NCBI GenBank assembly: GCA_036403155.1 | Contig: DASWRM010000042.1 | Location: 1 to 49,462 of the forward strand | DNA: 49,462 bases | Source: Gaiellales bacterium | Lineage (GTDB): Bacteria; Actinomycetota; Thermoleophilia; Gaiellales; JAICJC01 | Direction of reading: 5' to 3' | Shown here: positions 1 to 49,462 of the stretch, piece after piece | How positions within the stretch are numbered: position 1 is the first letter of the stretch | Layout: each line of letters begins with the position of its first letter | Position numbers and translations under genes: made by a program | The notes under the pieces: model-generated | Database searches by the model: none | Told to the model about the DNA's origin: nothing | The model's input: the letters and a program-made list of their open reading frames with translations, nothing else

Positions 1-194
1 TGCCGCAAAATTGGCATGGCCGAGCGCGTCGGCCCGCGCATCGCTGAGCGGCCGATCGGGTGACAGCTCCGAAGCGTGTGTGGGCGTTTCGATGGGGCGG
101 CCTCGCGATCCAGGTTTCAACGTCCTCATCGGCGGGACGGCCCCCACTCTTGATCGAAATCCGGCGGTTTCGCATACGGTTCACCGCACGACGC
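1..194. other. Left-edge non-coding region, possible end of an upstream gene
   Basis: Positions 1-63 read open on the plus strand and close with TGA at 61-63 (tail ...KIGMAERVGPRIAERPIG). This may be the last 20 codons of a gene lying outside the window, but it is too short to identify. Positions 64-194 show no convincing gene and carry the presumed promoter of the tRNA. The longer open frame covering 11-454 runs through the tRNA and is not a gene. Confidence 0.3.
150..180 (+). promoter_or_regulatory. Putative promoter of tRNA-Leu
   Basis: TTGATC (150-155) and TACGGT (175-180) resemble -35 and -10 hexamers with a 19-nt spacer. The -10 ends 14 nt before the mature tRNA 5' end, a sensible distance for a short 5' leader removed by RNase P. 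Spacing is slightly long, so the -10 is the safer part of the call. Confidence 0.4.
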
Positions 195-276
195 GCGGGT
201 GTGGCGGAATTGGTAGACGCGCCGGCCTTAGGAGCCGGTGGCTTCGGCCGTGGAGGTTCGAGTCCTCTCGCCCGCA
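195..276 (+). tRNA. tRNA-Leu (anticodon UAG)
   Basis: The cloverleaf reads directly: acceptor GCGGGTG (195-201) pairs with CGCCCGC (269-275), discriminator A276, D-arm with GG, T-arm GGTTCGAGTCC. The anticodon stem CCGGC/GCCGG encloses loop CTTAGGA, giving anticodon TAG (UAG). The long variable arm is the class II feature expected of tRNA-Leu. It decodes CUA and probably other CUN codons. CCA is not encoded (TCG follows), so the tail must be added enzymatically. Confidence 0.97.
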
Positions 277-286
277 TCGACGGGCT

Positions 287-913
287 TCAGGCGGCCTCGC
301 CGTGCCGCCGCTCGTCCAGCTGGAGACGCGTGTCCTCGGGCAGCTCGGTGAACCGGCAGGACGCGCGCCAGCCGCCGGCCGCGCCGCGCGCGACGTCGAG
401 CACCTGCACCTCGCCGGCGATGCCGACGCCGTCATACCGCGTCTCGATACGTAGCCGGTCATGCGGCTGCAGCGGCGCGCTGACCACGAAGCCGATGCCG
501 CCGGGGGAGACGTCGACCACCCAGCCGGTCAGCTCCGTGCCGGCGCCATGGTTCGCGGCCTCGACCACCCACAGCACGGCCGCAGACCTCGCGTCCTCGC
601 GCGTCGACGTCCGGAACGGCTTGCGCCGGCTCACCTCTGCGACGCGCAGATCGGCGGCGAGTCGCGATGCTCCGAGCGGCACGACCTCCTCGACGACGCA
701 GACCAGCGAGAATCCGCCCCGCTCCCGCGACTCGACGGGAATCGTCAGCGACAGCCCGGAGTCGACGTCCACGGCGTCGAGCGTGCAGTGCAGCCGCCCG
801 TCGCGCGCCCCCAGCAGCCGCACGCCGATCGGGCCGCCGTCGGCGCGGATCGCGCGCGCCTCCCACGGCGGGGCGGGCAGCACGTCGAGCGCCATCGCGA
901 GCACGTCGTCCAT
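287..913 (-). CDS. PilZ-domain-like protein
   Basis: Protein of 208 residues. The C-terminal half has the two hallmarks of PilZ c-di-GMP receptors: an arginine patch RRKPFR (residues 96-101) and a DVSPGG motif (134-139, the D/NxSxxG signature), followed by alternating strands as in a PilZ barrel. The N-terminal half resembles the YcgR-type flanking beta domain. Expected role: cytoplasmic c-di-GMP sensor; its target cannot be read from sequence. I chose ATG at 913; a GTG at 949 adds 12 residues, and neither has a good ribosome site. It is the last of three minus-strand genes and ends 10 nt from the tRNA-Leu 3' end, so the two converge. Confidence 0.75.
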   Translation of the reverse strand: MDDVLAMALDVLPAPPWEARAIRADGGPIGVRLLGARDGRLHCTLDAVDVDSGLSLTIPVESRERGGFSLVCVVEEVVPLGASRLAADLRVAEVSRRKPFRTSTREDARSAAVLWVVEAANHGAGTELTGWVVDVSPGGIGFVVSAPLQPHDRLRIETRYDGVGIAGEVQVLDVARGAAGGWRASCRFTELPEDTRLQLDERRHGEAA

Positions 914-1006
914 GCCGCCAGTATCGGCACGAAGCGCCGGTCCCTGCACGCCCGCACGCGACCGGGGGAGAGGGCATGCCCGCTTGGCGGCGCGGCGCTA
1001 TTCCGC

Positions 1007-1513
1007 CTACTCGGGCATGTGGAACGCGTACATGCGGCGCGCGTCGATCCGCGCGTACACCGGGCCGGAATCGAGGAAGCTCTCCCAGCCGGCGCCGTAC
1101 CGCGGCACGTAGATGTCGAGCAGCGCCCGGCGGAAGCCGGCGTGCTCGGCCGCGCGGACGTCGACCGGCACAGCGGTGCCGTGCACCGTGACGCCCAGCT
1201 CCTCGCCGGGAAGGTACGTCGCGCGGACCTGGGGGCGCTCGCGGATGTGGCGGAAGCGCACCGAGTCCGGCGAGGAGCCGAAGTGGAAGCTGCCGCGGTA
1301 GAAGATGCCGTCGACCGGGCCGACGATCGGCCGGTTGTCCGCCGTCACCGTCGCCAGGGCGAGCAGGCACATGCCCTGCAGCCGGCCGGCCACCTGCTCG
1401 GCGTTCATGCGGCGCTCGGGCGTGTGGATCTCGAGCAGGTGCGCGCCGGCCGCGGCGTAGCTGCGGTCGAGCAGCTTCTGGAGCGCGGTGATGTCGCCGG
1501 CCGTCTCGTGCAT
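1007..1513 (-). CDS. Pyridoxamine 5'-phosphate oxidase-fold (FMN/F420-binding) protein
   Basis: 168-residue protein of the split-barrel PNPOx superfamily. The core run LALATVTADNRPIVGPVDGIF, the later strand around FHFGSSPDSVRFRHI and the segment ATYLPGEELGVTVHGTAV follow the family pattern of a flavin or F420 binding barrel. Members reduce or oxidise small molecules or act as heme/FMN binders; the substrate here is unknown. ATG at 1513. It lies 10 nt downstream of the DUF202 gene on the same strand, so the two are probably co-transcribed. Confidence 0.75.
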   Translation of the reverse strand: MHETAGDITALQKLLDRSYAAAGAHLLEIHTPERRMNAEQVAGRLQGMCLLALATVTADNRPIVGPVDGIFYRGSFHFGSSPDSVRFRHIRERPQVRATYLPGEELGVTVHGTAVPVDVRAAEHAGFRRALLDIYVPRYGAGWESFLDSGPVYARIDARRMYAFHMPE

Positions 1514-1523
1514 GTCGCGCCGT

Positions 1524-1895
1524 TCAGCGCCCGGTCGCCACGAGCGCCAGCGTGAAGACGCCGAGCAGCACGCCGGCCGCCGTCATCACCACGGTCCACG
1601 TGCGGTCGGGCGGCACGAAATCGCCTCGCATCAGCGCCGACTCGACCGCGCGCTCGCGCACCAGCCCGTAGCCGATGCACGCCGTGCCGATCAGCGCGAA
1701 GCCGGCGCCGATCACCTCGTAGGGCCACTGCTCCGTCGCATCGGCGAGCTGTGGCACCACCTTGCCGGCGGCCAGGCTGACCGCGATCGACGTCAGGCCG
1801 GTGCGCCACCACGCCAGGTACGTCCGCTCGTTGGCGAGGCGGGTGCGCCGGGTGGCATCCTCCGCGTCGGTGTACCGGCGGCGCTCCTGGGTCAC
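1524..1895 (-). CDS. DUF202 (YidH-type) small membrane protein
   Basis: 123 residues. The N-terminal signature LANERTYLAWWRTGL (about 20-34) is the diagnostic DUF202 motif. It is followed by three hydrophobic segments (about 32-45, 60-78 and 100-120), so it is an integral inner-membrane protein. Function of the family is not established. GTG start at 1895 with no clear Shine-Dalgarno. It diverges from tig across about 120 nt and heads the minus-strand trio with the PNPOx and PilZ genes. Confidence 0.8.
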   Translation of the reverse strand: MTQERRRYTDAEDATRRTRLANERTYLAWWRTGLTSIAVSLAAGKVVPQLADATEQWPYEVIGAGFALIGTACIGYGLVRERAVESALMRGDFVPPDRTWTVVMTAAGVLLGVFTLALVATGR

Positions 1896-2014
1896 GCCGG
1901 CGACCCTAGCACCAGAGCCGGATCGAACGGCCGCGCGGTGGCGCTGTTGGGAGGGTGCGACTAAGGTTAGACGACCGCCCGCCGACGGCCATCGCCGCCG
2001 CGGGCGCCTCGCCC

Positions 2015-3406
2015 ATGAAGACCCAACTCGAAGAGCTCGATGCCAATCGCGTACGTCTCACGGTCGAGGTACCGGCCCACGACGTCGATCACGCATTCGA
2101 GCATGCGCTCCACGACCTCTCGCAGTCCGTCCGGCTGCCCGGCTTCCGCAAGGGCAAGGCTCCCAAGGGCCTCGTCATGCAGCGCGTCGGCCGTGACGCG
2201 GTGATCGAGGAGGCGCTCGAGCACCATCTCTCCGGCTGGTACCGCCGCGCCGTTGCCGTATCTGGCATCGATCCGGTCGACCGCCCCACGATCGACTGGG
2301 AGGACCAGCCGGCCGAGGGCGCGGCCTTCAGCTTCAAGGCGGAGGTCGAGGTCAAGCCGAAGCCCGAGGTCACGTCGTACAAGGGCATGTCCGGGGTGCG
2401 ACCGCCCGTCGAGGTGCCGCGCGAGGCCGTCGACGAGGAGCTCGAGCGTCTCCGCCTGACGGTCGCCGAGCTGAACCCTGCCGAGCGCCCCGCCGAGGCC
2501 GGCGACTTCGTCGTCATCGACTTCACCGGCACCCTGGACGGCACGCCGTTCGAGGGCGGCAACGGGACGGACTACGGCATCGAGCTCGGTGCCGGCCGGC
2601 TGATCGGAGACCTCGAGCAGGGCCTGGTCGGCATGAAGCCGGGGGAGGAGCGTGACGTGCCCGTCAGCTTCCCGGCCGACTACCCGGCCGAGCACCTCGC
2701 CGGCAAGGCTGCGAGCTTCCACGTCGTGATGAAGGACGTCAAGGAGCGGCTGCTGCCCGACCTCGACGACGAGTTCGCGAAGTCCGTCAGCGAGTTCGAC
2801 ACGCTCGCCGAGCTGGACGCCGACATCACCGAGCGCTTCCGCCAGGCGCTGCAGGAGGAGTCGGAGCGCGTCTTCCGGTCGTCGGTGCTCGACGATCTGG
2901 CCAAGCAGCTCTCGACCGAGCTGCCGGAGCCGCTCGTCCGCAGCCGGATGACCGACATGACGCGCAGCATGATCGAGTCGCTCGCCCAGCGCGGGATGGA
3001 GATGTCCGACTACCTGCGCCTGACCGGCCAGACCGCCGAGCAGATCGTCGAGTCGCTACGACCGCAGGCCGAGGACGCGGTGCGCAAGGACCTCGTGCTC
3101 GAGGCCGTCGCCGATGCCGAGGGCCTCGAGATCACCGACGAGATGATCGAGTCGTTCATCCGCGAGCAGGCCACGCAGGGCGGGGAGAACCCCGACGAGC
3201 TGGTCGAGCGCCTGATGGGCGACGCGGCCACGCTGACCGCGCTGCGGATCGACCTGCGGCTCCAGAAGGCGCTCGACATCGTGGTCGAAAATGCCAAGGA
3301 GATCTCGCCCGAGCAGGCCGAGGCGCGGGAGAAGCTGTGGACGCCCGAGAAGGAATCCGAGGCTGCGGCCGCAAAACCGACAACGATCTGGACCCCCGGC
3401 TCCTAG
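2015..3406 (+). CDS. tig: Trigger factor, ribosome-associated chaperone and prolyl isomerase
   Basis: 463 residues, normal length for the family. Order: ribosome-binding N-domain with the GFRKGKAPKGLV loop (about residues 45-56, the L23-docking signature), FKBP-type PPIase domain (about 160-250, DFVVIDFTGTLDGTPFEGG), then the helical C-terminal chaperone domain ending in a Lys/Glu-rich tail. Start taken at ATG 2015 (MKTQLEEL); the frame is open 20 codons further up but that part lacks family character. TAAGGT at 1962-1967 may be the -10. It captures nascent chains at the exit tunnel, and clpP-clpX follow directly, the classic tig-clpP-clpX order. Confidence 0.97.
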   Translation: MKTQLEELDANRVRLTVEVPAHDVDHAFEHALHDLSQSVRLPGFRKGKAPKGLVMQRVGRDAVIEEALEHHLSGWYRRAVAVSGIDPVDRPTIDWEDQPAEGAAFSFKAEVEVKPKPEVTSYKGMSGVRPPVEVPREAVDEELERLRLTVAELNPAERPAEAGDFVVIDFTGTLDGTPFEGGNGTDYGIELGAGRLIGDLEQGLVGMKPGEERDVPVSFPADYPAEHLAGKAASFHVVMKDVKERLLPDLDDEFAKSVSEFDTLAELDADITERFRQALQEESERVFRSSVLDDLAKQLSTELPEPLVRSRMTDMTRSMIESLAQRGMEMSDYLRLTGQTAEQIVESLRPQAEDAVRKDLVLEAVADAEGLEITDEMIESFIREQATQGGENPDELVERLMGDAATLTALRIDLRLQKALDIVVENAKEISPEQAEAREKLWTPEKESEAAAAKPTTIWTPGS

Positions 3407-3429
3407 AGCCCGGCGATAGGAGAACCTGA

Positions 3430-4013
3430 GTGAGCCCACTGATTCCCATGGTGATCGAGCAGACCTCGCGCGGCGAGCGCTCGTTTGACATCTACTCGCG
3501 ACTGCTGAACGAGCGGATCATCTTCCTGGGGACACCCGTGGACGACCAGATCGCCAACCTGATCGTGGCACAGCTGCTCCACCTGGAGTCGGAGGATCCC
3601 GACAAGGACATCTCGCTCTACGTGAACTCGCCGGGCGGCAGCGTCTACGCCGGCCTCGCTATCTACGACACGATGCAGTTCATCAAGCCGGACGTGTCGA
3701 CGATCTGCGTCGGCATCGCGATGAGCATGGGCGCCCTGCTGCTGGCCGGCGGGGCGAAGGGCAAGCGGATGGCGCTGCCCAACGCCAAGATCCTGATCCA
3801 CCAGGTCTCGTCCGGCTTCCAGGGCCAGGCGACCGACATCGAGATCCACGCGCGCGAGATCATCGACATCCGCAAGCGGCTCGACAAGATCATCGCCGAC
3901 CACACCGGCCAGTCGCTCGAGAAGGTCACGCGCGACACCGAGCGCGACTACTTCATGAGCGCCGAAGAGGCCAACGAGTACGGCATCATCGACCGCGTGA
4001 TCGACAAGCACTG

Positions 4014-4014
<1 letters not shown>
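3430..4014 (+). CDS. clpP: ATP-dependent Clp protease proteolytic subunit
   Basis: 194 residues. Serine protease of the ClpP family with catalytic triad Ser99 (GIAMSMGA), His124 (ILIHQ) and Asp173 (ERDYF), at spacing matching E. coli ClpP. It assembles as a tetradecameric chamber fed by ClpX or ClpC. GTG start at 3430, preceded by AGGAG at 3418-3422. The short N-terminus suggests little or no propeptide. It overlaps clpX by one base (TGATG), indicating translational coupling. 23 nt separate it from tig. Confidence 0.97.
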
Positions 4015-5294
<1,280 letters not shown>

Positions 5295-5307
5295 TCCGAG
5301 GTGCCTA

Positions 5308-5338
5308 GGGGTCAGCCTTCAGGCTGACCCCGGTTCTC
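5308..5338 (-). repeat. REP-like hairpin, left copy (inverted), flanking the RAYT gene
   Basis: GGGGTCAGCC (5308-5317) and GGCTGACCCC (5322-5331) form a perfect 10-bp stem around TTCA. Read on the minus strand the element is GAGAACC followed by the stem. The same GARAACC-plus-stem unit occurs at 6023-6053 on the opposite strand, so the pair are inverted repeats around the transposase. The RAYT stop codon lies inside this hairpin. Confidence 0.85.
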
Positions 5339-5932
5339 GCCGAACCACGACGACTCATCCGCGTCCACGCCCGCTCGCGCACCATCCAGCTGCTTCTCGA
5401 CGAAGCGGACGTAGGCGTTCACCGCACGAGACGCCGAAGCGTGAAAGCAGCCAAGGGGGTCGTTGCAGAGAATGAACGGAATCGGCGACGCCGCCCCGCA
5501 AAGCTCCGCGTGCGCGCTCCAGCGCCATTCATCGGGATGACCGCACAGCCTCCCCCGGACGGGATTGAGCGCTACGTAGCCCAGTGCAGTCTTCAGGTGA
5601 GCGTCCGTCTCGATCAAGCGGGAATGGAATGGGCCCTCAAACACGTGACCGGTGGCGTGCAGACGCCGGTTTCGAGCTGACGCATATCTACCGCTCAGCA
5701 TCGCCATACCGCGAGAGAGCGTCGGCTGCGGCGTCCTCAGGACGAGATGGACATGGTTCGGCATGAGGCAGTAGGAGTACACCTCCCAGCCGTGCCGTCT
5801 GGTCGCCTCTGCAAGCAATCCGAGGTAGAGCATGTAATCCGGGTCTCCGTCGAACACGCGGGCGCTGTCGTTTCCGCGTTGTGTGACGTGGTGCGTCGCT
5901 CCTGCATAGTCCTGTCTGCGCGGGCGCGGCAT
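5312..5932 (-). CDS. REP-associated tyrosine transposase (RAYT, Y1_Tnp / TnpA-REP)
   Basis: 206 residues. The HUH signature H60-V61-H62 within MPNHVHLVL, a catalytic Tyr at about 83 (GRYASARNRR) and the GHVFEGPFHS block are typical of RAYT/IS200-like single-strand transposases, as is the N-terminal THHVTQRGN motif. Family role: nicking and joining at single-stranded REP hairpins. ATG 5932 (MPRPRRQDY) matches the usual family start; the frame extends upstream to 6100 but that part reads through the right REP. The last codons and the stop are encoded by the left REP hairpin. It sits between clpX and a wall hydrolase, interrupting housekeeping genes, which suggests insertion. Confidence 0.93.
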   Translation of the reverse strand: MPRPRRQDYAGATHHVTQRGNDSARVFDGDPDYMLYLGLLAEATRRHGWEVYSYCLMPNHVHLVLRTPQPTLSRGMAMLSGRYASARNRRLHATGHVFEGPFHSRLIETDAHLKTALGYVALNPVRGRLCGHPDEWRWSAHAELCGAASPIPFILCNDPLGCFHASASRAVNAYVRFVEKQLDGARAGVDADESSWFGENRGQPEG

Positions 5933-6022
5933 GCGGTCGACCGTATCGCCGAGTTGTGACACGAAACCAGACGGGGCGCGTCGGGATTCGGCAACGGTCT
6001 GGTGGCAGTTGGGGTTGCGGGC

Positions 6023-6053
6023 GAAAACCGGGGTCTGCCTGAAGGCAGACCCC
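6023..6053 (+). repeat. REP-like hairpin, right copy
   Basis: GGGGTCTGCC (6030-6039) and GGCAGACCCC (6044-6053) form a perfect 10-bp stem with loop TGAA, preceded by GAAAACC. It matches the left copy in inverted orientation except for one base pair in the stem, where both strands changed together (A-T versus T-A), and one base in the GARAACC lead. A further CTGACCCC follows at 6056-6063. Confidence 0.85.
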
Positions 6054-6064
6054 AGCTGACCCCG

Positions 6065-6070
6065 TACACT
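6065..6070 (+). promoter_or_regulatory. Putative -10 (TACACT) of the serine hydrolase gene
   Basis: TACACT lies 12 nt beyond the right REP hairpin and 10 nt before the ATG at 6081, which would give an almost leaderless mRNA. No matching -35 is obvious; the REP stem occupies that position. Confidence 0.4.
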
Positions 6071-6080
6071 CTCCGCGCGC

Positions 6081-7157
6081 ATGGTGCATCTGCTCCTCAC
6101 GCTTGCTGCGCTGGTAGCAACGCCGGCCGCTCCGGCGTCGCAGGTTCATCTCGTCCAGCCCCGCCCCTACGAGCTCTGGGACGGCCGTGTTCGTGGAACC
6201 GCAGCGCCGGGCACCGTCGTGCGCCTCTCGGCCGCGGGTCGCACCTGGCTCGTGCCCGCCGGCGCCGACGGCCGCGTCGACTCGCTGCTCGCCCGCGTAC
6301 CGCTCGGCGATGCCCGGCTGCTCGTTTCCGGCGGCGCCCACGCGCCCGTCTACGGCGTCCCCACCGGCTCGATCCGTCCGCTGCCGGCCGCCACCGTCGA
6401 CGCCGCACTGTGCCGGCGGCTCGCGGCGCTCGCCCACCTCGCGACGCCGCACGTCTCCATCTACTCCCGATCCGCCGGCGGCCGCCTCGCGGCCTACAAC
6501 GCCGGCGCCGAGTTCGAGGCCGCCAGCACGCTGAAGCTGCCCATCATGCTGCTCACGCTCGCGAAGAACCACGAGGAGCCCTCCACCTCGGGAATCTGGG
6601 ATGCCATGGAGCGCATCACCCGCTACTCGGACAACGCCGCCGCCAACGAGCTGCTCGAGCGTGACGGCGGCAGCGACGAGACCGGCGCCGCGGAGATGGT
6701 CGAGCTGATGCGCTCGCTCGGCCTGCGTCACACCTACATGGCGGGCGGGTACCTGCTCGACAGCGGCGGAGGCGCCTCGCCGTTCGGCATCGCCGATCCG
6801 CCGCCGGCCGCCTACAAGCACACCACCGCCGCGGACATGGCCGAGCTGGCCGGCATGCTGGTCGCCGCGGTCGCCGGCCAGGGGCCGCTCGTCCGACGCG
6901 GCGTCGACGCGCACGAGGCGCGGGAGCTGCTCTACCTGATGGTGCACGCACAGGATGCGGGCCTCGTCCCGGCCGGCTCCGGCCGCTGGCCGGTCGCGCA
7001 CAAGATCGGCTGGCTCGACGACGCGGACGACGACGTCGCGATCGTGTTCGCACCCCGGGGGCCGTTCGTGATCGCGATCTACACCAACGGCGTGGAGGAT
7101 GGCACGGCGCAGGTCTTCGGCTCTGCCGCCGTCGGCGCGGTCATCCGCGCCGGATAG
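6081..7157 (+). CDS. Class-A beta-lactamase-like serine hydrolase, probably exported
   Basis: 358 residues with an N-terminal hydrophobic signal (LLLTLAALVATPAAPAS, about residues 4-20). The penicillin-recognition fold is marked by S149-T-L-K152 (SxxK), S183-D-N (SDN loop) and K308-I-G310 in place of KTG. I do not see the ExxLN deacylation motif of true class A beta-lactamases, so a wall-related esterase or D,D-peptidase-like role is as likely as resistance. Residues 21-100 look like a beta-rich N-terminal domain. The ATG at 6081 follows the REP element; a stem (7158-7174) follows the stop. Confidence 0.8.
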   Translation: MVHLLLTLAALVATPAAPASQVHLVQPRPYELWDGRVRGTAAPGTVVRLSAAGRTWLVPAGADGRVDSLLARVPLGDARLLVSGGAHAPVYGVPTGSIRPLPAATVDAALCRRLAALAHLATPHVSIYSRSAGGRLAAYNAGAEFEAASTLKLPIMLLTLAKNHEEPSTSGIWDAMERITRYSDNAAANELLERDGGSDETGAAEMVELMRSLGLRHTYMAGGYLLDSGGGASPFGIADPPPAAYKHTTAADMAELAGMLVAAVAGQGPLVRRGVDAHEARELLYLMVHAQDAGLVPAGSGRWPVAHKIGWLDDADDDVAIVFAPRGPFVIAIYTNGVEDGTAQVFGSAAVGAVIRAG

Positions 7158-7174
7158 CTCGACCTCGGGTCGAG
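7158..7174 (+). terminator. Hairpin after the serine hydrolase gene
   Basis: CTCGACC (7158-7164), loop TCG, GGTCGAG (7168-7174), directly after the stop codon. There is no T-tract. The same CTCGACC/GGTCGAG core appears in the longer hairpin at 24894-24918. Confidence 0.4.
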
Positions 7175-7274
7175 GGTCATGTGCGTAGGCGCCGTGCGAA
7201 CCGGCATGTACCCTTGGTGGCGAGGTGGTCAAGGTCATAGAGCATTTCGGGATGTTGGGGTAGGCTCTTCGGTC

Positions 7275-8732
7275 GTGAGGTGGGGGCGCTCCATCCGGGT
7301 CGTTGCGGCCGTGCTCGCTGCCGGGCTGATCGGCGGCGCGTCGGCGTCTGCCTCGGATGCGACGGCCCCGGTCGTGACCGCGCAGGCCGTCGTCATCGAT
7401 CCCAAGGGCGCACCCGCAGTGGGCAGCCCTGCGGCCGCCCTCCCGGGGAGTCCGACCGTCACGGTGACCGACTGGAGCTCGCCGGGCGACCAGCCCATGG
7501 TCACCCTCGCCTCCGCGACCGGCAGCGCGGCCTCGGTCCACGGCGCCCGCTCGGGCACGGTCGAGCTGGGCGACCTCGCCATCTTCGGCGGTGAGATCCG
7601 CCTGCACTCCCTCACCCTGGCCGCGAGCAGCGCCGGCTCGACGATCGATCTCAAGGCCCAGGGGCTCGAGGTGGACGGCACCGCCGTCGACCTGCCGGCC
7701 GCGGACGAATCCAGCCCGGTCGGCGACTGGGGCACCCTGACCGCCGGCTATCAGAACAGCGACTCGACCGGCCGCACGGCGATCGGCCTCGTCATCACCC
7801 TCCGCGCCGACCATGACGGCCTCCCGGCCGGCAGCACGATCGGCGTCGGCGTGATCACGCTGGCAGCACCGCCGAGCAGCGGCGGCGATGGGGGCGGTGG
7901 GGGCGGTGGAGACAACGGCGGCGGAGCGCCCACGCCCACTCCGACGCATCACCACCACCATCGCCACCAGACCGGCGGTCACACGAAGCACGAGCACGGT
8001 GCGCAGGGCGGCAAGGGCCACCACCATCGCGTCCGGCACGTCAAGGTGACGCACCCGAAGCACCTCCCGCAGCTCGGCCGCGGGCTGCGCGGCCGCGTGA
8101 TCGAAGCGGCCGCCGAGCAGATCGGCTGGCCGTATGTCTGGGGCGGAGAGAGCCGGGCCGAGGGCGGGTTCGACTGCTCCGGGCTGGTCGACTACGCCTA
8201 CGCCGCCGCGGGCCACCCGCTGGCCGGGCGGCCGACCGCCGCAGTGCTCTGGCAGATGGGCGTCCCGATCACGGCCGACCAGCTCCGACCCGGCGACCTC
8301 GCATTCCTCGGCGCGCCGTCCGGCCAGCCGTACCACGTCGCGCTCTACGCCGGCAACGGCATGGTGATCGTCGCCTCCGGCCGCGGCCGGCCGATCGCCG
8401 AACAACCGCTCGACAGCGCGCCGTGGGACGGCTTCGCCCGGATCTGGGCGCCCGGCGCGGGTCCGCTGCTCAAGCACGCGCGCTGGCTGACCGCCGCGGT
8501 GCCGAAGCAGTCGCCGCCGGTCGGCCTGCGCTCCGACGTGATCGCCGCGGCCCGCGCGTCGCGGACGCCGCCGGTCGCCGTCAAGCCCGCACGCACGCGC
8601 GCCCAGTCTCCGGCGGCGCCGCCGAAGCGGGATCCCTCGCCGGATCGCGGCTCCGGGCTCGTGACGGTCGCAGACCTGCGGCTGCGGCTCGAGCAGGGCG
8701 TCCGCGCCGCGCTCGGCCTGCCCACTGCCTGA
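7275..8732 (+). CDS. Secreted NlpC/P60 peptidoglycan hydrolase with Gly- and His-rich linker
   Basis: 485 residues from GTG 7275 (VRWGRSIRVVAAVLAAGL), which gives a clean signal peptide ending near ASASA; TAGGCT at 7261-7266 would be its -10, 8 nt upstream. Next comes a beta-rich domain (about 30-200, similar in style to choice-of-anchor P domains), a polyglycine run (about 204-216), a His-rich stretch (about 225-262, over a dozen His), then an NlpC/P60 domain with catalytic Cys301 (FDCSGL) and His354 (YHVALY). After about 400 the tail is Pro/Ala/Arg-rich. Expected role: cleavage of stem peptides in the wall. Confidence 0.88.
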   Translation: MRWGRSIRVVAAVLAAGLIGGASASASDATAPVVTAQAVVIDPKGAPAVGSPAAALPGSPTVTVTDWSSPGDQPMVTLASATGSAASVHGARSGTVELGDLAIFGGEIRLHSLTLAASSAGSTIDLKAQGLEVDGTAVDLPAADESSPVGDWGTLTAGYQNSDSTGRTAIGLVITLRADHDGLPAGSTIGVGVITLAAPPSSGGDGGGGGGGDNGGGAPTPTPTHHHHHRHQTGGHTKHEHGAQGGKGHHHRVRHVKVTHPKHLPQLGRGLRGRVIEAAAEQIGWPYVWGGESRAEGGFDCSGLVDYAYAAAGHPLAGRPTAAVLWQMGVPITADQLRPGDLAFLGAPSGQPYHVALYAGNGMVIVASGRGRPIAEQPLDSAPWDGFARIWAPGAGPLLKHARWLTAAVPKQSPPVGLRSDVIAAARASRTPPVAVKPARTRAQSPAAPPKRDPSPDRGSGLVTVADLRLRLEQGVRAALGLPTA

Positions 8733-8735
8733 CCC

Positions 8736-8751
8736 GCCGCTGGTCAGCGGC
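8736..8751. terminator. Hairpin between convergent genes
   Basis: GCCGCT (8736-8741), loop GGTC, AGCGGC (8746-8751). It lies at the meeting point of the NlpC/P60 gene and the membrane-protein gene on the other strand and overlaps the latter's last codons. No T-tract on either side; weak call. Confidence 0.3.
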
Positions 8752-9550
8752 CGCTGCGCGAGAACCAGAACCGCTCGACCGCGAAGGCGGCGACGAGCAG
8801 CGCCAGCCAGGCGAGGCTCACCTTCGGCTCGAGCACGGAGGGGAGGCTGTGGCTCGTCCACCCGCGCTTGACGACCTGCTCGTTCCAGCCGTCGTTGAAC
8901 GAGACCGCGACGCCGTAGCAGAACATCAGCGCGAGGTAGAGCGACAGCAGCGCCGGCACCCGCCGGGTGGAGAGAAGCAGGGCGGTGACCGCCAGCATCA
9001 GCCCGAACAACCCCTCGTGCAGGCCCAGGTGCACGGACGCGAGGTCGGGCTCCCCGGGCGTCGGCTGACGCGCGCGGATGACGTGTCCGAGCAGCGGGAT
9101 GTCCTGCGCGTAGAGGCCGACCGCCGCGATCATCCACGGCACCGACCAGATCGCGAGCACGGCGATCACCCGCCGGCGCGCGCGCCCAAGCGGCGGCTCC
9201 CGCCGCGACGGCGCCCACCATGTCAGCCAGAGCGCGAGGACGACGCCGGCTGCCGCCGGCGCGTTCGCCCAGCTCGCGGTCAGGTCGGCCTGGTCGACCA
9301 CCCCGGGGATCGCGACCACGGCGCAGAGCGCGATCGCGAGCCAGGCCAGCGGACCGCGGGCGACGGCGCCGACCAGGGCGATCGCGATCAGGGCGACCGG
9401 GAAGTTGAGATAGCTGACGATCCGCGAGGCGGCGCCGCTCGCGCCGGTGTCGTCGAAGTGGTACGTCGCGCCCGGCGGCAGCCGCCAGTAGGTGACCGCC
9501 GTTGCGACCCCCACCAGCGCGCACATCGCCCAGATGGCCCGCACTCGCAC
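8744..9550 (-). CDS. Polytopic integral membrane protein, unknown function
   Basis: 268 residues with about seven hydrophobic segments (roughly 7-20, 48-62, 66-84, 96-112, 128-146, 176-194 and 240-258). Conserved-looking polar pieces include TYHFDDTGASG near the start, possibly extracytoplasmic, and SFNDGWNEQVVKRGW before the last helix. I do not recognise a family. GTG start at 9550. It diverges from valS across only 29 nt, so the two promoters must overlap. Confidence 0.7.
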   Translation of the reverse strand: MRVRAIWAMCALVGVATAVTYWRLPPGATYHFDDTGASGAASRIVSYLNFPVALIAIALVGAVARGPLAWLAIALCAVVAIPGVVDQADLTASWANAPAAAGVVLALWLTWWAPSRREPPLGRARRRVIAVLAIWSVPWMIAAVGLYAQDIPLLGHVIRARQPTPGEPDLASVHLGLHEGLFGLMLAVTALLLSTRRVPALLSLYLALMFCYGVAVSFNDGWNEQVVKRGWTSHSLPSVLEPKVSLAWLALLVAAFAVERFWFSRSGR

Positions 9551-9564
9551 GGGGCAACACTAAC

Positions 9565-9570
9565 TAGAAT
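9565..9570 (+). promoter_or_regulatory. Putative -10 (TAGAAT) of valS
   Basis: TAGAAT is close to the TATAAT consensus and ends 9 nt before the valS ATG, so transcription would begin within a few bases of the start codon. There is no Shine-Dalgarno in the intervening CCGCCGCCA. Confidence 0.55.
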
Positions 9571-9579
9571 CCGCCGCCA

Positions 9580-12120
9580 ATGGACGACGCGCGCCGTGAC
9601 GAGCTCGAGCGTCGCACCCGCCACCAGCCCGAGGCCGTCGAAGCGCGGCTGTTCGAGCGCTGGGAGCGCGAGTGCGGCTTCTCCGGCGATCCCGCGAGCG
9701 ATCGCCCGCGGTTCGTGATCGCGCTGCCGCCGCCGAACGTCACCGGCGAGCTGCACATGGGGCACGCGCTGAACGGCTCGATCCAGGACACGCTGATCCG
9801 GATGCGGCGGATGCAGGGCCACGACACGCTCTGGATCTGCGGCACCGACCACGCGTCCATCGCGGTGCACGCGGTGATCGAGAAGCAGCTCCGCGCCGAG
9901 GGGACGAACCGCTTCCAGCTCGGCCGCGCGGCGTTCATCGAGCGGGTCTGGGAGTGGCGGCGGGCGACCGGCGCCACGATCATCCAGCAGTTCAAGCGGC
10001 TCGGCTGCACGCTCGACTACGACCACGAGCGGTTCACGATGGACGAGGGCTACGTCCGCGCGGTGCTCGAGATGTTCGTCCGGCTGTACCGCAAGGGCCT
10101 GATCTATCGGGACAACCGGATCGTCAACTGGTGCCCGGGCTGCGGCTCGACCGTGTCAGACCTCGAGGTGCGCCACGAGCACGCGGCCGACGCGCTGTAC
10201 GAGGTGCGCTACCGGATCGCGGGCACCGACGACTTCCTCACCGGTGCAACGGTGCGGCCGGAGACGATCCTGGCGGACACCGCGGTCGCCGTGCACCCCG
10301 ACGACGACCGGTACCGCCACCTGGTCGGCAAGACGGCGATCGTGCCGCTGGTCGGCCGCGAGGTGCCGGTGATCGCCGACGAGTACGTGAAGATGGACTT
10401 CGGCACGGGCGCCCTCAAGATCACGCCGGGGCACGACCCCAACGACTTCGAGATCGGGCGCCGGCACGGACTGGAGGAGCTGTCGGTGATCGGCTTCGAC
10501 GGCCGGATGACCGAGCAGGCCGGCGAGTTCGCCGGGCAGCCGGTCGGCGAGGCGCGGCAGAAGGTGATCGACCGGCTGTTCGACGAGCAGCTGCTCGCCG
10601 GCGAGCAGCCCTACGAGCACGAGGTCGGCCACTGCGACCGGTCGGGGGACCGGATCGAGCCGCTGATCTCGCTGCAGTGGTTCATGGAGATGCAGTCGCT
10701 CGCCGCTGCCGCGAACGCCGAGGTGCGGGGCGGGCGGGCGCGCTTCATCCCCAAGAACCAGGAGAACATCTACTTCCACTGGATGGACAACATCCGGCCG
10801 TGGTGCGTGTCGCGGCAGCTGTGGTGGGGGCACCAGATCCCGGTGTGGTACTGCCCCGACGGGCACATGACGGTCGGCACCGAGACGCCCGACGCGTGCG
10901 CCGAATGCGGCTCGGCGGAGCTGGAGCGCGACTCCGACGTGCTCGATACGTGGTTCTCCTCGGCGCTGTGGCCGTTCGCGACCCTGGGCTGGCCCGAGGA
11001 GACCGAGCGGCTGGCTGTCTACTACCCGGGCAACGTGCTCGTGACCGCGCGGGACATCATCAACCTGTGGGTGGCGCGGATGCTGATGATGGGCCTGGAG
11101 TTCATGGGCGAGCGCCCCTTCTCGGACATCTACATCACGTCGATCATCCAGGCAGCCGACGGCCGGCGCATGTCGAAGTCGCTCGGCACGGGTATCAACC
11201 CGCTCGACCTGATCGACCGGTACGGGGCCGACGCCACGCGCTACGGGCTGCTGAAGATGAGCTCGACGCAGGACGTGCGGTTCGCCGAGGGCATGCTCGA
11301 CGAGGGGGCGAAGCTCGCGAACAAGCTGTGGAACGCGTCGCGGTTCGTGCTGCGGCAGATGGACGCGGATGCGCCATCGTCGCCGGTGGAGGCAACGGTC
11401 GAGGACCGGTGGATCCTCTCGCGGCTCGCGGGGGCGTCCGACGAAGTGCTCCGGCTGCTGGACGCGTACGAGTTCGCAGCGGCCGTGAAATCGCTCTACG
11501 CGTTCATCTGGAACGATTTCTGCGACTGGTACGTGGAGGCGGCCAAGGGCAGGCTGTACGGCGACGACGCGGAGATGCGGCGGTCGGTGTCGTCGACGCT
11601 GCTGTGGGCGCTCGAGCGGACGATCGCGCTTGCGCATCCCGTGCTGCCGTTCGTGACCGAGGAGATCTGGAGCTTCCTGCCCGGCGAGCGCGCGATGCTG
11701 CTCGCCTCGCCGATGCCGCAGGCCGAGCCCGGCCATCGCGACCCGGAGCTCGAGGACCGGGCGCGGGCCGACATGGAGGTGGTGTCGGAGGCGCGGCGCC
11801 TGGCCGGCGAGGGCGAGCGGCCGCAGGTGACGGCGGCGCCGGGGTTCCTGTTCCGCGGGCTGCTCGAACGGGTTGCGGGTGTTGTCATAGTTGAAGACGA
11901 TGCCGCGACGACCTCCAGCGTGGTGGCCGCGGACGACCGGGCGTCGCTCGCGGCGAAGCTGGCGGCGGCTGTCGCCGAGCGCGACCGGGCGCTCGGGAAG
12001 ATCGCGAACGAGGGCTTCACGTCGCGCGCCCCCGAGCATGTCGTGCAGGCCGAGCGGGAGAAGGCGGAGCGGTACGCGGCCGAGGTAGCCGAGCTCGAGG
12101 GTAGGCTGAAAGGCCTATGA
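9580..12120 (+). CDS. valS: Valyl-tRNA synthetase
   Basis: 846 residues. Class I synthetase: HIGH motif H59-M-G-H62 in PPPNVTGELHMGH, KMSKS variant RMSKS at 530-534. The editing (CP1) domain lies around 190-345 (ETILADTAVAVHPDDDRY). Zinc-knuckle-like Cys pairs occur in WCPGCGSTVSDLEV and in YCPDGH...CAECG. An anticodon-binding helical domain follows, and the C-terminus (about 775-846) is the coiled-coil arm. It charges tRNA-Val and hydrolyses mischarged Thr-tRNA. ATG 9580 sits just behind a -10, so it is probably leaderless. The stop overlaps folC (ATGA). Confidence 0.97.
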   Translation: MDDARRDELERRTRHQPEAVEARLFERWERECGFSGDPASDRPRFVIALPPPNVTGELHMGHALNGSIQDTLIRMRRMQGHDTLWICGTDHASIAVHAVIEKQLRAEGTNRFQLGRAAFIERVWEWRRATGATIIQQFKRLGCTLDYDHERFTMDEGYVRAVLEMFVRLYRKGLIYRDNRIVNWCPGCGSTVSDLEVRHEHAADALYEVRYRIAGTDDFLTGATVRPETILADTAVAVHPDDDRYRHLVGKTAIVPLVGREVPVIADEYVKMDFGTGALKITPGHDPNDFEIGRRHGLEELSVIGFDGRMTEQAGEFAGQPVGEARQKVIDRLFDEQLLAGEQPYEHEVGHCDRSGDRIEPLISLQWFMEMQSLAAAANAEVRGGRARFIPKNQENIYFHWMDNIRPWCVSRQLWWGHQIPVWYCPDGHMTVGTETPDACAECGSAELERDSDVLDTWFSSALWPFATLGWPEETERLAVYYPGNVLVTARDIINLWVARMLMMGLEFMGERPFSDIYITSIIQAADGRRMSKSLGTGINPLDLIDRYGADATRYGLLKMSSTQDVRFAEGMLDEGAKLANKLWNASRFVLRQMDADAPSSPVEATVEDRWILSRLAGASDEVLRLLDAYEFAAAVKSLYAFIWNDFCDWYVEAAKGRLYGDDAEMRRSVSSTLLWALERTIALAHPVLPFVTEEIWSFLPGERAMLLASPMPQAEPGHRDPELEDRARADMEVVSEARRLAGEGERPQVTAAPGFLFRGLLERVAGVVIVEDDAATTSSVVAADDRASLAAKLAAAVAERDRALGKIANEGFTSRAPEHVVQAEREKAERYAAEVAELEGRLKGL

Positions 12121-13232
12121 CGCGCGTGGTGATGAGCGCCGGCGAGTACATCGAATCGCTCGAGCTGATGGGCATGCATTTCGGGCTCGACCGGATGCAT
12201 GCGCTGATGGACGCGCTCGGGCATCCGGAGGAGCAGTTCGACGCAATCCATGTGGTCGGCTCGAACGGCAAGAGCTCGACGGTGCGCTTCTGCGAGGCGC
12301 TGCTCGAGTCCGAGGGCGTAGGCAGCGGCGCCTACACGTCGCCGCACATCACGACGTTCCGCGAGCGGATCCGGCTGCGCGGCGAGACGATCTCGCCCGA
12401 GCTGTACGAGGCGGCCGTCGGAGCCGTGCAGGGCGCGGGGCTCGAGCTGACGCAGTTCGAGGCGCTGACCGGCGCGGCCTTCGTGGCGTTCGCCGAGGCC
12501 GGCGTGGCCGTGGCCGTGGTGGAGGCCGGGCTGGGCGGCCGCCTGGATGCGACGAACGTGCTCGCGCGATCGGTCGTGCAGGTGCTCACCAACGTCTCGC
12601 TCGAGCACACGGAGCTGCTCGGCTCCACCCGCCAGGCGATCGCGCGCGAGAAGCTGGCCGTCGTGCCCGAGGGCGGCCGTGTGATCGCCGGCGAGCCTGG
12701 CTGGGAGGATCTGGTGCCGCAGGCCGAGTGGATGAAGGTGGTCTCGGTCGGCGGGTCGTACCAGGATCAGAACCGCGCCGTCGCCCGGGCGGCCGTCGAG
12801 GCCGCGCTCGGCCGGCCCGTCGACCCGGAAGCCATCGAGGACCTGCAGGTGCCTGGACGGCTCGAGGTGCGCAGCCGCCACCCGCTCGAGATCTGGGACG
12901 GCGCGCACAATCCGGCGGGCATGCAGCGACTGGTCAGCGAGCTTCCGGCGCTGCTCGGGGATCGCCACGCGGTGGCCGTGTTCTCGGCTCTGGCGGAGAA
13001 GGATGTCGCGTCGATGATCTCGCTGCTGCGGACGGTCTGCCCGACGATCGTCGCGACCAGCTCGACGAACGCGCGGGCCCTGCCCTCAGACGCCGTCGCG
13101 TCGCTCGCCGGCGGCCCCGCGGCGGAGGATCCGCGCGAGGCGCTCGAGGCCGCGCGGGTGCTGGCCGGGCGCACCGGCGCCGTCGTCGTGTGCGGGTCGC
13201 TGTACCTGCTGCACGACCTGGCGACGGCGTAG
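12117..13232 (+). CDS. folC: Dihydrofolate / folylpolyglutamate synthase
   Basis: 371 residues, short for FolC (usually about 420). P-loop VVGSNGKSS (about 46-54), the omega-loop region around GAYTSPHITTFRERI, the Mur-ligase-like GLGGRLDATNVL block and the C-terminal IWDGAHNPAGM motif (about 258-268) are all present. It adds glutamate to dihydropteroate and to folates in the cytoplasm. It starts within the valS stop (ATGA overlap, 4 nt), the usual bacterial valS-folC coupling. The shortness comes from a compact linker and C-terminal domain, not from a missing motif. Confidence 0.95.
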   Translation: MTRVVMSAGEYIESLELMGMHFGLDRMHALMDALGHPEEQFDAIHVVGSNGKSSTVRFCEALLESEGVGSGAYTSPHITTFRERIRLRGETISPELYEAAVGAVQGAGLELTQFEALTGAAFVAFAEAGVAVAVVEAGLGGRLDATNVLARSVVQVLTNVSLEHTELLGSTRQAIAREKLAVVPEGGRVIAGEPGWEDLVPQAEWMKVVSVGGSYQDQNRAVARAAVEAALGRPVDPEAIEDLQVPGRLEVRSRHPLEIWDGAHNPAGMQRLVSELPALLGDRHAVAVFSALAEKDVASMISLLRTVCPTIVATSSTNARALPSDAVASLAGGPAAEDPREALEAARVLAGRTGAVVVCGSLYLLHDLATA

Positions 13233-13524
13233 CGCCCGGTCGCCGCCCGGCGCCGTGTGCGGCTGTTACACAGTCGTCACACCGCGGTCACGCCCACACG
13301 CCAGGGGTTGGTCTCCAACAATTGGGGTGGGGTGCGTTTTCGCCCAACCAGGCGGACGATGCGTCGCAATGTCGTCACGAGATGCTCACGCGCACACGAC
13401 GGGAGTCGGACACCGTCACGCCGGCTGTGATGGTCGCGTGACCGCTGCGTGTCGCACTCGACCGCGCATCGGCGGGCGTCCGTTGCGCTCCGACCGACCG
13501 GCACCCTAGACTCCCCGGACAGGC
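13233..13524. other. Intergenic region with repeated GTCAC pentamers and a -10
   Basis: No gene visible in 292 nt. GTCAC occurs at 13276-13280, 13287-13291, 13374-13378 and 13415-13419, and inverted (GTGAC) at 13438-13442. A small stem GTTGG-TCT-CCAAC lies near 13307-13319. TAGACT at 13507-13512 is a good -10 for the gene starting at 13525. The repeats could be binding sites for a regulator, but spacing is irregular. Confidence 0.4.
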
Positions 13525-14067
13525 GTGACGCTGCTGGCAACCTCATCGACGTCCTCGAGCTCCGGCCCGTTCTCCGGCATCGGGAACTTCTTCAGTTCCG
13601 GATACTTCACGGCCATCGAACGCGTCGGCGCGCTGTTCGTGATCGCCATCTGGCTGGCGCTCGCGTTCTGGACGGCCAAGGACGCGCGCCGGCGGATCGA
13701 CGACCAGGTGATCGTCGCCGTGTGCGTCGCCGCCGCCGTCCTCTTCGGGCCGCTGGGCGTGATCATCTACCTGTTCCTGCGGCCGCCGGAGTACCTCAGC
13801 GACGTCCGCGAGCGCGAGCTCGAGATCCGGGCCATGGAGCGCCGCCTCGGCGCCGACCACGTGTGCCCGTACTGCCGCAACCCGGCCGAGCCGAGCTTCC
13901 TCTCATGCCCGCACTGCGGCACCAAGCTGAAGAACGCGTGCCGTCGCTGTAAGAGCCCGCTCGACCCTGACTGGCGGCTCTGCCCGTACTGCGAGACGGC
14001 CGTCACCGGGGCGTCGCCGCCCCGCGCCCGCGACGTGGTCACCGGGCGCAGCACCACCGAAGCCTGA
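13525..14067 (+). CDS. Membrane protein with C-terminal double zinc ribbon
   Basis: 180 residues. A Ser-rich N-terminus, two hydrophobic segments (about 34-50 and 62-86), then a basic/acidic helix and a double zinc ribbon: CPYCRNP...CPHCG (about 113-132) followed by CRRCKSP...CPYCE (about 138-157). Such DZR modules bind zinc and usually mediate protein contacts; the topology places the ribbons in the cytoplasm. GTG at 13525 is preceded by TAGACT (13507-13512). A CubicO-like hydrolase starts 8 nt after its stop, so the two form an operon. Function unknown. Confidence 0.75.
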   Translation: MTLLATSSTSSSSGPFSGIGNFFSSGYFTAIERVGALFVIAIWLALAFWTAKDARRRIDDQVIVAVCVAAAVLFGPLGVIIYLFLRPPEYLSDVRERELEIRAMERRLGADHVCPYCRNPAEPSFLSCPHCGTKLKNACRRCKSPLDPDWRLCPYCETAVTGASPPRARDVVTGRSTTEA

Positions 14068-14075
14068 CCTCGGCG

Positions 14076-15263
14076 GTGGCGGGCTTCGCGCCGGAGGGGC
14101 TCGACGCGATCCGGGCATGGCTCCGGGGCTGGGTCGACAGCGGACGGCTCGCGAGCGCGCACGTTCTGGTCGCCTGCGACGGCGAGCCGGTGCTGTCGTT
14201 CGGATACGGGGGAACCGCGCCGCCGATCGGCGACGACACCGTCGTCCGCATCCACTCGATGACCAAGCCGATCAGCGCTGTGGCGGCGCTTCAGCTGATC
14301 GAGCACGGGCAGCTGCGGCTCCACGACCCCGTCTCCCGGTACATCCCCTCGTTCGCGGGCCTCCGGGTCAACCGCGGCCGCAGCGGCGAGACGCTCGATC
14401 CGGTGCCCGCCACCACGCCGATGACGGTCTGGCACCTGCTCACTCACACCGCTGGCTTCACCTACGGCGAGGGCAACGCGGGAGCCGTGTCGCGGCTGTA
14501 CGAGGAGCACCGATGCGATTTCGGTCCCGGTGACGGCCCGCTCGCCGAGGGCGTAGCCCGGCTCGCGCGGCTGCCGCTGCTGTTCGAGCCGGGGACCGCC
14601 TGGAACTACGGCGTGGCGAGCGACGTGCTCGGGCGGGTGATCGAGGTGGCGGCCGGGCGGCCGCTCGACGAGGTGATCCGCCGGGAGATCCTCGAGCCGC
14701 TCGGCATGGGCGATACGACGTTCCGCGTCGGCGAGGTGGCGCCGGGCCGGCTCGCGCCGCTCCACGAGGCGGGGGACGACGGCCTTGCGGTTGCCGTCGA
14801 CACCGCGGACGAGCTCGTGATCCCCCCGCACCGGCTGACGCTGTCCGGGGGCGGCGGTCTGCTCTCGACCAGTCGCGACTATTTCCGCTTCGCGGAGATG
14901 CTCCGCCGCGGAGGGACGCTCGACGGGGCCACCCTGCTGCGGCCCGAGACGGTCGCCGAGATGACCCGTAACCAGCTCCCGGGTGACCTCGAGCAGCTCG
15001 ACGAGGCGACGTTCGGCGAGGTCTCGATGGCCGGCGTGGGGTGGGGCTACGGCCTCTCCGTCGTCACGGATCCAGACAAGACGGCGTGGCGATGCGCCCC
15101 GGGCGAGTTCGGCTGGGGCGGGTACGCCAGCACCGCGTTCTGGATCGACCCCGTCCACGACGTCACGGTGGTCTTCATCACCCAGCTGATCCCCTCGGAC
15201 CGCCATCCGCTCCGCGGGCAGCTCCGCGGGCTGGTGGCGGACGCGTGGTCCGGTACGCCGTAA
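14076..15263 (+). CDS. Class-C beta-lactamase-like serine hydrolase (CubicO/EstB type)
   Basis: 395 residues, no signal peptide, so probably cytoplasmic. Nucleophile motif SMTK (SxxK, about 62-65), the family block VWHLLTHTAGFTYG, a Tyr in WNYGVASDVLG (YxN-like with the Asn replaced), the ILEPLGMGDTTF signature and GWGGYAST standing in for the KTG/HxG motif. Family members are esterases, transesterases or D-aminopeptidases. GTG at 14076, 8 nt after the zinc-ribbon gene. Confidence 0.85.
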   Translation: MAGFAPEGLDAIRAWLRGWVDSGRLASAHVLVACDGEPVLSFGYGGTAPPIGDDTVVRIHSMTKPISAVAALQLIEHGQLRLHDPVSRYIPSFAGLRVNRGRSGETLDPVPATTPMTVWHLLTHTAGFTYGEGNAGAVSRLYEEHRCDFGPGDGPLAEGVARLARLPLLFEPGTAWNYGVASDVLGRVIEVAAGRPLDEVIRREILEPLGMGDTTFRVGEVAPGRLAPLHEAGDDGLAVAVDTADELVIPPHRLTLSGGGGLLSTSRDYFRFAEMLRRGGTLDGATLLRPETVAEMTRNQLPGDLEQLDEATFGEVSMAGVGWGYGLSVVTDPDKTAWRCAPGEFGWGGYASTAFWIDPVHDVTVVFITQLIPSDRHPLRGQLRGLVADAWSGTP

Positions 15264-15293
15264 GCTTCGGCACTCCCGACGCAAGGAGACCAC

Positions 15294-15716
15294 ATGGCCG
15301 ACCTGGAGCGCACGTTCGTGATGATCAAGCCCGACGCCCATGGACGCCGGCTGTCCGGTGAGATCCTCGCGCGCTTCGAGCGGCGCGGCTTCGCGCTCCG
15401 CGGGCTGAAGCTGCTTCGCGTCAGCCGCGACCAGGCCGCCCAGCACTACGCCGAGCACGAGGGCAAGCCGTTCTATCCCGACCTGGTCGAGTTCATCACC
15501 TCCGCGCCGGTCGTCGCCATGGTGCTCGAGGGCCCCGCCGCCGTCTCCACGGTGCGCACGATGATGGGCGCCACGAACCCGCTCGATTCCGCGCCGGGCA
15601 CCATCCGGGGCGATTACTCGCTCGAGATCGGCGAGAACGCGGTGCACGGATCCGACTCGCCGCAGTCGGCCGAGCGCGAGATCCCGATCTACTTCACCGA
15701 GGACGAGCTGGTCTGA
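15294..15716 (+). CDS. ndk: Nucleoside diphosphate kinase
   Basis: 140 residues, typical size. Phospho-histidine His118 lies in the signature NAVHGSDS (116-122), and the opening [11 protein letters not shown] is diagnostic. It transfers the gamma phosphate between NTPs and NDPs through the phosphohistidine. Clear AAGGAG at 15283-15288 before ATG 15294, one of the few strong Shine-Dalgarno sites here. Its stop overlaps the proposed CTG start of maf (CTGA at 15713-15716). Confidence 0.98.
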
Positions 15717-16291
15717 CCGCCCTCCGGCGCATCGGGCGGCTGACGCTCGCATCACGCTCTCCGCAGCGCCGCGCCATCCTCGAGCAGCTGGGCGTCGACT
15801 TCGCGGTGGTCGAGCCGCGGTACGAGGAGATCGACCCACCCGGGGAGCGGCCGGAGCAGCTCGTCCTCACCCACGCCGTGGGAAAGGCGCGCTCGGTGGA
15901 CGCGCCGCTCATCCTCGGCGTCGACACGACCGTTGCGATCGACGGCGAGAGCCTCGCCAAGCCGGCGGACGAGAGGGAGGCCGCGGCCATGCTGGGGCGC
16001 CTGGCCGGGCGCACGCACACCGTCTACTCCGGGCTGTGCCTGCGCCGAGGCGCTGCCGAGGTCGTGCGGCTGGCCGCGACGGCCGTCACCTTCCGGGAGC
16101 TGGGCGCCGACGACGTCGCGTGGTACGTCGCGCTCGGCGAGTGGCGCGGGCGTGCGGGAGGCTACGCCGTTCAGGGCGCGGGGGCGGCGCTCGTCACCGA
16201 GATCGCCGGCGATTACACCAACGTCGTCGGCCTGCCGGTGCCGGCGCTGATCGACGCCGTGGGCCAAGCCGGCGAGACGACCGGCTGCTAG
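15713..16291 (+). CDS. maf: Maf-family nucleotide pyrophosphatase, apparent CTG start
   Basis: Family signature [18 protein letters not shown] (S-R-S-P-x-R-R) at the N-terminus, then [16 protein letters not shown], a [15 protein letters not shown] block and [10 protein letters not shown]; about 192 residues. Maf enzymes hydrolyse non-canonical or specific NTPs to NMP. The first ATG/GTG/TTG in frame is GTG 15806, which would delete the essential N-terminal motif. I place the start at CTG 15713, overlapping the ndk stop (CTGA); CTG 15740 is the alternative. Frame and product are secure, the start is inferred. The stop TAG at 16289-16291 is shared with the mreB -10. Confidence 0.88.
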
Positions 16292-16294
16292 ACT
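16289..16294 (+). promoter_or_regulatory. Putative -10 (TAGACT) of mreB
   Basis: TAGACT begins on the maf stop codon. Transcription would begin near 16301, leaving a leader that holds AAAGGA at 16335-16340. Confidence 0.5.
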
Positions 16295-16388
16295 GCGCTG
16301 CCGCCAAACGCCACCAATAGCAGCGGCTTTTCCGAAAGGACCGTCGATCGGGATCTTCAATTCACTGACCGGCTTCGGTGGCCGCGAC

Positions 16389-17414
<1,026 letters not shown>

Positions 17415-17568
17415 CCTTTCGGGCTGCGCCAACGGCGGCGTTGCGGCTCGGTCACGCTGCGCGTGGGAGGAGTTTGACACCGGACCCGTGGGGTGCACCG
17501 TCGCCGTGACGGGTGCGTTGCGAAGAGCTCCGCGGACGCAATCGCCGCAGGGCGGCCGAAGCGCTCAG

Positions 17569-17574
17569 TACGCT
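17569..17574 (+). promoter_or_regulatory. Putative -10 (TACGCT) of uppP
   Basis: TACGCT ends 8 nt before GTG 17583, consistent with a leaderless mRNA. It separates uppP transcription from mreB. Confidence 0.4.
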
Positions 17575-17582
17575 GCGCTCTC

Positions 17583-18473
17583 GTGCCGCTGCTCTCGGGT
17601 CCCATCAGCTACGCCCAGGCCATCATCCTCGGCCTGCTCCAGGGCTTCTCCGAGCTGTTCCCGATCTCCAGCCTCGGCCACAGCGTGATCCTCCCGCACC
17701 TGCTCGGCTGGGACATCCACCAGAACGACGAGTACTTCATCACCTTCCTCGTCGCGACCCACCTGGCGACCGCGATCGTCCTCTTCGTCTTCTTCTTCCG
17801 CGACTGGATGCGGATCCTCACCGGCATGTGGCGCTCGCTCGTCGAGCGCCAGATCACCGACGACAACACGGACGCGAAGCTCGGCTGGCTGCTCGTGATC
17901 GGCACCGTCCCCGCCGGCCTGCTCGGCCTGCTGCTCGAGGACAAGCTGCGCAGCGCCTTTGCCTCCGGACAGTCGGCGGCGTTCTTCCTGATCGTGAACG
18001 GCGTGATGCTCTACGCCGCCGAGCGGCTGCGGCGCCGTGCCCCCGAGGTGGAAAGCGCCGACGAGCCGATGGCCTCCGACGCCCGCATCGCGCGCCGCAT
18101 GTCGTATCGCGACGCCGTCGCCGTCGGCGCCGCCCAGGCGCTCGCGCTGATCCCCGGATTCTCGCGCAGCGGCGCGTCGATGGGCGGCGGGCTGCTCGTC
18201 GGCCTCTCCAACGAGGGCGCCGCCCGCTTCTCGTTCCTGCTCGCCACCCCGATCATCGGCGCCGCCGCGCTGCTGAAGCTCCCCGACCTGTTCGGCTCGA
18301 CCGGCAACGGCGTCCGCGGGCCGGCGCTCGCGGCATCGCTGTGCTCGGCCGTCACCGCCTACTTCTCGGTCAAGTTCCTCGTCCGGTACTTCGAGACCAA
18401 CCGCCTCACGCCGTTCGCCGTCTACTGCGTGGTCGCGGGCGTCGCCTCGTCGCTCTGGCTCTGGCTGACCTAG
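17583..18473 (+). CDS. uppP: Undecaprenyl-diphosphatase
   Basis: 296 residues of the BacA/UppP family. Signature 1 GFSELFPISSLGH (21-33, catalytic Glu24 and the SS-GH loop) and signature 2 PGFSRSGAS (191-199, with the Arg) are both present, with about eight membrane spans. It recycles C55-PP to the lipid carrier used by lipid II synthesis. GTG 17583 (MPLLSGPISYAQAII) is chosen because the family starts there; the frame is open further upstream. It sits between mreB and mreC, so lipid-carrier recycling is placed with the elongation machinery. The stop overlaps a convergent small gene. Confidence 0.93.
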   Translation: MPLLSGPISYAQAIILGLLQGFSELFPISSLGHSVILPHLLGWDIHQNDEYFITFLVATHLATAIVLFVFFFRDWMRILTGMWRSLVERQITDDNTDAKLGWLLVIGTVPAGLLGLLLEDKLRSAFASGQSAAFFLIVNGVMLYAAERLRRRAPEVESADEPMASDARIARRMSYRDAVAVGAAQALALIPGFSRSGASMGGGLLVGLSNEGAARFSFLLATPIIGAAALLKLPDLFGSTGNGVRGPALAASLCSAVTAYFSVKFLVRYFETNRLTPFAVYCVVAGVASSLWLWLT

Positions 18474-18715
18474 TCCCGCGCGCCGTCGCCTGAGGCCTTC
18501 GGCCCCGACTGGAACCACGCGAACACAAAGCAGCCGATGCCGACCAGGATCGCGGCGATCCCGTGCTTCACGTGATGGTGGCTCGAGCCTGCGTCGTGCC
18601 CGAGGAAGTCCGGGAACGGCAGCGACTTCGCCGGCACGGCGAGGTAGATGATGCCGACGGCGATGAGAACGATCCCGGCGGCGATGCCGAGGATCACGAG
18701 CGGTCGTCTGTTCAC
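18470..18715 (-). CDS. Small two-span membrane protein
   Basis: 81 residues. Two hydrophobic segments (about 7-24 and 52-67) separated by a His-rich loop (HDAGSSHHHVKH). GTG start at 18715 with GGGAGAG a few bases upstream on the minus strand, a good ribosome site. The frame is open further upstream but without that signal. It converges on uppP with a 3-nt overlap of stop codons and diverges from mreC. Family not recognised. Confidence 0.65.
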   Translation of the reverse strand: MNRRPLVILGIAAGIVLIAVGIIYLAVPAKSLPFPDFLGHDAGSSHHHVKHGIAAILVGIGCFVFAWFQSGPKASGDGARD

Positions 18716-18815
18716 TGAGCTCTCCCGATCGAAGGTTCTCCGCCAGGGTACCCCTGCCGGCACGCCTTGGCGACGCGCAGAAGCCCCTGCTAACGCCGAC
18801 TTAACACCGCTCACG

Positions 18816-18821
18816 TAGACT
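18816..18821 (+). promoter_or_regulatory. Putative -10 (TAGACT) of the mreC operon
   Basis: TAGACT identical to the -10 ahead of mreB, 25 nt before the mreC GTG. It would drive mreC-mreD-mrdA-rodA-DUF697, whose genes all overlap. Confidence 0.5.
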
Positions 18822-18846
18822 GCCGCTTCCGACCGCCTTTTGACGT

Positions 18847-19731
18847 GTGCTGATCGGCAAGAACCGACATCTCCGGCGGCGGGCCGTGATCGGCCTGCTT
18901 CTCGCGGCCTCGCTCACGCTTCTGACGCTCTCCTTCCGGCAGGGCTCCCAGGGCGGGATCGGCGCCATCCAGCGCGGCGCGCTGGCGGTCACGGCACCCG
19001 TTTCGCAGGTGACCACCCGCGTCACCCAGCCCTTCGTCGACGCGTGGGACTGGACGAGCGGTCTGATCGACGCACGCTCCCAGAACGCCGAGCTGAAGCG
19101 CAAGCTGGCCGAGGCCGCCGCCGCCAACCAGAAGCTCCAGCAGCTGCAGTACGAGCTGGCCCAGGACGACAGCCTGATCAAGTTCACCGAGGACTCGAAG
19201 ATCGCCTCCCAGTACGACTACGTCGGCGCGTCGGTGATCCGGCAGGTGCCGAACGCCTACAGCCAGACGATCACCATCGACGTGGGCAGCTCGCAGGGCG
19301 TCGCCGTCGACGACCCCGTCGTCGCGCCGGCCGGTGACAGCGACCAGTTCGCGGGATTGATCGGCCGGGTGACCGCCGTCACCCCTGGAGCCGCGAACGT
19401 CCAGCTGATCCTCGATGCCGACACGGCCGTATCCGCACGCGTGCAGGGCGGCACCGTCCACGGACTGGCGATGCCGTCCGACGGCGACCCCGGCGTGCTC
19501 AGCCTGAAGATGGTGCCGCAGGAGGAGCAGGTGTCGACCGGCCAGGTCGTCGTGACCGCAGGGCTTCAGTCCGGCCGCCTGCAGTCGCTTCTGCCGGCCG
19601 GCATCCCGATCGGCCAGATCACGAGCGTCAGCCAGGACGAGAACTTCCCGGACAAGAGCATCCAGGTGACGCCGTTCGTCGACTTCGGCAGCCTCGACCG
19701 CGTGCTCGTGCTCAAGGTGCAGGGCTCGTGA
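18847..19731 (+). CDS. mreC: Rod-shape-determining protein MreC
   Basis: 294 residues. Short basic N-terminus, one membrane span (about 14-28), a periplasmic-side coiled coil (about 77-105, AELKRKLAEAAAANQKLQQLQ), then the double beta-barrel MreC domain with VIRQVPNAYSQTITIDVGS and GLIGRVT. It scaffolds PBP2 and RodA on the outer face of the membrane. GTG at 18847; a second GTG two bases earlier is out of frame. It overlaps mreD by 4 nt (GTGA). Confidence 0.95.
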   Translation: MLIGKNRHLRRRAVIGLLLAASLTLLTLSFRQGSQGGIGAIQRGALAVTAPVSQVTTRVTQPFVDAWDWTSGLIDARSQNAELKRKLAEAAAANQKLQQLQYELAQDDSLIKFTEDSKIASQYDYVGASVIRQVPNAYSQTITIDVGSSQGVAVDDPVVAPAGDSDQFAGLIGRVTAVTPGAANVQLILDADTAVSARVQGGTVHGLAMPSDGDPGVLSLKMVPQEEQVSTGQVVVTAGLQSGRLQSLLPAGIPIGQITSVSQDENFPDKSIQVTPFVDFGSLDRVLVLKVQGS

Positions 19732-20270
19732 TCCGCGACGCGCTGAAGATCGCGATCGCCATCTTCGTGCTGGCCGTCCTGCAGCTCTCCGCGATGCCGC
19801 AGCTCGTCCCCGGGCCGGCGGGACCCGACCTGCTGCTCGTGCTGGTGGTCATGGTGGCGCTGCTGCGCGGCGCCGAGGCGGCCGCGTACACCGGCTTTGC
19901 CGCCGGCCTGCTGCTCGACGCGATGGTGGTCGGGCGGCTGGGGCTTACGTCGCTGCTCTACATCGGGGCGGGGCTGTGGGTCGCGTTTCGGGTGGAGCCC
20001 GGCGACCAGGTCGTGGCGACGCTGCCGTCGCCTCCCCGCCCGGCCGTTCGGGTGGCCTACGTGCTCGCAGCCGCCGTGCTCGTCCAGTTCGCCACGGCCG
20101 CGGCACACGTGCTGCTCGGCGACAGCTACCCCGTGCGGTACGAGCTCAGCACCGTGATCGTCCCCACGATCGTCGACACCGCCCTCGCCGCTCTGCTGCT
20201 CGTGCCCCTGCTGGGCCGGCTCCTGCCGTACCGATTGAGACTCGATGGTTACCCAGTCACCGCCCTCTAG
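19728..20270 (+). CDS. mreD: Rod-shape-determining protein MreD
   Basis: 180 residues, about five hydrophobic spans, with the MreD-like block GPDLLLVLVVMVALLRG and a GFAAGLLLDAM segment. An integral membrane partner of MreC. GTG start inside the mreC stop (GTGA). It overlaps mrdA by 26 nt, an unusually deep overlap that implies translational coupling. Confidence 0.9.
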   Translation: MIRDALKIAIAIFVLAVLQLSAMPQLVPGPAGPDLLLVLVVMVALLRGAEAAAYTGFAAGLLLDAMVVGRLGLTSLLYIGAGLWVAFRVEPGDQVVATLPSPPRPAVRVAYVLAAAVLVQFATAAAHVLLGDSYPVRYELSTVIVPTIVDTALAALLLVPLLGRLLPYRLRLDGYPVTAL

Positions 20271-22353
20271 GCCGGAGCCGCCGCCGGATCAGAACCAGCT
20301 GGTGATCCGGGCCGCGGCGCTGGGGCTGGTGGCGGCTGTCCTGTTCGGCGTCCTCATCTTCCGGCTCTGGGCCCTCCAGGTGCTGCACTCCGACCACTAC
20401 GTCGCCCAGGCGAACCAGAACGAGGTGCGCCAGCTGGCGCTGCCCGCGCCGCGCGGCGAGATCGTCGACCGCACCGGCGTCCCGCTCGTGACGAACACGA
20501 GCCACGTCCTGGCCGAGGTGAACCCGGCCGGCCTGCCGGGATCTGTCGACTGCACGACCTTTCCCGCGGACGCCCAGTCGACGTGCGCGGCGGTCGTCCA
20601 CGACACGCCGCCCGGCGCAGTTCCGCGGTGCGCCGCGCTGCCGCTGCAGGTGCGCTGCGTCGAGCTGGCCCACCTGGGCAAGGTGCTCGGCCTGAAGAAG
20701 CACGCCATCTGGACCGCCTACGAGCACACCCTGTACGTCAAGGCCGACGGAAGCGGCGGGTGCGTCCCGAGCAGCACGTCCACCTGCTACGTCGTCAACG
20801 CCGGCGCGTCGATCCCCATCGCGACCGCCACGGAGCCGCAGGTGGCATACGTGCTGGAGCGCCGCTCGCAGTTCCACGGCGTCCAGTTCCTCCAGACCAC
20901 CCAGCGGCAGTATCCGTTCCACGAGCTGGCCGCAAACGTGCTCGGCTACGTCAGCCAGATCTCCCACGGCGAGCTGAAGGATCCGAACTTCCACGACGTC
21001 ACGACCGGCTCGGACGTCGGCCAGGCGGGCGTCGAGTACGCCTACGACAGCAAGCTGCGCGGGATCGACGGCGTGCTTCAGCAGAACTACGACGCGAGCG
21101 GCCGCGCAGTGGGGCAGGCGTACGTCCAGCAGGCGGCCCAGCCCGGCGAGACGCTGAAGCTGACGATCGACTACCGCCTCCAGAAGATCGCGCAGCGGGC
21201 GATCGCGTACGGCATCCAGGTGGCGCACTCGAACGCCGAGCCCTACGCCCACACCGGGGCGCTGGTCGCGATGAACCCGCGGACCGGCGCGATCCTCGCG
21301 ATGGCGTCGTACCCGGGCTATGACCCCTCCGTGTTCCTTCCACCGGCGAAGGGCGCGGCGCGGCTCTACAGGGACACCTACAACCAGCCGCTGGTGGACA
21401 AGACGCTCGAGCCGAAGTCCCCCGGCTCGACGTTCAAGTCGATCACGGCAGCCGCGGCATGGAACGCCGGCCTGCTCGGCCCGGGGTCGACGCTCGGCTG
21501 TCCCGGCGAGTTCCGTGTGCCGGGCGACACCTCCGGCCAGGTGTTCCACAACTGGACGACCGCGGACTCCGGGACGGTCGACATGCCGACGGCCCTCGAG
21601 ATCTCGTGCGACACGTTCTTCTACCAGCTCGGCTATCGCTTCTACCAGGGCCCGAGCCAGGGCATCGAGTTCCAGAAGCAGATCCGCCGCTTCGGCTTTG
21701 GCACGCCCCCGCCGCTCGACATCCCGGTGCCGTCCTACGACTCTGGCCTGGTGCCCGATCCGGTGTGGAGGATCCAGACCTACTCCAACGCACTCGACCA
21801 GGCCTGGAACCCCGGCTACGACATCCAGATGGCGATCGGTCAGGGCGACCTGACCGTCTCGCCGCTGCAGCTCGCGGTCGCCTACAGCGCAATCGCGAAC
21901 GGCGGCACGCTGGTCACCCCGCACGTCGGCCAGGCCTGGGTGGACGACTCGGGAGCGTCGCATGCGATTCACTTCCGCCCGCAGCGGGACCTGCACCTCT
22001 CATCCGAGCTGGTCGCCGAGATCCGCCGCGGGCTGTATGAGGCGAGCCACGGCAGCCAGGGCACGTCGACGTCGGTGTTCGGCAGCTTCCAGCCCGCCGT
22101 GGCGGGCAAGACCGGCACCGCCGACCACCTCGACAAGCACGGGCACGACGCCCCGCCGAACGCCTGGTACGCCTCGATGGCGCCGTGCGACCTCAGCTCG
22201 TGCAACCCAAAGCTCGTGGTCGTGGCGCTGATCAACGACGGCGGCCACGGCGGCGTCTCGGCGGCGCCTGCGGCGCTGCAGCTGTTCCAGGCGTACTTCC
22301 ACCCCCAGGCCCAGAAGCTGATCAAGGTCGTCGGCACGGACGCCTCCCGCTGA
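20245..22353 (+). CDS. mrdA: Penicillin-binding protein 2, elongasome transpeptidase
   Basis: 702 residues. One N-terminal span (about 23-48), the pedestal/dimerisation domain starting PRGEIVDRTG, and a transpeptidase domain with S395-T-F-K398 (SxxK), S454-C-D456 (SxN position, Asp for Asn) and K622-T-G624 (KTG). It crosslinks peptidoglycan with RodA as glycosyltransferase. The pedestal carries an insertion (about 95-190) with six cysteines (DCTTF, STCAA, PRCAA, VRCVE, GGCVP, TCYVV), and PCDLSSC occurs near the C-terminus, so extracytoplasmic disulfides are possible. It overlaps rodA by one base. Confidence 0.95.
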   Translation: MVTQSPPSRPEPPPDQNQLVIRAAALGLVAAVLFGVLIFRLWALQVLHSDHYVAQANQNEVRQLALPAPRGEIVDRTGVPLVTNTSHVLAEVNPAGLPGSVDCTTFPADAQSTCAAVVHDTPPGAVPRCAALPLQVRCVELAHLGKVLGLKKHAIWTAYEHTLYVKADGSGGCVPSSTSTCYVVNAGASIPIATATEPQVAYVLERRSQFHGVQFLQTTQRQYPFHELAANVLGYVSQISHGELKDPNFHDVTTGSDVGQAGVEYAYDSKLRGIDGVLQQNYDASGRAVGQAYVQQAAQPGETLKLTIDYRLQKIAQRAIAYGIQVAHSNAEPYAHTGALVAMNPRTGAILAMASYPGYDPSVFLPPAKGAARLYRDTYNQPLVDKTLEPKSPGSTFKSITAAAAWNAGLLGPGSTLGCPGEFRVPGDTSGQVFHNWTTADSGTVDMPTALEISCDTFFYQLGYRFYQGPSQGIEFQKQIRRFGFGTPPPLDIPVPSYDSGLVPDPVWRIQTYSNALDQAWNPGYDIQMAIGQGDLTVSPLQLAVAYSAIANGGTLVTPHVGQAWVDDSGASHAIHFRPQRDLHLSSELVAEIRRGLYEASHGSQGTSTSVFGSFQPAVAGKTGTADHLDKHGHDAPPNAWYASMAPCDLSSCNPKLVVVALINDGGHGGVSAAPAALQLFQAYFHPQAQKLIKVVGTDASR

Positions 22354-23489
22354 TGCGGTACTACCTCCGACATCTCGACTTCATGCTGGTGGCCACGGCG
22401 CTGGCCATCACCACCTACGGGCTGTGGATCCTGCGCAACGCGACGCGCAACGACGTGGCCGGCAATCCGTCGTACTACTACGACCGGCAGCTCGCATACG
22501 CGGTCGTCGGCGTGGTCGGCATGGTGATCATCTCGACGGTGCCGCCGCGGCTGTTTCGGCGCGTCCATCCGTTCCTGTACGCGTTCGTCCTGGCCTCGAC
22601 AGCGGTGGTGCTGGTGATCGGCACGAGCGTGCAGGGCGGTCAGCGATGGATCAACCTGGCGCTGTTCCAGTTCCAGCCCTCGGAGCTCGGCAAGCTGCTC
22701 CTGATCGTCGGCCTGGCCGCGCTGCTCGCCTCCCGGCGCCATGCGTGGAGCCCGACGCGGCTGACGTGGGGGGCGATCGCATACATGTTCCTCCCGGCGC
22801 TGCTCGTGTTCGCGGAACCGGACTTCGGGACGGCGCTCGTCTACGCCGCGGTCACGCTGGGGATGCTGTTCGTGCTGGGCGCGCCCTGGAGGCACTTCGC
22901 CTGGTTGGGCCTGGGCTTCGTGGTGATGATCGCGCTGGTCTTCTCGATCCTTCCCGGACTCGGCGTCCCGGTGCTCAAGCAGTACCAGCAGGACCGCCTG
23001 ACCGCCTTCCTGCACCCGACGTCGAGCAACGTCCAGGCGGACGGCTACCACCTCTACCAGTCGATGATCGCGGTCGGTCACGGGGGCACGACCGGCACCG
23101 GGTACTCCGGCGCCACCCAGACCCGCCTGAACTACCTGCCCGAGCACGCGACCGACTTCATCTTCTCGGTGGTGGGGGAGGAGCGCGGATTCATCGGCGC
23201 GGTATGGCTGCTCGGGCTCTACGCGTTGCTGATCTGGCGCGGCCTGCGTGTGATCGCGGTGTCGCGGTCGACGTTCGGCAGCCTCGTCGCGGCGGGTATC
23301 GTCAGCATGCTCACGTTCCAGATCTTCATCAACATCGGCATGACGATCGGCATCGCACCCATCACAGGCATCCCGCTGCCATTCATGAGCTTCGGCGGAA
23401 CGCACACGATCACGAACCTGCTCGCGATCGGCGTTCTCCAGGCGATCCACGTCCACGCCTACCAGAGCGACGACCCGGTCTATGCCTAG
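22353..23489 (+). CDS. rodA: RodA, SEDS-family peptidoglycan glycosyltransferase
   Basis: 378 residues with about ten membrane spans. SEDS hallmarks: GGQRWINL, QPSELGKL, the AEPDFGTAL block with the catalytic-region Asp, and the C-terminal GIPLPFMSFGGT signature. It polymerises glycan strands from lipid II with PBP2. ATG 22353 overlaps the mrdA stop (TGATG). The large loop with QDRLTAFLHP and NYLPEHATDFIFSVVGEE is normal for the family. It overlaps the next gene by 8 nt. Confidence 0.96.
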   Translation: MRYYLRHLDFMLVATALAITTYGLWILRNATRNDVAGNPSYYYDRQLAYAVVGVVGMVIISTVPPRLFRRVHPFLYAFVLASTAVVLVIGTSVQGGQRWINLALFQFQPSELGKLLLIVGLAALLASRRHAWSPTRLTWGAIAYMFLPALLVFAEPDFGTALVYAAVTLGMLFVLGAPWRHFAWLGLGFVVMIALVFSILPGLGVPVLKQYQQDRLTAFLHPTSSNVQADGYHLYQSMIAVGHGGTTGTGYSGATQTRLNYLPEHATDFIFSVVGEERGFIGAVWLLGLYALLIWRGLRVIAVSRSTFGSLVAAGIVSMLTFQIFINIGMTIGIAPITGIPLPFMSFGGTHTITNLLAIGVLQAIHVHAYQSDDPVYA

Positions 23490-24411
23490 CGCGGCCAGCG
23501 GGGTGTTCGGCTCGGTGAGGATGCTGAGCGGCGCGCTCGGCGACGTGCGGAAGGGCTCCGGCGAGCAGAAGCCGATCCTGCTGTGCGGACAGAGCGCGCC
23601 GCTCGATGCGCTGATGGCGGCGCTCGGCGCGAAGGGCAGCCCGGCGGTGCAGCTGTTCGCGGTGCGGCGGCTCGCGAAGGACGACGCGTCGCGACTGTCG
23701 CGGGCGTCGGTGGCGGTCTACGGCGGCGAGGTGATCTCGGGGCTCGACGACCAGACGCGCGACGATCTGGCGGTGATCGGCCGGGCGAACGCGCCGAAGA
23801 TCGCGATGCTCGAGGCGCTCGACCTCCCCAGCCGGGCCGTCACCGCGGCCGGCCGCGTGCGGGGCGTCGAGCCGAACGACGTGCTTCCGTACCGGCAGGG
23901 ACACTTCCCCGTGGAGCAGGCGATGGACATGCTCGCCACGCGAGTCGGGCCGAGCGGCCCGTGGGTGGCGTCGCAACTCCCCGCCCTACGGTCGCGGATC
24001 GTCGACGAGCTGATCGAGGCGGCCGCCCGCCGAAACGCCAAGGCGGCGCTGATGATCTTCATCCCGGGGGCCGACATGCCGGTCCTGACGGCGGTGCAGA
24101 TGCGGCTGGTGCTGCAGATCGCCGCATGCCACGGCCAGAAGGTGTCGCCCGACCGGGCGATCGAGCTGCTCTCGGTGCTCGGCGCCGGGTTCGGCCTCCG
24201 CATGATCGCCCGCGAGGCGCTCGACCTGATCCCGGTGGCCGGCTGGGCGGTGAAGAGCGGGATCGCGTACTCCGGCACGCGGGCGCTCGGGAGGGCGGCG
24301 GACGAGTACTTCGGCCGGGGTGCGGTCGCCGACGTTTCACGGCTGCGCTCCATCGCCGAAGGGCTGCGGTACGAGGTGGAGGAGCTGCTGAAGAAGCGCT
24401 CCGGGTCGTAG
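23482..24411 (+). CDS. DUF697-domain protein
   Basis: 309 residues. The C-terminal region (about 185-290: ALMIFIPGADMPVLTAVQMRL, then HGQKVSPDRAIELLSVLGAGFG, then LDLIPVAGWAVKSGIAYSGTRALG) is the DUF697/YcjF-type helical membrane-associated domain, often joined to a GTPase. The N-terminal 130 residues have Rossmann-like strands (KPILLCGQS, ASVAVYGG) but no P-loop or NKxD, so any GTPase module would be degenerate. It overlaps rodA by 8 nt and is thus the last gene of the elongation operon; a role in wall growth is inference from position only. Confidence 0.75.
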   Translation: MPSAASGVFGSVRMLSGALGDVRKGSGEQKPILLCGQSAPLDALMAALGAKGSPAVQLFAVRRLAKDDASRLSRASVAVYGGEVISGLDDQTRDDLAVIGRANAPKIAMLEALDLPSRAVTAAGRVRGVEPNDVLPYRQGHFPVEQAMDMLATRVGPSGPWVASQLPALRSRIVDELIEAAARRNAKAALMIFIPGADMPVLTAVQMRLVLQIAACHGQKVSPDRAIELLSVLGAGFGLRMIAREALDLIPVAGWAVKSGIAYSGTRALGRAADEYFGRGAVADVSRLRSIAEGLRYEVEELLKKRSGS

Positions 24412-24416
24412 CGCGG

Positions 24417-24539
24417 CTACCGAGGCTCGGTGGCGCCGACGCGGATCACCGTCCGCGACCGCAGAGCACTTGCCAGAGCGACCGCCGGCGCGCCGATGAC
24501 GGCGAGGCTGGCGAGGACGAGCGCGGCGAGCACGACCAT
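24417..24539 (-). CDS. Putative 40-residue single-span membrane protein
   Basis: ATG at 24539 opens MVVLAALVLASLAVIGAPAV, one clear hydrophobic helix, followed by a short basic tail ending in GATEPR and TAG. TTTAGT lies just upstream on the minus strand as a possible -10, with TTGCGA further up as a weak -35. No Shine-Dalgarno. It ends 6 nt from the convergent DUF697 stop and lies downstream of the HTH gene on the same strand. Coding status rests on the coherent hydrophobic pattern; no family recognised. Confidence 0.42.
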   Translation of the reverse strand: MVVLAALVLASLAVIGAPAVALASALRSRTVIRVGATEPR

Positions 24540-24602
24540 GTCCGGGCGACTAAACCGCCTGGCTGAAAACGTGTCGCAAAGGTTCTGTGAAGGTTCGGAA
24601 AG

Positions 24603-24812
24603 TTACGTGTTCCGACGGTCGCCGAGCCAGTCGTCGACGGCTTCCTCGTCCCACAGCATGCGACCGCGGAAGTAGGCCACCGGGCTCGGGAACCCCTCCT
24701 GCTGTGCATGCGAGACCACCTCGCCAAGCCGAATCTCCAGCTTGCGAGCCAGTTGTTCCCGATCGATCAGCGCTATCAGCCGAGCCCCCGGCTGCTGCGT
24801 CACTGCCCCCAC
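24603..24812 (-). CDS. Small AlpA/excisionase-type helix-turn-helix protein
   Basis: 69 residues. The sequence LIDREQLARKLEIRLGEVVS, then FPSPVAYFRGRMLWDEEAVDDWL follows the winged-HTH pattern of AlpA/Xis/MerR-like HTH_17 proteins: recognition helix, then a wing with an FRGR turn and WDEEAVDDWL closing helix. GTG at 24812 is preceded on the minus strand by GGGGGGA with a 5-nt spacer; a second GTG at 24803 is possible. Such proteins regulate excision or act as small repressors, but no integrase or phage gene is nearby. It diverges from the radical SAM gene and may control it. Confidence 0.75.
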   Translation of the reverse strand: MGAVTQQPGARLIALIDREQLARKLEIRLGEVVSHAQQEGFPSPVAYFRGRMLWDEEAVDDWLGDRRNT

Positions 24813-24893
24813 GAATATCCCCCCGGATCTCGAGAATCCACCATAACACCGCACCGGCCGCAATGGGGCTCCGGCGGCTGTCCGGCCGGAGAG

Positions 24894-24918
24894 AAGCCTC
24901 GACCATGGGTCGAGGCTT
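24894..24918. terminator. Strong 11-bp hairpin upstream of the radical SAM gene
   Basis: AAGCCTCGACC (24894-24904), loop ATG, GGTCGAGGCTT (24908-24918), followed on the plus strand by TCTGG. It could stop read-through from the rodA operon. It sits between divergent genes and before the -10 of the radical SAM gene, so an operator role is also possible. Confidence 0.55.
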
Positions 24919-24942
24919 TCTGGCTCTCGACGCCGCCCGCGA

Positions 24943-24948
24943 TAGCAT
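24943..24948 (+). promoter_or_regulatory. Putative -10 (TAGCAT) of the radical SAM gene
   Basis: TAGCAT ends 7 nt before ATG 24956, consistent with a leaderless mRNA. It supports the choice of 24956 over the longer open frame upstream. Confidence 0.45.
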
Positions 24949-24955
24949 CTCGGCG

Positions 24956-26710
24956 ATGCCCTCACTCCTCGACCAGAAGATCGAGGCCGTTCTGGAGACG
25001 GTGCAGAAGCCGTCCCGCTACATCGGCGGCGAGGCGAACCAGGTGACGAAGCCCACGGCCACCCGGCTCGTGGCCCTCTGCTACCCGGACGCCTACGAGA
25101 TCGGCATCTCCAACCAGGCGCTCCAGATCCTCTACGCACAGGTCAACCGGCGCGAGGCCTTCGCCGCCGAGCGTGTCTACTGCCCGTGGCCGGACATGGC
25201 GGACGCGATGCGGGCGGAGGGCATCCCGCTGTTCACGCTCGAGAGCTGGCGCCCGGTCGTCGAGGCCGACGTCCTCGGCATCACGCTGCAGGCCGAGCTG
25301 ACGTACTCGAACGTGCTGGAGGTGCTCGACCTGGCCGGGATTCCGATCCGCGCGGCCGACCGCGGCCCGTCCCATCCGATCGTCCTCGCCGGAGGCCCCA
25401 GCGCCTCGAACCCCGCGCCGATGTCACCGTTCTTCGACGCCTTCTTCATGGGCGAGTCCGAGGAGGCGTTCGAGGCTGTGCTCGCCGCGATCGACTTGTC
25501 GCCCGACCGGGCAACGCGCCTGCGGCGCCTGGGGGAGATCCCGTACGTCCACGTGCCGGCGGCCGGCCGGACGCCCGTCGAGCGCGCCATCTACACGGAG
25601 TTCGGCATCGAGACGCAGCCGACCGCGCCGGTCGTGCCGTACTCCTCGGCGATCTTCTCCCGCGCGTCGGTCGAGGTGATGCGGGGATGCACGCGCGGCT
25701 GTCGGTTCTGCCATGCGGGCACGTGGTACCGCCCGGTGCGCGAGCGGCCCGCCGACCAGGTGATCGAGGCCGGCATGGCGCAGCTCAGCTGCACCGGCTA
25801 CGACGAGCTGTCGCTCACCAGCCTCGCGACCAGCGACTACACCGACGTCGTCGCCGCCATCGAGGGCATCAAGCAGCTTGCCCCCGACCTGCACCTGTCG
25901 CTGCCCTCGAACCGCGTCGACACGGGGCCGGTCGCGCTGACGGCGGCCGCGAACGCCCGGCAGTCGTCCATCACGCTCGCCCCCGAGGCGGCCACGCAGC
26001 GGATGCGCGACATCATCTGCAAGACCATCACCGACGAGATGATCGAGGCGGCGATCGAGGCCGCATTCCGGGCCGGGTACTCGAGCCTGAAGATGTACTT
26101 CATGATCGGCCTGCCGCGCGAGACGCACGACGAGGTGCAGGGCATCGTCGACCTCGGGATCCGCGCGCGCGAGATCGGCCGGGCGGTGGGCGGCCGGTTC
26201 TCCGTGCACGTCAGCGCGTCCAACTTCGTGCCGAAGCCGCACACGCCGTTCCAGTGGGAGGGCATGGCGCCGCGCGACCAGCTCGCCGCCAAGCAGGCGT
26301 ACATGCGCCGCGCGATGCCGACCCGCCAGATCCGCCTGTCGCTGCACGACCTGCGCACCTCGATGCTCGAGGGCGCGCTGTCACGCGGCGACGAGCGGAC
26401 GGCCGACGTGATCGAGTCGGCATGGCGCGCCGGCGCCCGGTTCGACGCGTGGACGGAGATGTTCCGGGAGGCCGCCTGGCACGACGCGTTCGCCGCCGCC
26501 GGCACCACGATGGACGAGCAGGCAAACCACGAGTACGGGGAGTGGGACGAGCTGCCGTGGGACCATGTGCGAAGCGGCGTCTCCAAGGAGTTCCTGCTCG
26601 ACGAGTGGTGGCAGAGCAAGGCCGAGATCGCGACCGGCGACTGCCGGTGGGACGGCTGCGCGGACTGCGGCGCGTGCTTCGGCGCGGTGCGCAACCTGCT
26701 CGTCAACTAG
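24956..26710 (+). CDS. Radical SAM protein of the TIGR03960 type
   Basis: 584 residues. The N-terminal 200 residues have a B12-binding-like fold (VALCYPDAYEIGISNQALQILY, then VLAGGPSASNPAPMSPFFDAFFMGE). The radical SAM core holds C245xxxC249xxC252 (CTRGCRFC) for the 4Fe-4S cluster. A C-terminal cysteine cluster (GDCRWDGCADCGACFG, about 561-576) could bind a second cluster. The family is uncharacterised and normally paired with a TIGR03936 protein, encoded next here. Start ATG 24956: the frame is open from 24587 but the extra part lacks family character and overlaps the HTH gene. Confidence 0.92.
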   Translation: MPSLLDQKIEAVLETVQKPSRYIGGEANQVTKPTATRLVALCYPDAYEIGISNQALQILYAQVNRREAFAAERVYCPWPDMADAMRAEGIPLFTLESWRPVVEADVLGITLQAELTYSNVLEVLDLAGIPIRAADRGPSHPIVLAGGPSASNPAPMSPFFDAFFMGESEEAFEAVLAAIDLSPDRATRLRRLGEIPYVHVPAAGRTPVERAIYTEFGIETQPTAPVVPYSSAIFSRASVEVMRGCTRGCRFCHAGTWYRPVRERPADQVIEAGMAQLSCTGYDELSLTSLATSDYTDVVAAIEGIKQLAPDLHLSLPSNRVDTGPVALTAAANARQSSITLAPEAATQRMRDIICKTITDEMIEAAIEAAFRAGYSSLKMYFMIGLPRETHDEVQGIVDLGIRAREIGRAVGGRFSVHVSASNFVPKPHTPFQWEGMAPRDQLAAKQAYMRRAMPTRQIRLSLHDLRTSMLEGALSRGDERTADVIESAWRAGARFDAWTEMFREAAWHDAFAAAGTTMDEQANHEYGEWDELPWDHVRSGVSKEFLLDEWWQSKAEIATGDCRWDGCADCGACFGAVRNLLVN

Positions 26711-26774
26711 CGCACGGTCACCCCGGTCGCGGGTCGCAAACCCCGCCTGGCAGCGCCTCGACCGACCGCCCCGC

Positions 26775-26780
26775 TACACT
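26775..26780 (+). promoter_or_regulatory. Putative -10 (TACACT) upstream of the TIGR03936 gene
   Basis: TACACT with a long leader of about 85 nt before the TTG at 26870, unlike the short leaders elsewhere. The 159-nt gap between the radical SAM gene and its partner leaves room for an independent promoter. Confidence 0.35.
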
Positions 26781-26869
26781 TAACCCCGACGGAGCGATCC
26801 GCAGCCGGGGTGCAGTCGAGCCCCCAGGCGCCGCTCCAGCCGAGATTTCCTCTCAAGTGAGCATCCTCT

Positions 26870-27517
26870 TTGACATATCGCTTCACGTTCGCGGTGCGGG
26901 GCCGGGCACGGTTCCTCTCACACCTCGAAACCGTTGACACATTGCTCTCGGCGATCCGCCGGGCCGGCTACCAGGTGGCACTCTCCCGCGGCATGAGGCC
27001 GCGGCCGGTGATCGCCCTGGCGCTGCCCCGCGCGGTCGGCGTCGAGAGCGAGGGAGAGCTGGCCGACGTCGAGCTGACCAGCGATCCCGCCCCGGCCGAG
27101 CTGCGCGAGCGCCTCGCACCGCAGCTTCCCGCCGGGCTCGAGCTGCTCGGCGTCGAACCCGCCGAGGGCAAGCAGGCAGCGTCGCGCGTGCGCGCCGTCC
27201 ACTACCAGATAGAGGCCGGGGCTGGGCTCGACTGGGACGACGCCGTCGTCCGCTACCTGGCCGCCGACGAGGCGCTGGTCACCCGCACGGCCCCCAAGAA
27301 GGCCGACAAACGGGTCGACGTGCGCCGGTTCTGTACGGCCGTCGAGCCGACCCCCGGCGGGCTGCATGCCGAGATCGAGCTCACCGACGCCGGCACCGCC
27401 CGGCCGGAAGAAGTCGCAAACGCGGTCGCCGCCACCATCGGCGCGACCCCCACCATCACCCGGATCGTGCGCACGGAGATCGTGCTGCGCGATGCCGCGG
27501 TAGGAGTTCATACGTGA
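26870..27517 (+). CDS. TIGR03936/DUF2344 radical SAM-associated protein
   Basis: 215 residues. The opening MTYRFTFAVRGRARFLSHLE and the block RRAGYQVALSRGMRPRPVIALALPRAVGVESEGE match the TIGR03936 family, which is found next to or fused to TIGR03960 radical SAM proteins. Biochemical role unknown. TTG start at 26870. It overlaps the RNase E/G gene by 4 nt (GTGA), and together with rplU/rpmA downstream the context suggests RNA or ribosome modification; that is inference. Confidence 0.88.
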   Translation: MTYRFTFAVRGRARFLSHLETVDTLLSAIRRAGYQVALSRGMRPRPVIALALPRAVGVESEGELADVELTSDPAPAELRERLAPQLPAGLELLGVEPAEGKQAASRVRAVHYQIEAGAGLDWDDAVVRYLAADEALVTRTAPKKADKRVDVRRFCTAVEPTPGGLHAEIELTDAGTARPEEVANAVAATIGATPTITRIVRTEIVLRDAAVGVHT

Positions 27518-29994
27518 CAGTCATCGCAAACACCACCAAGACCATCCTCATCTCGGTCGATCTCTCGGAGCTGCGGGTCGCCGTGCTCGAGGAGGGCCGC
27601 ACCGTCGAGACCTACATCGAGCGCCGCGGCGCCGGTTCCATCGCCGGCAACATCTACAAGGCCCGGATCGACAACATCCTGCCCGCGATCGACGCGGCGT
27701 TCGTCGACTTCGGCGCACCCAAGAACGGGTTCCTGCAGGTCAAGGACGTCGTCGTCCCCGGCATGAGCGCCACCACGCGCCGCCGCAAGAAGATCTCGGA
27801 CGTCCTCTCGAACGGCCAGGACATCCTGGTGCAGATCGAGAAGAACCCGATGAAGACTAAGGGCGCCCGCGTGACGATGGAGCTCTCCATCGCCGGCCGC
27901 TTCCTGGTGCTGACGCCCGGGGGCGAGGGATCCGGCGTCAGCAAGCGCCTGCCCGACGGCGAGCGCGAGCGGCTCCGCAAGCTGGTCAAGCAGCTCGAGA
28001 CCGACGACGTCGGCGTCATCGCGCGCACCGCGGCGGCCGGCGCGACGCTCGAGGACCTCGAGCGGGACCTGCGGTTCCTGCGCAAGATCTGGGCCCAGGT
28101 CGAGGCGCGCGCCAAGTCGGCGCCCTCCAAGTCGCTCGTCCACCAGGACGGCGACCTCTCGCTGCGCGTGATCCGCGACCTGCTGACCCGCAACGTCGAC
28201 AAGGTGGTCGTCGACTCCGAGCGGCAGTACCGCCGCATCCTCGGTTGGGTGCGCACCACGCAGCCGGAGTTCGCCGACCGCATCCACCTGCACTCCGGCA
28301 GCCAGCCGCTGTTCGAGCAGTACGGCGTCGAGGCGGCGATCCGGTCGACCCTGAACCGGCGCGTCGACCTGCCGTCAGGCGGCTACCTGCTGTTCGACTA
28401 CGCCGAGGCCTTCACCGTGATCGACGTCAACTCGGGGTCGTCCACCCGGCAGAGCCACCTCGAGGAGACCACCCTCCGCACGAACGTCGAGGCCGCGCGC
28501 GAGGTGATGCGGCAGCTGCGGCTGCGCGACATCGGCGGGATCATCGTGATCGACTTCATCGATCTGGAACGCGAGAAGAACCGCAAGGACCTGCTCTCGG
28601 TGCTGCAGGAGGAGCTCGCCAAGGACCGCACCAAGACCTACCTGGTCGACATCTCGCCGCTCGGCCTGGTCGAGATGACGCGCCAGAACGTGACCGAGGG
28701 CGTGCGCGAGACGCTCACCTCGATGTGCCCGACATGCGGCGGCGAGGGCCGCGTGCTCTCGCAGGACACGATGGCGGTCGAGGCCGAGCGCAAGCTGCGC
28801 AAGCTGGCCCGGACGTCGTCGTCCGAGGCGTTCCGGATCCGGATCAATGCCAAGGTCGCCGCCAAGCTGGCGGGGCCCGGCGGAGTGCGGCTGCTCGAGC
28901 TCGAGTCGGAGACGCGCAAGTTCTTCACGCTCGACCCGGAGATGCGGCTGCCGCTCGAGGAGGTCGACGTGATCGACGAGGGCACGCGCGCCGACGTCGA
29001 CGGCGACGCGGTGCCGCTGAAGGAGGGCACCGAGCAGCGGCTGAAGATCAGCGAGCCGCACATGTTCAACCTCTCCGACGGCGTCGCGCGCCTGGACGGC
29101 GGCTATCCGGTCGTCGTCGGCGGCGCCATCAGCTACGTCGGCCAGGAGCACCGCGTCCGGATCGACCGCGCCACCCGAACGACCGCCTATGCGACGCTGC
29201 TCGACGCGAAGCCGGCACCGATCGAGCTGCCGCCCGAGCCGGGCGAGTTCGAGCTGCCGGAGTTCGACCGCGAGGTCGGAGAGCGGCTGGAGCTCGAGGA
29301 GCGGACGCGCGGCCGGCGGCGGCGCCCAGCCGCGACGACCGCGACCAAGCGCAAGGCGCCGGCCACCGAAGCCGCCGACAAGGAGGCGGCCGAGGCGCCC
29401 GAGGTCGTGGAGGCCGCCGACGGCGAGGCGCCGGCCGAGGGAGAGGCGAAGCCGAAGCGTCGCCGCAGCCGCGGCGGCCGCGGCCGCACGAAGACCGCCG
29501 CGACCGCAGAGACCGAGCAGGCGGCGGACGACGCACCGGTCGAGGACGTTGCCGAGGTCTCCCCGGACGGGGACGCGGAGGCCGAGGCGGACGGGACGCC
29601 TGCCGCCCCCAAGCGCCGCCGCGGCACGCGGGGTGGGCGCGGGCGGACACGCAAGCCGGCCGCGGAGGGCGCGGCCGACGGCGAGGCTGAGGTGCCCGAG
29701 AGCGCGCTGGTCGAGCCGCCGTCGGTCGTGCCTGGAAACGGCGAGCTTCCGGCCGATGAGCCCAAGCCGAAGCCGGCCCGAAAGCCGCGCACGCGCAAGC
29801 CCAGGGCGGCGCCCGCGGTCATGGAGGATGGCGATGCGTCACCGGCCGCAGACGCGCCGGTCGCGCCGCCCGAGACCGACAACGGCGCGACTGCGCCGTC
29901 GCCACCCGTGGCCGACGAGCCTGACCGCGCCTCCGAATCCGCGCGGGGTGACGCGCCGAAGAAGGGGCTGCTCGGCCGGCTGCTCGGCGAGTGA
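27514..29994 (+). CDS. rne: Ribonuclease E/G with long basic C-terminal tail
   Basis: 826 residues. An S1 RNA-binding region (about 38-125), RNase H-like and 5'-sensor parts, catalytic-Asp segments TVIDVNSGS and IIVIDFIDLE, and the Zn-link C405-P-T-C408. It cleaves single-stranded AU-rich RNA in mRNA decay and rRNA processing. From about 600 the protein is disordered and Ala/Pro/Arg-rich, with two near-identical basic boxes (KPKRRRSRGGRGRTK and PKRRRGTRGGRGRTRKPA), and ends in an amphipathic KKGLLGRLLGE. AGGAG-like site at 27502-27506; GTG 27514 overlaps the previous stop. Confidence 0.95.
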   Translation: MTVIANTTKTILISVDLSELRVAVLEEGRTVETYIERRGAGSIAGNIYKARIDNILPAIDAAFVDFGAPKNGFLQVKDVVVPGMSATTRRRKKISDVLSNGQDILVQIEKNPMKTKGARVTMELSIAGRFLVLTPGGEGSGVSKRLPDGERERLRKLVKQLETDDVGVIARTAAAGATLEDLERDLRFLRKIWAQVEARAKSAPSKSLVHQDGDLSLRVIRDLLTRNVDKVVVDSERQYRRILGWVRTTQPEFADRIHLHSGSQPLFEQYGVEAAIRSTLNRRVDLPSGGYLLFDYAEAFTVIDVNSGSSTRQSHLEETTLRTNVEAAREVMRQLRLRDIGGIIVIDFIDLEREKNRKDLLSVLQEELAKDRTKTYLVDISPLGLVEMTRQNVTEGVRETLTSMCPTCGGEGRVLSQDTMAVEAERKLRKLARTSSSEAFRIRINAKVAAKLAGPGGVRLLELESETRKFFTLDPEMRLPLEEVDVIDEGTRADVDGDAVPLKEGTEQRLKISEPHMFNLSDGVARLDGGYPVVVGGAISYVGQEHRVRIDRATRTTAYATLLDAKPAPIELPPEPGEFELPEFDREVGERLELEERTRGRRRRPAATTATKRKAPATEAADKEAAEAPEVVEAADGEAPAEGEAKPKRRRSRGGRGRTKTAATAETEQAADDAPVEDVAEVSPDGDAEAEADGTPAAPKRRRGTRGGRGRTRKPAAEGAADGEAEVPESALVEPPSVVPGNGELPADEPKPKPARKPRTRKPRAAPAVMEDGDASPAADAPVAPPETDNGATAPSPPVADEPDRASESARGDAPKKGLLGRLLGE

Positions 29995-30005
29995 GGCGGC
30001 TCTGC

Positions 30006-30034
30006 TAGGATCAACCGGCCCGTGATCCGCGGGC
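30006..30034 (+). promoter_or_regulatory. Promoter and leader hairpin of rplU-rpmA
   Basis: TAGGAT (30006-30011) is a good -10, just after the rne stop. The leader then holds stem GCCCG (30018-30022)/CGGGC (30030-30034) followed by ATTTTC. This could be a short attenuator or an L21-type autoregulatory site, but the stem has only 5 bp. Confidence 0.4.
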
Positions 30035-30057
30035 ATTTTCGTGTGGAGAATGACGGA

Positions 30058-30426
30058 ATGTATGCAGTGATCAAGGTCGGCGGCAAGCAGTACCGCGTCG
30101 AGCAGGGGCAGAAGCTCCTGGTCGACCGCCAGTCGCTGGACGCCGGCGCGACGTTCACGCCCGAGGTGCTGATGACGGGCGGCGAGAGCGTCGTCACCGA
30201 CCGCGCCAAGCTGGCCGGCAGCGTCACCGCCGAGGTGCTCGAGCACGTGCGCGGCGAGAAGATCAAGGTGTTCACGTTCAAGCCGAAGCGCGGCTTCAAG
30301 AAGACGCGCGGCCACCGCTCGGAGCTGTCGCGGATCTCGATCGCGTCGATCGGCGCGGCGAAGAAGCCACGCGCCACCCGCAAGAAGAGCGAGACCGCCG
30401 CGAAGGAGGACGCAGATGGCACATAA
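30058..30426 (+). CDS. rplU: 50S ribosomal protein L21
   Basis: 122 residues. The opening [20 protein letters not shown] and the signature [20 protein letters not shown] are diagnostic of bL21. The usual protein ends near RISIASIG; a further 24-residue basic/acidic tail ([23 protein letters not shown]) follows. ATG 30058 has GGAG at 30045-30048. The frame is open to 30022 but that part is leader. It overlaps rpmA by 11 nt. Confidence 0.98.
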
Positions 30427-30676
30427 GAAGGGACTTGGGTCCTCCAAGAACGGCCGCGACTCGAACGCTCAGCGTCTCGGCGTGAAGGTGTTCGCCGGCC
30501 AGGACGTGACCGCCGGCGCGATCATCGTCCGCCAGCGCGGCACGCGCTTCTACCCGGGCGCCGGCACCGGCCTCGGGGGCGACGACACCGTGTTCGCAAC
30601 CACCGACGGCACCGTCGAGTTCACGCGTCGCAACGGCAAGCGCTTCATCAGCGTGGTTGCCGCCGAGACGGCGTAG
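30416..30676 (+). CDS. rpmA: 50S ribosomal protein L27
   Basis: 86 residues. The opening [20 protein letters not shown] is the bL27 signature whose N-terminus reaches the peptidyl-transferase centre; no N-terminal extension needing cleavage is present. Strong AAGGAGG at 30403-30409, 6 nt before the ATG, placed inside the rplU tail codons, so the extended L21 tail carries the ribosome site of L27. Confidence 0.98.
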
Positions 30677-30677
30677 C

Positions 30678-30698
30678 ACCGGCCGCGGAGCCGCCGGT
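30678..30698 (+). terminator. Hairpin after rpmA
   Basis: ACCGGC (30678-30683) and GCCGGT (30693-30698) with a 9-nt loop, immediately after the stop codon. No T-tract; a probable but weak terminator before a convergent gene. Confidence 0.35.
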
Positions 30699-30756
30699 CG
30701 CCCATGTCGATGCGGGCGCCTCGCCACTTCCGCGAGCCGCCGCTAGGCGCGCACCC

Positions 30757-31182
30757 TCATTCCTTCAGCAGGCCGCCCCACGCCGCGGGGTGAACATCGT
30801 CCAGCGTCTCGGAGAACGTCCACTGGTGGCCGGCCGGGTCCTCCGCCGTGTACTGACGCTCGCCGTACTCGAAATCGGTCGGCTCCATCAGGATGCGCGC
30901 GCCGTGGGAGCGCGCCCGCTCGCAGTGCGCTCGTGCGTCGTCGACCCGCACGGTCACCGAGTGCGTGGACTCGCCCGGCCGCGGAGGCCTGCGGTCGTGA
31001 CGCACGTCGCCGAGGATGACCGCCCCGTCTCCGTAGGTCAGCTGCGACCGGTGATCCTCGCCGATCTGCAGCCGCTCCTCGAACCCGAACGCCGTGCACA
31101 GGAACTCCACGGCGGCGCGGACGTCCGGATAGATCAGCACGGGGATCACCTGCGACCGCGGGATCGACCGGTTCGCCTTCAC
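30757..31182 (-). CDS. VOC (glyoxalase/PhnB-like) family protein
   Basis: 141 residues. The pattern VIPVLIYPDVRAAVEFLCTAFGFEERLQIGED, then HSVTVRVDDARAHCERARSHGARILMEP and YTAEDPAGHQWTFSE is a single VOC module with the usual beta-alpha-beta-beta-beta repeats. Substrate unknown; members include glyoxalase I, dioxygenases and resistance proteins. GTG at 31182 overlaps the methyltransferase stop by 4 nt (GTGA), so the pair form an operon. Confidence 0.85.
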   Translation of the reverse strand: MKANRSIPRSQVIPVLIYPDVRAAVEFLCTAFGFEERLQIGEDHRSQLTYGDGAVILGDVRHDRRPPRPGESTHSVTVRVDDARAHCERARSHGARILMEPTDFEYGERQYTAEDPAGHQWTFSETLDDVHPAAWGGLLKE

Positions 31183-31946
31183 GAACCGCCGCCCGCGACG
31201 CCGCGCGCCGCCCATACGACGGCGGTCCGGATCCCCGGCGCGCCCGGGTATGCCGCGCGGAGCCGGTCGCGGATCGCGTCCTGCACCGCCTGCGGCCGGC
31301 TGACGAGCCACGACCCGGCCGGGCCGACGCCCAGCGTCATCGGCTGCCACCAGGCATCGAAGCTCTCGTGCTCGACCGTGACACCGATCTCGGCCTCCTC
31401 GATGCCGGCCAGACCGGCCGCCCGGAAGAGCGACGCCAGTTGCCCCGAGCGCACGCCAACCCGGCCGCCCTCGCCCGGCGACTCCGTGTCGACCGCCTGC
31501 GCGGCGTCCCAGAACGCGCTCAGCGGAGCGCGTCCCCGCTCGAAGTCCCACACGCACGCGGCGACGACTCCGCCCGGCCGCGTCACGCGCGCCATCTCGG
31601 CCACACCGCCGCCCGGATCGGCCATGAAGTGCACCACCAGCTGGGCCAGCGCCGCGTCGAACGCGGCGTCCTCGAACGGCAGCCGCTCGGCGCTGGCGGC
31701 GAGGACGCGCACCCCGGGATGCCGCTCCCGGTTTGCCGCGACGAACGGCTCGGACGGGTCGACGGCCGTGACGCCCGCCGCACCCACCATGCCGGCCAGC
31801 ACGCCTGTCAGCGCCCCCGGGCCCGCGCCGACGTCGAGCACGCTCCATCCGGGGCGGACGCCGGCGAAGGCGGCGAAGGGCGGGGCGAGCGGGACCGAGT
31901 AGCGGCCCATGAACCGGTCGTACGCGTCGGCGGCAACGGTGAACAT
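31179..31946 (-). CDS. Class I SAM-dependent methyltransferase
   Basis: 255 residues. Motif I VLDVGAGPGALTGVLA (about 38-53), an acidic end of strand 2 (VTAVDPSEPF), motif with LPFEDAAFDAALAQLVVHFM, and the GGVVAACVWDF post-motif. UbiE/COQ5-like (methyltransf_11) with small-molecule substrate unknown. ATG 31946 lies 8 nt after a minus-strand TACGAT -10. It diverges from a second methyltransferase and overlaps the VOC gene downstream. Confidence 0.88.
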   Translation of the reverse strand: MFTVAADAYDRFMGRYSVPLAPPFAAFAGVRPGWSVLDVGAGPGALTGVLAGMVGAAGVTAVDPSEPFVAANRERHPGVRVLAASAERLPFEDAAFDAALAQLVVHFMADPGGGVAEMARVTRPGGVVAACVWDFERGRAPLSAFWDAAQAVDTESPGEGGRVGVRSGQLASLFRAAGLAGIEEAEIGVTVEHESFDAWWQPMTLGVGPAGSWLVSRPQAVQDAIRDRLRAAYPGAPGIRTAVVWAARGVAGGGS

Positions 31947-31954
31947 GGCGTCGG

Positions 31955-31985
31955 ATCGTAGACCTCCACGCCGGTCCGCTACATT
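31955..31985. promoter_or_regulatory. Divergent promoter pair between two methyltransferase genes
   Basis: On the minus strand TACGAT (31955-31960) ends 8 nt before ATG 31946. On the plus strand TACATT (31980-31985) ends 6 nt before GTG 31992. Only 45 nt separate the two starts, so the two polymerase sites overlap. Confidence 0.5.
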
Positions 31986-31991
31986 CGCGCC

Positions 31992-32732
31992 GTGGAGCAC
32001 GACGACGGCTACTTCGGGGAAGACGTCGCCAGCCGGTACGACGACGACGACGTCTCGATCTCCGGGCCCGAGGCCATCGAGCCGGTCGTCGACCTGCTGG
32101 TCGAGCTGGCCGGCGACGGCAGAGCGCTCGAGCTCGGCATCGGCACCGGCCGCATCGCCCTGCCGCTCGCCGCGCGCGGCGTGCCAGTGCACGGGATCGA
32201 CATGTCGCGCGCGATGGTCAGGCGGCTGCGGTCGAAGCCGGGCGGCGAGGACATCGGCGTGACCATCGGCGACTTTGCCACGGCACGGGCGGGCGGCACG
32301 TTCTCGCTCGCCTACCTGGTCTTCAACACCATCTCGAACCTGACCACGCAGGACGCTCAGGTGGCCTGCTTCGGCAACGTCGCGGCCCAGCTCGATCCCG
32401 GGGGCTGCTTCGTGATCGAGAACGGCATCCCCGATCTCCGGCGCCTGCCTCCCGGCCAGACGTTCGTCCCGTTCCACGTGAGCGACCAGCGGCTGGGCTT
32501 CGACGAGTACGACGTCGCGAACCAGGGCCTCGTCTCGCACCACCTCACGGTCGAGGACGGCAAGGCGTGGCGCATCTCGATGCCGTTTCGCTACACCTGG
32601 CCCGCGGAGCTCGACCTGATGGCCAGGCTCGCCGGCATGCGGCTCCGCGACCGCTGGAGCGGCTGGCGGCGCGAGCCGTTCACGAGCGACAGCACGTCGC
32701 ACGTCTCGGTGTGGGAGCTGCCCGCCGGCTGA
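31992..32732 (+). CDS. Class I SAM-dependent methyltransferase
   Basis: 246 residues. Motif I ALELGIGTGRIALPLA (about 45-60), strand-2 acidic residue in VHGIDMSRAMV, and LDPGGCFVIENGIPD. The acidic N-terminus (MEHDDGYFGEDVASRYDDDD) matches YxGEDVAxRYD-type family members that act on small molecules. GTG 31992. It is not closely similar to the divergent methyltransferase, so this is not a simple tandem duplication. Confidence 0.87.
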   Translation: MEHDDGYFGEDVASRYDDDDVSISGPEAIEPVVDLLVELAGDGRALELGIGTGRIALPLAARGVPVHGIDMSRAMVRRLRSKPGGEDIGVTIGDFATARAGGTFSLAYLVFNTISNLTTQDAQVACFGNVAAQLDPGGCFVIENGIPDLRRLPPGQTFVPFHVSDQRLGFDEYDVANQGLVSHHLTVEDGKAWRISMPFRYTWPAELDLMARLAGMRLRDRWSGWRREPFTSDSTSHVSVWELPAG

Positions 32733-34639
<1,907 letters not shown>

Positions 34640-34669
34640 GCGCCTGGAAGCCTTCGTGGAGATGATCGT

Positions 34670-35023
34670 CTGACAACGAGCCTGGAACTCGCCCATCGAG
34701 TCGCCTCGCTGGCGGCCGAGAAGCTTGCAACGGACATCGTCCTCCTCGACATGCGCGAAGTGGTCACCTACACGGACTACTTCGTGATCTGCTCGGGCCG
34801 CAACGCGCGGCAGACTCAGGCGATCGCGGAGCAGATCCGCGAGGCGCTGAAGCGGGACCGCGTGCTCGCCCGGAACGTCGACGGCGAGCGCCACGGCGAC
34901 TGGATCCTGCTCGACTTCCTCGACGTGATCGTCCACGTCTTCACGCCGGATGCCCGGTCGTTCTACCGGCTCGACTCGCTCTGGGGCCAGGTGCCCAGCG
35001 AGTCGTACGCCCAGGGTGCCTGA
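34670..35023 (+). CDS. rsfS: Ribosomal silencing factor RsfS, apparent CTG start
   Basis: About 117 residues. The conserved core VLLDMREVVTYTDYFVICSG, then ARNVDGERHGDWILLDFLDVIVHVF is diagnostic; RsfS binds uL14 and blocks subunit joining. The first ATG (34751) lies in the middle of the core and would remove helix 1 (LTTSLELAHRVASLAAEKLA). No ATG, GTG or TTG exists upstream in frame near the expected start; CTG 34670 does, with GGAG at 34658-34661 8 nt before. TACCCT (34632-34637) at the nadD stop is a possible -10. Frame and product are secure, the start is inferred. Confidence 0.9.
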   Translation: MTTSLELAHRVASLAAEKLATDIVLLDMREVVTYTDYFVICSGRNARQTQAIAEQIREALKRDRVLARNVDGERHGDWILLDFLDVIVHVFTPDARSFYRLDSLWGQVPSESYAQGA

Positions 35024-35420
35024 GCGCACCTTCACGCTTGCCGAGGCACAGGCGCTCCTGGACGCGACCATCCGGCCGCTCGCCGAGCGGCTGGCCGCGG
35101 TGGTGCAGGAGCTGACGCCGCTGCAGCGCCAGTGGCAGAAGATCGTGATCGCGATCGGCTCGAACGGCGGCGGGCTCGACCACGAGCGCGCCGGGCAGCT
35201 GCGCGAGCGGCTCGAGTCCGGGCAGGCCGAGGTGCAGGAGCTGATCCGCGAGATCACGGACCACGGGGTGCAGGTGAAGGACCCCGCCCAGGGGCTGCTC
35301 GACTTCCCCGCCGTGGTCGACGGGGAGGAGGCGCTGCTGTGCTGGCACGTGGGCGAGGCGCGCATCGCGTTCTGGCATTCGCCCGAGGACGGCTTCGCCG
35401 GCCGCCGCCCGCTGCCATGA
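35016..35420 (+). CDS. DUF2203 family protein
   Basis: 134 residues. A helical N-terminal half beginning FTLAEAQALLDATIRPL and the C-terminal signature GLLDFPAVVDGEEALLCWHV, then RIAFWHSPEDGFAGRRPL are typical of DUF2203. Function unknown. GTG 35016 overlaps the rsfS end by 8 nt; the stop overlaps the next ATG (ATGA). Its fixed place behind rsfS hints at a ribosome- or RNA-linked role, by context only. Confidence 0.88.
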   Translation: MPERTFTLAEAQALLDATIRPLAERLAAVVQELTPLQRQWQKIVIAIGSNGGGLDHERAGQLRERLESGQAEVQELIREITDHGVQVKDPAQGLLDFPAVVDGEEALLCWHVGEARIAFWHSPEDGFAGRRPLP

Positions 35421-35968
35421 GCGCCGGAGAGCACCTCGGCGAGGCGCTGGCCGCCGAGCACGCGGCCTATCGCGCCCAGCTGGCGGGTGAGCCGGCCGGC
35501 GAGCGCTATTGCGAGGCGCGCGACGCCTACCTGGCGTCCCATGCCGGGACGGGGCCGCAGAGCTGGGGGCGGCTGATCGGCGCGCTGAAGATGGCGATCC
35601 TGGCAGGCGACGGCGTGGAGCGAGTGGCCCGCCAGGCGCGCGAGGAGACCGCGGACGCAGACTCGCCGGCTGCGGCGTACGCGCGCGCGCTCGCGGCGGT
35701 CGCCGTGGGCGAGCAGCCGGATGTCGCGGCGATGCTCGCGGCGGGCGATGCGTTTGCGAGGACCGGGGCAGCGCTCGCGGCGCTGGGCGACGGTGACGGC
35801 GATCGCTACCGGCGCGCGCTCGAGCAGATCGTGGCGGACTTCGGCTCCCGGGAGCGCCATCTCTCCGGGCTGCCGGTGGCCGACACCGCGATGGTGCTCG
35901 AGCGGCTGGCGGAGCCGCGAGGCATCGCGGTGCGGCCGTCCTCGCCGCTGGTGCCGCTCATCCGGTAG
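35417..35968 (+). CDS. Helical protein of unknown function
   Basis: 183 residues, Ala/Glu/Arg-rich and predicted almost entirely helical, soluble, no motif I recognise. It has a repeat-like look: AGEHLGEALAAEHAAYRAQL, then paired helices through residue 140. ATG 35417 overlaps the DUF2203 stop by 4 nt, so it is the last gene of the obgE operon. It ends 29 nt before tRNA-Ala. Confidence 0.7.
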   Translation: MSAGEHLGEALAAEHAAYRAQLAGEPAGERYCEARDAYLASHAGTGPQSWGRLIGALKMAILAGDGVERVARQAREETADADSPAAAYARALAAVAVGEQPDVAAMLAAGDAFARTGAALAALGDGDGDRYRRALEQIVADFGSRERHLSGLPVADTAMVLERLAEPRGIAVRPSSPLVPLIR

Positions 35969-35981
35969 GGAACGCCGCCGA

Positions 35982-35987
35982 TATACT
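35982..35987 (+). promoter_or_regulatory. Putative -10 (TATACT) of tRNA-Ala
   Basis: TATACT, one mismatch from TATAAT, ends 10 nt before the mature tRNA 5' end. Confidence 0.6.
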
Positions 35988-35997
35988 GCGAACCCGC

Positions 35998-36070
35998 GGG
36001 GCTATAGCTCAGTTGGGAGAGCGTCGCGCTGGCAGCGCGAAGGTCACCGGTTCGAGCCCGGTTAGCTCCA
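35998..36070 (+). tRNA. tRNA-Ala (anticodon GGC)
   Basis: Acceptor GGGGCTA (35998-36004) pairs with TAGCTCC (36063-36069), including the G3-U70 wobble that identifies tRNA-Ala; discriminator A36070. The anticodon stem TCGCG/CGCGA holds loop CTGGCAG, anticodon GGC. T-arm CCGGTTCGAGCCCGG. CCA is not encoded. Decodes GCC and GCU. Confidence 0.97.
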
Positions 36071-36109
36071 TCGGACGGTCATGTCCGAACCGTTGGCTCC
36101 GCTGGAGCC
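36071..36109 (+). terminator. Two tandem hairpins after tRNA-Ala
   Basis: TCGGAC/GTCCGA (36071-36088, loop GGTCAT) and GGCTCC/GGAGCC (36095-36109, loop GCT) follow the tRNA at once. They probably end the transcript or guide 3' processing. No T-tract. Confidence 0.45.
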
Positions 36110-36246
36110 GGCAGTTCGTGTGACGCCACCGCCATGCCATGCTTGCCCGTCCGGCCGCCGGGTATCTCCCTCTTCACCAACGACCCGTACCCGGGTTCGG
36201 AAGCCGTGTCGTGCGCCGGGCGCGCGAAGGTGGGAGAGGAGCACGA

Positions 36247-38031
36247 ATGACGACCGTGAGCGACCATCTGATCGAGCGCCTGGGCGAGTGGGGCGTCGAC
36301 ACGATCTTCGGGTACTCCGGAGACGGCATCAACGGCGTGATGGGCGCTCTCAGCCGTGCGAACGGGCGGTTCCGGTTCGTCCAGGCACGTCATGAGGAGA
36401 TGGCGGCCTTCGAGGCGGTCGGGTACGCCAAGTTCAGCGACCGGTTGGGCGTCTGCATGGCGACGTCCGGGCCGGGCGCCATCCATCTGCTGAACGGCCT
36501 GTACGACGCGAAGATGGACCATGTGCCCGTGGTGGCCGTGGTCGGCCAGCAGGCGCGCACCGCGCTCGGCGGCCACTACCAGCAGGAGGTCGACCTGCTG
36601 ACGCTGTTCAAGGACGTGGCCGGCGAGTACGTGCAGATGGCGACCGCGCCCGCGCAGATCCGCCACCTGGTCGACCGTGCCTGCCGGATCGCGCTTGCCG
36701 AGCGCACTGCGACGTGCATCATCCTCCCCAACGATCTCCAGGAGCTGCCCGCCGAGCAGCCGCCACGCGAGCACGGCACACTGCACTCAGGCGCCGGCTA
36801 CGCCCCCGGGGTGACGGTGCCGAGGGGCGAGCAGCTGCGGCACGCGGCCGAGGTGCTGAATGCGGGGGAGAAGGTCGCGATCCTGATCGGCCAGGGCGCC
36901 CGCGGAGCGGGTGCAGAGGTGAAGGAGACGGCCGACCGGCTGGGAGCCGGCGTTGCAAAGGCGCTGCTCGGCAAAGACGTGCTCTCTGATGACCTGCCCT
37001 TCGTGACCGGGTCGGTAGGCCTTCTGGGGACGCGGCCGAGCTGGGACATGATGATGGGGTGCGACACCCTGCTGATGATCGGCTCGAGCTTCCCGTACTC
37101 GGAGTTCCTGCCGAAGGAAGGGCAGGCGCGCGGCGTGCAGATCGACCACGACCCGCGGATGATCAACATCCGCTACCCGATGGAGGTGTCGCTGGTCGGC
37201 GACAGCGCCGCCACCCTCGCCGCCCTGCTGCCGCTGCTCACCCGCAAGCGCGACCGGTCGTGGCGTGAGGGGCTCGAGCGGGGCGTGGCGGAGTGGTGGA
37301 GGGACATGGAGGCGCGCGCGCGGGTGGACGCGCATCCGATCAACCCGCAGCGCGTGCTTGCCGAGCTCTCGCCGCGCCTGCCCGACGACGTGATGGTCAG
37401 CGCCGACTCGGGGACGGTCGCGAACTGGTATGCCCGCGACCTGCGATTTCGCGACGGCATGCGCGGGAGCCTGTCCGGGACGCTGGCGACGATGGGGGCC
37501 GGCGTGCCGTACGCGATCGGCTCGAAGTTCGCGCATCCCGACCGTCCCGCCATTGCGCTGATGGGGGACGGCGCCATGCAGATGAACGGCACATCGGAGC
37601 TGCTGACCGTGGCGAAATACTGGCGGACCTGGTCCGACCCGCGGCTGATCGTGCTCGTGCTGCACAACAACGACCTGAACCAGGTCACCTGGGAGCAGCG
37701 AGTGATGAACGGCGACCCGAAGTACGAGGCGTCGCAGGATTTGCCCGAGTTCTCGTACGCCGGAGCGGCCGAGGCGGCCGGCCTCGCCGGCATCGCGGTC
37801 GACCGCGTGGACGACCTCGGCGATGCCTGGGATCGAGCGCTCGCCGCCGACCGTCCGTGCGTGCTCGACGTGCGCACCGATCCGAACGTCCCCCCGCTCC
37901 CGCCGCACATCACGCTGAAGCAGGCGCGGGCGTTCGCCGGTGCTGTCGTGCACGGAGACCCCGACAGAGTCGGGATGGTGACGCAGTCGATCAGGGAGAA
38001 GATGGCCGAGGTGCTGCCGCACGGCCGCTGA
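36247..38031 (+). CDS. Thiamine-pyrophosphate-dependent enzyme, pyruvate oxidase/acetolactate synthase family
   Basis: 594 residues with the three-domain POX/ALS layout. TPP-binding Pyr domain with GVDTIFGYSGDGINGVM and the activating Glu in ARHEEMAAFEAVGYAK (E50 or E51), a central domain (about 195-335), and the PP domain with G440-D-G442...NNDLNQV (GDG-N motif). Closest in style to pyruvate oxidase PoxB and related thiamine-requiring proteins; the acyl acceptor cannot be told. AGGAG at 36237-36241 before ATG 36247. It converges on the TetR gene. Confidence 0.88.
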   Translation: MTTVSDHLIERLGEWGVDTIFGYSGDGINGVMGALSRANGRFRFVQARHEEMAAFEAVGYAKFSDRLGVCMATSGPGAIHLLNGLYDAKMDHVPVVAVVGQQARTALGGHYQQEVDLLTLFKDVAGEYVQMATAPAQIRHLVDRACRIALAERTATCIILPNDLQELPAEQPPREHGTLHSGAGYAPGVTVPRGEQLRHAAEVLNAGEKVAILIGQGARGAGAEVKETADRLGAGVAKALLGKDVLSDDLPFVTGSVGLLGTRPSWDMMMGCDTLLMIGSSFPYSEFLPKEGQARGVQIDHDPRMINIRYPMEVSLVGDSAATLAALLPLLTRKRDRSWREGLERGVAEWWRDMEARARVDAHPINPQRVLAELSPRLPDDVMVSADSGTVANWYARDLRFRDGMRGSLSGTLATMGAGVPYAIGSKFAHPDRPAIALMGDGAMQMNGTSELLTVAKYWRTWSDPRLIVLVLHNNDLNQVTWEQRVMNGDPKYEASQDLPEFSYAGAAEAAGLAGIAVDRVDDLGDAWDRALAADRPCVLDVRTDPNVPPLPPHITLKQARAFAGAVVHGDPDRVGMVTQSIREKMAEVLPHGR

Positions 38032-38050
38032 TGACGCGGGGGCGCACGGC

Positions 38051-38662
38051 TCAGCGCCGAAGCGCGCCGCCGGCAGCCACGTCCGCCAGCGCGACCATCA
38101 GCTGCACCGCCTCGCGCCTCGTACACCCCTGCTCGCGAGCCAGCGAGCGCCAGGTGGTGAACTCCAGCGCGTGGCCGACGGCCTGGCGCACGAGGCGTCT
38201 CGCCTGGCCACGGGCCGGCCACGCCGATGTCAGCAGCTCGGCCACCTGCTCCAGGTAGCGAACGCGGTAGGTGTTGATCTCGGCCACCACCGGCATCAGC
38301 GGCGCATCGCGCTCCACGTTGTCGAGCAGCTTTTCGATGCGCTCGTAGTAGCCGTACACGTCGCTCAGCGCCGCGTTCAGTCGAGCGCGGGGGTCGGCGA
38401 TCTGCGCCCAGCCTGTGGGATCCGGCGGCGGCACGGTCTCGCGCACGTGTCCCGAGCACGCCTCGAACAGCGACCGGCTGTCAGGGAAGTGCGCGTACAC
38501 CGTCGGCCGCGTGACTCCGGCCTTCTCGGCGATCGCGTGCACCGTCGTCCGCGACGGACCCAGCGTGGAGTGCAGCTCGACCGCCGCGGCGACGATCCGC
38601 TGCCGCGTCTGCTCCTGGCGCTCCGCGCGCCGCTTCATCTCGTATGTCCGCGTCTTCGTCAT
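38051..38662 (-). CDS. TetR-family transcriptional regulator
   Basis: 203 residues. N-terminal HTH: RQRIVAAAVELHSTLGPSRTTVHAIAEKAGVTRPTVYAHF (about 20-60), the classical TetR pattern; the remainder is a helical ligand domain. I chose ATG 38662; GTG 38674 adds four residues. A minus-strand TACACT -10 (38676-38681) precedes it closely. The gene is divergent from the cupin gene and the shared region holds a dyad operator, so autoregulation and control of the cupin are expected. Confidence 0.9.
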   Translation of the reverse strand: MTKTRTYEMKRRAERQEQTRQRIVAAAVELHSTLGPSRTTVHAIAEKAGVTRPTVYAHFPDSRSLFEACSGHVRETVPPPDPTGWAQIADPRARLNAALSDVYGYYERIEKLLDNVERDAPLMPVVAEINTYRVRYLEQVAELLTSAWPARGQARRLVRQAVGHALEFTTWRSLAREQGCTRREAVQLMVALADVAAGGALRR

Positions 38663-38667
38663 TTCGC

Positions 38668-38696
38668 TTGACACAAGTGTAGACGATGTGTACGCT
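38668..38696. promoter_or_regulatory. Cupin promoter with overlapping TetR-type operator
   Basis: On the plus strand TTGACA (38668-38673) and TACGCT (38691-38696) are separated by exactly 17 nt. A 21-bp imperfect dyad covers 38676-38696, with half-sites AGnGTAnAC and GTnTACnCT around 3 nt; seven of the nine pairs in each arm match. It spans the cupin spacer and -10 and also the minus-strand -10 (TACACT) of the TetR gene, so a bound repressor would block both. Confidence 0.75.
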
Positions 38697-38748
38697 ATGC
38701 GCGAATCACCTGACAGTCATGTAAATCCAAACAAAGGAGAGTTGTTCG

Positions 38749-39279
38749 ATGGAACAGACGACCACAGGCGCAAGCATCGTGACGCCCTCGGACGGCGCTG
38801 AGGGCTTCCTCGGATCGATCGGGGTGCGGTTCATGATCGACGGGTGGCAGGCGGACGAGCGCTTCTCGCTCGTCGAACACCCGATGTCTCCGCGCGCGCT
38901 GGCAGCGCCGCTGCACCTGCACACCCGCGAGGACGAGTACAGCTTCGTGCTCGAGGGGCGGATGGGGGCGTTGCTCGGCGACGAGGTGGTCGAGGCGGGC
39001 CCCGGCGACCTGGTCTTCAAGCCGCGCGACCAGTGGCACACGTTCTGGAATGCCGGCGACGTGCCGTGCCGGATCCTCGAGATCATCTCGCCCGCAGGGT
39101 TCGAACGGTTCTTCCGCGAGCTCTCGGACATGGGCGGCGCGATCAACGCCGACCCCACTGAACTGGCGGCCCTCGGCGCGCGCTACGGCCACTACTTCAA
39201 GCTCGAGAGCGTCCCCGAGCTGGTCGAGCGCTTCGGCCTGCGTATCGGGGAGCACCTGACGGGCGGCTGGCGCCCGTAG
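38749..39279 (+). CDS. Cupin-domain protein
   Basis: 176 residues. A cupin_2 core: PLHLHTREDEYSFVLEGRMG (metal-binding motif 1, HxH(x)4E) and PGDLVFKPRDQWHTFWNAG (motif 2 with the second His), then a helical tail. Such proteins are dioxygenases, isomerases or ligand-binding domains; no substrate can be given. AAAGGAG (38733-38739) 9 nt before ATG. Controlled by the divergent TetR gene (operator at 38676-38696). A strong stem follows. Confidence 0.87.
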   Translation: MEQTTTGASIVTPSDGAEGFLGSIGVRFMIDGWQADERFSLVEHPMSPRALAAPLHLHTREDEYSFVLEGRMGALLGDEVVEAGPGDLVFKPRDQWHTFWNAGDVPCRILEIISPAGFERFFRELSDMGGAINADPTELAALGARYGHYFKLESVPELVERFGLRIGEHLTGGWRP

Positions 39280-39287
39280 CAGCGAGC

Positions 39288-39320
39288 GGCGGGAGGGTCG
39301 CTCCTGGCGACCTTCCCGCC
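39288..39320. terminator. Bidirectional terminator between cupin and SDR genes
   Basis: A 14-bp stem (39288-39301 with 39307-39320, one G-T pair) and a 5-nt loop TCCTG, in the 47 nt between two convergent stop codons. It is the strongest hairpin in the window apart from 24894-24918, though without T-tracts. Confidence 0.65.
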
Positions 39321-39326
39321 CGGCCG

Positions 39327-40088
39327 TCAGCTCTCCTGGTTGGCGATGGCAGCCATCAGCAGCAGGCCGCCGTCGACCACCACCGAGGTGCCGGTCACGT
39401 AGCTCGCCTTGCCCGACGCCAGGAACGCGACGACGGCGGCGATCTCGCGCGCGTCGCCGGGGCGCCCGGCCGGGATCGCGGGGCGGTCGACCGTGTGCGG
39501 GTCGACGTCCTCGCTGTCTGTCATCGGCGTCGCGATCTCGCCCGGGGCGACGGAGTTCACGGTGATCCCGTGCTCGGCGAGCTCGAGCGCCATGACCTTC
39601 GTCAGCATGCCGAGACCGCCCTTCGCCGCGCAGTACGCCGACGAGCCGCGGAGCGGCACATGCTCGTGCACCGAGGTGACGTTGACGATGCGGCCGCCGA
39701 CACCCTCCTCGACCATGCGGCGGGCCGCACGCTGCGCGCAGAGAAAGGCGCCGTTCAGGTCGACGTCCAGCACCGCCCGCCAGTCGTTCCACTCGAGGTC
39801 GACGAATGGGGCGGTCGTCCCGGTGCCCGAGCAGTTCACGAACACGTCGATGCCGCCGAGCTCCTGCATCAGCTCGTCGATCCGGTCGGCTGCCGCCGGC
39901 AGATCGGTCAGGTCGAGGTGCGCGACGGCAGCCCGCTGCCCGTGCGCCTCGATCTCGTCGGCCGTCCCTCGGGCGCCCTCCTCGTCGCGGTTGTACGTGA
40001 CGCCCACGTCGAAGCCGTCCTGCGCCAGGGCAACCGCCGTCGCCTTCCCGATCCCCGAATCCGAGCCGGTGACGATGGCGACGGGCAG
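39327..40088 (-). CDS. Short-chain dehydrogenase/reductase, apparent CTG start
   Basis: 253 residues from CTG 40088. Rossmann motif VTGSDSGIG (TGxxxGIG), NxxG-type NCSGTG, catalytic Ser in NVTSVHEH and Y-x-x-x-K in SAYCAAKGG, then SVAPGEIATPM. NAD(P)-dependent oxidoreductase of unknown substrate. The first GTG (40007) lies after the cofactor motif, so it cannot be the true start. Upstream codons reach TAG at 40091-40089, directly followed by CTG with GAGGAG six bases before. Co-transcribed with the small acidic ORF, whose stop is that TAG, in the same frame. Confidence 0.9.
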   Translation of the reverse strand: MPVAIVTGSDSGIGKATAVALAQDGFDVGVTYNRDEEGARGTADEIEAHGQRAAVAHLDLTDLPAAADRIDELMQELGGIDVFVNCSGTGTTAPFVDLEWNDWRAVLDVDLNGAFLCAQRAARRMVEEGVGGRIVNVTSVHEHVPLRGSSAYCAAKGGLGMLTKVMALELAEHGITVNSVAPGEIATPMTDSEDVDPHTVDRPAIPAGRPGDAREIAAVVAFLASGKASYVTGTSVVVDGGLLLMAAIANQES

Positions 40089-40259
40089 CTAGATCTCCTC
40101 GTCCTTGTCGGGGCGCAGCCATTCCGTGTCGCGCGGCGGCCGGCCCGCGTCGGGCGAGTTCACGTTGCGCTGCGACGGCAGCTCGTCGCCGCGCCGCTCG
40201 AGCACCTCGGCCGTGTCCTCGTCGACCTCGCGGCTGGGATCGTGTGGCGTCTCGTCCAT
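40089..40259 (-). CDS. Small acidic protein upstream of the SDR
   Basis: 56 residues beginning MDETPHDPSREVDEDTAEVL and ending PRDTEWLRPDKDEEI, rich in Asp/Glu and Arg with no membrane span. It shares the SDR reading frame and ends with TAG immediately before the SDR CTG. Its codons GAG GAG provide the SDR ribosome site. It could be a separate small protein, a leader peptide, or an N-terminal extension separated by a stop. Codon use matches its neighbours. Confidence 0.6.
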   Translation of the reverse strand: MDETPHDPSREVDEDTAEVLERRGDELPSQRNVNSPDAGRPPRDTEWLRPDKDEEI

Positions 40260-40358
40260 GCCTGCCGGGGTTCCCGCGCCGGCCGGCGGTCAAACGCCGC
40301 ACCGATCGCGCTGGGAGCACTGTTCGGCGGCGTCCGAGCTCGACGTAGCAACGACCGT

Positions 40359-40364
40359 TAGACT
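40359..40364 (+). promoter_or_regulatory. Putative -10 (TAGACT) of the ArsR-permease operon
   Basis: TAGACT ends 6 nt before GTG 40371, so the mRNA is probably leaderless. An ArsR protein would be expected to bind near here; I see no clean dyad. Confidence 0.5.
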
Positions 40365-40370
40365 GACGAT

Positions 40371-40709
40371 GTGACCCACGGCGAGCTCCTGCACATCGAC
40401 GAGGAGGACGGCCTCCGGCTCCGGGCGGCGCGACCGCCCGTTCACCTGTCCGAGCGGCGTGCGGACGCCTACCGGGCGCTCGGCGACCCAACCCGCCTGA
40501 CGCTCGCGATGGCGCTGGACGGAGAGGTCGAGCTGTGCGTGTGCGACCTCTCCTGGATCGTCCAGCGGGCGCAGAACCTGGTCTCCCACCACATGAAGGT
40601 GCTCAAGGCCGGGGGCATCGTCCGGTCGCGCAAGGACGGCAAGATGACGATGTACTCGCTGACCGACCGCGGGAGAGCCCTGCTGGCCGCGGCGCCCGAG
40701 GACGCCTGA
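40371..40709 (+). CDS. ArsR/SmtB-family metal-sensing repressor
   Basis: 112 residues. Winged HTH: ADAYRALGDPTRLTLAMALDGE, then QNLVSHHMKVLKAGGIVRSRKDGKMTMYSLT. The ELCVCDL motif with C56 and C58 on helix 3 is the classical metalloid/soft-metal site of ArsR and CadC-like sensors. It should leave DNA on binding As(III), Cd, Pb or similar. GTG 40371; the permease GTG follows its stop by one base, so the two form an operon. Confidence 0.9.
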   Translation: MTHGELLHIDEEDGLRLRAARPPVHLSERRADAYRALGDPTRLTLAMALDGEVELCVCDLSWIVQRAQNLVSHHMKVLKAGGIVRSRKDGKMTMYSLTDRGRALLAAAPEDA

Positions 40710-40710
40710 C

Positions 40711-41991
40711 GTGGGATACGTGCTCTCGCAGATCGGCACGGCGCTGCAGGACGCGTTCCTGATGGCATGGGAGGTCTGGTGGGCGCTCGTGCTCGGCTTC
40801 GCGATCTCGGCGGCGGTGCAGGCGTGGGTGCCCCGTGGCCGCATCGAGTCGGCGCTGTCCGGCGCCGGGCCCCGGCCGGTTGGGCTCGCCACACTGCTCG
40901 GCGCCGCATCCTCGTCCTGCTCCTATGCCGCGGTCGCCATCGGCAAGTCGCTCTTCCAGAAGGGCGCCTCTGCCGCATCCGCGCTCGCCTTCCAGTTTGC
41001 CTCGACGAACCTCGTCTGGGAGCTCGGCCTCGTGCTGTGGGTGCTGATCGGCTGGCAGTTCACGGCCGCCGAATACCTCGGCGGCCTGGTGATGATCGGC
41101 CTGATGACGGCGCTCCTGCGGGTCTTCGTCTCGCCGGCCCTCGAACGCGCCGCGCGCGAGCACGCGCAGGAGGCCGACACCGGCCATCAACACCACATGG
41201 CGGGCGAGGCGATGACCCTTCGCGAGCGGGTGACGAGCGTGTCCGCCTGGTCGGACGTGGCGCACAACTTCCGCGGCGACTGGCAGATGCTGTGGAAGGA
41301 GATCGCCACCGGGTTCGTGCTCGCCGGCTTCGTCGGGCTGCTCGGCAACGACGTCTTCGAGCGGCTGTTCGTGACCAGCGCACCGGGCCCGGTCAGCGCC
41401 GTCGAGAACGCGATCGTCGGCCCCCTCATCGCGGTCGCGAGCTTCGTCTGCTCGGTGGGAAACGTGCCGCTTGCGGCGGTGCTGTGGTCGGGCGGGATCA
41501 GCTTCGGCGGTGTGCTGGCCTTCATCTTCGCCGACCTGATCGTGCTGCCGATCCTCGCGATCTACCGGAAGTACTACGGCCTGGCGTTCACGGTGCGGAT
41601 CACGGCGCTCATGTTCGCGACGATGGTCGCCGCGGCGCTCGCCATCGACGCGCTGTTCACGGTCGCGGGCATCGTGCCGGACACGCGGCCGAGCCGCGAC
41701 GACATCTTCGCCTCCGTCCAGGTGGACTACAAGCTGGTGCTGAACGTGCTGGCGACCGTCGTCTTCGCGGCGCTGTTCGGGCTGACCATGCGGCGCGGGG
41801 CAACCGACCCGGTGTGCGGCATGCAGGTCGACAGAGCCAAGGCGCTGCACGCGGAGTTCGGCGGCCGGACGTTCCACTTCTGCTCCGAGCACTGCCGGCA
41901 CCGGTTCCTCGAGGATCCCGAGCGCTACGCGTCGGGCGCCGCGCGCCCCGCGGGCGGCGCCCACGGCCACGCGCACGCGCACTCGCCGTGA
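40711..41991 (+). CDS. ArsP-type permease fused to a C-terminal YHS domain
   Basis: 426 residues. PF03773-type permease with about eight spans in two halves: GAASSSCSYAAVAIGKSLFQKG (Cys70) and SFVCSVGNVPLAAVLWSGGISFGG, the paired conserved loops, separated by a His/Glu-rich cytoplasmic linker. Residues 366-410 form a YHS metal-binding domain (D366-P-V-C369-G-M...F-H-F-C391-S-E-H-C395), and the tail is His-rich (HGHAHAHS). Role: efflux of an organoarsenical or soft metal is inferred from the ArsR partner and family. GTG 40711. Confidence 0.88.
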   Translation: MGYVLSQIGTALQDAFLMAWEVWWALVLGFAISAAVQAWVPRGRIESALSGAGPRPVGLATLLGAASSSCSYAAVAIGKSLFQKGASAASALAFQFASTNLVWELGLVLWVLIGWQFTAAEYLGGLVMIGLMTALLRVFVSPALERAAREHAQEADTGHQHHMAGEAMTLRERVTSVSAWSDVAHNFRGDWQMLWKEIATGFVLAGFVGLLGNDVFERLFVTSAPGPVSAVENAIVGPLIAVASFVCSVGNVPLAAVLWSGGISFGGVLAFIFADLIVLPILAIYRKYYGLAFTVRITALMFATMVAAALAIDALFTVAGIVPDTRPSRDDIFASVQVDYKLVLNVLATVVFAALFGLTMRRGATDPVCGMQVDRAKALHAEFGGRTFHFCSEHCRHRFLEDPERYASGAARPAGGAHGHAHAHSP

Positions 41992-42042
41992 GGGAGCGTC
42001 CGATCTGTGGCGCCACGGTCGGCGATCTGCGATAGTCGCAGG

Positions 42043-42771
42043 GTGTTCGATCACGTGACGCTGCGCGTGTCCGACCGCGGGGAGTCGGAGCGCTTCTACG
42101 ACACGGTGCTCGGCGAGCTGGGCATCGACCGGAGCGGCGAGGGCGAGGGGTTCACCGAGTGGAGCGACTTCTCGGTGGCCGCGGCGTCCCGGGCGGCGCC
42201 GGTGACGCGCCGCCTGCACGTCGGCTTCGCGGCGCCCACGCAGGAGCACGTCGACGCCTTCTGGACGGCCGGCACGTCGGCCGGATACATGGACGACGGT
42301 CGTCCGGGACCGCGCCCGCGATATGGCGACGACTACTACGGCGGCTTCCTGCGCGACCCCGACGGCAACAGCGTGGAGGCGGTGCACCACGACACGCTGC
42401 GCCGCGGCGGCGCGATCGACCACGTCTGGATCCGCGTGGATGACCTTCAGCGGTCGCGGCGGTTCTACGAGACGGTGGCCCCGTACGGCGGCTTCCGGAT
42501 GGCCGGCGAGCGCCCCGACCGCGTTCGCTTCGCGGGCGAGAGCGGCTCGTTCTCGATCGTCGACGGCCGTCCCACCGAGGGCCTGCACCTGGCGTTCGCG
42601 GCGGACGGCCCGGAACCGGTCGAGCGGTTCCACCGCGAGCTGCTGGCGGCGGGGTACGAGGACAACGGCGGCCCGGGCGAGCGGCCGCAGTACCACCCCG
42701 GCTACTACGCCGCGTTCGTGCGCGGTCCCGACGGCGCCAACATCGAGATCGTGCATCACGCCGGCCGCTGA
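42043..42771 (+). CDS. Two-domain VOC (glyoxalase-like) protein
   Basis: 242 residues made of two tandem VOC modules (about 1-118 and 125-242), each with a start like FDHVTLRVSD / IDHVWIRVDD, and each ending in a conserved acid (DPDGNSVEAVHH / GPDGANIEIVHH). The paired DYYGGFLRDPDG / GYYAAFVRGPDG blocks show an internal duplication. Substrate unknown. GTG 42043 is chosen because the VOC fold begins there; GATAGT at 42031-42036 ends 6 nt before. Confidence 0.88.
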   Translation: MFDHVTLRVSDRGESERFYDTVLGELGIDRSGEGEGFTEWSDFSVAAASRAAPVTRRLHVGFAAPTQEHVDAFWTAGTSAGYMDDGRPGPRPRYGDDYYGGFLRDPDGNSVEAVHHDTLRRGGAIDHVWIRVDDLQRSRRFYETVAPYGGFRMAGERPDRVRFAGESGSFSIVDGRPTEGLHLAFAADGPEPVERFHRELLAAGYEDNGGPGERPQYHPGYYAAFVRGPDGANIEIVHHAGR

Positions 42772-42773
42772 GG

Positions 42774-42779
42774 TAGCCT
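42774..42779 (+). promoter_or_regulatory. Putative -10 (TAGCCT) of the NHL gene
   Basis: TAGCCT begins 2 nt after the VOC stop codon (TGA 42769-42771). A start near 42787 leaves a short leader containing GGAGGG (42802-42807) before GTG 42815, or a near-leaderless ATG 42794. Confidence 0.4.
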
Positions 42780-42814
42780 CCCGGGCGGGGGGTATGGCTC
42801 TGGAGGGAACTCAT

Positions 42815-44929
42815 GTGTGCGCCCGGCCGAGCGCGCGGCGCCGTCGCCGCGTCGTCTGCCTCGCATGGGCGGGGCTGCTGCTCCTGGCCGCGGCGCCGGC
42901 CTTCGGCGCGACGTCCACGTTCAACGCCACCGTGACGGCGGGTGGCACCGCCGTGCGGACGCACCCGTTCGCCGTGACGTCGCCCGGCCCGGTGACCGCG
43001 ACGCTCGACTGGACGGACGCGTCGGCCAACCTGACGCTCGCGCTGGTCAATCCGAGCGGTGCGACGGTCGCGACCGGCACGGGCACGAAGCCGCGGTCGC
43101 TCACCTACAACGCCCCCTCCGCGGGCACCTACAAGCTGCGCGTTAAGGCGGTGAGCGGCAGCTCCGCGTACACGGCCTCGGCCACGTACACGGGGGCGCC
43201 GCCGTTCCAGCGCTTCGTTCCGACCGATCCCACACGGGCCGGCCACGCCGAGATCTACCCGTCCGGCCTCGATGTCGGCCCCGACGGCACCGTGTACGTG
43301 GCCGATACGGGAGGCGATCAGGTGCAGGCGTACGCCGCGAACGGCGCCTTGCTGTGGACGACCGGCAGCCGCGGCACCAAGACGCTCGGGCGCTTCAACA
43401 ACCCGCGCGACGTCGCGTACGCCGTCGTCGGCGGCCAGCCCACGCTGTTCGTCGACGACACCGGGTACAACCGCGTGCAGGTGCTCGACGCGACGACCGG
43501 CAGGGCGCTCTCGGCCTGGGCGTTTCGCTTCCCGTCGACGCTCGGCATCAGCGTCGGCGTCGACGGCTCGGGGACCCCGATCGTGCTGGTCGCCGAGGAT
43601 TCGCAGAACAGGATCCAGACGTTCGACACCAGCGGCAACCTGCTCCAGACCGTCACCGGCAGCTTCGGCGGCAAGGCGCTCCTGGGCCCGCGGGACGCGG
43701 CGACGGACTCGAACGGCAACATCTACGTGGCCGACTATGGCAACGACCGCATCGTCAAGTTCTCCCCGAGCGGCGGCGTCCTCACCGCCTGGGGCTCCCA
43801 TGGGTCGGCCGACGGCCAGTTCCTGCGGCCCTACGGCGTCGACGTGGACAGCTCCGACCACGTCTATGTTGCCGACTCCGACAACGAGCGGATCCAGGAG
43901 TTCGACACGACGGGCGGCCACATCGCGAACTTCGGCCAGGCCGGCCTGGGCGCGAGCGACTTCCAGCAGCTGCGCCGCGTGGCGGTCGGGCCCGGCGCGG
44001 CGCCCGACGTGTACGGCGCCGACCTGTGGACGTTCAAGGTCGTCGAGCTCGACTCGACGGGAGCTTCCGTGCGCGTGTTCGGCAACGTCCCGCCCGCCGA
44101 CGGCCAGTTCAACGAGCCGTCGGGGATGGCATTCGACGGCGCCGGCCACATGTTCGTGGCGGACGCCGTCAACCAGCGGATCCAGCGGTTCATCGCGGCC
44201 ACCGGGGGCTACGACCTGAAGTGGGGCCAGCGCGGCTGGGGCAGCGGCGTCAAGGATGGGTTCAACTGGCCGCGCGACATCACGTATGCCTCGTCGACGG
44301 CCACGCTCTGGGTCGCCGACACGAAGAACAACCGGATGGTCGAGTTCGCGACGGACGGGACGCCCACCGGGCGCAAGTTCGGGCTGGCCGGCACGGGCGC
44401 GACCGCCATGAACTGGCCCTACGGCGTCGCGTCCCTTGGCGGCGACCTGATCGTCGCGGACACCTTCAACAACCGCGTCGAGCGCTGGACGCCCCCGGCG
44501 ACCCCACCGGTCAAGCCCGTCGCCGGCACGGTGGACTGGTCGCAGAACATCGCCGACGGCATCGCGTTCAAGGCGCCGTATGACGTGGCGGTCTCAGGCG
44601 GGAACGTCTACGTCGCCGATGCGACCAACAAGCGCATCGTCGTGCTCGACGCGGCGACCGGCGATGTGGTGCAGACGTTCGGCTCGGCGAACCTCCACCA
44701 GCCCCAGGGCGTCGCCGTCGATCCGGACACGGGCAACATCTGGGTCGCGGACACGAGCTTCAACCGGGTGGTCGAGTTCACCGGTACGGGCTCGTTCGTG
44801 CTCGCGTTCGGAAGGGCGGGCGTCGGCCCGGGGCAGTTCAACAAGCCGACCCACATCGCGGTCGACGGCGGCCTGCTCTACGTCGCCGACACCTGGAACG
44901 ACCGCGTCCAGGTGTTCTCGCTGGGGTAG
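42815..44929 (+). CDS. Secreted NHL-repeat beta-propeller protein
   Basis: 704 residues from GTG 42815, which follows GGAGGG by 7 nt and yields a normal signal peptide (ARRRRRVVCLAWAGLLLLAAAPAFGA); ATG 42794 would add seven residues. Residues about 30-125 form a beta domain like bacterial pre-peptidase C-terminal domains. The rest is a run of about 10-12 NHL repeats (GTVYVADTGGDQVQAY, GNIYVADYGNDRIVKF, DHVYVADSDNERIQEF and so on, each about 45-55 residues), enough for two propellers. Likely binds partners or glycans at the surface. It converges on the MFS gene with 10 nt between. Confidence 0.9.
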   Translation: MCARPSARRRRRVVCLAWAGLLLLAAAPAFGATSTFNATVTAGGTAVRTHPFAVTSPGPVTATLDWTDASANLTLALVNPSGATVATGTGTKPRSLTYNAPSAGTYKLRVKAVSGSSAYTASATYTGAPPFQRFVPTDPTRAGHAEIYPSGLDVGPDGTVYVADTGGDQVQAYAANGALLWTTGSRGTKTLGRFNNPRDVAYAVVGGQPTLFVDDTGYNRVQVLDATTGRALSAWAFRFPSTLGISVGVDGSGTPIVLVAEDSQNRIQTFDTSGNLLQTVTGSFGGKALLGPRDAATDSNGNIYVADYGNDRIVKFSPSGGVLTAWGSHGSADGQFLRPYGVDVDSSDHVYVADSDNERIQEFDTTGGHIANFGQAGLGASDFQQLRRVAVGPGAAPDVYGADLWTFKVVELDSTGASVRVFGNVPPADGQFNEPSGMAFDGAGHMFVADAVNQRIQRFIAATGGYDLKWGQRGWGSGVKDGFNWPRDITYASSTATLWVADTKNNRMVEFATDGTPTGRKFGLAGTGATAMNWPYGVASLGGDLIVADTFNNRVERWTPPATPPVKPVAGTVDWSQNIADGIAFKAPYDVAVSGGNVYVADATNKRIVVLDAATGDVVQTFGSANLHQPQGVAVDPDTGNIWVADTSFNRVVEFTGTGSFVLAFGRAGVGPGQFNKPTHIAVDGGLLYVADTWNDRVQVFSLG

Positions 44930-44939
44930 CGCCGGCCGG

Positions 44940-46208
44940 TCAGCGTGCCCGGACGGGCCAGTGCCGCATGATCGCGGCAGGCACCTCGTCCCGCAGCCGC
45001 GCGCCGGCGATCAGCGTCATCGCGACCGACGCAGCGCCGGAGACGAGGTACGCCGCCTCGGTGCCGCCGCGCGCCGCCAGCCATCCCGCCATCAACCCGC
45101 CCAGCGGGCCGGCGCCGTTGAAGGCGAAGTAGTAGAGGCCGATGACGCGACCTCGCAGGTGGTCCGGCGCGCGGAGCTGCAGGAGCGAGTTCGCGTTGGA
45201 CGTCCAGAGCGTGAAGGACGCGCCGGTGAGGAACAGGAGCACCGACGCCGGCGCAAGTGTGGCGACGGGCGCCAGCAGGAGCTGCGAGGCGCCGAACATG
45301 CCGGTCCCCACCAGCAGCACCGGCCAGCTGGCACGGCCGAGCGACGCGGAGATCAGCGCGCCGGTCAGCGCGCCGAGCCCGAAGAAAGCGGTCAGGACGC
45401 CGAACACCTCCGGCCCTCCGGCCAGCGTCTGGCGCGCCATGACCGGCAGCAGCACGTTGAAGTTGAACGAGAAGGTGCTGACGACCGTGACGATCAGCAG
45501 CGCGAGCAGCACGGGTGGCGTTCGCCGCACGTAGCGAAACGCTTCGCCCGTGCCCCGGAGCAGGGTCGGACGCTCCTCGTTCGCATTGCGGGGGAACAGC
45601 TCGTCGGTGCGCATCAGCAGGAGCCCGGCCAGCACGGCGGCGAAGCTGACGGTGTTCAGCGCAAAGCACATGCCGGCCCCGGCCGTCGCGACGACCACCC
45701 CGCCGAGCGCCGGGCCGACCACGCGGGCTGCGTTGAACAGGCTGGAGTTGAGCGCCACGGCATTCGGCAGCTCGTCGCGGCCCACCATCTCGAAGGTGAG
45801 CGCCTGGCGGGCGGGTGCGTCGAGCACGAGCACCGTCCCTCGCATGGCGGCCAGCGCCAGCACCTCCCACGTCGTCACGACGCCGGCCAGGGTGAGGCCG
45901 GCGAGCAGCCCGGCGATCGCCATCGAGACGACCTGCGTCCAGATCACCGCCCGGCGGGCGTCGAGCCGGTCGACGACGACGCCCGCGAACAGCCCGAGCA
46001 GGGTGAACGGAAGGAACTGGCACAGTGCGAGCAGGCCAACGGTCAGCGGTGAGTGCGACAGCTCGAGCACGAGCCAGGCGGTGGCGATGTTCTGCATCCA
46101 CGTGCCGCTGACCGAGACCACCTGACCGGAGAAGAAGAGGCGGTAGTTGCGGTGGCGGCGAAGGCTCGCAAACGTCCGGCGGTTCGCGCGCAGCAGAGCG
46201 GCGGTCAC
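44940..46208 (-). CDS. MFS transporter (MFS_3, EntS-like)
   Basis: 422 residues, 12 hydrophobic spans, starting RHRNYRLFFSGQVVSVSGTWMQ, the MFS_3 entry motif, with FAGVVVDRLDARR (motif A-like) in loop 2-3. Exporter of unknown substrate. GTG 46208 is inside the MarR stop (GTGA overlap), so it is co-transcribed with and probably controlled by the MarR gene. The frame is open to 46307 but that part is in the MarR coding region. Confidence 0.92.
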   Translation of the reverse strand: MTAALLRANRRTFASLRRHRNYRLFFSGQVVSVSGTWMQNIATAWLVLELSHSPLTVGLLALCQFLPFTLLGLFAGVVVDRLDARRAVIWTQVVSMAIAGLLAGLTLAGVVTTWEVLALAAMRGTVLVLDAPARQALTFEMVGRDELPNAVALNSSLFNAARVVGPALGGVVVATAGAGMCFALNTVSFAAVLAGLLLMRTDELFPRNANEERPTLLRGTGEAFRYVRRTPPVLLALLIVTVVSTFSFNFNVLLPVMARQTLAGGPEVFGVLTAFFGLGALTGALISASLGRASWPVLLVGTGMFGASQLLLAPVATLAPASVLLFLTGASFTLWTSNANSLLQLRAPDHLRGRVIGLYYFAFNGAGPLGGLMAGWLAARGGTEAAYLVSGAASVAMTLIAGARLRDEVPAAIMRHWPVRAR

Positions 46209-46645
46209 GCCGGCTCCTCGTCGAGCAGGCGTTCGAGCGGGCCGATCGCCTGCTCGATCGCCTCGAGCTGCTCGGCGTTCAGCCGCTTGAGGCGCGCAGC
46301 CAGCCATGCGGTGCGCCGCGAACGGGCCGAGCGAAGGACGCGGAGGCCGTCGGCGGTCAGCTCGAGCCCGACGCGGCGGCGGTCGGCGTTCGCGCGCGTC
46401 CGGCGCAGCAGGCCGGCGTCCTCGAGGCGTGTCAGCGCGGTCGACATGGCCGCGGCGCTGACGCCCTCGCGTTTGGCGAGATCGCGCACGCCGATGCCCG
46501 GGTGCTTGCGAACCTGGTGCAGCAGCGCCGCCTGCCCGCCGGTGATGCCGAGTGGGCCCAGCTCCCGGCGCAGGTGGCGGTTCAGCTGCAGGAGGACGGG
46601 GCGCAGGCGATTCGCCGTCGTGACCGGGTCCGAAGTCGTTAGCAT
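46205..46645 (-). CDS. MarR-family transcriptional regulator
   Basis: 146 residues from ATG 46645. Winged HTH: IGVRDLAKREGVSAAAMSTALTRLEDAGLLRRTRANADRRRVGLELTADG, the MarR signature with DRR wing. ATG 46654 is an alternative, but the minus-strand TAAAAT ends right before 46652, so transcription would start at about 46645, favouring the inner ATG as a leaderless start. It heads the MarR-MFS operon and most likely represses it. Confidence 0.9.
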   Translation of the reverse strand: MLTTSDPVTTANRLRPVLLQLNRHLRRELGPLGITGGQAALLHQVRKHPGIGVRDLAKREGVSAAAMSTALTRLEDAGLLRRTRANADRRRVGLELTADGLRVLRSARSRRTAWLAARLKRLNAEQLEAIEQAIGPLERLLDEEPA

Positions 46646-46676
46646 GTCTAACATTTTAGCGCATTACCGATATCGG
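46638..46676 (-). promoter_or_regulatory. MarR promoter with two candidate operators
   Basis: GTTAG-N5-CTAAC (46638-46652) lies exactly between the -10 TAAAAT (46653-46658, minus strand) and the start codon. CCGATATCGG (46667-46676), a perfect 10-bp palindrome, lies in the -10/-35 spacer. Either or both could bind the MarR dimer. Confidence 0.55.
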
Positions 46677-46816
46677 CACACATGGGCCGATGGTTTAGCG
46701 CAGCGGGATCGGCCTCCCAGCGGCAGTCGGAGATCGCCGCGCGACGGCCTGCCTAAGCGGCATACCCGCGGCGGGTGGATGGCGGGTGACTAGAGGAACA
46801 GGGGCCGGGGCGGCCG

Positions 46817-48604
46817 TCAGGCCGCGCCGGCCTCGGACTCCGCGGACTCGACCATCCGCTCGAGCTCACCGAACGCGATGTCCCAGACCTCGCCGCCCCG
46901 GAGGTCCACGCCGAGCCGCTCGAGCAGGTCGGCCGGAGCGGCGGAGGCGCCCGCCGAGAGGAACTCGAGGTAGCCGGGCACGAACTCCTCGCCACGCTCG
47001 CGCCAGACGCCGTACAGCGCCAGGGCCACCAGCTTGGCGAACACGTACGCGTAGGTGTAGAAGCGCGTCGAGATGAAGTGGGGGATGTAGGACCAGCCCA
47101 GCCTGTAGCCCTCCGGCAGCCGCATGCTGTCGCCGTAGTAGAGGCGGTTCTGCTCGATCCAGATCTCGCTCAGCCGGTCGGCGGTCAGGGCCTGCGACTC
47201 GGCCCGCACGGCGTAGGCGCGCTGTTCGTACCGGGCGAGGACGGTCTGCCGGAACACCGTCGCGAAGTTCGCCTCCGAGCGGGCGGCTGTGAGCGCCATC
47301 CGCGTCTGCGGGTCGTCCTCGTGCGCCAGCAGGTGGTCGTAGGCGACGAACTCGGCGAACGTCGAGGGCACCTCTGCGAGCGCCAGGCCGGTGTGCGCGG
47401 AGTGGGGCGACTGGGCCGCGTGCGACAGCTGGAAGTGCATCCCGTGGCCGAACTCGTGGGCGATCGTCAGCACGTCGTTCATCGTGTCGGTGTAGTTCAG
47501 GAGCACGTACGGCTTCGCGTCCTGCGCGACCGGCGCGCAGAAGGCGCCTCCGCGCTTGCCCGCGCGCGGCTCGGCGTCCACTCGGTTGTCCGTGAAGAAC
47601 GCCTCGGCGATCTCACGGACGCGCGGGGAGAAGCCGTCGAACGCCGCATCCACGAGCGATCGGCCCTCGTCGTAGCTGACGCCTCGCGCCTCGCCGACGG
47701 GCGCATACTGGTCGGCCAGCTCGAGCGTGTCGAGCCCGAGCAGCGTCGCCTTCGCCCGGAACCACCGCTGCGCGATCGGGTATCGCTGCTCGACGGCGTC
47801 CATCATCGCGCGGACGACGTCGGCGTCCAGCTCGTTGTCGAGGTGCGTCTGCGCCATCGGATCGTCCCCGTAGCTGCGAAGCCGGTCGAGCACGAGCCGG
47901 TCTCCGACGAGCGCGTCGTAGCAGTGCGCCAGCACGGGCGCGGGCTGCTCGAGCGCCGCGTACAGCGTGTCCAGGGCGGCGAGCCGGACGTCCCGCCGGC
48001 CGTCGTGCACGTAGGCGAGCAGGCGGTCGATGGTGTGCGGCTCGGGGCCGTCGCCGCTGTCGAACGGCACCTCGATCGTCGACGTCGTCTGCGCGTAGAG
48101 CGTCTGCCACGCCGAGACCGCGGCCGGGTTGCGCTCGCCCAGCGCGCGCTCCTCGGGCTCGGTCAGGACGTGCGTGCGGTATCGCCGCTGGGCCTCGAGG
48201 AAGTGGCGGTCACGCTCCAGCTCAGGCGACCCGGCCAGATCGCGGGCACGGTCGTCGTCGAGCGCGAGCCACTCCAGCTCGAAGAAGCGAAGCGCGTTCT
48301 GCGCCTGCACCACCGCCGTGTCGACGGCCGCGCCGAGGTCTCGGTTCTCCTCGCTGGTCACGTCGACCGACTTCCTCAGCATGGCGTAGGACGCGATCCG
48401 CGAGAGCTCGTTCTCGATGCTGCCCAGCTCCTGCAGGGCTTCGGCCAGCTCGGCCGCGGTGACCGCCGCCATGCGCCCGCGCCACGCCGACTCGAAGGCC
48501 TGCGCCCGCTCGAGCGCGGGGCCGATGGCCTGCCGCGCGGCCTGCGGCGACTCGAACAGCGGGGTGAGATCCCAGTGGACGCCTGCAGCCTGCACCGTGC
48601 TCAC
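46817..48604 (-). CDS. M3-family oligoendopeptidase (PepF-like)
   Basis: 595 residues. Zinc site HEFGH in TIAHEFGHGMHFQLSH, with the third ligand Glu about 25 residues later in ALAEVPSTFAEF, the M3 arrangement; the long helical N-terminal half (about 1-350) is the lid domain. Cytoplasmic peptidase for short peptides. GTG 48604 gives a clean start (VSTVQAAGVHWDLTPLF); TAGGCT on the minus strand (48614-48619) is a possible -10 9 nt upstream. The frame is open 35 codons more, but without family character. Confidence 0.93.
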   Translation of the reverse strand: MSTVQAAGVHWDLTPLFESPQAARQAIGPALERAQAFESAWRGRMAAVTAAELAEALQELGSIENELSRIASYAMLRKSVDVTSEENRDLGAAVDTAVVQAQNALRFFELEWLALDDDRARDLAGSPELERDRHFLEAQRRYRTHVLTEPEERALGERNPAAVSAWQTLYAQTTSTIEVPFDSGDGPEPHTIDRLLAYVHDGRRDVRLAALDTLYAALEQPAPVLAHCYDALVGDRLVLDRLRSYGDDPMAQTHLDNELDADVVRAMMDAVEQRYPIAQRWFRAKATLLGLDTLELADQYAPVGEARGVSYDEGRSLVDAAFDGFSPRVREIAEAFFTDNRVDAEPRAGKRGGAFCAPVAQDAKPYVLLNYTDTMNDVLTIAHEFGHGMHFQLSHAAQSPHSAHTGLALAEVPSTFAEFVAYDHLLAHEDDPQTRMALTAARSEANFATVFRQTVLARYEQRAYAVRAESQALTADRLSEIWIEQNRLYYGDSMRLPEGYRLGWSYIPHFISTRFYTYAYVFAKLVALALYGVWRERGEEFVPGYLEFLSAGASAAPADLLERLGVDLRGGEVWDIAFGELERMVESAESEAGAA

Positions 48605-48675
48605 GGGTGCGAAGCCTAGATGATCCGGCCCTGCGGCCGGTGCGCCGGATCGTCTCGCCCGTCGGCTCCACGCTC

Positions 48676-48681
48676 TATCCT
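48676..48681 (+). promoter_or_regulatory. Putative -10 (TATCCT) of the second MarR gene
   Basis: TATCCT ends 6 nt before ATG 48688, the same geometry seen at obgE and the ArsR gene. Confidence 0.5.
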
Positions 48682-48687
48682 GACGGC

Positions 48688-49143
48688 ATGGCGGTTTCGG
48701 CCCAGACACCGGCGCACCCGTTCACCGAGGCGGAGGCAGCGGCGTGGGTCGGATTCCTTCGCAGCCACGCCACGCTGGTACGCGAGCTCGATGCCACGCT
48801 GAGCGAGGCGCACGGGATGCCGCTCAGCTCCTACGAGGTGCTCCTGCGTCTCTCGCGCGAGCCGGAGGGACGCCAGCGCATGAGCGACCTCGCCGATTCG
48901 GTGTGGCTCAGCCGCAGCGGCATCACCCGGCTGATCGACCGGCTCGAGCGCGACGGGCTGGTGGAGCGGCGCGCATGTGCGTCGGATGCCCGCGGCTCCT
49001 TCGCCGTCATCACGGACGAGGGCAGGCGCCGGCTGGACGCCGCGCGTGCAACGCACGTCGCCGACGTCCGCGAGCGCTTCCTCTCCCGCTTCGACCGAGA
49101 TGAGCAGGCGCAGCTTGCGGAGTTCTGGTCGCGCCTCGGGTAG
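48688..49143 (+). CDS. MarR-family transcriptional regulator
   Basis: 151 residues. Winged HTH: MSDLADSVWLSRSGITRLIDRLERDGLVERRACASDARGSFAVITDEGRRRL, with the preceding LSSYEVLLRLSREPEG helix typical of MarR. Divergent from the M3 peptidase with 83 nt between starts, which it might control. Start ATG 48688, behind a TATCCT -10. No obvious dyad in the short gap. Confidence 0.9.
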   Translation: MAVSAQTPAHPFTEAEAAAWVGFLRSHATLVRELDATLSEAHGMPLSSYEVLLRLSREPEGRQRMSDLADSVWLSRSGITRLIDRLERDGLVERRACASDARGSFAVITDEGRRRLDAARATHVADVRERFLSRFDRDEQAQLAEFWSRLG

Positions 49144-49200
49144 AGGCGTTACCACGATACGGGGACGGCTCACCACCGTCCGATTTGCGATGCTTCTCGC

Positions 49201-49462
49201 GTGACGGACGCGAACGTCATGCAGCGTCTCCTCGAGGGGCAGGACGAGGTGCTCGCGGGCGTCGCCTCGGGCTCACCGTCCGGGCCGCTGGTCGACTCGA
49301 TCGCGCGCCTGGTCGAGGAGTGCGTTCCCGGCACGCTGTGCTCCGTGCTGCTCGTCGACCGTGAGAGCGGCACGCTGCGCCACGCCGCGGCGCCGAGCCT
49401 GCCACATGCCTACGTCGCGGCGATCGACGGCGCGGCGATCGGCCCGGCGGCCGGCCCCTGCG
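49201..49462 (+). CDS. N-terminal part of a GAF-domain sensor protein (cut by window end)
   Basis: GTG 49201 opens an uninterrupted frame to the edge (87 codons). The sequence SIARLVEECVPGTLCSVLLV, then DRESGTLRHAAAPSLPHAYV, then IGPAAGPC is the beginning of a GAF domain as found in diguanylate cyclases, phosphodiesterases and histidine kinases. The output domain lies outside the window. 57 nt separate it from the MarR gene. Confidence 0.7.
   Translation, partial: MTDANVMQRLLEGQDEVLAGVASGSPSGPLVDSIARLVEECVPGTLCSVLLVDRESGTLRHAAAPSLPHAYVAAIDGAAIGPAAGPC

Follow-up and report, generated by a model that had tools for sequence, protein, structure and literature searches.

A predicted CTG start codon abutting the stop codon of a short ORF in an SDR operon of a Gaiellales bacterium

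CTG start codons are very rare in bacteria. Initiation at CUG reached about 0.86% of that at AUG in E. coli, and CUG made up 0.024% of bacterial initiation codons, both values as cited in PMC11497404. No enrichment of CTG was seen in Mycobacterium smegmatis, not even in combination with a Shine-Dalgarno (SD) sequence, and leaderless translation was started there only by ATG or GTG, not by CTG (PMC4633059). The sigR gene of Streptomyces uses a GTC start codon, which is repressed by IF3 (PMC5472188). Translation can also be coupled by termination-reinitiation, the efficiency of which drops steeply with the distance between stop and start (PMC10666635). The consensus of SigB promoters is GTTTAA-N12-14-GGGWAW in B. 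subtilis and similar for the Streptomyces SigB homologues (PMC8346170).

Here we analyzed an SDR gene whose frame appears to begin with CTG, located on contig DASWRM010000042.1 in one draft genome of a Gaiellales bacterium (GCA_036403155.1, 79 contigs). The contig stretch analyzed, hereafter the window, comprises 49,462 nt, and the features of the locus are collected in Table 1. The codons following the CTG, read directly in the frame, are CCC GTC GCC ATC GTC ACC GGC TCG GAT TCG GGG ATC GGG, which with the CTG encode LPVAIVTGSDSGIG. The earliest ATG, GTG or TTG in this frame is the GTG of codon 28 (position 40007), downstream of the TGxxxGIG motif, so gene finders restricted to ATG, GTG and TTG would choose codon 28 and lose the cofactor motif. 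An earlier note on this DNA, made from the sequence alone, had placed TGSDSGIG upstream of every such codon, with TAG directly before the CTG, GAGGAG six bases 5' of it, and a 56-codon acidic ORF in the same frame; all of this was borne out by the minus-strand reading, with the ATG of the short ORF at 40259. Pairing of GAGGAG with the ribosome assumes the general bacterial anti-SD sequence, as the 3' end of the 16S rRNA is absent from the assembly.

Table 1 Features of the SDR locus in the window.
Feature	Coordinates	Strand	Remarks
SigB-type promoter, GTTT (40295-40292) N16 GGGAA (40275-40271)	40271..40295	-	11 nt before ATG 40259
56-codon acidic ORF, ATG to TAG, probably leaderless first cistron	40089..40259	-	codon-position GC; promoter 11 nt upstream
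Shine-Dalgarno-like GAGGAG	40095..40100	-	in the 3' end of the short ORF; spacer to CTG of six nt (ATCTAG)
TAG, stop of the 56-codon ORF	40089..40091	-	abuts the SDR start
Proposed SDR start codon CTG	40086..40088	-	aligned codon is ATG (10) or GTG (6) in orthologue loci; weakly structured RNA
SDR reading frame	40088-40086 (CTG) to 39329-39327 (TGA)	-	253 codons, begins LPVAIVTGSDSGIG
SDR oxidoreductase, YohF-like (PRK12743)	39327..40088	-	253 codons; NF009384 profile match

The encoded enzyme, a predicted oxidoreductase, is an ordinary SDR of the YohF/PRK12743 type with intact cofactor motif and catalytic residues. It scored 402.6 bits against the NF009384 profile over residues 3-252, with a curated cut-off of 264. 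In the translation, TGSDSGIG occupies residues 7-14, and N112, S139, Y152 and K156 are present. Its relatives in the PDB include 6ux3, 6won and 6oz7.

To locate the start of the protein, we compared the gene with 41 orthologous SDR loci, two of which have the same sequence, drawn from relatives, a class-wide sample and GTDB contigs. The codon aligned with the CTG was ATG in 10 and GTG in 6 of these loci (16/41), and in the remaining 25 an ATG or GTG was located one to six codons from it. In all three same-family relatives (L004, L005 and L006; 76-78% identity), ATG stood exactly at the CTG codon, whereas CTG itself was found at this codon in none of the 41 loci. Every one of the 41 loci, and each of 20 SDR paralogues inspected in the same genome, had an ATG or GTG before the cofactor motif. 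Against the closest relatives, dN/dS of codons 2-27 was about 0.07-0.17, similar to or lower than in the remaining codons, and this purifying selection indicates that the residues ahead of GTG 28 are part of the protein. The SDR frame thus offers no ATG, GTG or TTG compatible with the conserved N-terminus, as expected for a gene with a non-canonical start. Together, the orthologue starts and the selection on codons 2-27 support a protein start at the CTG or in its immediate vicinity, although initiation at the CUG itself is deduced from the alignment. The comparative data make this a clean case, in which the predicted start position is fixed independently of the identity of the codon.

The alignment around TAG and CTG, which the earlier note had proposed as a check, also bears on its preference for CTG initiation over TAG read-through or a nonsense split, and this preference is supported. 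Read-through would produce a fusion of 309 residues, and it might be invoked because the two ORFs lie in one frame and the base after the TAG is C, which is considered a leaky context. However, no conserved extension of the N-terminus beyond the TAG was found in any of the 41 orthologue loci, and the short ORF is without relatives. Of the 35 gene-like ORFs in the window, 15 end in TAG, which marks it as a normal stop here. We therefore rejected read-through and the split gene on the orthologue starts and this ordinary usage of TAG, and regard a read-through fusion as extremely improbable.

The 56-codon ORF shows a gene-like pattern, with GC contents by codon position of 0.79/0.45/0.95 that match those of the SDR gene (0.72/0.48/0.95). 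No convincing homologue of it was found, homology searches and family scans giving only weak matches; one candidate (L076; E 3e-4 among about 300 genomes) was probably a chance match and was discarded. While the shared frame of the two ORFs had been recognized before, the SigB-type promoter that places the short ORF in a leaderless position had been missed. The motif GTTT-N16-GGGAA was the sole match within the 49-kb window, where 0.10 were expected. Genome-wide, GTTT and GGGWA at a spacing of 15-17 nt occurred 63 times compared with 5 for the reversed control, an enrichment of about 12-fold. In the 30 loci that were read, the distance to the first ATG or GTG opening at least 40 codons peaked at 10-13 nt (13 of the 24 loci having such a codon). 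The 11 nt between promoter and ATG 40259 equal this genomic norm, from which the transcript is predicted to start near this ATG; the short ORF would thus probably be a leaderless first cistron and the SDR gene the second. Assignment of the promoter rests on pattern and spacing, and on these grounds the class is real in this genome.

The best SigB/F/G-like sigma-factor gene, with 227.8 bits just below the cut-off of 234.35, is located on contig C40 with several promoter matches around it. Promoters of the GTTT-N15-17-GGGWA type cluster around sigma-factor genes on this contig, for example in the region C40:8765-19159 of the source genome (G000), and the genome-wide set points to a sizeable, putatively leaderless stress regulon of the SigB type. 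When promoter regions of the orthologue loci were compared by pattern spacing, L004-L006 carried GTTT-N16-GGGTA, with the same N16 spacing as in the window, 10-11 nt before the SDR gene's own ATG. The window keeps this promoter-to-ATG geometry, but the short ORF sits between the promoter and the SDR gene. With a leaderless short ORF in front of it, the SDR gene would have to be initiated internally, at a ribosome site of its own.

These observations suggest how the operon may be expressed. The SigB-type promoter would give an mRNA beginning at or very near ATG 40259, on which the 56-codon ORF would be translated first, leaderless or nearly so. A ribosome terminating at the TAG would sit over GAGGAG and could re-engage the abutting CUG with initiator tRNA, and output of the 253-residue SDR would then follow that of the short ORF, probably at a much lower level. 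The sequence anatomy, the conservation of the start position, the promoter class and the low RNA structure were observed, whereas the transcription start, CUG initiation and the coupling by termination-reinitiation are predicted from them. Taken as a whole, this scheme appears to us reasonably probable. With 0 nt between TAG and CTG, the locus suits termination-reinitiation; against it stands that the pair is TAG abutting CTG, versus the overlaps ATGA/TGATG of classical coupling. As CUG is weak, low output of the SDR is to be expected. It is tempting but rather doubtful to see the CTG itself as selected, such that a leaderless small protein would be made in excess under a stress promoter while CUG reinitiation keeps the SDR low, IF3-sensitive and dependent on coupling.

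We also considered coupling by the melting of a hairpin that covers the start, and this was unsupported because the CTG region is weakly structured. None of 200 shuffled sequences formed as little structure as the RNA around the CTG (z 2.83), and when windows along both genes were compared, this region ranked in the weakest 1-14%. The same weak structure, together with a good SD at six nt, could mean that ribosomes load independently at GAGGAG and start at the CTG with translation of the short ORF being unnecessary, since unfolding by upstream translation seems unneeded. Yet CUG alone initiates weakly and reinitiation is favoured where no nucleotide separates stop and start, which makes independent loading unlikely in our view. 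An error in the assembly, the true codon being GTG, ATG or TTG, was weighed as well, given that the base C is supported by a single draft genome in 79 contigs and that GTG or TTG would differ by one base only; but the codon context is otherwise clean and it would be unlikely a priori for a consensus error to fall precisely on a start codon, so we judge this very improbable. Slightly less credible still is the loss of the start, by which the SDR gene would be an incipient pseudogene or give only a truncated product from GTG 40007. The weakness of CUG speaks for such a loss, as does the in-frame TAG at codon 119 of the same-family orthologue L005 in genome G002, which suggests that the gene may be dispensable in the family, but the open frame, the intact catalytic residues and the strong purifying selection, including that on codons 2-27, argue against it.

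The L005 locus (G002:C55) reads FLCG*RAARR at this TAG, where the window has Q; it is otherwise intact, with the frame conserved on both sides, consistent with a change from CAG to TAG or with an assembly error. Divergent from the SDR operon, the window encodes a regulator of the ArsR type and a predicted permease whose C-terminal tail is metal-binding-like (40362-41991, plus strand). In genome G003 this arsR-permease pair is conserved without an adjacent SDR operon and the SDR gene lies on another contig, which shows that the position of the SDR gene is not conserved, and the same-genus genome G001 is without an orthologue. As far as sampled, the operon arrangement appears to be specific to the source lineage.

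Compared with known systems, the SDR itself scores above the YohF/PRK12743 profile cut-off over the whole protein, with YohF (6won, 6oz7) and an acetoin dehydrogenase (6ux3) as solved relatives, and departs from them only in its start codon and operon position. Like the leaderless short ORFs of mycobacteria (PMC4633059), the 56-codon ORF is short, has its ATG at the predicted transcription start and is without an SD sequence, but its transcript start is a prediction and it abuts a putatively CTG-started SDR gene. As in the termination-reinitiation pairs with ATGA/TGATG (PMC10666635), co-directed stop and start effectively touch and the SD lies in the upstream gene; here, however, they abut without overlap and the downstream start is non-canonical. 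This arrangement suggests how CTG may be tolerated: the short ORF occupies the promoter-proximal ATG, and the SDR gene relies on the SD and the adjacent stop rather than on a leaderless ATG or GTG. The locus is a good, testable new example of a rare but known type of gene start, to which the GTC start of sigR is the nearest experimental parallel. Both genes are actinobacterial and stress-related, each having a strong SD in front of a non-canonical start that gene finders miss, and an expression below that of the operon partner, which for the SDR gene is a prediction. The sigR start is GTC, in the first cistron, conserved across Streptomyces and experimentally proven, whereas that of the SDR gene is CTG, in the second cistron, in one genome, and predicted.
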